DNA from: Candidatus Hydrogenedentes bacterium ADurb.Bin170
GTDB taxonomy: Bacteria; Hydrogenedentota; Hydrogenedentia; Hydrogenedentales; CAITNO01
Assembly: GCA_002070275.1 (NCBI GenBank)
Contig: MWCY01000031.1
Span: forward strand, 1 to 34,436
Direction of reading: 5' to 3'
DNA: 34,436 bases
The notes below the pieces were generated by a model, which saw nothing but the letters and a program-made list of their open reading frames with translations, did no database searches and had not been told where the DNA came from. This document shows, in pieces, positions 1 through 34,436 of the stretch (position 1 is the stretch's first letter; each line of letters begins with the position of its first letter). A program made the translations under genes and the position numbers.

Positions 1-90
1 ACGCCGGGGAGTGGACGTGACGGCGGCGTGTACAGGAATGACGCCGGGGGTTGACGTGACGGCGGCGTGTGCAGGGATGACGCCGGGGGT
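1..90. repeat. 39-40 bp tandem repeat, two full copies and a partial third
   Basis: Copy 1 spans 1-40, copy 2 spans 41-79, and a third copy begins at 80 and breaks off near 90. The copies differ at a few positions and by one base in length. One forward frame stays open through the array from position 2 to a stop at 104-106, so this could be the tail of a gene cut by the window edge or an intergenic array. Each unit contains or resembles the string GGAATGACG, which recurs in the palindrome at 29248-29275. The array runs off the left edge, so its true copy number is unknown. Confidence 0.7.
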
Positions 91-194
91 ATGTCGCAGG
101 ACATGATTCCGTGGCGGGCCTGAGTGACTGTCAGCGTCATGACCCGCTTGTATTCCAATATGAAAAAATGCGTTTCGATATTGAGTTCACAATT

Positions 195-224
195 TTGACC
201 TGCTCTCAAATCTCATGTTACACT
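195..224 (+). promoter_or_regulatory. Promoter of the tRNA-Ser gene
   Basis: A TTGACC box (195-200) and a TACACT box (219-224) are separated by 18 bp, close to the sigma-70 consensus. The -10 box ends 12 bp before the tRNA acceptor stem, so transcription would begin just upstream of the tRNA. Confidence 0.55.
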
Positions 225-236
225 ACAGGAAGCCAC

Positions 237-326
<90 letters not shown>

Positions 327-371
327 GTCTTTTTCTTTCTCCCCCTCCCCCCTTTTTTTCTTTCTTTTCAT

Positions 372-404
372 GATCGGGTGCGGTGTGCCTGATCGGGGCT
401 TTTT
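372..404 (+). terminator. Weak candidate terminator after tRNA-Ser
   Basis: A 7-bp stem (372-378 with 388-394, one G-T pair) and a 9-nt loop are followed within 6 nt by five T residues. The stem is modest, and T-rich DNA already follows the tRNA at 327-370, so the real stop point is uncertain. Confidence 0.3.
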
Positions 405-419
405 CCGTATTCCTGTGTA

Positions 420-428
420 TGCTATAGT
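420..428 (+). promoter_or_regulatory. Extended -10 promoter element before the first operon
   Basis: TG-C-TATAGT (TG at 420-421, TATAGT at 423-428) is a good extended -10 element about 50 bp before the start codon at 477. No convincing -35 box lies 17 bp upstream, which extended -10 promoters can tolerate. Confidence 0.4.
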
Positions 429-476
429 AGAATAAGGGATCTGTTGAGCAACAACACGGAAAGGAGCCTTTACGAC

Positions 477-1523
477 ATGGCAAAAATCGGTTATGGCATT
501 ATCGGCTGCGGCAACATCGGACCGATTCACGGCGCCGCCATTGCTCAGGTGAAATCAGCGAAGCTGGTGGCAGTGTCCGACGTGGTCGAGGCATCAGCAG
601 CGGCGCTTGCGGGTCAGTACGGTGCCGCTGTCTATACGGACTACCGTAAGCTGCTGGAACGGGACGATATACAGGCGGTCTGTCTTTGTGTGCCGAGCGG
701 GCTGCGCATGGAAATAGCCGTGGACTGCGCCAAAGCGGGAAAACACATTCTTTCTGAAAAACCGCTGGACGTAACCACGAAACGCATTGATCTTATTATA
801 GCGGCGGCGGATGCGGCAGGGGTTCATCTGGGCTGCATTTTCCAGAGCCGTTTTGCCGATGATTCCGCGAAAATCAAAAAGGCACTGGATGAAGGCCGCT
901 TCGGCAACCTGGTGCTTGGCGATGCCTATATCAAATGGTACCGTTCAAAGGAATATTACGCGAGCGGCGCCTGGCGCGGCACGAAAAAACTGGACGGCGG
1001 CGGTGCCCTCATGAATCAGGGGATTCATCAGATCGATCTGCTTCAGTGGTTCATGGGTCCTGTGAAAACAGTGCGTGCCCAAATGACACGCAGGCTTCAT
1101 GAAGGCCTTGAAGTGGAAGATACGGCAACGGCAATGCTTGAATTTGAAAGCGGTGCTTTCGGAGTGATTGAGGGCAGTACGGCAATCTGGCCGGGCCATT
1201 CCGCCCGGATTGAAATCCACGGCAGCAGCGGCAGTGTGGTGACAGAAGACGGAGCCATCAAGTTCTGGCAGTTTGAGAAGCGTCGTCCTGCGGATAAAAA
1301 GATTGAAGAAGCGCTGAACCGGGAATCGGAACTCGGCTCCGGTGCCGCTGATCCGCTGAGCAGTCTCAAAACTGAAGGGCACCGCAGGCAGATTGACGAC
1401 TTTACCCAGGCACTGCTGAAGGGCAGGGCGCCGCTTATTGACGGCAGAGAAGGGCGCAACGCTGTTGCCCTGATTGAAGCGATTTATAAATCCGCCGCCA
1501 GCGGAAAAGCAGTGCATCTTTGA
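477..1523 (+). CDS. Gfo/Idh/MocA family NAD(P)-dependent sugar dehydrogenase
   Basis: This 348-residue cytosolic oxidoreductase would interconvert a sugar or sugar-acid hydroxyl and ketone with NAD(P). The N-terminal Rossmann fold begins with GCGNIG (residues 10-15). The family's EKP motif is at 94-96, supplying the catalytic Lys. The C-terminal substrate domain carries the GGGALMNQGIHQIDLL segment (174-189) with the conserved His184. ATG at 477 is chosen because AAGGAG lies 10 bp upstream; a TTG at 444 is in frame but has no ribosome site. There is no signal peptide. It heads a run of four closely spaced genes including a GH88 glycosidase, which suggests it processes a released uronic-acid-type sugar. 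The resemblance is closest to UDP-sugar/uronate dehydrogenases of the WlbA kind, but the substrate is not readable from sequence. Confidence 0.88.
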   Translation: MAKIGYGIIGCGNIGPIHGAAIAQVKSAKLVAVSDVVEASAAALAGQYGAAVYTDYRKLLERDDIQAVCLCVPSGLRMEIAVDCAKAGKHILSEKPLDVTTKRIDLIIAAADAAGVHLGCIFQSRFADDSAKIKKALDEGRFGNLVLGDAYIKWYRSKEYYASGAWRGTKKLDGGGALMNQGIHQIDLLQWFMGPVKTVRAQMTRRLHEGLEVEDTATAMLEFESGAFGVIEGSTAIWPGHSARIEIHGSSGSVVTEDGAIKFWQFEKRRPADKKIEEALNRESELGSGAADPLSSLKTEGHRRQIDDFTQALLKGRAPLIDGREGRNAVALIEAIYKSAASGKAVHL

Positions 1524-1560
1524 TCTGCTCCGCCTGTCAGGAATACGGCGGCGGGCAGCA

Positions 1561-3009
1561 ATGAAAGGTACCGAAGAGGAAATGAAATATACCGAAGCCG
1601 GGGCACTGGAAGGGGAGCTGGCTTCGGGTGCCTTCGATTGTATCCTCCTCGATTTTGATCATACGCTTTATCTGAACAATTCCACGGAACGTTTTCTGGA
1701 CAGCGTGCGCCCGCGGATCCTCGCCTATCTGCTCTGCGCTTTCAGCGACTGGTTCCTGCAGGTGCTGGCGTGGTTCCGTCTCTGCTCCTATCCTGTGCAC
1801 AGGGACTTTGTGCGGGTAAGTCTCTGTATGCTGCTGATGCCCTGGAGCCTCCCGCTGTGGCGGAAAAAGGCGCAGCACCTCGCGGGGGCTTCCATGAATC
1901 AGTGGCTTCTCGAACGGCTGCCAGCAGACCGGCGCACAGCAGTTATCAGCTTTGGTTTCGTACCGCTGATCCGTCCTCTTCTGGATGCAGCAGGGCTTGC
2001 CCGGGTTGACCTGATCGCATCGGCGCCTTTCTGTTTTTCAGGTAATCTGCGCCGAAAGGGTAAAGTGACGGCGCTAGCAGCGCTTCTTCCGGAGGAAGCG
2101 TGGGAAAAGACGCTTTTCATCACCGATTCCCTGGACGATGCCGAACTGCTGGATGCGCTGCCTCACGGCAGACTGATCGAGTGGGGCGGTAGCAGCAAAG
2201 CCGCATTTCATGGTCTCTATCTGCCTTTCCGTTATACCGTTGAAGGCAAATATGCCGGGAGCCGTTATTTTACCTATCAGATCCTGCTGGAAGATCTGAT
2301 GCTTCTGTTTTTGGCATACCTGTTTTCGTGGCAGCATGCAGGCGCACTGACCGCTCTTTTTGCTTCACTCTACTGTATTTACGAGATCGGATATTATGAA
2401 AACGATCATGTCGCTGTACGGCGGGAAGAGAAGCCGGTTGTTTCTGATGCTGCTGCCGTGTTTCCGAAGTTCCCCCGGTTCCGTCCCTGGCTGTGGGCCT
2501 TTGGCTTTGCTGTTATCGGTTTTCTGTTTCTTTATGGGGGCGGCGATGCATCGGTACAGCGCTGGGGCAGCGCTGCGTTACTCTGGTCGGTGATTCTTCT
2601 GAGTCTGCGTCTGTTTTTCCTATGTTTCAATTATCTGGCGCCCGGGTTTCGTGTGCCGCTTTTTCCGCTGCTGCACTTGTATAAATGTTTTGTCTTTGCC
2701 TGTTTTGTGCCGCTGTCTCTTTTCGGGGCGCTGCTGCTTACGGCACAGGTTCTGGCTATTTCCGCCAATTATACCGCCTACCGATGGATCGCTTCCGGGC
2801 TCCGGCTGAACAGACAGTTATGGCGGCTGATCCTTTTTCTGCTGCTGAGCGCAGCGGTCTTTATGTGGTATCCGATGGAGGGGCAGGCACCGTCTCTCTG
2901 CTGGTGGCTGCTGGTTCTGATTTGGGGCGGCATCCGTTCTCTGGAACATGCCTGTCATAAAAATATTGTGCGCATTGTCGGAGGGCTGCTGGTTCCGGCG
3001 CTGCGCTGA
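1561..3009 (+). CDS. HAD-like phosphatase domain fused to polytopic membrane domain
   Basis: This 482-residue protein joins two parts. Residues about 28-215 resemble a haloacid-dehalogenase phosphatase: motif I is DFDHT (31-35), a motif II-like VISFGF ends near 133, and the acidic motif is ITDSLDD (187-193). Residues about 240-480 hold several hydrophobic segments consistent with 6-8 membrane helices. Between the first of these sits YENDHVAVRREEKP (279-292), an acidic/basic loop reminiscent of, but not matching, the Asp-rich motifs of UbiA prenyltransferases. Fusions of HAD and UbiA-like domains are known in polyprenyl-phosphate sugar metabolism, so a lipid-linked phosphate substrate is plausible but inferred. 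The start is uncertain: ATG 1561 lacks a good Shine-Dalgarno and ATG 1582 has a purine run only 1-2 bp upstream. A TTG at 1474 would overlap the previous gene. Confidence 0.65.
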   Translation: MKGTEEEMKYTEAGALEGELASGAFDCILLDFDHTLYLNNSTERFLDSVRPRILAYLLCAFSDWFLQVLAWFRLCSYPVHRDFVRVSLCMLLMPWSLPLWRKKAQHLAGASMNQWLLERLPADRRTAVISFGFVPLIRPLLDAAGLARVDLIASAPFCFSGNLRRKGKVTALAALLPEEAWEKTLFITDSLDDAELLDALPHGRLIEWGGSSKAAFHGLYLPFRYTVEGKYAGSRYFTYQILLEDLMLLFLAYLFSWQHAGALTALFASLYCIYEIGYYENDHVAVRREEKPVVSDAAAVFPKFPRFRPWLWAFGFAVIGFLFLYGGGDASVQRWGSAALLWSVILLSLRLFFLCFNYLAPGFRVPLFPLLHLYKCFVFACFVPLSLFGALLLTAQVLAISANYTAYRWIASGLRLNRQLWRLILFLLLSAAVFMWYPMEGQAPSLCWWLLVLIWGGIRSLEHACHKNIVRIVGGLLVPALR

Positions 3010-3029
3010 ATGTGTGAAAGGAGCATGCC

Positions 3030-4397
3030 GTGCGGGTTGAGCATGATTGTTGTACTCAGACACTTCCGTCCGTGCTGGATCATTTTTTCGGGATTACCGC
3101 ACCGCGGCTGAAGGCATTGGCGGAACGGTGGAACCCGGCGCAGGGTACGCCTGTATTCACACGGCAGGGGAAATATACGAGCCGGGGCTGGACCGAATGG
3201 ACGCAGGGCTTTCTATACGGCTGCAGGCTTCTGTGCTTTGATGCTGCGGGGGATGAAGCGCTGCTCGATTCGGGGCGGCAGGATACGCTTCGTTACATGG
3301 CACCGCACCTGAGCCATGTGGGCGTGCATGATCATGGCTTCAACAACCTGTCGACCTATGGAAACCTGCGGCGGCTGGCGCTGGAAGGGCGGAGCACTGA
3401 TTCGGAAGATCTGATCCGGCTGTATGAACTGGCGCTGAAAGTATCGGGTGCGGTGCAGGCATCGCGCTGGACGAAGATTCACGGCGGCGGCGGATTCATT
3501 CATTCTTTTAACGGGCCTCAGTCCCTTTTTGTGGATACAATCCGCTCCTGCCGTATTCTGGTGGTGGCACATACGCTGGGGCATCGGCTGATGGGCGAAA
3601 ATGATGAAGCGATTTCCCTGCTGAGCCGGGCGATGGATCATATCCGCGCCACCCTTCAATACAATGTGTATTACGGGAAAGGCCGGGATTATTATGATGT
3701 GCGCGGCAGGGTCGCTCATGAGAGTATTTTCAATGTCGCTGACGGACGGTACCGCTGTCCTTCCACGCAGCAGGGCTATTCCGCTTTCAGCACCTGGACC
3801 CGGGGGCTTGCCTGGGGGCTGCTGGGCTGTGCGGAACAGCTGGAGTTTTTCCGGGATTATCCTTCGCTTTGTGAAGAGCAGGAAGACGGCAAAGCCTTTC
3901 CGGAGGTGCTGGAAGAAGGGGCGCGTGCCATGGCGGATTTCTATCTGGAAAATACACCCAGTGACGGGGTGCCCTATTGGGATACAGGAGCGCCCGGTCT
4001 GGCGGAGATGGGCGATTATCTGAACCGCCCGGCAGAGCCGGACAATGACTGGGAGCCTGTGGACAGCTCGGCAGGCGCCATAGCCGCGCAGGGGCTGCTG
4101 CGTCTGGGTCTGTATCTCGGCGAGAAAGGGGAGGGAGCGCTTTATTATCGGGCGGGCATGCAGCTGGCACAAAGGCTTTTTACGGCTCCCTACCTGAGCG
4201 AGGATCCGGCGCACGAAGGTGTGCTGCTTCACAGTGTTTATCACCGTCCGAACGGGTGGGATTATATTCCTGACGGCAAGAAGATTCCTCAGGGAGAGTC
4301 TTCGCTCTGGGGTGATTATCATGCGATGGAACTTGCCGTATGCTGCAGCAGGCTGCTCAAAAAAGAGACGCCACTCTGCTTTTATGAGAAAATATAA
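3030..4397 (+). CDS. GH88 family unsaturated glucuronyl hydrolase
   Basis: This 455-residue protein matches glycoside hydrolase family 88, which removes the unsaturated uronic acid left on oligosaccharides by polysaccharide lyases, through hydration of the double bond. Family landmarks are present: HDHGFNN (100-106) with Asp101, where the first conserved Asp is expected; SLFVDTIRS with Asp169, the second; TWTRGLAWGLLG; YWDTGAP; DSSAGAIAAQGLLRL; and SLWGDYHAMEL near the C-terminus. The GTG start at 3030 has AAAGGAG 6 bp upstream. No signal peptide is visible, so the enzyme probably acts in the cytoplasm on imported disaccharides. It begins 20 bp after the membrane-HAD gene and ends 24 bp before the secreted repeat protein. 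The substrate class (glycosaminoglycan, ulvan, rhamnogalacturonan) cannot be assigned. Confidence 0.85.
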   Translation: MRVEHDCCTQTLPSVLDHFFGITAPRLKALAERWNPAQGTPVFTRQGKYTSRGWTEWTQGFLYGCRLLCFDAAGDEALLDSGRQDTLRYMAPHLSHVGVHDHGFNNLSTYGNLRRLALEGRSTDSEDLIRLYELALKVSGAVQASRWTKIHGGGGFIHSFNGPQSLFVDTIRSCRILVVAHTLGHRLMGENDEAISLLSRAMDHIRATLQYNVYYGKGRDYYDVRGRVAHESIFNVADGRYRCPSTQQGYSAFSTWTRGLAWGLLGCAEQLEFFRDYPSLCEEQEDGKAFPEVLEEGARAMADFYLENTPSDGVPYWDTGAPGLAEMGDYLNRPAEPDNDWEPVDSSAGAIAAQGLLRLGLYLGEKGEGALYYRAGMQLAQRLFTAPYLSEDPAHEGVLLHSVYHRPNGWDYIPDGKKIPQGESSLWGDYHAMELAVCCSRLLKKETPLCFYEKI

Positions 4398-4421
4398 GTG
4401 ATAGAGAAAAGGAGTGTTGTT

Positions 4422-6206
4422 ATGATCAGACGCAATTTTTTCGTTATCGGTCTTCTGGTGAGTCTTTGTTTTGTCAGTGCTCAAGCAGAATACAGCGGTG
4501 GCACAGGTAAGAAGGCGGATCCCTATCTTATTGGCACGGTGCAGGACTGGCAGCAGCTTTGTGCCACGCAAATGCATTGGGCTTCACATTTTAAAGTGAT
4601 CAATGATCTGGACTTTTTCGGCGTTACCGTTGAGCCTCTCGGCTGGGCCTTCGAAGAAGGAAGCGTGTATTATCCCTATCAGTATTTCAGCGGAACGCTG
4701 GATGGTCAGGGGTATTCTTTTAAAAATATTGTGCTGGATTACCCGGAGTTCTCCAGGGTTGCGCTTTTTCACGAGCTGCGGGAAAGTACTGTTAGCAATC
4801 TTAAGATTGAAAATATCGTGGTGAAAGGCAGTTGCTCTGCGGCGGCTCTTGCCGCGACTCTGGCAGACAGCACTGTCAGCGGATGCAGTATTACCGGGAG
4901 TATCACGGCAGACAGCAGTGCTGCCGGTCTGGCGGTGTACTGCGAGTCCATTATTTTATCCGACTGTACTGCCGGGATCGCTGTGACAAGCGAGGGTGAT
5001 GATGCAGGGGGGCTGTTGTGCCGCGTGGGAGGAGGTCGGCTTGAAAATTGTGCGGTGGAAGGGAGTGTCCATTCGAAGAATGGCTTATGCGGCGGTATAG
5101 CGGCGTCCTGTGACTATGCATTTCTCGGATCCTGTACCGTTGATGCGGAGATTGGAAGCTTTAACTTGGATGCGGGCGGTCTTGCCGGTAATTTGCGTGA
5201 AAAGTGTGCTGTTCGGAATTGCCGTACCAGAGGAAAGGTTACAGCCCGGATAAACGGGGGCGGACTTGCCGGATTTATCGAGGGAAGCACGGTCTACGAA
5301 TCTTTTTCCGAGGCGGAAATTATCGTGGCAGGCACTGTTAAGGGAAGTGGCGTTGGCGGGCTTGCCGGCGGTGCCAGTGAGACAGATTTTTATGACTGTT
5401 ATGCCCGCGGTTCTTTGGCAGGGCGGGATTTGGGCGGAGGCCTGGCGGGGGACATGCGCGGGTTGCGACAGCTGCCCGAAGCGCAGAGTACTGTTGCGCG
5501 CTGCTATGCCACCTGTGATGTCACTGTGAAGGAAGGAGGTATTGCGGGCGGGCTTACGGCCAGGGCGGAGCGGATGGTCTGGGAATCTTCTTACTGGGAT
5601 CAGGAAAAAACCGGCATTGCTTTCAGTGTCGGAGGAGAGGGACGAGCCACGACGGACATGCTGTATCCCCATGCTGAAAACAGTTATGTCGGCTGGGATT
5701 TTGACGAGATCTGGCAGGCGGACAATGGTGAAGTGCAGCTCAATGACGGTTATCCCTGGCTGCGCAACACACCGCCCTTCGAAAAGAAGGAAGTCGTAGT
5801 GCCGGAAGGAGAAGAAGTGGCAGAAGGTGAGGAGTTGCCGGAGGGAGAGGAAGTGTCGGAAGGGGAAGAAATATTGGAAGGCGAAGTGAAGCCTTCGGAA
5901 GGTGAATTTAATCCTACTGAAGGTGAAACAGCCATCGAAGGCGAAGACGCAACTGAAGGTGAAATTCCTCCGTCGGAGGGAGAAATTCCGGGAGAAGGCG
6001 AATCCGTATTGGAAGGCGAAGAAATTTCAGAAGGAGAATTGGAGCCGGAAGGCGAGAATATCCTTCCTGATGATTCGCCTTTCGGATGCGGCTGCGGTAA
6101 GAAGAGTGTGCAGGGCCCGGTGAAAGACCTTCTGGGCGACTGGCTGCTCGTAGCACTGAGTCTGGGTGTACTGCTTTCCGGGAGTGTACTTGCCAAAAAA
6201 GACTGA
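4422..6206 (+). CDS. Secreted GLUG-repeat protein with EGE linker and C-terminal anchor
   Basis: A 594-residue exported protein. A Sec signal peptide (residues 1-22, hydrophobic core, cleavage after AQA) precedes YSGGTGKKADPYLI, a typical opening of GLUG-type surface proteins. About six repeats of roughly 35 residues, each starting near GGLAG, run through residues 195-400 and probably form a beta-solenoid. Residues about 460-548 are a low-complexity linker of EGE units. The C-terminus has a GCGCGK motif (555-560), a hydrophobic helix (about 574-590) and a final KKD. This three-part tail resembles MYXO-CTERM or GlyGly-CTERM sorting signals without being an obvious match. ATG 4422 is chosen over GTG 4398 because AAAAGGAG lies 7 bp upstream. 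It is probably a surface-attached carbohydrate-binding or adhesive protein of the same operon as GH88; function is inferred. Confidence 0.82.
   Translation: MIRRNFFVIGLLVSLCFVSAQAEYSGGTGKKADPYLIGTVQDWQQLCATQMHWASHFKVINDLDFFGVTVEPLGWAFEEGSVYYPYQYFSGTLDGQGYSFKNIVLDYPEFSRVALFHELRESTVSNLKIENIVVKGSCSAAALAATLADSTVSGCSITGSITADSSAAGLAVYCESIILSDCTAGIAVTSEGDDAGGLLCRVGGGRLENCAVEGSVHSKNGLCGGIAASCDYAFLGSCTVDAEIGSFNLDAGGLAGNLREKCAVRNCRTRGKVTARINGGGLAGFIEGSTVYESFSEAEIIVAGTVKGSGVGGLAGGASETDFYDCYARGSLAGRDLGGGLAGDMRGLRQLPEAQSTVARCYATCDVTVKEGGIAGGLTARAERMVWESSYWDQEKTGIAFSVGGEGRATTDMLYPHAENSYVGWDFDEIWQADNGEVQLNDGYPWLRNTPPFEKKEVVVPEGEEVAEGEELPEGEEVSEGEEILEGEVKPSEGEFNPTEGETAIEGEDATEGEIPPSEGEIPGEGESVLEGEEISEGELEPEGENILPDDSPFGCGCGKKSVQGPVKDLLGDWLLVALSLGVLLSGSVLAKKD
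5803..6064 (+). repeat. Degenerate EGE-coding microrepeat inside the surface protein
   Basis: The DNA repeats a short purine-rich unit of the form GAAGGNGAA with 2-6 codon spacing about fifteen times, encoding an acidic Glu-Gly-Glu linker. A similar but very short linker (SEGEGEPEDE) occurs in the large protein at the right end of the window. Confidence 0.8.
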
Positions 6207-6241
6207 TTTTTTCCTGAACTGTCTCTGACAAATGCTGTTTG

Positions 6242-6275
6242 CCGGTACAGCCGTTTTGCGGCTGTACCGGTTTTT
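6242..6275 (+). terminator. Strong Rho-independent terminator of the 477-6206 operon
   Basis: A perfect 12-bp stem (6242-6253 with 6259-6270, CCGGTACAGCCG arm) closes a TTTTG loop and is followed by five T residues at 6271-6275. It lies 35 bp after the stop codon of the surface protein. Confidence 0.92.
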
Positions 6276-6295
6276 ATATGTGCAGCCTTCAGTAG

Positions 6296-6304
6296 TGCTA
6301 TACT
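6296..6304 (+). promoter_or_regulatory. Extended -10 promoter element before the His-rich gene
   Basis: TG-C-TATACT (TG 6296-6297, TATACT 6299-6304) sits 33 bp before the ATG at 6338 and just after the terminator. It is the same extended -10 layout as at 420-428. No clear -35 box. Confidence 0.45.
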
Positions 6305-6337
6305 GCTGTATGCTTTGTTTGTGGAAAGGGATTCAGG

Positions 6338-6643
6338 ATGAAAAAGCGTAAACTGAAGCATCTTCTGCGTCGTACAGCTTTTGCAGCGTTGGCGGTGCTG
6401 TGGTGCTTTGTTGCAAATGCGGCTTACGGATTTCATCATCACGACCACGGCGAGGAAGAATGCGAGCATTCAGACTGCCCCTTCCTCCAGTTCAGTTTTC
6501 ACCTTCCTTCCCTGCCTCTGGCGGCGTCGGTGCTTCCGGCTGTAACTATTCTGTTTCCGGTGCTGCTGCCCCTGGCGGTACCCCGGGGCGTTTGTCTGAG
6601 CGTACGCCTCTCCTCCAGAGCGCCGCCTGCGCTCCCTGCCTGA
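6338..6643 (+). CDS. Small His-rich secreted or membrane protein
   Basis: A 101-residue protein beginning with a basic region and hydrophobic stretch (residues about 11-31) that looks like a signal peptide ending at NAAYG. It is followed at once by a metal-ligand-rich segment, HHHDH then EEECEHSDC, and a second hydrophobic stretch (about 58-84). The tail SRAPPALP resembles the short Arg-Ala-Pro-Pro ending of small DUF2946/CopL-like metal-homeostasis proteins, which is a tentative likeness. ATG 6338 has GAAAGG 8 bp upstream. The neighbouring pseudopilin gene 85 bp downstream also ends in a His-rich tail, so the pair may share a metal-related role. No enzymatic function can be assigned. Confidence 0.6.
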
Positions 6644-6728
6644 AACATGCACCCTTTCATTTTCAGGAGATGCAGCATCTGCATCGCAAATGCCGCTGCT
6701 TTTCCGGCACCGGCAGGGAGCACTTTTC

Positions 6729-7673
6729 ATGAAAAGAATCTGCGGTTTTACTTTGATCGAACTGCTGGTGGTGATAGCCATCATCAGTATCCTGGCTGCC
6801 ATTCTCCTTCCGGCACTTTCCCGGGCACGGGAGGCGGCACGTCGCGCCAGCTGTCAGAACAATCTGAAACAGCTCGGGTTTGCCTGCAAATTGTATGCAG
6901 ACGAAAGCGGCGGAAATTTCTTCCCGCCCGTGAAGACATTGCATTGCACCGGAATACCCATTAGCGGGCTGTCGCCCATGATGGATATGGAGCGGGTTTA
7001 TCCGGAATACCTTAATGACTTTGCGATTACCCTCTGCCCGAGTTTTGCCTTTAAAGGCGACGCTGTCGCTCTTTGGGATCAGGGACTCAATCCCTCCAGC
7101 CACTGGCACCATGCCGAGGAAATGGGCTGGCTTCCGACAGCGGGCAACGGTGTCGTGGAGCCCTGCGAGGTCTATGACCATCCCTATATTTATTTCGGCT
7201 GGGCACTGAATCCGTCCGGTCTTGATACAGAAGATAAATTGCATCATTTTGAGCATGCGCTTCTGGAGGAACCGGAAGGGCTGGTTCACCGTCTGGAGCT
7301 GGATCCCCACCTTGCCCAGAGCGACTGGATGCTGGAGGAACGATGGAGCGACGACATGGCGGAACCTGTTGTTTACCGGTTGCGCGAGGGCATTGAACGA
7401 TTCCTGATTACGGACATCAACAATGCCGCTCAGGGTGCTCTGGCGCAATCATCGCTGCCTGTCCTGTGGGATGCGCTGTCCGGCGAGTCACCCGACCATT
7501 TCAATCATGTTCCGGGGGGCTGCAACGTGCTGTACATGGACGGGCATGCATCCTTTCTGCGTTATGTGCCTACCGGTTCTGATGCCTGCCGAAATACGGG
7601 CAGTGCTTTTCCTGTGAACGGCGGCGGCATCATACTGCACGAAGCGACGCACGGTCATGACCACCATCATTAA
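6729..7673 (+). CDS. DUF1559-like pseudopilin with His-rich C-terminal tail
   Basis: A 314-residue type II secretion/type IV pilin-like protein. The prepilin peptidase site is clear: after MKRICG the mature chain would begin FTLIE, with Glu at position +5 (residue 11) and a hydrophobic helix through residue 29. The region [19 protein letters not shown] is typical of the DUF1559 pseudopilins abundant in Planctomycetota, Lentisphaerota and Verrucomicrobiota. A C-terminal H-x10-DG motif (His260 to Asp271, YMDGH) resembles the H-x9-DG motif of that group, one residue longer. The chain ends in a [11 protein letters not shown] segment, a likely metal ligand cluster. AGGGAG lies 8 bp before the ATG. 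No assembly ATPase or secretin is nearby, as is usual for these orphan pseudopilins. Confidence 0.85.
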
Positions 7674-7843
7674 GGAGCGGGCGTAAAAAAAAGCAGTTTT
7701 TGCAACTTTTCCGCAAAAAAGAGCATATACATATGAAGGTTGCAGGGACAGCCATAAAAGAAGTGTGCCTGCCCCCGCGGTCTTGAAATCAGAAATGAGA
7801 GCCCCAGGTTACGCCGGCGTTCCGGCAGCAGGAGAACCCCTCA

Positions 7844-8587
7844 ATGTTTCGTTTGCTTTTAATTACATGCCTGTGTCTGGTTGTGCTTCCGGCTGCTGCT
7901 CAGGCGCCGGTATCCGGCGAGGTGGTCACGGCGGATACCCTTCCCGTCCTCCGAACCACCGACACCATTACGCTCATGATGATGATCGAGCAGGGCGGTG
8001 TCATTCTGTGGATCATTATGGGGCTGGGCTTTATTGCGCTTGTGCTGACGTTGTATCTTCTGGTGACGGTGAGTCCCCGCCGTGAGGCGCCCGCAACGCT
8101 GGTGAAGCGGGCTGTGGCGCAGGTGAAAGCGGGAGAGCTTCAGGGCGCATACCACATGTGTCTTGAGCGGGATGAATTTCTGGCGCGCGTTTTCGCCGCC
8201 GGTATCAAGATGGCGGGCCATGGCCGTTTTGTGATTCAGGATGCCATGGAAAGTGAAGGGGAACGCATGGCGGCGGCACTCTGGCAGCGGATCACCTATC
8301 TCAACAACATCGCCATGATTGCGCCGCTGCTGGGACTGCTGGGCACAGTCTGGGGCATGATGCGCGCCTTCAGTGCCATTGCGCTCGATACGGCACAGGT
8401 CAAGGGCATCACCATGGCATACAGCGTTTCCCAGGCGATGATCACCACGGCAGGCGGTCTGGCACTCGCAATTCCCGCCATGGCTGTTTATTTTCTGCTG
8501 CGGGGCAGGGTGCTGCGGATTATTGCGGAAGTGGAGGCGCGATCCGCAGAGCTCATCGAGGTACTTGCCGGGGAGAATAAAGAATGA
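7844..8587 (+). CDS. ExbB/TolQ/MotA-family proton channel protein
   Basis: This 247-residue inner-membrane protein is the stator-type subunit of an ExbB-ExbD or TolQ-TolR motor that converts proton motive force into movement of a partner protein. It has a cleavable signal (residues 1-20, ending AAAQA), a first membrane helix near 50-73, a cytoplasmic domain, and two conserved helices: the IAPLLGLLGTVWGMM segment, and AMITTAGGLALAIPAMAV. The long exported N-terminus is a feature of the ExbB subgroup of several non-proteobacterial phyla. AGGAGA lies 8 bp before ATG 7844. The stop overlaps the ExbD start by four bases (ATGA), indicating translational coupling. The next genes are TPR and VWA proteins rather than TonB or TolA, so the energised partner is not the classical one. 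Confidence 0.9.
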   Translation: MFRLLLITCLCLVVLPAAAQAPVSGEVVTADTLPVLRTTDTITLMMMIEQGGVILWIIMGLGFIALVLTLYLLVTVSPRREAPATLVKRAVAQVKAGELQGAYHMCLERDEFLARVFAAGIKMAGHGRFVIQDAMESEGERMAAALWQRITYLNNIAMIAPLLGLLGTVWGMMRAFSAIALDTAQVKGITMAYSVSQAMITTAGGLALAIPAMAVYFLLRGRVLRIIAEVEARSAELIEVLAGENKE

Positions 8588-9012
8588 AGATCCGTCATAA
8601 ATTCCAGGAAGAAACCGACACCATTCCCATGGCGCCGCTCATCGATATTGTTTTTCTTACCCTTATTTTCTTTATGGTGACTACGGTATACGCCACGCTG
8701 GAAAGCGAGGTGGATATTCTTCTGCCCACGGCAGATACGGCACAGCAGGGGGAGCGTGCCCAGGGAGAGATTTTTATCAACCTGCGTAAAGACGGCACCA
8801 TTGTGGTGAACGAGCGGGTCATGACGCTTGATATGCTGCAGCAGACGCTGAACCGTGTCGCCGCCTATTTTCCCGGGGGGGCTGTGATCATCCGGGGCGA
8901 CAGTGCCGCGGCATTGGGCAATGCCATCTCCATCCTGGACTGCTGCCGGAAAGCGGACATACAGAATGTGGCGTTTGCAGCACTGCCCGCTGAAGAAAAG
9001 GAGGCGCCATGA
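8584..9012 (+). CDS. ExbD/TolR-family motor subunit
   Basis: A 142-residue partner of the preceding ExbB protein. It has a short cytoplasmic N-terminus, one membrane helix with the conserved proton-carrying Asp in PLIDIVF (Asp21), and a periplasmic domain of about 100 residues including the KDGTIVVNE strand found in ExbD/TolR. Starts and stops overlap neighbours by four bases on both sides (8584-8587 and 9009-9012), so the gene is translationally coupled in a motor operon. The paralogue type (ExbD versus TolR) cannot be decided from sequence alone. Confidence 0.9.
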   Translation: MKIRHKFQEETDTIPMAPLIDIVFLTLIFFMVTTVYATLESEVDILLPTADTAQQGERAQGEIFINLRKDGTIVVNERVMTLDMLQQTLNRVAAYFPGGAVIIRGDSAAALGNAISILDCCRKADIQNVAFAALPAEEKEAP

Positions 9013-11381
9013 CCGGCATCGGTTTGCCTATCGTGATAAGGCGAAGTCTCCATGCCATGCTATTGCTTCTGATGGCGGCTTCCGGAGCCTTCGCCGCTTC
9101 TTCCGGAGAGCAGATGGACTTTGCCAACGGGCTGTTCCATCGCGGTTTTTATAAAGAAGCACTGGACGAATACAAAGCCTGGCTTGCGGCATCGCCGGAA
9201 AGTGACGATGCTTTTGCCGTGTGGCTCCGGATGGGACGGTGTGCGCTGGCACTGGACAATCGGGACGAGGCGGTGCACGCCTTTGATCAGGCGGCGCAGA
9301 TGGCGGAGAACGCCGCTGAACGCGCTGAAGCGCAGGCGAGTGCAGGTGAGGCACTGTTTTTTAAAGGTGATTATGCTGCTGCGTCCCAGCGGCTGGAAAA
9401 GTCGCTGGCTGATTCCCCGGCCGGAGAACTGCGGGCGCGCACACTTTTTTATCTGGGCAGAGCAAAGATGGAACGGGGCGAGCTTCTGGATGCGGCTTCC
9501 GCACTGAACAGTCTGATCAAAGAATTTCCTGAAAGCCCGCTCACCGCCTTTGCGCAGTATCATCTTGCTTTTGTGCATGTGAAACTGGGCAGTGCCGAAG
9601 AAGCGGCAAAGGCCTTTTCCGCTGTTGCCGGTGCGTCCGGTGCGGATGAATCGCTGCGTATGGAAAGCCGCTTCCGGGCGGCGGAGCTTTATGACAGTCT
9701 GGGCTGGACTGATACCGCGCTGGGCGCCTACGAAATGCTTCGCCGTGATTTTCCCGGTTCCTCCTATGGGCTCCGGGCGGACTACGGGTATGCCTGGGCA
9801 CTCTACCACAGCGGGCGGTATGAGGAGGCGCTGCAGGGCGCTTCGGCATTTCTGAAAGAACACAAAGACTCCGATCAGGCGGCGGGCATGTATTATCTGG
9901 AGGGCAACTGCCTGCAGCAGCTTCACCGCTATGAAGAAGCCCTGAAAAGTTATCAGCAGTTGGGCAGGGACTATCCGGGCACGTCGTTTGCCGTGCACGG
10001 TCTTTATAAAAGTGCGTGGGTGTTGTATGCCCTCGGGAATGTTCCTGCAGCACGGGAGACGGCACAGCGCTATCTCGAATCCGGAAATGACGGCTCTTTT
10101 ATCGGGGAAACACGCTATCTTCTGGGTATTCTGCATGTGAGCGAAGGGGACTTTGAGGAAGCGCTGGACGCTTTTCAAAAAGTGGTCAGTGAAGCGCCCG
10201 ACAGCACTTTTACGGCCGATGCCCTGTTCAAGATGGCGGAGTGTTATGCCCATCTGGGGCTTCGTGATGAATCGGCACGCCATTTCGAAGAGTTTGCCCG
10301 CCGGTACCCCGACAATCCGCTGACAGAGCAGGCTATCCTCCGCTCGGGCGATGCCCGCTTTACGGCACAGGATTTTGCGCAGGCTATTGAGAATTACAAA
10401 AAGCTGCTGGAAAACCCGAAAGACCCGGCACTGGAGGAAGAGGCGCTGTATCGGCTGGCTGTGACCTGTCACAATGCGGGGGCGTATGATGACAGTGCGG
10501 CGGCTTTTCACCGTCTTCTGGATAAATTCGGTGAAGGCCGCTTCGCCTGCGAAGCGGCGTTTCGCATAGCTGAGTATGAGCTGCACCAGCGTCAGGACCC
10601 GCTGAAGGCGCTGGAATCTTATGAGGCGGCATTGCGCCGCAATCCTGACCCGGACATGACCTTCAGGATTTTGCAGGGGCTTGCGTCGGCACGCTATGAG
10701 CAGAAGGACTTTGAGAAAGCGGGCGAACTGATTCTGCGGCTGGTTCGTGAATATCCGCAGTCATCGCTTCCGGATGAAAGTTATTTGTGGAGCGGGCAGT
10801 GGTTTGAAAAGGCAGGACGAAACGGAGAGGCAGCCGAAATATTTCAGGCGCTTTTAAAGGCTTATCCGGATCATAAAGAGAAGGCGGGCATTTCTTTTCT
10901 GCTGGCACAGTGCCTGGAAAAAGAGGGGAAAAACCAGGCGGCGGCGGAGCATTACAGGCTTGCGCTCACTGCGGGAATCGGCGAAGACCGGGAAGCGGAA
11001 GTGCTGCTGCGCCTCGGCGCACTGTACGAAAAGGAAGGAGACCGGAAGTCCGCCCGTGACATGTATGATCAGGCCGCTAATCTGGACAGCGGAGAGAGTG
11101 CAGCCCGGGCGCGCTTTCATCTGGCGGAGCTTTTCGAAGCGGACGGGCAGCTGGAAGAGGCGGCAAAAAACTATATGCGTCTTGCGATTCTGTTTGTCCA
11201 CAAGACCCTTTCGCCGGAATCTTTGTGGCGGGCGGGAAACTGCTATTTAAAAATGAAAAACACCGGGCAGGCGAAAAGTATTTTTGAGGAACTGCTTTCG
11301 GATTATCCCGATTCATCTTTTGCATCCGAAGCGCAGGCGCTGCTGGCATCGGATGCCTTCTCTGCAAAGGGATCAGAGTGA
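9009..11381 (+). CDS. Exported multi-TPR scaffold protein
   Basis: A 790-residue protein with a Sec signal peptide (residues 1-29, ending AFA). The remainder is almost entirely tetratricopeptide-like helical repeats of 34-38 residues. Many have the A-x-Y-x-x-G and F-P-x-S pattern seen in periplasmic TPR proteins such as YbgF (CpoB) and BamD. No catalytic motif was seen. By position it is translationally coupled to ExbD (ATGA) and to the VWA protein (GTGA). In Tol-Pal systems a TPR protein, YbgF, is encoded with TolQRA, so a periplasmic scaffold bridging the motor to envelope partners is likely. It is far longer than YbgF (about 260 residues). Function is inferred. Confidence 0.85.
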   Translation: MTGIGLPIVIRRSLHAMLLLLMAASGAFAASSGEQMDFANGLFHRGFYKEALDEYKAWLAASPESDDAFAVWLRMGRCALALDNRDEAVHAFDQAAQMAENAAERAEAQASAGEALFFKGDYAAASQRLEKSLADSPAGELRARTLFYLGRAKMERGELLDAASALNSLIKEFPESPLTAFAQYHLAFVHVKLGSAEEAAKAFSAVAGASGADESLRMESRFRAAELYDSLGWTDTALGAYEMLRRDFPGSSYGLRADYGYAWALYHSGRYEEALQGASAFLKEHKDSDQAAGMYYLEGNCLQQLHRYEEALKSYQQLGRDYPGTSFAVHGLYKSAWVLYALGNVPAARETAQRYLESGNDGSFIGETRYLLGILHVSEGDFEEALDAFQKVVSEAPDSTFTADALFKMAECYAHLGLRDESARHFEEFARRYPDNPLTEQAILRSGDARFTAQDFAQAIENYKKLLENPKDPALEEEALYRLAVTCHNAGAYDDSAAAFHRLLDKFGEGRFACEAAFRIAEYELHQRQDPLKALESYEAALRRNPDPDMTFRILQGLASARYEQKDFEKAGELILRLVREYPQSSLPDESYLWSGQWFEKAGRNGEAAEIFQALLKAYPDHKEKAGISFLLAQCLEKEGKNQAAAEHYRLALTAGIGEDREAEVLLRLGALYEKEGDRKSARDMYDQAANLDSGESAARARFHLAELFEADGQLEEAAKNYMRLAILFVHKTLSPESLWRAGNCYLKMKNTGQAKSIFEELLSDYPDSSFASEAQALLASDAFSAKGSE

Positions 11382-13153
11382 GCATGATAAGCCGGAGAAC
11401 CATACTGGCGTTGTCCATCATCAGTGCCCTGGTGCTGCAGGTGCTGTTTCTATGGATGGCACCGCTGATCACCATGCTGGAAAGCGACCGTCTCGTTGAT
11501 CGCATTCCGACACGCTTTCAGGTGGCCTATCTGGATCAGCCGCCGCCTGCACCGAGAAAATTCGTGCCCGGTCAGCAGCGCGCTTTGCCCCCGGGCAAAA
11601 TAGAATCTGTCGTCGGTGAAGAGCCGGGGCTGCTGCCTCTGGAGGACAGTGCTGCTGCGCCGCCGGTGGAAACGCCGAAGCTGACGGAACGGGTGGCCGG
11701 TAATCTGGAAGAGCGGAGCTACGATCTTGAGGCGGAGCCGGAGCGCATCAACAAAATGGATGCGAAGATTCTGGAGATTGCCCGTGAATCCGCCCGGCGG
11801 GATATAGATGTGGTGCGGCGGCTTGTGCGGCCGAGCCCGGAGGTGACTCTTTCCGCCTCCGATCTGCCTGCGCTGCGCAGTCCCGGCATCACGCCTGAAG
11901 CAATTTCTCTGGAGCCGGCGCGGCTGGGTGCGGGACTTCTGGCGCAGGTGATTCCGACCGGCGATGAAACCGTGGGCGGCGCAGGCAGCGGTGATGAAAA
12001 GCCGGATCAGGAGTCTGTCGCTTTTCAGGCTGCGGCAGACACGGTGGAAGTCCTGCCTGCCCTGGAAAAAAAGATTGCCGAGGCTCCGGTTCTCCGGGAA
12101 CGGGAGCAGCTGCGTGAAGAAACTCCCTTTGTTCTGCTGGATGATCTGGTGGAATTCCGGCTGGAGACCTATGTGGAATCGCCTGCAGTTCCTGGATATT
12201 TCCGCCTGAACATTTATCCGAAAAAAGGCAGTGCACTGGAAACGCTGCCCAAAGACCTGACGATCATTCTCGACGGGTCACGGAGCATGCAGCACAGAAA
12301 ATTGGAACTTGCCGCACGGGGCATTGCCGATGCGCTTTCCTTTCTCCGCCCGCAGGATCGCCTCAACATTTACATTTTCAGGGATACGGTTGTGCCCTTC
12401 CGGGAACAGTTTTTTCCTGCCACGCCGGAAAATATCGCCGCTGCCCAGCAGTATCTGAGAAGTCTGGAAGCGCAGGGTCAGACTGATTTTTACAACGCAC
12501 TGCAGATGCTGCCGGGGGTAGAATCCCGGCCGAACCAGCCCAGCATTGTCTTTGTGGTAAGTGACGGAAGACCGACGCTGGGTATTCAGGATGCACGGAC
12601 GATTATCAACAGCACAGCCAATGACAACGCCCTGCGCAAGAGTATTTTTACCTATGGCTCCGGCAACACGGTGGATACCTATCTGATGGCGCTGCTGGCA
12701 TATAGAAACAAGGGGGAAGCCTTTGTGTCTCCGCGCATACAGGATAGTCAGAATGATGTGAAAAGCTGGCTGCTCCGTCTGAATGATCCGCTGCTTGCCG
12801 ATCTCCGGGCAGACTTCGGCGGTATTATGGAAGAGGAAAGTTTTCCCCGGGCAGTGCCTGATTTTTTTAAGGACAAGCCCGTGGTACTGTATGGGCGTTA
12901 TACGCCGGGTGAAAAAGAGAGTTTTGCCCTTCGTATTACCGGAAAGGCGGGCGATAAAGAGAAGGAGATGATTTTCCGTGCCCGTTTCGCCGATGCAGCG
13001 ACGGGCGGCAGAGAGATTGCCCAGGGCTGGGCATTTGAAAAAGCCTATTATCTTATCGGGGAAATGTCACGGCGCGGCGAGTCGGCGGAAACGATCGGGG
13101 AGATCCGTGCCCTGTCGAGACAGTATGCCATCCGTACTATTTATGATGAATAG
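11378..13153 (+). CDS. Membrane-anchored VWA protein with TonB-like N-terminus
   Basis: This 591-residue protein starts with a single membrane helix (about 9-33), followed by a proline-rich stretch (DQPPPAPRK, 53-61) like the anchor and linker of TonB/TolA transducers. A long disordered spacer runs to about 250. A von Willebrand factor A domain (about 290-480) has a complete metal-binding MIDAS: DGSRS (299-303), Thr369 in GQTD, and Asp396 in VSDG. The C-terminal region (about 485-591) ends in ALSRQYAIRTIYDE, like the tail of VIT/VWA proteins. There is no TonB C-terminal domain. It begins at a GTG overlapping the TPR stop; ATG 11384 is an alternative start. In context it could be the protein moved by the ExbB/ExbD motor. 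Confidence 0.82.
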   Translation: MSMISRRTILALSIISALVLQVLFLWMAPLITMLESDRLVDRIPTRFQVAYLDQPPPAPRKFVPGQQRALPPGKIESVVGEEPGLLPLEDSAAAPPVETPKLTERVAGNLEERSYDLEAEPERINKMDAKILEIARESARRDIDVVRRLVRPSPEVTLSASDLPALRSPGITPEAISLEPARLGAGLLAQVIPTGDETVGGAGSGDEKPDQESVAFQAAADTVEVLPALEKKIAEAPVLREREQLREETPFVLLDDLVEFRLETYVESPAVPGYFRLNIYPKKGSALETLPKDLTIILDGSRSMQHRKLELAARGIADALSFLRPQDRLNIYIFRDTVVPFREQFFPATPENIAAAQQYLRSLEAQGQTDFYNALQMLPGVESRPNQPSIVFVVSDGRPTLGIQDARTIINSTANDNALRKSIFTYGSGNTVDTYLMALLAYRNKGEAFVSPRIQDSQNDVKSWLLRLNDPLLADLRADFGGIMEEESFPRAVPDFFKDKPVVLYGRYTPGEKESFALRITGKAGDKEKEMIFRARFADAATGGREIAQGWAFEKAYYLIGEMSRRGESAETIGEIRALSRQYAIRTIYDE

Positions 13154-13187
13154 GGCGGCAGCGTTTGCGGGCGTAGTGGGTTGAGTG

Positions 13188-13209
13188 AGCGTAGCGAAAA
13201 CGCTTCGCT
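13188..13209. other. Hairpin after the motor operon
   Basis: An inverted repeat AGCGTAGCG / CGCTTCGCT (one T-T mismatch) closes an AAAA loop 35 bp after the VWA stop codon. It lacks a T-tract, so it may be a transcript-end stabiliser or pause rather than a standard terminator. It lies directly before the -35 box at 13212. Confidence 0.45.
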
Positions 13210-13211
13210 GC

Positions 13212-13241
13212 TTGGAAAGAAGGCGCATACTGGTTTATACT
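13212..13241 (+). promoter_or_regulatory. Promoter of the CoA-transferase gene
   Basis: TTGGAA (13212-13217) and TATACT (13236-13241) are spaced by 18 bp. The start codon is about 105 bp further on, so the transcript would have a leader of about 100 nt; no recognised riboswitch fold was seen in it. Confidence 0.45.
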
Positions 13242-13346
13242 CAGAGGCGACGGGATTATCCGGCGCACTTTGCCTGCTGCAGGAAATAACCCGGCTTGAG
13301 CACACCCCTTTCCCGGACTATTCACAGTACAAGGAGTACGATTGTC

Positions 13347-14897
13347 ATGGCGATTATTCTTTCAGCGGAAGAAGCGGTCAAACGGATCCCTGACGGCGCA
13401 ACAGTTTTTGTGCTGCCCATGCCTCTTGAAGAGGTGTTTCCGGCTTTTTACCGGGTTTATGAGGAGACGGGCTCACCCCGTGATCTGACTGTAGTCTGGG
13501 CGGCGGGCATCGGTCCCTTCAATGCCGACCCCCGGGGTATGAACCATTTTGCGCATCCGGGCATGGTGAAGCGGGTCATCCTGGGGCATGTGGGTCTGAA
13601 TCATGCCATGGTAAAAGTAATCGGTGCCAATGAGGTGGAAGCCTATAATTTCCCTCAGGGCGTGATTTCTCAATGGTTCCGCGAGGTGGCTGCAGGACGG
13701 CCCGGGCTGATTACCCGGGTAGGGCTGGGCACTTTTGTTGATCCGCGCATTGAAGGGGGCAAGTTGAATGACCGTACCCGCCAGTGTGAAGATCTGGTGG
13801 AAGTGGTGACGATTGGTGATAAGGAGCTGCTCCGCTACAAACCGATCCGGGGCGATGTGGGTGTGATCCGGGGCACGACGGCGGATCCCTACGGCAATAT
13901 CACTTCCGAGAACGAAGCCATTCTGATGGAGCCCCTGGAGATAGCCATGGCGGCGAAAAACAGCGGGGGACTTGTGATTGCGCAGGTTGAGCGGCTCAGC
14001 GACACGCCGGCGCTGCCCAGTGCGGTCACGATTCCGGGCGTGATGGTCGATATTATCGTGGTGGCATCCTCGCAGGAGAAGCATCCTCATACCCTGTTTG
14101 CGGATCATGACCCCAGCTATACCGGCGCTGCCCGTGCCGATTTGAGCAAAGATCTGGCGCCTATGCCGCTGTGTGCGGAAAAGGTGATCTGCCGCCGCGC
14201 TTTTCAGGAAATCAGCCGGGGTGATCTGGTGAATCTGGGCGTGGGCATTCCTATGGGTGTGGCAAAAGTTGCGCAGGAAGAGGGCCTGCTGGACAATATC
14301 ACGCTTACCACGGAGCTGGGCGTGATCGGCGGGCTGCCTCAGGGCGGGAAGAATTTTGGCCCGGCGCAGAACCCTCATGCCATCATTTCCCAGGCCGCCA
14401 TGTTTGATTATTACGACGGCGGCGGCATCAATATCTCCTGCGTCGGCATTGCCCAGGTGGATGGAGAAGGCAATGTGAACGTCAGCAAATTGGGCTCCCA
14501 TGTGATCGGCTCGGGTGGCTTCATCAACATCACCCAGAGCTCTCCCAAGGTCATGTTCTGCGGTGAATTTACTGCTGCCGGAACGGATGTGGTTGTGGAG
14601 GACGGCAAGATTGTCATCCGTTCTGAAGGGAAAGCGGTTAAATTTGTGAAGGAAGTGGGTCAGATCACCTTCAGCGGAAAGGTCGCCCGGGAAGAGGGTC
14701 ATAAAGTCCTTTATATTACGGAGCGCTGCGTCTTTCAGCTGACCCCGGAAGGTGTGGTTCTGACCGAGATTGCACCCGGCGTGGATCTGGAACAGGATAT
14801 CCTTGCCCGTATGGAGTTCCGGCCGCTTATTTCTCCGGAACTGAAAGAAATGGATCCGCGGCTCTTTGCCGATGCGCCTATGAGCAGCTCGGCCTAA
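13347..14897 (+). CDS. Family I acyl-CoA:acetate/3-ketoacid CoA-transferase (fused alpha-beta)
   Basis: This 516-residue cytosolic enzyme contains both halves of a family I CoA-transferase in one chain, as in YdiF and propionate CoA-transferase. It moves CoA between short-chain acids such as acetate, propionate, butyrate or acetoacetate through a glutamyl-CoA thioester. The alpha half (about 1-270) has the GTTADPYGN segment. The beta half starts near 275 and contains NLGVGIP and TTELGVIGG, whose Glu323 corresponds to the catalytic Glu of YdiF. ATG 13347 has AAGGAG 10 bp upstream. The gene ends convergently with a Crp/Fnr-type regulator, overlapping its stop codon by four bases. A role in short-chain fatty-acid fermentation is likely but the acid pair cannot be read from sequence. 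Confidence 0.88.
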   Translation: MAIILSAEEAVKRIPDGATVFVLPMPLEEVFPAFYRVYEETGSPRDLTVVWAAGIGPFNADPRGMNHFAHPGMVKRVILGHVGLNHAMVKVIGANEVEAYNFPQGVISQWFREVAAGRPGLITRVGLGTFVDPRIEGGKLNDRTRQCEDLVEVVTIGDKELLRYKPIRGDVGVIRGTTADPYGNITSENEAILMEPLEIAMAAKNSGGLVIAQVERLSDTPALPSAVTIPGVMVDIIVVASSQEKHPHTLFADHDPSYTGAARADLSKDLAPMPLCAEKVICRRAFQEISRGDLVNLGVGIPMGVAKVAQEEGLLDNITLTTELGVIGGLPQGGKNFGPAQNPHAIISQAAMFDYYDGGGINISCVGIAQVDGEGNVNVSKLGSHVIGSGGFINITQSSPKVMFCGEFTAAGTDVVVEDGKIVIRSEGKAVKFVKEVGQITFSGKVAREEGHKVLYITERCVFQLTPEGVVLTEIAPGVDLEQDILARMEFRPLISPELKEMDPRLFADAPMSSSA

Positions 14898-15598
14898 AGC
14901 TTTTCCCCTTCTGCCAGCGCTTCAAGGGCCTCGCGGTTTTTCAGGAGCACGCGCCTGCCGTCCACCTGAATAATGCCGCGGCGCTGCATTCTGGCGAGCG
15001 TACGGCTCAGGGTTTCCGCCACAGCACCGAGGCGTGCGGCGAGCATGGTTTTGGAGGTTGTGAGGAAAACTTCATGGCTGCTGTCCGCTTCCTCCGACAG
15101 TTCCAGCAGATGTTTTGCCAGCCGGGTAGAGACTTCTTTCAGTGCCAGGTCATCGATCATCTGCACGAAGCGGCGGAGCCGGCGGGACAGTACAGCCAGA
15201 AGATTCAGGAGCAGCGCCGGTTTTTTTTCCGCCAGATACAAAAAATCCGCACGGAGAAGAAAAAGGATGGTAGCGGCGGTGAGTGTTTGCGCCGTGGCGG
15301 GGAAATGTCCGCCTTCAAACATGGCGGCTTCGCCCAGGGGCTCGCCTTCCTCAAAGATATGGAGTACCTGCTCACGTCCGTCGGGCGCATAACGCCCGAT
15401 TTTAACCTGACCGTCGACAATAATGTAAAGACCGTCTGCCGTGTCGCCCTCCTGAAAGACCGTTTCTCCCGGTTCATACCGCCGTATGCTCATGAGCCCG
15501 GCAAGATCTTTCAGATGCTCCGGCGCCACTTCCGCAAAGAGCGGGCAGCCCTGAAGCCAGATCAGGCGCTGTTCCAATGGGGCAGTGACACGTTTCAT
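14894..15598 (-). CDS. Crp/Fnr-superfamily transcriptional regulator
   Basis: A 234-residue regulator with an N-terminal cupin-like sensor (about 15-125), a dimerisation helix (about 126-160), and a C-terminal winged helix-turn-helix (about 175-225). The recognition helix lies in GAVAETLSRTLARM. The phosphate-binding cassette reads GEAAMFEGGHFPAT, lacking the Arg-Ser pair with which CRP holds cAMP. Only one cysteine (Cys18) is present in the sensor part, so it has no FNR iron-sulfur cluster. The signal is therefore probably neither cAMP nor an FNR-type cluster; NO, redox or heme sensing as in DNR types is possible. It converges on the CoA-transferase gene, and the lipoprotein gene lies 60 bp upstream in the same direction. 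Confidence 0.88.
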   Translation of the reverse strand: MKRVTAPLEQRLIWLQGCPLFAEVAPEHLKDLAGLMSIRRYEPGETVFQEGDTADGLYIIVDGQVKIGRYAPDGREQVLHIFEEGEPLGEAAMFEGGHFPATAQTLTAATILFLLRADFLYLAEKKPALLLNLLAVLSRRLRRFVQMIDDLALKEVSTRLAKHLLELSEEADSSHEVFLTTSKTMLAARLGAVAETLSRTLARMQRRGIIQVDGRRVLLKNREALEALAEGEKL

Positions 15599-15658
15599 GG
15601 TAAATCTTTCCTTGTGATGCAGGCCCTTCGGGTCAGTGCCGCCCCGGCGGAGGGCAAG

Positions 15659-16420
15659 CTACTCCGCATTGACCCGGATGCTCCCGCAGCGGACTTTTGC
15701 GTCCACTGTCCCCTGTCTGACCGGCAGCCCTGCCACGCCCGATGCGCGGGCTCCCAGAAAACGGGTCTGAAGGCTGAGCGCAACATTTCTGGTGCTGATG
15801 GTACCCAGATCGGCTTGAAGATCATAGCGGAAAGCGGTGTAGGTCGGCAGCGCCATTTCCAGATCTCCCAGGCGGATGCTGAAACGCTGCTCTCCGACAA
15901 TTTCGCTTTCCGGTGCAACCAGAATGTGCCCTGCATCCACGCGTATACGCAGATCGCCCGGAAGGTTGGCGGCTTCGACATCTCCAACAAGAAGATCAAC
16001 GGAAGTGCGCAGATTCGTCGGGATATCCAGATAACGGTCTACCCGGGGGACGACACGAACCAGCAGCCGATCCCAGAGGCTTCTTGCTTCCAGCTCGGTC
16101 GCAAGAACGAGGGTATCCTCTTCAAGGCGCGGTGAAATTCGTACGAGGGGCAGATAGGTATCGGGCTTTGCCATGCCGAAGAGGCTGTAGGTCTCCACCT
16201 GAAGGCTTGTTCTGATGCGGGCGCTGCCTTCTTCATTGCGCTTCGGGTCGCCCTGTAAATGAATGCGCCCCTGTGCTGCGGCGAGATTCAAAGCGGCAGC
16301 GGAGAAAATTTCCACTTCGTCCAGTTGTACGGTACTGGTGCCTTTGATACAGCCGTTCAGGAAAAAGACGGCAGGCAGCACGATCAGTATGAGAACAATC
16401 CGATGCAGACGGCTCATCAT
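15659..16420 (-). CDS. Lipoprotein with DUF4097-like beta-repeat domain
   Basis: A 253-residue lipoprotein. The signal peptide ends in a lipobox LNGC with Cys24 as the modification site and no Asp at +2. After that come repeated short strands (for example DVEAANLPGDLRIRVDAG and GDLEMALPTYTAFRYDL), the right-handed beta pattern of DUF4097-type putative adhesin or auto-transporter-like domains. Two adjacent ATG codons compete: AAAGGG is 4 bp before the first and 7 bp before the second, so initiation may be at 16417. It is followed after 60 bp by the Crp/Fnr regulator, suggesting co-transcription. The role is unknown. Confidence 0.75.
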   Translation of the reverse strand: MMSRLHRIVLILIVLPAVFFLNGCIKGTSTVQLDEVEIFSAAALNLAAAQGRIHLQGDPKRNEEGSARIRTSLQVETYSLFGMAKPDTYLPLVRISPRLEEDTLVLATELEARSLWDRLLVRVVPRVDRYLDIPTNLRTSVDLLVGDVEAANLPGDLRIRVDAGHILVAPESEIVGEQRFSIRLGDLEMALPTYTAFRYDLQADLGTISTRNVALSLQTRFLGARASGVAGLPVRQGTVDAKVRCGSIRVNAE

Positions 16421-16476
16421 GCGACCCTTTCCGGTTCAGTTTCCTGTAAGTATACCTGCCACTTGATTACAGTACC

Positions 16477-16485
16477 ATTATACCA
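16477..16485 (-). promoter_or_regulatory. Consensus extended -10 promoter for the lipoprotein gene
   Basis: Read on the minus strand this is TGGTATAAT, a perfect extended -10 element (TGnTATAAT), 57 bp before the start codon at 16420. No strong -35 box precedes it. It probably drives the lipoprotein and the downstream Crp/Fnr regulator. Confidence 0.6.
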
Positions 16486-16501
16486 AACAAACTGTAACCC
16501 T

Positions 16502-16537
16502 GATTAATCCCGGGGCGGTTCAGACGAGTCTGCCCAG
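16502..16537. repeat. 36-bp direct repeat, copy 1 (downstream of crcB)
   Basis: This 36-bp sequence is identical to 16572-16607, which covers the last codons and stop of crcB. The copies are offset by 70 bp with 34 unrelated bases between them. Each copy contains the dyad CAGAC-TC-GTCTG on the minus strand within an outer GGGC...GCCC pair. Confidence 0.9.
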
Positions 16538-16571
16538 ACTGAGTTTCGCAAAGATTATCAAGCAGCATGTA

Positions 16572-16607
16572 GATTAATCCCGGGGCGGTTCAGACGAGTC
16601 TGCCCAG
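16572..16607. repeat. 36-bp direct repeat, copy 2 (3' end of crcB)
   Basis: Identical to 16502-16537. It encodes the last few residues and the stop codon of CrcB plus 18 bp beyond. A duplicated gene end is what site-specific integration or a local slippage event leaves behind; no integrase is present nearby. Confidence 0.9.
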
Positions 16608-16967
16608 TGCGGCACCGGTAAAAACGGCAACGATCCCGAGCAGATTGTGCAGGGAGAGGTGCAGAGCGGCAGGCATCCAGGCGGCGGAGCGCAGCAGTTC
16701 GCTGTTTTCCATCATAACCGCGGAAAAAGTGGTGAAAGCGCCCATAAATCCGACAAAAAGGATGGTCCGGCTTTCGGCTGCATGCATCCAGCGCATTTCG
16801 AAGAGCATCCAGAAAAATCCGGCAAGAAAGCAGCCGGCAGTATTGACGATCAGGGTTCCCGGCGGAAAAGGGGACGGGAAAAAGTGATTCACTGCCGCTG
16901 AGATGCCGAAACGGGTGACTGTTCCGGCAGCACCGGCAAGGGCAAGCAGGAGAAGTTTGGATGCCAT
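16590..16967 (-). CDS. crcB: Fluoride ion channel CrcB/Fluc
   Basis: A 125-residue four-helix membrane protein of the Fluc family, which works as a dual-topology dimer to export fluoride down its gradient. Family motifs are present: GAAGTVTRFGIS near the N-terminus, GTLIVNTAGCFLAGF in helix 2, and GFMGAFTTFS in helix 3, which contains the Phe/Thr/Ser residues lining the pore. The ATG at 16967 is chosen because AGGAG lies about 10 bp upstream and it gives the usual length of about 125 residues. No crcB-type fluoride riboswitch fold was recognised in the 150 bp upstream. Its last codons lie in a 36-bp direct repeat. Confidence 0.9.
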   Translation of the reverse strand: MASKLLLLALAGAAGTVTRFGISAAVNHFFPSPFPPGTLIVNTAGCFLAGFFWMLFEMRWMHAAESRTILFVGFMGAFTTFSAVMMENSELLRSAAWMPAALHLSLHNLLGIVAVFTGAALGRLV

Positions 16968-17106
16968 GAAAGAGAAACTCCTGAAGTGCCGCAGTTCTAC
17001 TGGAAAAAGCACAATACACCCTGCCGCAGTGGCAGTGCTGTTGCACCGATTCACTGGAGGTTATGCCGGAGAAGCTGAAAAAACCGCTGTTACAGAGCAG
17101 TGCGAG

Positions 17107-17541
17107 TCAGTTTTCTTCGCCTTCTTCCGCTTCATCGCTCTGCTCTTCCACGCCTTCGATACAGTCGAGAAAGAGATTTACGGCGGCATGAATGGTTCCG
17201 AAAGCACGATCAAAAATGGCTTCAAAGACTTCATGCGTCGGGCAGAACATTTCGGCGGCTGCATGCACCTGATCATCGACAACGATAATCTTCGCCACCT
17301 TCGTTGAGGCGGAGGCTTGAAGTGCGGCTTCGCATACTTCCGCCCATTCGTCGTCGTTGTCAATAGACCAGAAAGCAGGGTAGATCAGGTGGAAGAAGAG
17401 TTCGTCTTCCTCATCCAGATCCAGATAAAACTCATGGTCTTCAAAGAGAAATTTAATATCGCCATCTTCATCAAGAGAGGTCTCAAAGCCTTTTCCTTTG
17501 AGGAATTCCAGACAAAGGGCTTTTCGTTCTTGCGGTGTCAT
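17107..17541 (-). CDS. YbjN-like small acidic protein
   Basis: A 144-residue acidic protein. It begins MTPQERKALCLEFLKGKGF, followed by strands GDIKFLFEDHEFYLDLD and LFFHLIYPAFW and a helix ending in ALQASASTKVAKIIVVDD. This strand-helix order resembles the YbjN / type III chaperone-like fold. The C-terminal end is a very acidic tail (DEAEEGEEN). ATG 17541 has GGAG 10 bp upstream; an upstream in-frame ATG at 17577 has no ribosome site. It stands alone between crcB and a divergent Tat oxidoreductase. Members of this fold bind partner proteins, but no partner is evident here. Confidence 0.65.
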   Translation of the reverse strand: MTPQERKALCLEFLKGKGFETSLDEDGDIKFLFEDHEFYLDLDEEDELFFHLIYPAFWSIDNDDEWAEVCEAALQASASTKVAKIIVVDDQVHAAAEMFCPTHEVFEAIFDRAFGTIHAAVNLFLDCIEGVEEQSDEAEEGEEN

Positions 17542-17664
17542 TGTTATAGTCTCCGGCAGGTAAAGGTTAGTTCGCACCTGCCTATCATAAAGAAAAGAGG
17601 GAACCCGGTTAAAGTTTTGTTTTTCTTCCGTCAGATTACTGATTTTTCCATCTTTTACCTGTGA

Positions 17665-17693
17665 TTGAATCAGAGTCCTGAATCAGGTACCAT
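17665..17693 (+). promoter_or_regulatory. Promoter of the first Tat oxidoreductase gene
   Basis: TTGAAT (17665-17670) and TACCAT (17688-17693) are spaced by exactly 17 bp, about 90 bp before ATG 17782. The string TGAATCAG occurs twice across the -35 and spacer (from 17666 and 17679), a possible operator, though no regulator is assigned. Confidence 0.45.
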
Positions 17694-17781
17694 ATTCCTC
17701 TGACAGGCATGCCTTTTCGGCTGTGCCCGGAGCAATGTTCTATTACTGTTACAACCTCCACCGACAGGGAGAAAGACACTC

Positions 17782-19260
17782 ATGGCAGACGTAAAAAAGA
17801 CTGCAGGCGAAAAAAACGGCAACGGCGCAATCAACCGCCGTTCCTTCATTAAGACCGCCGGAGCCGGCGCACTGATCGGATTGGCTGCAAAGCAGGCGCA
17901 TGCCTCTGTATACAAATCCATCCTTCCGGCGACTGTGCTGGGCGCCAATGAAAGGTTGCTGACGGGGCACATCGGTATCGGCGGCATGGGTCGTGCCAAC
18001 CTCGGTTTCGCACTTCAGCGCGACGATATTCAGCCCATCGCCATTTGCGATATCTACAAGAAAAATCTTTTCCGCGCCTCCCAGATGCTGAAGCAGAAAT
18101 ACCCCGATTTCCAGCAGTACAAGGATTTCCGTGAACTGCTGGATAACAAAGACGTTGATGCTGTCGTGATTGCGACGAGTGATCACTGGCATTGCCTCTG
18201 CACGCTGCACGCCGCTGATGCAGGCAAGCATATTTACTGCGAAAAGCCCCTGAGCACCACCATTGCCGAAGGGCATGCCATGGTCGATGCGGTGAAACGC
18301 AACAAAGTTGTGTTTCAGGGCGGGAACATGCAGCGCAGCGGCACCCATTTTCAGGAAGCCGTGAAGCTGATTCAGGAAGGTTATATTGGTGATGTCGCCC
18401 ACGTGGAGACCTGGTCGCACGATCAGGACAAGGTGGAAAGCATCGGTATGGGTGAAACGGATCTGGCGAAATACGAAAGTGACGATTTCGGCATTGACTG
18501 GGATTTTCATCAGGGCTGGGTCGAGCACCGTCCCTTCAATACCAACCGCTGGATCTATAACTTCCGCTGGTTCCTGGAATACTCAGGCGGCAAGATCACG
18601 GACTGGGGCGCGCACCTGATCGATATCGTGCTCTGGGCAATGGGCGAAGAGAAGCAGCCCCGCAGCATTTCGTCTCAGGGCGGCAAATACATTGTTCAGG
18701 ACAACCGAACCACGCCCGATACGCTGGAAGTGGCGTGGCGTTTTGATGACTATGTCCTGACCTTCAAGAACCGGGTCTGGAATCCGCAGCTTCTGGACGG
18801 CAGTTACAGCGACCATGGCATTGTCTTCTACGGCACCAAGGGCATGCTTGAAGTGAGTCGCGGCGGCTATGAAGTGAAATCCTTCCCGGCAAACGGTGGC
18901 TGCGAGCCTGTTAAGGCGGGTCCCAGCGACCTCAATCAGCCCCACTGGACGAACTGGATCGAATGCATCAAGTCCGGCGGTCTGCCCATTTCCAATATTG
19001 ATGTGCTGCACAACACGACCCGTGTCTGCCATATCGGCACCTGTTCCTATGTGGCCGGCACTTATTTTAATTCCGGCGCCGCCTTTGAAAACGGCGAACT
19101 GCCTGATGAAGCGCCTGCCTACGGCGGATCCCATCTTGAATGGGATGATGCCACACAGCGTTTCACCAAGGGCGATCCCAGAGCGGTGGAAATCGCCAAT
19201 GCCTGGGCGTATCGTGAGTATAAAAATGGCTGGAGCCTCAAGGCACCCTACCATTCATAA
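17782..19260 (+). CDS. Tat-exported Gfo/Idh/MocA family oxidoreductase
   Basis: A 492-residue oxidoreductase with a twin-arginine signal, NRRSFIK (Arg19-Arg20), followed by a hydrophobic stretch to about residue 41. The folded enzyme should therefore leave the cytoplasm with its nucleotide bound. The mature part starts with a Rossmann fold (GIGGMG), then ATSDHWHCLCTLHAADAGKHIYCEKP, the conserved segment ending in the EKP motif, and WGAHLIDIVLWAMG in the substrate domain. Large Tat-linked families of this type are typical of Planctomycetota and Lentisphaerota and are thought to act on sugars outside the cytoplasm. AGGGAG lies 10 bp upstream of the ATG. A terminator follows at 19292-19335, so the gene is probably monocistronic. 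The substrate is unknown. Confidence 0.87.
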   Translation: MADVKKTAGEKNGNGAINRRSFIKTAGAGALIGLAAKQAHASVYKSILPATVLGANERLLTGHIGIGGMGRANLGFALQRDDIQPIAICDIYKKNLFRASQMLKQKYPDFQQYKDFRELLDNKDVDAVVIATSDHWHCLCTLHAADAGKHIYCEKPLSTTIAEGHAMVDAVKRNKVVFQGGNMQRSGTHFQEAVKLIQEGYIGDVAHVETWSHDQDKVESIGMGETDLAKYESDDFGIDWDFHQGWVEHRPFNTNRWIYNFRWFLEYSGGKITDWGAHLIDIVLWAMGEEKQPRSISSQGGKYIVQDNRTTPDTLEVAWRFDDYVLTFKNRVWNPQLLDGSYSDHGIVFYGTKGMLEVSRGGYEVKSFPANGGCEPVKAGPSDLNQPHWTNWIECIKSGGLPISNIDVLHNTTRVCHIGTCSYVAGTYFNSGAAFENGELPDEAPAYGGSHLEWDDATQRFTKGDPRAVEIANAWAYREYKNGWSLKAPYHS

Positions 19261-19291
19261 TAAAGTCTACTCGTTCCATTCTCCTTTCTCT

Positions 19292-19335
19292 GGACGGCTT
19301 CACCGGATTTTTCCGGAGGGAGCCGTCCTTCTTTT
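19292..19335 (+). terminator. Rho-independent terminator after the Tat oxidoreductase
   Basis: GGACGGCT (19292-19299) pairs with AGCCGTCC (19321-19328), enclosing an inner CCGG...CCGG hairpin, and the T-rich tract TTCTTTT follows. It lies 31 bp after the stop codon. Confidence 0.85.
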
Positions 19336-19359
19336 GATGCGCCCGAAGAAGGATCTGTT

Positions 19360-20223
19360 ATGAGTACCTTCCAAGTACTGCCAGCCTTACCGCCTTTCTG
19401 GAAAGGGGTGATTTTTGTTCTTCTTTTCTGCCTCCTGGTTTATATGCTGCTGCTTTTCGGCTTTGTTCTGCTGGAGAATTGGCTTCTTTATTCCCGCCGT
19501 TCTCAGGAAATGGGAGAAACGCCTGCCGACAGGGGCTGGCAGTACGAGGAGCTTTTTCTTGCGACATCAGGCGGGAAAAGCTGCGGGTGGTGGATTCCGC
19601 TGGAGGGGGCGCGGGGTGCTGTTCTTTTTTCACATGGCAGCGGTCGCAATATTTCCCATTATTTGCGGGATGCGGCATTATACCGGGCATGCGGATTTTC
19701 TGTGATGCTTTACGATTACGGGGGCTACGGGAAAAGCGAGGGAAAGCCCTCGGAACGACGGTGTTATGAGGACGGCGAGGCGTTTTACAGGTATCTGATA
19801 GAGCAGATCGGTCTTTCTCCGGAAAAGATTGTGCTTGCCGGTGCTTCTTTGGGTTCAGGGATTGCGGTGAAACTTGCGTCTGAACAGAAACCGGGCGCTC
19901 TGATTCTGGAAGCGGCCTTCACGTCTTTTCCCGATGCGCTGCAGGAAGGGCACCGGGCAGGTAAATTCTTTCTGCCCCGTCTGCTGGCGCGCAACCGTTT
20001 CCCCAGCAGGCAGCGTCTGCAGTCTGTCCGCTGTCCGGTGCTGATTGTGCACAGTCGTGAAGATGATACCATTCCATTTGCTCAGGGCGAGCATTTGTAT
20101 GCGGCGGCGCAGGAACCGAAAGTATTTCTGGAAATTCGGGGGAGTCACGGTGGAGGGAAATTTTCGTCCGGCGAAAGCTACAGTCGTCCATTGTGTACTT
20201 TTCTTGAAACTCATGTACAATAA
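19360..20223 (+). CDS. Membrane-anchored alpha/beta hydrolase (Bem46-like)
   Basis: A 287-residue protein with an N-terminal membrane helix (about 15-40) and an alpha/beta hydrolase fold outside or at the membrane face. The catalytic triad is visible: Ser163 in the nucleophile elbow GASLGSG, an Asp at 235 or 236 in HSREDDTIP, and His263 in RGSHGGG. The oxyanion region FSHGSGRN follows strand 3. This layout matches the Bem46/YfhR-type group of serine hydrolases. GAAGGA lies 6 bp before ATG 19360. It sits just after a strong terminator and has no obvious operon partner. The substrate (ester, lipid or peptide) is not predictable. Confidence 0.82.
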   Translation: MSTFQVLPALPPFWKGVIFVLLFCLLVYMLLLFGFVLLENWLLYSRRSQEMGETPADRGWQYEELFLATSGGKSCGWWIPLEGARGAVLFSHGSGRNISHYLRDAALYRACGFSVMLYDYGGYGKSEGKPSERRCYEDGEAFYRYLIEQIGLSPEKIVLAGASLGSGIAVKLASEQKPGALILEAAFTSFPDALQEGHRAGKFFLPRLLARNRFPSRQRLQSVRCPVLIVHSREDDTIPFAQGEHLYAAAQEPKVFLEIRGSHGGGKFSSGESYSRPLCTFLETHVQ

Positions 20224-20284
20224 AGCGAAGGGGACCGCAGCTCTGAGCCCGGATCTTTCCGCTGATTCTGCTGCTGCCACTTCG

Positions 20285-20293
20285 TGATAAAAT
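20285..20293 (+). promoter_or_regulatory. Extended -10 promoter element before the phosphoesterase gene
   Basis: TG-A-TAAAAT (TG 20285-20286, TAAAAT 20288-20293) lies 33 bp before ATG 20326. No good -35 box is present, as at other extended -10 sites in this window. Confidence 0.4.
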
Positions 20294-20325
20294 GATCGTG
20301 CAGATGATTATCAAGGTGATTGATC

Positions 20326-20841
20326 ATGATTTTGGGTGTGATGAGCGATACGCACGGAAACACGCCACTGATGCTTCAGGCGGCAGACAGATTGTGCAGC
20401 GAGCACGGCGCAGAACATCTGATTCATCTGGGCGACAACTGGGAGGACCAGGAATGGCTCTACATGTCGGGGTATCCTGTCAGCGGCGTGCCCGGTCTGT
20501 GGTGTCCGGAATACAGGAGCAGACGCATTCCCAAAAGTCGTGTGGATACCTTTGCCGGAATGCAGATCGCTTATGCGCATGATATGCAGGATCTGCCGCC
20601 TCTGACGCCTTCGCTGGAACTGCTTCTTTCCGGGCATACCCACCGGGCATGTATCGGCAGGATCGAAGAATGTTCGTATATGAATCCGGGGCATTTAAAA
20701 CGCCTGCAGGACAGGGGACAGCCTGCCTCCTACGGGCTGATCGTCATCGAGCCTCAGGTAATGCATCTATCTCTGCATTATCTGGATGGGAAGTGTTTTG
20801 AGCAAAAAAGTGTTAACCGCAACGTTGACACAAAGGAGTAA
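20326..20841 (+). CDS. YfcE/MJ0936-type metallophosphoesterase, altered metal site
   Basis: A 171-residue calcineurin-like phosphoesterase. The metal ligands Asp8 and His10 (SDTHGN), Asp37 (HLGD), His85 (AYAHD), and His104/His106 (SGHTH) are all present and in family order. The usual V-x-GN-x-D motif that supplies the bridging Asn and catalytic Asp is replaced by VPGLWCPEY (55-63), with Leu at the expected Asn position. Activity may therefore be changed or lost, or another residue may serve. ATG 20326 is preceded by AAGGTGAT at short spacing. The gene ends 3 bp before the HPPD-like gene, so the two form one transcription unit. Confidence 0.82.
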   Translation: MILGVMSDTHGNTPLMLQAADRLCSEHGAEHLIHLGDNWEDQEWLYMSGYPVSGVPGLWCPEYRSRRIPKSRVDTFAGMQIAYAHDMQDLPPLTPSLELLLSGHTHRACIGRIEECSYMNPGHLKRLQDRGQPASYGLIVIEPQVMHLSLHYLDGKCFEQKSVNRNVDTKE

Positions 20842-20844
20842 GCC

Positions 20845-21942
20845 ATGACTCTGGAAAAAGATGCTGTGCTGAAAAATTCGGATAACCGCCTTCTTGAACA
20901 GGCCGCACAGGTGCTTGAAGAGCGCCGGAAGCTGGGGCTGGAAGGGCTGACGGGCGACCTTGCGTTTATTATGATTCAAACGGAGGCGGATCGGCATGAG
21001 GCGGCAGCGGCGGAACTGCTCCGTTATACCGGGCATGACCTGGTGGATGCTTTTGTGTGCGGGGAAGAGAAGACTTTTGTACTCCGTCATCCTGCTTCAG
21101 CGGATATTCTGGTTCGTACAGGCAGACCGGGTCCGAACCCTTTTGCTGAAATTAACAGTCATCCCAAGTCCGCACACCTTCCGAACACACGCCTGGAAAC
21201 GCTGGTTTTTCACTGCCGTGATATCGAGGCGTATCGTGATGCCCAGTTGGAGCGGGGTGTACAGTTTCTGACCGATGAGATTCAGGAATGGGGGCCGTGC
21301 CGCTTTCTGCAGAGCCGTCCTTCGCCCTATACAGGCAATTCTGTGGGCGTTGTTGAGTTTCTGGGCGATACAGGCCGTTACAGAGGCGATGCATGTGCTG
21401 ATCTGCCGTCATCGCTGAGCAAGCCGGAGACACCCTGGGCGAAAGCGGTGTCAACGCTTGATCATATAGCCACCCGTGTCCGGGCGGAGCATCGCGATCC
21501 TGCCATTCTGGAGTACATGGGTTTGACCAATTATTCCTTTGCTTTTGCGATTTACGTTCCCGAGCTCAATTCCATCACCAATGTTGCCCGCTGCGGCACT
21601 GCCCGTTTTGCACAGGTGTTCACCTCCGGCATCAGTGTAAGCGGCAGCGGCGAGGGAGAAGGGCCGACCGAGGCATTTGTCCGGAATTACGGTGCCCGGG
21701 TACACCATATGGCGTTTCTGACGGAACAGATCGGCGAGATGGATCCGGCATTGCGAAGAGACGGACTGGAATTTCTAAGCGATCTGGTCGGTTCTGAAGA
21801 AGACGGCATCCGCCAGTCTTTCAGCGCCCCTTCACCCAATACGCTGCTTGTAAACGAATACATCCAGCGTTTCGGCGATTTTGATGGCTTTTTTACACAA
21901 AAGAATGTTACGCTCCTGACTGAGGCGAGTGGCCGTCAATAA
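20845..21942 (+). CDS. 4-hydroxyphenylpyruvate dioxygenase-like VOC protein
   Basis: A 365-residue protein of two vicinal-oxygen-chelate halves. The C-terminal half keeps the HPPD-type iron triad: His207 in LDHIATR, His288 in VHHMAF, and Glu338 in NEYIQRFGDFDGFF, where HPPD has its E-x-IQR motif followed by the Gly-Phe-rich gate. The N-terminal half (about 35-175) is the non-catalytic VOC domain. HPPD converts 4-hydroxyphenylpyruvate to homogentisate, and close relatives make hydroxymandelate or act on other 2-oxoacids. AAAGGAG lies 7 bp before ATG 20845. The close pairing with a phosphoesterase and the lack of homogentisate-pathway genes here argue against a simple tyrosine-catabolism role. 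Confidence 0.75.
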   Translation: MTLEKDAVLKNSDNRLLEQAAQVLEERRKLGLEGLTGDLAFIMIQTEADRHEAAAAELLRYTGHDLVDAFVCGEEKTFVLRHPASADILVRTGRPGPNPFAEINSHPKSAHLPNTRLETLVFHCRDIEAYRDAQLERGVQFLTDEIQEWGPCRFLQSRPSPYTGNSVGVVEFLGDTGRYRGDACADLPSSLSKPETPWAKAVSTLDHIATRVRAEHRDPAILEYMGLTNYSFAFAIYVPELNSITNVARCGTARFAQVFTSGISVSGSGEGEGPTEAFVRNYGARVHHMAFLTEQIGEMDPALRRDGLEFLSDLVGSEEDGIRQSFSAPSPNTLLVNEYIQRFGDFDGFFTQKNVTLLTEASGRQ

Positions 21943-21972
21943 GAGCGTTTTTTTAGTGGGGCGCCTTTGACT

Positions 21973-23349
21973 ATGCATACACCTGAAATCACAGCGGAAA
22001 TGCTTGTGCGCTACGACCGTCCCGGCCCGCGGTATACCAGTTATCCGACTGTACCTGAATGGCTTGAAACCTTTTTCGCCGTCGATTTCAGGAGAGCGCT
22101 GTATCGTGCATCAAAGGAAACGTCACAGCCTCTCTCGCTATACTGTCATATCCCTTTTTGCGAGCGACGCTGTGCCTACTGCGGATGCAATACCATTGTC
22201 GGCGCTGGCGATGACGCCATGGACCGCTATATTGATCATATCCGAGCAGAGATGTCTCTTGCGGCGGAATATCTGAAAGACCGGTGCGAAGTGACGCAGT
22301 GCCATTGGGGCGGTGGCACGCCTACCCGGCTGAGTCTCCGGCAGATGACGGCACTTTTTGCCGGGATAACGTCGCTCTACTCTATTCATCGGGATGCGGA
22401 GATTGCACTGGAGACCAATCCCAATACAGTGACGGAGGAGCAGATCAGGCATCTGCGCGCGCTGGGCTTCAATCGGATCAGTTTCGGTGTGCAGGATCTT
22501 GCGCCTGAAGTGCAGCGTGCCATCGGCCGCAATCAGGATGCGGAGGGCATCCGGAAAATGACTGACTTCTGCAGAGAACTCGGGTTCAGCGGTATCAACA
22601 TGGATCTGATCTACGGGCTGCCTCTCCAGCAGATGGCGGCCTGGGAAAAGACAATGGAGGGGATCCTTGCCATGCGCCCAGACCGCGTGGCGCTTTACAG
22701 CTATGCGCATCTGCCCCAGCGCTTTGAGCACCAGCGTATTCTGGACAAACTGCCCAGGCCTGATACAGCGGAAAAGTACGCACTGTTTGCCTTTGCCCGG
22801 CGTGTACTGCTGGAAGCGGGTTACCGCGCCATCGGCATGGATCACTTTGCTGTGCCTGAAGATGAGCTCGCTCTTTCATTGGAAGCGGGCACATTGAACC
22901 GCAATTTTATGGGTTACACCGTAAGTCAGGCCCCTGATCAGATAGGGTTCGGACTTTCTGCCATCAGCGAGATCGGCGGCTGCTACAGCCAGAATCAAAA
23001 AGCAATGCCTTTGTATGAGCAGGCACTGCGAAAAGGGGAGTTTCCTGTTGACCGGGGAATGACGCTGTCTTCTGATGATCTGATTCGTCGTTGGACGATC
23101 CGCAGGCTTATGTGCAGTTTTGTGCTCGATCATAAGGAGGCATCGGAGCTGTTTCAAGTGGACAGCCTGGCGTATTTTGAAGAAGAGCACAAACTGTTGA
23201 AGGCGTACGAGGATGAAGGCATGATTCTGCTCGGCGCATACCGGTGGCAGGTTACCCCGCTCGGCATGCCTTTTATCCGCAATATCTGCATGATTTTTGA
23301 TGCGTATCTGGGAACCGAGGGCAAGACTCTTTTTTCCAGAACCATCTGA
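21973..23349 (+). CDS. hemN: Oxygen-independent coproporphyrinogen III dehydrogenase
   Basis: This 458-residue radical SAM enzyme decarboxylates two propionate side chains of coproporphyrinogen III in heme synthesis without oxygen. The N-terminal RPGPRYTSYPT (16-26) is diagnostic of true HemN rather than HemW. The cluster motif CHIPFCERRCAYCGC gives the ligands Cys63, Cys67 and Cys70, plus the HemN-typical Cys72. WGGGTPT follows as a SAM contact. The HemN C-terminal domain is complete (IRRLMCSFVLDHKE region), and the length matches E. coli HemN (457 residues). The ATG at 21973 is preferred to TTG 21967. It follows the HPPD-like gene by 30 bp and may be read with it. It supports an anaerobic or microaerobic lifestyle. 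Confidence 0.92.
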   Translation: MHTPEITAEMLVRYDRPGPRYTSYPTVPEWLETFFAVDFRRALYRASKETSQPLSLYCHIPFCERRCAYCGCNTIVGAGDDAMDRYIDHIRAEMSLAAEYLKDRCEVTQCHWGGGTPTRLSLRQMTALFAGITSLYSIHRDAEIALETNPNTVTEEQIRHLRALGFNRISFGVQDLAPEVQRAIGRNQDAEGIRKMTDFCRELGFSGINMDLIYGLPLQQMAAWEKTMEGILAMRPDRVALYSYAHLPQRFEHQRILDKLPRPDTAEKYALFAFARRVLLEAGYRAIGMDHFAVPEDELALSLEAGTLNRNFMGYTVSQAPDQIGFGLSAISEIGGCYSQNQKAMPLYEQALRKGEFPVDRGMTLSSDDLIRRWTIRRLMCSFVLDHKEASELFQVDSLAYFEEEHKLLKAYEDEGMILLGAYRWQVTPLGMPFIRNICMIFDAYLGTEGKTLFSRTI

Positions 23350-23366
23350 GATAGCGGGCGTACAGG

Positions 23367-24647
23367 CTAGTCCAGATTGTATGGCGCACGCATGGTGCGG
23401 GCGATGTGGCTGTTTGCCTCCTCGTCATCAAAGCGTTCTGTTTCCGGATCCCAGCGCAGTTTTTTCCCGACCCAGCGGGTTATATTGATGAGGTGGCAAA
23501 GGGTGGTTGTGCTGTGCCCGACTTCCACGGTGGTAATGGGTTTTTGCCGGGAACGGATGCAGTCGAGCCAGTTCTGCATATGATTCGTGCTGACTTCCAA
23601 GTGTTTTTCGGATTCACCGATCGGCTCCTGGGCAAGTGATTTGGGGCGCACATCATACTTGTTGCGGTCGACAAGAATTTTACCCGCATCACCGACAAAA
23701 ACACCGCCGCCTGCAGGGCCTTTGCCGTCCAGATGTACCGTAATGCCGTTTGCATAGCGAAAAGAAACCGGTGCCCAGCCGCCTTCCCCTTCCGGCCACA
23801 GTTCCACCGGGCAGGTGCCGTCCATGCCGAGCGCCCATTGGATGAGATCGAGCCCGTGCGGGCCCCAGCCGGTGACTTCGCCGCCTGAATAGGGCCTGTA
23901 GGAAATCCAGCCGAGCGGGCCTCTTGAGTCGGTTTTTCCGTTGCCCCGGGGGGCATATAAAAGTTCATGATAGGGCCTTGGCTCTGTCTGGCCGCACCAC
24001 ATGTCCCAGTTCATGCCTTCAGGTACAGGCTGCTCAGGCAGATCACATTCCCAGGGGCTGGGATAATTATGGGTGTGCACTGTGTGGATTTTACCTGCCC
24101 GCCCGTTGCGTACCAGTTCGCAGCCGATGCGGCAGGCTTCCATGGAGCGCTGCATGCTTCCTGTAGTGACAACACGTCCGTATTTTTGTGCCGCTGCCAC
24201 CATAAGCTGCCCCTCACGGATAGTGAGATTCATAGGCTTTTCCACATAAACATCTTTGCCTGCTTCACAGGCGTGAATGGTGTTCAGTGCATGCCAGTGA
24301 TCGGGCGTGGCAATGATGACCGCATCCACATTGCTGTCTTCCAGCAGTTCCCGGTAGTCCTGATAAAGAGCCGTTTTTCTGAACCGTTTCTGTGCCCGTT
24401 TCAGCCGTTCCTGATAGCAGTCGGCAAAAGCAACGAGTTGCGCCCCTTTCCTCGGGTACTGACTCATCAGGTCGGATCCCTGTCTGCCCGGACCGATGAC
24501 CCCCACGCCGATACGGTCATTGGCGCCGGGTTGTCCGTTGCGTGCCAGCACTCCCGAAGGGAGGATCTGTGGCAGTGTGATGACTGATGCGCCTGCCGCA
24601 GCCGCTGCTAAAAATGTTCTCCGGGAAAGTCTTTTCTTTTCCGTCAT
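23367..24647 (-). CDS. Tat-exported Gfo/Idh/MocA family oxidoreductase (second)
   Basis: A 426-residue protein with a twin-arginine signal SRRTFL (Arg9-Arg10) and hydrophobic region to about residue 30. It has the Rossmann loop GPGRQG and ATPDHWHALNTIHACEAGKDVYVEKP with the EKP motif. The C-terminal domain has GWGPHGLDLIQWALG and ends in MRAPY. It is more like the large Planctomycetes/Lentisphaerae Tat branch than the cytosolic gene at 477. AGGAG lies 10 bp before ATG 24647 on the minus strand; upstream in-frame ATGs lack ribosome sites. It converges on hemN with only 17 bp between stop codons. The substrate is unknown, presumably a sugar or sugar acid outside the cytoplasm. Confidence 0.87.
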   Translation of the reverse strand: MTEKKRLSRRTFLAAAAAGASVITLPQILPSGVLARNGQPGANDRIGVGVIGPGRQGSDLMSQYPRKGAQLVAFADCYQERLKRAQKRFRKTALYQDYRELLEDSNVDAVIIATPDHWHALNTIHACEAGKDVYVEKPMNLTIREGQLMVAAAQKYGRVVTTGSMQRSMEACRIGCELVRNGRAGKIHTVHTHNYPSPWECDLPEQPVPEGMNWDMWCGQTEPRPYHELLYAPRGNGKTDSRGPLGWISYRPYSGGEVTGWGPHGLDLIQWALGMDGTCPVELWPEGEGGWAPVSFRYANGITVHLDGKGPAGGGVFVGDAGKILVDRNKYDVRPKSLAQEPIGESEKHLEVSTNHMQNWLDCIRSRQKPITTVEVGHSTTTLCHLINITRWVGKKLRWDPETERFDDEEANSHIARTMRAPYNLD

Positions 24648-24678
24648 GATGTTTTTTCTCCTGTGTACTGTCACTGTC

Positions 24679-24708
24679 ATTATGATAAGGCGCCTGATGG
24701 AAATGCAA
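24679..24708 (-). promoter_or_regulatory. Promoter of the second Tat oxidoreductase gene
   Basis: On the minus strand TTGCAT (24703-24708) and CATAAT (24679-24684) are spaced by 18 bp, 31 bp before ATG 24647. This separates the gene from the upstream pyrD unit, which stops at 24810. Confidence 0.5.
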
Positions 24709-24809
24709 ACTGAGTGCCGTGAAAAAGAGAGGTACACCAATTGGCAATTCATAGCGAGGGGCAGTTCGAGGGGACGTTTCCGCGGCAAAGGAACAGTACG
24801 AGGACAGGA

Positions 24810-25745
24810 TTACTGAAGGCGCAAGGCACCGGTCAGTTTCTGTATGTCCTCAATGCCGTGGCGGATGCAATAGTCCCGCATCCCCCGGATGACCTGCAGG
24901 GCAGCATCGGGACGGCGGAAGGACGCACAACCGACTGCTACGGCTGTGGCACCTGCCAGCAGAAATTGTATGGCATCGTCGGCAGTGTAGATGCCGCCCA
25001 TGCCCAGTACCGGAATATTGAGCACCCTTGCCGCATCCCAGACCATTTTGACGGCAACAGGCCGGATGGCAGGGCCGCTCAGCCCGCCCACAATATTGCT
25101 CAGGCAGGGCTTTCGGGTTTCCACATCGATGTTCATGCCCAGCAGCGTGTTGATCAGGGCGACGGCATCAGCACCGCCTTCCTGTGCCGCCAGAGCGGGT
25201 TCCCGGATATCCGCAACGTTGGGTGACAGTTTGATATAAAGCGGCAGCGATGTGGCGGCGCGGATGGTCTCGGTATATTCTTTCACTCTTTGGGGAGACT
25301 GTGCCACCAGAGCAGGGCCGCAGGTGTTTTTGGCGTCGTGTACGTTGGGACAGGAAAGATTGGCTTCCAGCGCATCGGCGCCGCCTTCTTTTTCCAGCCG
25401 CTGCGCAAGCTCCGCATATTCTTCAGGCGAGTAGCCATAGATATTGGCGATAATGGTGCAGTTCTTTTCACGCAGGTAGGGCAGTTTTTCCTTCAGATAC
25501 ACATCAATGCCCACATTCTGCAGCCCGATGGCGTTGAGCATGCCTGCCGGTGTTTCAGAGATGCGCGGAGGACGGTTGCCCGGTCTCGGCTTGAGTGACA
25601 GGCTTTTGACGGTAACAGCGCCCAGAAGGGATACATCAAAATAATGCCCGTATTCACTGCCGTAACCGAATGTACCCGATGCGACAGTGACAGGGTTTTT
25701 CATGGCGAGCCCGCCGAGGTTTATATGAAGGGAAGGTTCAGTCAT
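24810..25745 (-). CDS. pyrD: Dihydroorotate dehydrogenase B, catalytic subunit PyrD
   Basis: This 311-residue flavoenzyme oxidises dihydroorotate to orotate in pyrimidine synthesis. It is class 1B: the catalytic base is Cys132 in NLSCPNV, rather than the Ser of class 2 membrane enzymes. The NAD-linked electron partner PyrK is encoded directly upstream. FMN and substrate motifs GTFGYG, NAIGLQN, IKLSPN and GMGGI are all present. The start at 25745 overlaps the end of pyrK by 8 bp, giving the family's usual length; a longer upstream frame exists but reads through pyrK. It is the last gene of the radA-disA-pyrK-pyrD unit. Confidence 0.93.
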   Translation of the reverse strand: MTEPSLHINLGGLAMKNPVTVASGTFGYGSEYGHYFDVSLLGAVTVKSLSLKPRPGNRPPRISETPAGMLNAIGLQNVGIDVYLKEKLPYLREKNCTIIANIYGYSPEEYAELAQRLEKEGGADALEANLSCPNVHDAKNTCGPALVAQSPQRVKEYTETIRAATSLPLYIKLSPNVADIREPALAAQEGGADAVALINTLLGMNIDVETRKPCLSNIVGGLSGPAIRPVAVKMVWDAARVLNIPVLGMGGIYTADDAIQFLLAGATAVAVGCASFRRPDAALQVIRGMRDYCIRHGIEDIQKLTGALRLQ

Positions 25746-26544
25746 GGGCAGGAGTTCCTGTATTCCATCGGATGTCCCGTGAATCAAAAACGGGTCCTTC
25801 ATGGCAGACCCGGACCATCCGCCGGAATTCTTCCTGCAGCGTGGTCTCCACAACGCAGCCCATGCAAACGCCGTCGCCGCAAGCCATATTCGCTTCCAGC
25901 GATGCCTGGCACCTGCTCCCGTTTTCCATGCAGATCCGATGCACCGCACCCATCATGATCATGGGGCCACAGGTATACACCAGTGTGTTTTTATCGGGCT
26001 TCCGCGCCTCTAATGCATTGGAAGCGAAGCCGTGCATTCCCGCCGATCCGTCGTCCGTGACCAGAAATACGGGGCAGTTCATCCGGGTGAAGTCTTCCTG
26101 GCAGAGCAGTATGTCCCGGCTGCGCGCGGCGAGAATTACTTCAGGGGGTGTCCCTGTTTCCCGGATCAGCGCCTGTGCCAGCCCGGGCAGCGGGGCTATG
26201 CCGATACCGCCTCCGACGAGAATATATCGTTTGAATTCCTTCGGTATGGAGAAGCCATTGCCCAGAGGTCCCTGCACATTGACGGTATCTCCGGGCTGTA
26301 TTCTGCCCAGGAGCCGGGTGCCTTCTCCGACAATTTTGTAAAGGACGGAAAAGGAGTCGCCGCCGAAACGCTCGATGGACATGGGGCGCCGCAAAAAAGG
26401 CTGGAGCCCGGGGCTGCTTTCGAGCATGCAGAACTGACCGGCGCAGGTGTCTTCGGCAATGGCTTTTCCGTCCAGAACCAGGCGCCGGTGTCCGGGAGCC
26501 ACTTCATCGTTGGATAGCACTTTACAGTCAAGAAGATGGATCAC
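25738..26544 (-). CDS. pyrK: Dihydroorotate dehydrogenase electron transfer subunit PyrK
   Basis: A 268-residue iron-sulfur flavoprotein that passes electrons from PyrD to NAD+. It has a ferredoxin-reductase-like FAD domain with the RRPMS motif (Arg53-Ser56), an NAD domain with LVGGGIGIAPLPG, and a C-terminal [2Fe-2S] cluster site Cys222, Cys227, Cys230 and Cys247 in the spacing typical of PyrK (C-x4-C-x2-C-x16-C). Its start overlaps the disA stop by four bases and its stop overlaps pyrD by eight, so three genes are translationally coupled. Confidence 0.93.
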   Translation of the reverse strand: MIHLLDCKVLSNDEVAPGHRRLVLDGKAIAEDTCAGQFCMLESSPGLQPFLRRPMSIERFGGDSFSVLYKIVGEGTRLLGRIQPGDTVNVQGPLGNGFSIPKEFKRYILVGGGIGIAPLPGLAQALIRETGTPPEVILAARSRDILLCQEDFTRMNCPVFLVTDDGSAGMHGFASNALEARKPDKNTLVYTCGPMIMMGAVHRICMENGSRCQASLEANMACGDGVCMGCVVETTLQEEFRRMVRVCHEGPVFDSRDIRWNTGTPAHD

Positions 26545-27629
26545 GACTGCGTATCTCCCGAGCCGGGTCCGAATTGATTGGCGAGGAGGGCAAGACCGCT
26601 TCGGATCCGCTCCGCCATTACATCGCCCACGCCTTCCACTTCCACCAGCACTTCTTTGGGCGCCTGAAGAATAGCCTGAAGTGAACCCAGCTCATTGACC
26701 AGATTGTCTATGATCTGAGCGGGCAGCCGGTTGATGGCATGCAGCACATGATAGCCGCGGGGGCTCATAATCACGTCCACGTTTCTGCTTGGCCCATAGC
26801 CGAGGATCTGGCTGATTGTTCCCAGGTTCATCAATTCCTCTTGAGGCAGTGCCGCCATACGTTCCATGATTACGGAAACAGTGACTCCGGGCTTTTCCCG
26901 ATGATAATCTTTCAGGATCAGGGCAACTTCATTCAATGGTTTTAAGGTTTCCTGCATCTGTATGTCCAGAAGCCGCCCTTCCGTACCCAGCTCTTCAATG
27001 ATGGGTGTGACTTCTTTTGCAATGCGGTGCACCATTTCCGCCCGCTGGAGCACGCGGCACACATCGTAAATGGTGACCACATTGCCCAGCTCTCTGGAGG
27101 TCAGATCGTCCAGTGTTTTATGAAGGGTATCTACATACTTATCGAGAATCTGAAGGGTCTGTGTTCCTTTATTGATGAGTGTAGGCACCGAATCCAGCAC
27201 ATAGCGTTTGGAATGGCAGTACAGCGTTACGCAGGAACGACGCTGCGAGATGGCGAGGACAAGGCATTTCGCCTGGTTTGCGAAGCGCTGTGCCGCGCGG
27301 TGGCGTGTTCCTGTTTCACTGGTCGGGTAATTGGAGGAGGGCTTCAGAAAGCGGTTGGCATAGGAAATGCGGGTGCCCGTTTCATTGATCAGAATGGCAC
27401 CGTCCATTTTCGACAGCTCGTAAAGCAGCTGAGCGGTCATTTCCTCATCCAGTTTGACGCCGCCTTCTGAGAGGCGGCTGAGCCGGTTCGTGGCACCGAA
27501 ACATAAAAGGGCACCTGTGCGCGCCTGCAGGATCGCCGAGATGGCTTCTCTGATCTGTGTTCCCGGGGCAATCATCCGCAGGGCGGCACGAAAGCTTTCA
27601 TGTTCATCCAGTGTTTTTCGTTTGACCAT
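26541..27629 (-). CDS. disA: Diadenylate cyclase / DNA integrity scanning protein DisA
   Basis: This 362-residue protein makes cyclic di-AMP from two ATP and scans DNA for damage, stalling at branched structures. The DAC domain has both catalytic motifs: DGA (76-78) and the RHR motif in GTRHRAA (Arg109-His110-Arg111). A central helical spine follows, and the C-terminal helix-hairpin-helix DNA-binding domain contains EVEGVGDVMAERIRSG. Length and order match Bacillus DisA (360 residues). It starts 1 bp after radA, the same pairing as in B. subtilis, where RadA/Sms modulates DisA. Unusually, it then overlaps pyrK. Confidence 0.94.
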   Translation of the reverse strand: MVKRKTLDEHESFRAALRMIAPGTQIREAISAILQARTGALLCFGATNRLSRLSEGGVKLDEEMTAQLLYELSKMDGAILINETGTRISYANRFLKPSSNYPTSETGTRHRAAQRFANQAKCLVLAISQRRSCVTLYCHSKRYVLDSVPTLINKGTQTLQILDKYVDTLHKTLDDLTSRELGNVVTIYDVCRVLQRAEMVHRIAKEVTPIIEELGTEGRLLDIQMQETLKPLNEVALILKDYHREKPGVTVSVIMERMAALPQEELMNLGTISQILGYGPSRNVDVIMSPRGYHVLHAINRLPAQIIDNLVNELGSLQAILQAPKEVLVEVEGVGDVMAERIRSGLALLANQFGPGSGDTQS

Positions 27630-27630
27630 G

Positions 27631-28992
27631 CTATTTCTCCAGAGCTACTTTCAAGGCTTCCACGATAGTGAGTGCCGGTTCCGGCGTGATACCTGAAGCG
27701 GCAATGTCGCGGCTGCAGCTTTTGGGAACAAGGCATCGGGTGAAGCCGAACTTTGCCACCTCGGCGGCACGCTGTCGGGATGCGCTGACAGCACGCACCT
27801 CGCCCGACAGACCTACTTCTCCGAAAACGGCGAGAGAGGCGGGTACGGGACGGTTGAGGAGGCTCGACGCCAGCGCCGCCGCCACGGCAAGATCGACACC
27901 CGGTTCTTCAACGCGAATGCCGCCCGCCACGTTGACAAAGACATCACGGTCGCAGAAACGAAGCCCGCCATGGCGCTCAAGAACAGCCAGGAGCAAAGCG
28001 ACACGGTTCGGATTGACGCCGGTAATGGTACGCCGCGGAGAACCGGCGTGCGGGTCACTGACCAGGGCCTGTACTTCCACGAGCAGCGGGCGCGCCCCTT
28101 CCATGGCGGGATACACCACAGAACCGCTGACGCCGACCGGCCGTTCTTCGAGGAAAAGGGCACTGGGGTTTTTGACTTCACGCAGTCCCCCTTCCTGCAT
28201 TTCAAAAACGCCGATTTCGTTGGTGGAGCCGAAGCGGTTTTTCACGGCACGGAGCACACGCAGCGACTGACGGCCTTCGCCTTCAAAATATAAAACCGTG
28301 TCCACCAGATGCTCCAGCAGGCGCGGCCCGGCGATAACGCCGTCTTTGGTCACATGCCCCACAAGAAACACCGGAATGTTGCTGGTCTTGGCGAGACGCA
28401 TGAATTCATTGGCGCATTCCCGCAGCTGTCCCGTGGAGCCGGGCGCCGCCGGGAGCTGGGATGAATAGACCGACTGGATGGAATCGATCACCGCCAGAGC
28501 ATAGTGTCCTTCGCTGAGATGCGGGGAGATGGCGGCAATATGCGTCTCCGTCAGCAGCATCAGACGGTCATGAAGCGTGTTCAGCCTTCTTGCACGCAGG
28601 CGCGCCTGCTCGCAGGACTCTTCGCCGGATACATAGAGGACACGCCCCGTGTGGGCGGCGAGATGATGGGAAAGCTGCAGCATAAGCGTTGATTTGCCTA
28701 TGCCGGGATCGCCGCCGACGAGTGTGAGCGAACCGGGGATGATGCCGCCTCCGAGCACCCGATCGAATTCTGCCATGCCGCTGGACAGCCGGGGCGCCGT
28801 TTCTTCTGAACCTTCTGTAATGGAAACGGGTTCGCTGTGTATTCCAAGCGAAGCACGGACATGAACCCCCTTTTCAGCCACCTCTTCTTCCTGCAGCGTG
28901 TTCCAGGATTCACAGGCAGAACATTTGCCCGTCCATTTAGGATGGACGGTGCCGCACTCTTCGCAGACAAAGCGTGATTTCAGCCGTATCAT
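27631..28992 (-). CDS. radA: DNA repair protein RadA/Sms
   Basis: A 453-residue RecA-like helicase that promotes branch migration in recombination. The N-terminal zinc finger has Cys10, Cys13, Cys24 and Cys27. Walker A is GGDPGIGKST (93-102), and the RadA signature KNRFG is at 251-255. A C-terminal Lon-protease-like domain (about 285-453, GGIRVEEPGVDLAVAAAL) completes the normal architecture. The ribosome site before ATG 28992 is weak. It is the first gene of a four-gene minus-strand unit with disA, pyrK and pyrD. Confidence 0.95.
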   Translation of the reverse strand: MIRLKSRFVCEECGTVHPKWTGKCSACESWNTLQEEEVAEKGVHVRASLGIHSEPVSITEGSEETAPRLSSGMAEFDRVLGGGIIPGSLTLVGGDPGIGKSTLMLQLSHHLAAHTGRVLYVSGEESCEQARLRARRLNTLHDRLMLLTETHIAAISPHLSEGHYALAVIDSIQSVYSSQLPAAPGSTGQLRECANEFMRLAKTSNIPVFLVGHVTKDGVIAGPRLLEHLVDTVLYFEGEGRQSLRVLRAVKNRFGSTNEIGVFEMQEGGLREVKNPSALFLEERPVGVSGSVVYPAMEGARPLLVEVQALVSDPHAGSPRRTITGVNPNRVALLLAVLERHGGLRFCDRDVFVNVAGGIRVEEPGVDLAVAAALASSLLNRPVPASLAVFGEVGLSGEVRAVSASRQRAAEVAKFGFTRCLVPKSCSRDIAASGITPEPALTIVEALKVALEK

Positions 28993-29247
28993 AGCGGAAG
29001 AGACCTGATGTTTGTCTTGCGCTTCCAGAAAATAATGCTGTCCTTTTTATCGATGGATTCAGGGCCAGAGGGCTGTGTTTTCTATTGGATAAAGTGTACC
29101 GTATTCACGGCGAGTCCGGCAAACTGTTCTGTTGAAGAAAGGGTACAAAGGGGAATGACGTTGCCACCAGAGAACTTTCTTTTGCAAAAGGACGGATGGA
29201 AACAGAAAAATATTCATTTTATCCACCACATCATTCCCTTCTTTTAT
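28993..29247. other. Intergenic stretch upstream of radA
   Basis: About 255 bp without a credible gene. It holds the candidate radA promoter and, toward 29150, a GGAATGACG string shared with the nearby palindrome. A short forward frame here lacks a ribosome site and recognisable sequence and is not called. Confidence 0.5.
29093..29122 (-). promoter_or_regulatory. Candidate promoter of the radA-disA-pyrK-pyrD unit
   Basis: On the minus strand TTGCCG (29117-29122) and TACACT (29093-29098) are spaced by 18 bp, about 100 bp before the radA start. Each box matches consensus at four of six positions. Confidence 0.38.
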
Positions 29248-29755
29248 CGTCATTCCTGCGAAGGCAGGAATGACGGAGGGCGGCGGGATGAGTGAGTCGG
29301 GACAATGCGTTTATGTGATGTCCCCAGGGAACGGCCGAAACCAATTCTCGCACAGCCTGTGCAAGTTGTTCCGAAGCTGTTCCTGTTACAGTGGTTTCTC
29401 GCACAGGTTGTGCGAGAAATGACGTTTTCGGTTTTTCCATTTCCTGTGCGACGTGGGCAAGAAATTCCGCTGAAGTGTGGGTAAGGTAGAATTGTTTCAT
29501 GCGCCATAGATTTGCCGACGAGAAGCCACGCATGTCCGGAAAGGCACTGCGCAGATCAGCGGCAAGGCGTTCCACGACCCCATCGCCCCAGCCCGCAGTT
29601 TGCTGCTTTTCCACGATACCTTGCCCGATGTCCCAATACAACAGGACCAATTCATGGTTGACCGCTCGTGCAGCAGATACATGCGCAAGAAGAATGCGCT
29701 CTTTCAAAGCAGAAAAAAAGGCCGGATAATCCGGGGTTGGCACAGACTTTGTCAT
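29231..29755 (-). pseudogene. Truncated YhcG-like (DUF1016) nuclease-family gene
   Basis: The frame encodes 174 residues. Residues 1 to about 150 match the N-terminal domain of DUF1016/YhcG proteins: HVSAARAVNHELVLLYWDIG, WGDGVVERLAADLRSAFPDMRGFSSANLWRMKQFY and VPWGHHIN are all family landmarks. Full-length members are roughly 350 residues with a C-terminal PD-(D/E)XK nuclease domain, which is absent here. Family sequence ends at about 29300 and the frame then runs through spacer and the palindrome at 29248-29275 to a stop at 29231. No clear ribosome site precedes ATG 29755. Upstream, in the same frame, 38 codons are open back to a stop at 29870. I take it as a remnant of a mobile or defence-associated gene. 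Confidence 0.7.
29248..29275. repeat. Perfect palindrome, REP-like element
   Basis: CGTCATTCCTGC and GCAGGAATGACG form a perfect 12-bp inverted repeat around a GAAG tetraloop. The sequence resembles the dispersed palindromic repeats seen between genes in many bacteria. It overlaps the 3' end of the truncated DUF1016 frame and supplies its last out-of-family residues. Confidence 0.85.
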
Positions 29756-29879
29756 GAATAAAAAACGCTCTCTGTCATTTTCGCTAACCGTTAATCCGAG
29801 TATTTCATTAAATATTCTCTCCGCCTCAGCCTCAAAGCCAGCCTCGATCTGGTATGCCAGTGCAATTTGTCAAGGGCTA

Positions 29880-30095
29880 TCACAATAATTTACAGTGTAG
29901 CATATTCATGCGGCTGGTCTCGTCGGTGTCACTCTCCTCGATGAGCATCGTGTGTCCGTCTACTTCGGGGTTGTAGGACTCACCGCTCTCAGCGTAGGCA
30001 TTGATCAGGGTTGTCAGCGTTCCACGCACGGCCTCACTAAGGCCCTCAGGCAGATTCGCCCGGTCCACGTCTTCAATACTACGAAATACTTTCAT
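29880..30095 (-). CDS. Small hypothetical protein, possibly a gene fragment
   Basis: A 71-residue frame beginning MKVFRSIEDVD, with VRGTLTTLINAYAESGESYNPEVDGHTMLIEESDTDE in the middle. The second half resembles the opening of small accessory-island proteins that continue well past this point, whereas this frame ends abruptly in a short unrelated tail. A different frame (29756-29869) continues with acidic helical sequence, so a frameshift or junction may have split a longer gene. TAGATCCTCC (30104-30113, plus strand) reads GGAGGATCTA on the minus strand, placing GGAGG about 13 bp before the ATG. Function unknown. Confidence 0.45.
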   Translation of the reverse strand: MKVFRSIEDVDRANLPEGLSEAVRGTLTTLINAYAESGESYNPEVDGHTMLIEESDTDETSRMNMLHCKLL

Positions 30096-30455
30096 GTTTA
30101 GATCCTCCAGGGTAAATAGCTATCCACAGAGGATTAATATGGATTTGAAAAAGGGAGTTAATACGGGTGAGGAGGTGGGGATAGAAAAGGGGGAGATGGC
30201 GTACCGGTGGGTGGACATTCGGAACCATGGGACGTCGACGCAGGAGAGACTGCCATCACTGTGGGGCGAAAGGTCAGTCTATGCCGGAACGGTGCGCCTC
30301 CTCCAAAGTGTAGACCGCTAATTACCAAGTTTAAGGTGGACGGTCGGAGCTTTACGCCGAAGGAGTGCAGATAGAATTACTGTATATTAGGCACAGTATA
30401 GGCCCCGGAATTGGGCGTGTACAAGGAATCAGGACAGATCTGGATTTAGGCCTGA
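30096..30455. other. Noncoding gap between the remnant island and the large secreted gene
   Basis: Roughly 340 bp with no supported gene beyond the ribosome site at 30104-30113. A forward 60-codon frame from 30139 has no ribosome site and no recognisable family. The 3' end of the large minus-strand gene abuts at 30456, and no terminator hairpin with a T-tract was seen for it here. Confidence 0.5.
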
Positions 30456-33400
30456 TCAGAACTTGATCTCGACATAAGTATCTTTGTCGATATCCTCCAC
30501 TTTCCATTCCTTCGGCCAGTCAGCCTCGAAATCCAAGAAGCCATCATCGTCCGCATCGTCCCCGATTCGAAGGATGAGGTCAGGTCCGTAGGCCTGCAAC
30601 GAAAATTCTCCCAATTCGTCGGTAATCGCGCGGATTCCCCAACTACGATTGTGAATCTGCACCACCTTTCCGACAGCCGGAGTGCCGTTAACTGTAACTT
30701 TGCCGCTGATTGTATGGGCAGTAAACTGCTGATCAGCCATATAAAGGAAGCGGACCTGCGAGCCATCTGCGCTTCGGTTGAATTCGATCTCAACAACACC
30801 CACACCGGCAGCAACGATGAAATAGCCAGTTCCAGCCCAGTATTGTGAGGAATTTGTCGAGTCATCGATGTTCACCCGCACACAATCCTGAAATTCGATT
30901 CCACCCACGACTGCGGTGCCAAGCAGTTCCACAGAATATGATTTATTTATCCACGTCCATGTATCGCCTGACACAAAGGTCTGTGGTAATGTGAAATGCA
31001 TGAAAAACTGGCCTTGATTTGTGACAGGAGCACCGGAGTTCATGAGAGTCAACAAATATCCATCAAATGTATAGTCAATGTGTCCACCGAGCGAGTTGCC
31101 CAACCAGGTCGATCCCTCGGCGTTGAGCGTAACCACAAAATCCTTATCTTCGTTCGTTTTTTGAAACACAGCCCAGGCGTAATCATCGAATTTACCGCCT
31201 TGACTGTCCGTCACATGGTACCGGATTCCATGGCCTTCAGTTGTGATAAAAAATTCATCCGCCCGTCTCTCAGCTGGTCCTGATGAAAGAATCACATCAA
31301 CTGCTTTTCCCCGGCTTGTCGAGGCACCATGAACGGGAGTCTGAGAAATCACCGTTCCGGCGGGGTAGGAAAGGTTCTCTTGTGTTCCGATTGTTCGCAG
31401 AAGAAGCTCAGGAGTTGCCAAAGCACCTACGCACTCCACCTCTGTTAACCCAATAAGATTAGGTACTGTAACAGACGCTCTTTGCGTCGGTGGTAGTTGA
31501 TATATCTCCCATTGCGTTTCCAAGCTCTCAACATGGCCCGTATAATCCTGAGCTGACATTGTCTGAAGATTTGAGTAGTTACCGCTTACGAACTGAAAAT
31601 CTGGTTCGTATGCAGTGATTGCACCAAGCATATCATTTGTTGCGCCGTAGTCCAGATTGGTAAAAGGCTTTTCGAGAGGATCAAAGCAGTAGCCGTTGCA
31701 GTTTTGGCCGCTGGCTAGAAATCCCGCAGAGGAGCGGTAAATTAAGGGATAAGCCACGCGACCATGAATGGTCCAGAGGGGTCCGTGCAGGCAGGCACCA
31801 TCTGACGGTCTGTACAATCCATTACTAAGTGTTCTGGCCTCCGTAGGAGTATAGACACCCGCTATCACATGTCCGCCACGATCCGTCGTATCCCACCAGT
31901 TCGTGATCCACACGTCCCAGTCGGGGGCTGCAACCAACTGCATAGCGGCACCGACATTACACGCCTCAACGAAGCAATTCCCGACACCGGATAGCCATTT
32001 GTCATCGAGGTTGGGGAGCCACATGCGGTAATACTCGCCGTACACCCAGTCATTATCCTCGCGCTTGAACCAGTCCCGATACCTGTCACTGATAGCCATA
32101 AAAGCCTTTGTCAGGCCACTTCCCACCTGTTCCTTCGCTTCTGCGGCAAGAATGGCAGCCAGCGGAGAGAGTCTGTTGCCAAGTTCCGTAACTGCCATAT
32201 TCAAAGCAACTATTTCCTGAGGAATGTCCGTATAGGTATCGGCACATTCCACGAAGCGCTCCGGGAACAGGCTTCTGGAAAAAGTCCGCACCGGTGCTGC
32301 ACGCCAGCCCCATTGATTTCCTAGCCGGCTCGCAAAGAAAGCGGCCCAGTGTTTATCCATATCCGAATCCAGCTGGGTCCCTTCGGTCAATGCATCCAAA
32401 ACCGCCAGTTCCAGACTGTTGAGTGCGGGTTCAGCATCCGACATGCAATAGGCTTCGACCGCGTTTCTCAAACCCGCGTTGACTCCTGTGTCGTCGCGTC
32501 CCATCAGCGGATACCAGACTGCGTCTTGATTCATGACCAGGACAAATTTCCCCTGGATATCTATTTTGCCGGCCTGCGTTGCTACCAACGGATCATATAA
32601 TTGTGCGCCCGAGCCGTTGCTCTCGATAACATACCCAAAACCCGCATCCGACACTGCGAGATAGACTGATTTTCCCTGTGTCCGCAATTGGAAGTACAGC
32701 GCCTCAGCCAGAGTGAGATTAGGCGTTGTCCAGCCTATACCCTTGATCCCATTCCAGAGCAGAGGCAAGCGCAAGTCCAGCCAGCCATGAAATGGAGCAT
32801 TCTCGGGCAGTGAATCTGCGTAGGAGACCGCATTGTGACGATGATGGGCCCACTTGAAATCAGACCAGGAAAAAGCACTGCCTTCTTTATTGTCAAAACG
32901 GAAACCATCATTTATGGATGAAGCCACCTGATCCCAATACGATTCATCGTCTACCCGGTCGCGATGAAGGTATTCCGCAGCCCAACCATCGTAAACGGTC
33001 GCGATCTTTTCAAGCCAGACCGCATCGGCCTGCAGATAGACTTCCGGGTGTTTCACCAGCAAGGAACGTGATGAGTATATCCCCATCTTCGCAAGTTTAT
33101 TCTCTACGGATGAGGCTGCCAGATCCAGCCAAGCAGCATTGTGAATTAAACTCGCTTCATCCTCTGGCTCTCCTTCGCCTTCAGACGAGGAAACCAACTT
33201 GATCTCGACATAAGTATCTTTGTCGATATCCTCCACTTTCCATTCCTTCGGCCAGTCAGCCTCGAAATCCAAGAAGCCATCATCGTCCGCATCGTCCCCG
33301 ATTCGAAGGATGAGGTCAGGTCCGTAGGCCTGCAATGAAAATTTTCCCGATTCGTCGGTAATTGCGCGGGTTCCCCAACGATAATTGTGGATCTGGACTA

Positions 33401-34331
33401 CTTTTCCGACAGCCGGAGTGCCGTTAACTGTAACTTTGCCGCTGATTGCATGGGAAGGAAACTGCTGATCGGCCATATAAAGAAAGCGGACCTGCGAGCC
33501 ATCTGCACTTCGGTTGAATTCGATCTCAACAATACCTACACCGGCAGCAACGATGAAATAGCCAGTTCCAGCCCAGAGCTGTGAGGAATTTGTCGAGTCA
33601 TCAATGTTCACCCGCACGCAATCCTGAAATTCGATTCCACCCACGGCTGTGGCGCCAAGCAGTTCCACAGAATATGATTTATTTGTCCACATCCATGTAT
33701 CGCCCGACACAAAGGTCTGCGGTAATGAGAAATTCATGAAAAAATGACCCTGATTCCTGGAAGGAGCACCCCAGTTGATGCAGGTAAGAAACTGTCCGTC
33801 ATATGGGTTCGGACGGGCAATGTATCCACCGAGCGAGTTATTCCACGAGAGCGGCTCTTCGGCGTTGAGGGTGAGCACAAAATCATGATTTTCGTTCGTT
33901 TTTTGAAACACAGCCCAGGCATAATCATCGAATTTATTGCCTTGACTATCCGTAACATGGTACCGGACTCCATGGCCCTCGGTTGTGATAAAGAATTCAT
34001 CTGCCCGTCTTTCGGGCGGTGGCAGTATCCAGCACAGTGGCGGCTCCAAAGAACCGTTGTAGGCATACCTCTCCCCATTTCGCTGCAAATACGCCGCGCG
34101 GATAGCGTAGGACATGAGACAGCTATCCTGCTGCCAGCATTTCAGATATGCATTGGCCTCGCCCATCGTTATCCGGCCATCGCCATTGACATCCGCAGGA
34201 TGCGCGACGAACTTCGGGTTTCCCTTCTCACACACTTCCGCCTGTATCGTCACCGGGCTCAACAGTACCATCGCCATCAGTCCCGCCAACGCCATACATC
34301 CTGTCACCCAACGCGCCAATACTTTTTGCAT
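30456..34331 (-). CDS. Large secreted multidomain protein with duplicated flanking modules
   Basis: A 1291-residue exported protein. A Sec signal (residues 1-31) is followed by a dockerin-like EF-hand, DVNGDGRITMGEA (Asp47 to Glu58). Module A (about 106-378) and module B (about 1020-1291) are nearly identical, each starting ERRADEFFITTEGHG, containing FVSGDTW, a GKVTVNGTPAVGKVV segment, a carboxypeptidase-regulatory-like fold, and ending with DDADDDGFLDFEADW. Between them lie a SEGEGEPEDE linker, a helical region and a domain with GNC (Cys786) and GGHVIAGVY (His821), which could be a transglutaminase- or papain-like site. A PASTA domain (about 951-1015, TVPNLIGLT to DVILSSGP) follows. ATG 34331 gives a proper signal peptide although no strong ribosome site is visible. 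A role in extracellular binding or peptide/amide chemistry is inferred. Confidence 0.8.
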   Translation of the reverse strand: MQKVLARWVTGCMALAGLMAMVLLSPVTIQAEVCEKGNPKFVAHPADVNGDGRITMGEANAYLKCWQQDSCLMSYAIRAAYLQRNGERYAYNGSLEPPLCWILPPPERRADEFFITTEGHGVRYHVTDSQGNKFDDYAWAVFQKTNENHDFVLTLNAEEPLSWNNSLGGYIARPNPYDGQFLTCINWGAPSRNQGHFFMNFSLPQTFVSGDTWMWTNKSYSVELLGATAVGGIEFQDCVRVNIDDSTNSSQLWAGTGYFIVAAGVGIVEIEFNRSADGSQVRFLYMADQQFPSHAISGKVTVNGTPAVGKVVQIHNYRWGTRAITDESGKFSLQAYGPDLILRIGDDADDDGFLDFEADWPKEWKVEDIDKDTYVEIKLVSSSEGEGEPEDEASLIHNAAWLDLAASSVENKLAKMGIYSSRSLLVKHPEVYLQADAVWLEKIATVYDGWAAEYLHRDRVDDESYWDQVASSINDGFRFDNKEGSAFSWSDFKWAHHRHNAVSYADSLPENAPFHGWLDLRLPLLWNGIKGIGWTTPNLTLAEALYFQLRTQGKSVYLAVSDAGFGYVIESNGSGAQLYDPLVATQAGKIDIQGKFVLVMNQDAVWYPLMGRDDTGVNAGLRNAVEAYCMSDAEPALNSLELAVLDALTEGTQLDSDMDKHWAAFFASRLGNQWGWRAAPVRTFSRSLFPERFVECADTYTDIPQEIVALNMAVTELGNRLSPLAAILAAEAKEQVGSGLTKAFMAISDRYRDWFKREDNDWVYGEYYRMWLPNLDDKWLSGVGNCFVEACNVGAAMQLVAAPDWDVWITNWWDTTDRGGHVIAGVYTPTEARTLSNGLYRPSDGACLHGPLWTIHGRVAYPLIYRSSAGFLASGQNCNGYCFDPLEKPFTNLDYGATNDMLGAITAYEPDFQFVSGNYSNLQTMSAQDYTGHVESLETQWEIYQLPPTQRASVTVPNLIGLTEVECVGALATPELLLRTIGTQENLSYPAGTVISQTPVHGASTSRGKAVDVILSSGPAERRADEFFITTEGHGIRYHVTDSQGGKFDDYAWAVFQKTNEDKDFVVTLNAEGSTWLGNSLGGHIDYTFDGYLLTLMNSGAPVTNQGQFFMHFTLPQTFVSGDTWTWINKSYSVELLGTAVVGGIEFQDCVRVNIDDSTNSSQYWAGTGYFIVAAGVGVVEIEFNRSADGSQVRFLYMADQQFTAHTISGKVTVNGTPAVGKVVQIHNRSWGIRAITDELGEFSLQAYGPDLILRIGDDADDDGFLDFEADWPKEWKVEDIDKDTYVEIKF
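30461..31272. repeat. Long direct repeat, copy 1 (encodes C-terminal module B)
   Basis: About 812 bp nearly identical to 33197-34014, with scattered substitutions and small indels confined mainly to the middle. Several runs longer than 100 bp are the same in both copies. The copies are 2.7 kb apart in the same orientation inside one gene. Confidence 0.92.
33197..34014. repeat. Long direct repeat, copy 2 (encodes N-terminal module A)
   Basis: About 818 bp pairing with 30461-31272. Differences cluster where the encoded sequence around residues 160-190 varies, while the ends are nearly unchanged, pointing to recent duplication or ongoing gene conversion. Confidence 0.92.
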
Positions 34332-34379
34332 CGGTAACGTACCATAGTTTCTGTAAATTAATTGGACAAACGGGGTCAT

Positions 34380-34401
34380 CGTTTGGTTCACTCTTGGTGA
34401 A
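34380..34401. other. Inverted repeat upstream of the large secreted gene
   Basis: GTTCAC and GTGAAC (in GGTTCACTCTTGGTGAAC) form a 6-bp dyad with a TCTTG loop, next to a run of seven A residues on the plus strand. It lies about 55 bp before the gene start on the minus strand and might be an operator; its orientation does not suit a terminator. Confidence 0.3.
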
Positions 34402-34436
34402 CACAAAAAAACGGCCTATGAGCCTAACCAAAAGGA

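Follow-up and report, generated by a model that had tools for sequence, protein, structure and literature searches.

Our analysis indicates that a four-gene cluster in a Hydrogenedentota MAG very probably specifies a trans-envelope motor of the ExbBD/TolQR class, powered by protons, in which a VWA protein serves as the force transducer. The initial annotation of this DNA had proposed that the motor acts on a VWA protein and not on a TonB or TolA C-terminus, and that proposal is well supported by a TonB/TolA-type helix in the VWA protein, by co-evolution, by conservation in two phyla and by the lack of a TonB_C domain. In the mechanism that we envisage, proton flow through ExbB5–ExbD2 would move or tense the docked VWA helix, the linker of the VWA protein (residues 30–225) would transmit the force across the periplasm, and its ITIH/integrin-like head would grip a ligand through the MIDAS metal at the peptidoglycan or the outer membrane; the TPR protein of the periplasm would act as a partner or adaptor. 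We consider it probable, with less assurance than for the motor itself, that this envelope machine is nearly fixed in Hydrogenedentota, stands apart from Tol and Ton, and has had its docking contact rewired from a His–Ser pair (VWA residue 19 and ExbB residue 62) to Tyr with Gly-Phe (ExbB residues 62–63), so that a His regarded as "essential" would be replaceable.

Gene content and conservation of the motor locus

The window, that is the whole stretch of 34,436 nucleotides that was analyzed, carries all four ORFs where the initial annotation had placed them, and Pfam recovers the domains that it had named; these genes and all features described below within them lie on the + strand. They encode an ExbB/TolQ-type motor subunit (7844..8587; 247 aa; PF01618 MotA_ExbB, E 1e-27), an ExbD/TolR-type motor subunit (8584..9012; 142 aa; PF02472 ExbD, E 1.9e-23), a TPR protein without lipobox that is predicted to be secreted to the periplasm (9009..11381; 790 aa; TPR families across most of its length) and the VWA protein, the putative force transducer (11384..13153; 589 aa from the ATG; PF13519 VWA_2, E 1.9e-11). 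Full-length homologues and the conserved gene order ruled out chance or mis-called ORFs.

A four-base overlap had been reported for each junction. It was found at the first two (8584–8587 and 9009–9012) and is doubtful at the third (11378–11381), where it depends on an alternative, possible GTG start at 11378 that would give a VWA ORF of 591 aa (11378–13153). The VWA gene likely starts at 11384, since relatives start at the homologue of this ATG and the TPR–VWA junction of the sister genome is a gap of +2. The ExbB–ExbD junction is a 4-base overlap in nearly all relatives, and in most of them the other two junctions range from about −35 to +46 bases, so the system is not characterized by overlaps of exactly four bases.

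The first two gene products had been described as a proton-driven motor pair, and their proton-path residues are indeed intact. Asp21 of ExbD, the proton carrier (8644..8646), is conserved in 58/58 relatives, and both Thr168 and Thr202 of ExbB (proton path, pore) in 57/57. By profile search, every locus with ExbD has exactly one such gene. The TPR proteins of relatives carry Sec signal peptides, and in the TPR proteins no convincing lipobox, no C-terminal TM helix and no retained helix to dock were found.

The VWA protein follows the plan of TonB and TolA, with an N-terminal TM helix, a mostly disordered linker and a globular head that AlphaFold models with confidence. The TM helix comprises residues 4–28 (11393..11467; AlphaFold model, and the SxxxH motif in relatives), with Ala and Gln at docking positions 15 and 19 of the window protein. 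The linker (residues 30–225) has low pLDDT and contains Phe45-x-Val47 (11516..11524), a possible motor box that falls in conserved columns and forms no strand in the AlphaFold model, as well as a conserved helix at residues 119–140 (11738..11803) seen in both alignment and model. The ITIH/integrin-like head (12140..13150) matches the ITIH1 heavy chain structure 6fpy (Z 26.4, rmsd 3.6, 326 residues, 19% identity), and the BatB structure 3ibs is also among its fold matches (Z 19.3). Its MIDAS residues, Asp297, Ser299, Ser301, Thr367 and Asp394, are conserved in 73–74 of 74 sequences. The role in adhesion first suggested for this domain is not supported, as the inner-membrane anchor is expected to keep the head within the periplasm.

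We searched Hydrogenedentota and 384 Omnitrophota genomes in depth, using an alignment as query; a single-sequence query had returned 0 matches against the genome contigs. A profile of the VWA protein identified the transducer in 60/68 Hydrogenedentota genomes and in 37 of the 38 high-quality ones. Raw profile matches amounted to 62/68, and the count leaves out two genomes (G033 and G050) that have only other VWA proteins; the genomes without the transducer are mostly incomplete. Wherever fetched Hydrogenedentota loci had enough sequence, ExbB, ExbD and TPR genes were present upstream of VWA in unchanged order across families. The same ExbB–ExbD–TPR–VWA order occurs in Omnitrophota, where the distribution is patchy (46 of the 384 sampled genomes matched, about 40 of these strongly). 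A tree of VWA heads separates the two phyla into groups with full support, which is evidence against a recent transfer. Judged from these sequences, chance falls far short of explaining the gene order, and this order is not confined to close relatives, as the initial annotation had allowed it might be.

Several side observations accompany these searches. Two MAGs titled Nitrospiraceae and Rhodothermaeota (loci L086 and L136) bear Hydrogenedentota-type clusters, and their titles are probably wrong. The VWA genes of L043, L062 and L123 have apparent frameshifts, which are either assembly errors or pseudogenes. A plasmid search gave only 25–30% matches to VWA heads, many of them annotated as marine sortase target proteins. 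Elsewhere in the window, a GLUG-repeat protein (4398–6206) combines a repeat tail rich in EGE with a GCGC-plus-TM segment at its C-terminus that resembles a sorting signal of the MYXO-CTERM type; EGE repeats of a similar kind occur at L181:1992-4043. DUF1559 type IV pilin-like proteins are encoded at 6690–7673, upstream of the motor cluster, and at L181:5654-6661, beside tolB. The − strand encodes, at 30456–34406, a protein of 1316 aa that has PASTA and carboxypeptidase-regulatory-like domains.

Proposed docking of the VWA helix on ExbB

All 20 intact Omnitrophota VWA helices (20/20) contain the SxxxH motif, whose S and H are residues 15 and 19. At the docking-His position of the Hydrogenedentota proteins (n = 32) we counted 19 Tyr, 12 His and 1 Gln, the last belonging to the window protein, in which Ala15/Gln19 replace Ser/His while its own ExbB retains Gly62-Phe63.

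Co-evolution was assessed with the likelihood test of Pagel's model on a quick tree built from the VWA head only, with residue 19 scored as His or not. When this residue was compared with 310 variable ExbB/ExbD columns, the top two places went to ExbB 62 and ExbB 63, in that order (LR 24.6 and 23.1), against a median of 3.8 and a 95th percentile of 11.9 over all 310 columns. With 4 degrees of freedom, an LR of 24.6 corresponds to an approximate p of ~6e-5 before correction for 310 columns. When the scan was reversed and ExbB 62 was compared with 206 VWA columns, residues 19 and 15 took the first and second ranks (LR 24.7 and 14.9). His19 goes with ExbB Ser62 in 16/16 Omnitrophota and 13/17 Hydrogenedentota, and Tyr19 goes with Gly62 (22/23) and Phe63 (23/23). 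Switches between His and Tyr at residue 19 make up about 6–8 events on the tree (at least 8 changes needed). Plain mutual information likewise placed ExbB 62 and 63 ahead of the other ExbB columns, and a simple shared-branch count ranked them 9 and 23 of 358. An independent-pair test had too few pairs and low power; the model-based likelihood test was run after this test and the shared-branch count.

The scan was blind to the known TolA–TolQ contacts. In a profile alignment, ExbB residues 62–63 (Gly-Phe; 8027..8032), in TM1, align with Ser28/Ile29 of E. coli TolQ. TonB and TolA dock through a Ser-x3-His of their TM helix, and cryo-EM shows that His22 of TolA contacts Ser28, Trp32 and Ile29 of TolQ (PMC12215075). 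TolQ I29 is moreover a suppressor site for mutants in the SHLS helix of TolA (PMC8928145). Since reciprocal co-evolution and the alignment both match this contact site, our results indirectly support docking of the VWA helix on TM1 of ExbB where TolA docks on TolQ, as far as sequence comparison can indicate.

Ton and Tol components, gene neighborhood and candidate functions

TonB_C (PF03544) is absent from the VWA protein and, at a cutoff of E 0.1, from its own genome. Across the phylum, 0 TonB_C matches lie on any cluster contig, so the TonB or TolA gene that the initial annotation had thought might sit beside orthologous clusters was not seen there. No receptor plug domain was found in the own genome, and 51/68 genomes of the phylum show none. 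Within the motor cluster there is no tolA, tolB or pal. The own genome has TolB on contig C12 and two OmpA/Pal-type domains on C46 and C16, with no TolA adjoining TolB, and a check on Tol-Pal co-occurrence found TolB_N in 60/68 Hydrogenedentota genomes, the own genome included. Given TolB_N in so many genomes and the two OmpA/Pal-type domains, the VWA machine would operate beside Tol-Pal rather than replace it. The only other motor of the own genome, on contig C29 (L072:3506-5489, G000:C29), adjoins argB/argJ and has its own ExbB/ExbD pair and a partner, P0001, a protein of 300 aa with an SLLFH TonB/TolA-type helix and a TonB_C-like end not recognized by Pfam.

Clustering of conserved neighbors was dominated by antisense artefacts, and we retained families on the same strand only. 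Families f4 and f5 of Hydrogenedentota include 9 loci with murC-ftsQ-ftsZ directly upstream of ExbB on the same strand (L040, L041, L046, L052, L056, L057, L067, L070 and L095). A pilT gene (PilT-like ATPase) joins murC-ftsQ-ftsZ in some loci, and L136 has pilT only. Directly downstream of VWA, 34 loci have a GHMP/galactokinase-like kinase, 43 loci having at least 1500 bases downstream; examples are L034:7149-8840, L058:12056-13717 and L061:11847-13562, and the overlap with VWA is sometimes 4 bases. The window carries a CoA-transferase gene where most Hydrogenedentota carry this kinase. Seven Omnitrophota loci have a TadA-like deaminase just downstream of the motor cluster, and in four (L117, L119, L123 and L130) a MoxR-DUF58-BatD set follows the cluster.

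These data weakly support envelope maintenance or division as the likeliest among several functions. The proximity of murC-ftsQ-ftsZ hints at division or envelope constriction, although one ancestral event may account for it. A motor for cell division or envelope constriction that works alongside Tol-Pal, which would be a sub-case of the force-transducer explanation, is possible but rather doubtful: it agrees with the near-universal presence of the cluster in Hydrogenedentota and with the wide occurrence of TolB_N, but murC-ftsQ-ftsZ is absent from the window and from most other families, the upstream sequence is enough to judge in only about half of the loci, and the neighbors differ in Omnitrophota.

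A gliding or adhesion machine like Myxococcus Agl-Glt with its VWA adhesin CglB, in which the motor would drive surface movement, was raised as a possibility in 2025 (PMC12204202), and the motor, the TPR protein and the VWA protein with its integrin-like fold and intact MIDAS do resemble that parts list. We consider this unlikely. Agl-Glt also links a proton motor to a VWA protein, but CglB is a surface adhesin and not a membrane-helix transducer, whereas the head described here has its anchor in the inner membrane; nothing in the cluster resembled a Glt-like outer-membrane platform, and near-universal presence in a phylum suits housekeeping better than motility.

Envelope VWA and TPR proteins are also combined in Bat (aerotolerance) operons, whose BatB provides the 3ibs fold match. 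Bat operons have MoxR/DUF58 in place of ExbB/ExbD. By this analogy, and in view of the MoxR-DUF58-BatD set near four Omnitrophota clusters and of P0001 in the own genome, the VWA protein might be an accessory, such as a metal-dependent chaperone or sensor like Bat/YfbK, with the motor driving either the TPR protein or a TonB/TolA from another locus; this is the least probable reading, as P0001 lies on another contig with its own ExbB/ExbD pair, cluster contigs lack TonB_C, the TPR protein has a predicted secreted form with no retained helix for docking, and reciprocal co-evolution singles out the VWA helix.

Relation to known motor systems

In 2025, Williams-Jones et al. (Mol Biol Evol, PMC12204202) predicted a family of vWA force transducers accompanied by a TPR gene and modeled them with AlphaFold 3. 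In that work, a tolR-like gene pair is often found in PVC bacteria near tolQ-like and TPR genes, the His is essential, the docking motif occurs in "many" vWA force transducers and not in all, and the phyla named are Proteobacteria, Planctomycetes, Verrucomicrobia, Bacteroidetes and Rhodothermaota. The cluster is thus not categorically new, because transducers of the same plan had been predicted, and the statement in the initial annotation that no characterized system of this kind was known holds for experiments and not for predictions. Our cluster shares with the Tichowtungia type of these transducers the TM docking motif (at the family level), a disordered linker, a vWA head and tolQ/tolR-like and TPR neighbors. 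It differs in having one ExbD, in the order ExbB–ExbD–TPR–VWA, and in the docking position, where Tyr frequently takes the place of His (Gln does so in the window) alongside matching changes in ExbB. In a second family of the same paper, TPH-vWA, the vWA protein replaces ExbD, carries the membrane Asp in its own helix and has no ExbD gene; here, the cluster does have an ExbD gene, and residues 4–28 of the VWA protein contain no Asp.

The motor family and the docking face of the transducer helix are common to ExbB–ExbD–TonB, but here the head is VWA and not TonB_C, and the own genome has no TonB-dependent receptor. With TolQ–TolR–TolA (TolB, Pal, CpoB) the cluster shares the motor family, a TPR protein and the correspondence of ExbB 62/63 to TolQ Ser28/Ile29; it differs in having no TolA C-terminal domain, TolB or Pal, of which TolB and Pal-type proteins occur elsewhere in the genome. 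In Vibrio TonB2–TtpC systems, ExbB–ExbD motors have extra partner proteins (PMC6957404); there TonB is kept as the transducer, with no VWA. ITIH1 (6fpy) shares the head fold, VWA and the following domain, but is a secreted animal protein without a motor.

Neither Hydrogenedentota nor Omnitrophota is mentioned in the text of PMC12204202, and our literature search found no text joining either phylum with ExbB plus VWA. New with respect to the 2025 prediction are the two phyla, the single-ExbD layout, the near-fixation within one phylum, the exchange of His for Tyr together with compensating residues in ExbB, and the evidence for docking from co-evolution.

TonB and TolA are the textbook loads of ExbB/ExbD-class proton motors. 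Should the VWA head prove to be a third type of tip, the motor would be a general pulling device, and a machine nearly universal in a whole phylum would have gone unstudied. The co-evolving pairs make it possible to test the 2025 prediction directly by mutation, and likewise the role of the docking His, since nature itself substitutes Tyr or Gln at this position.
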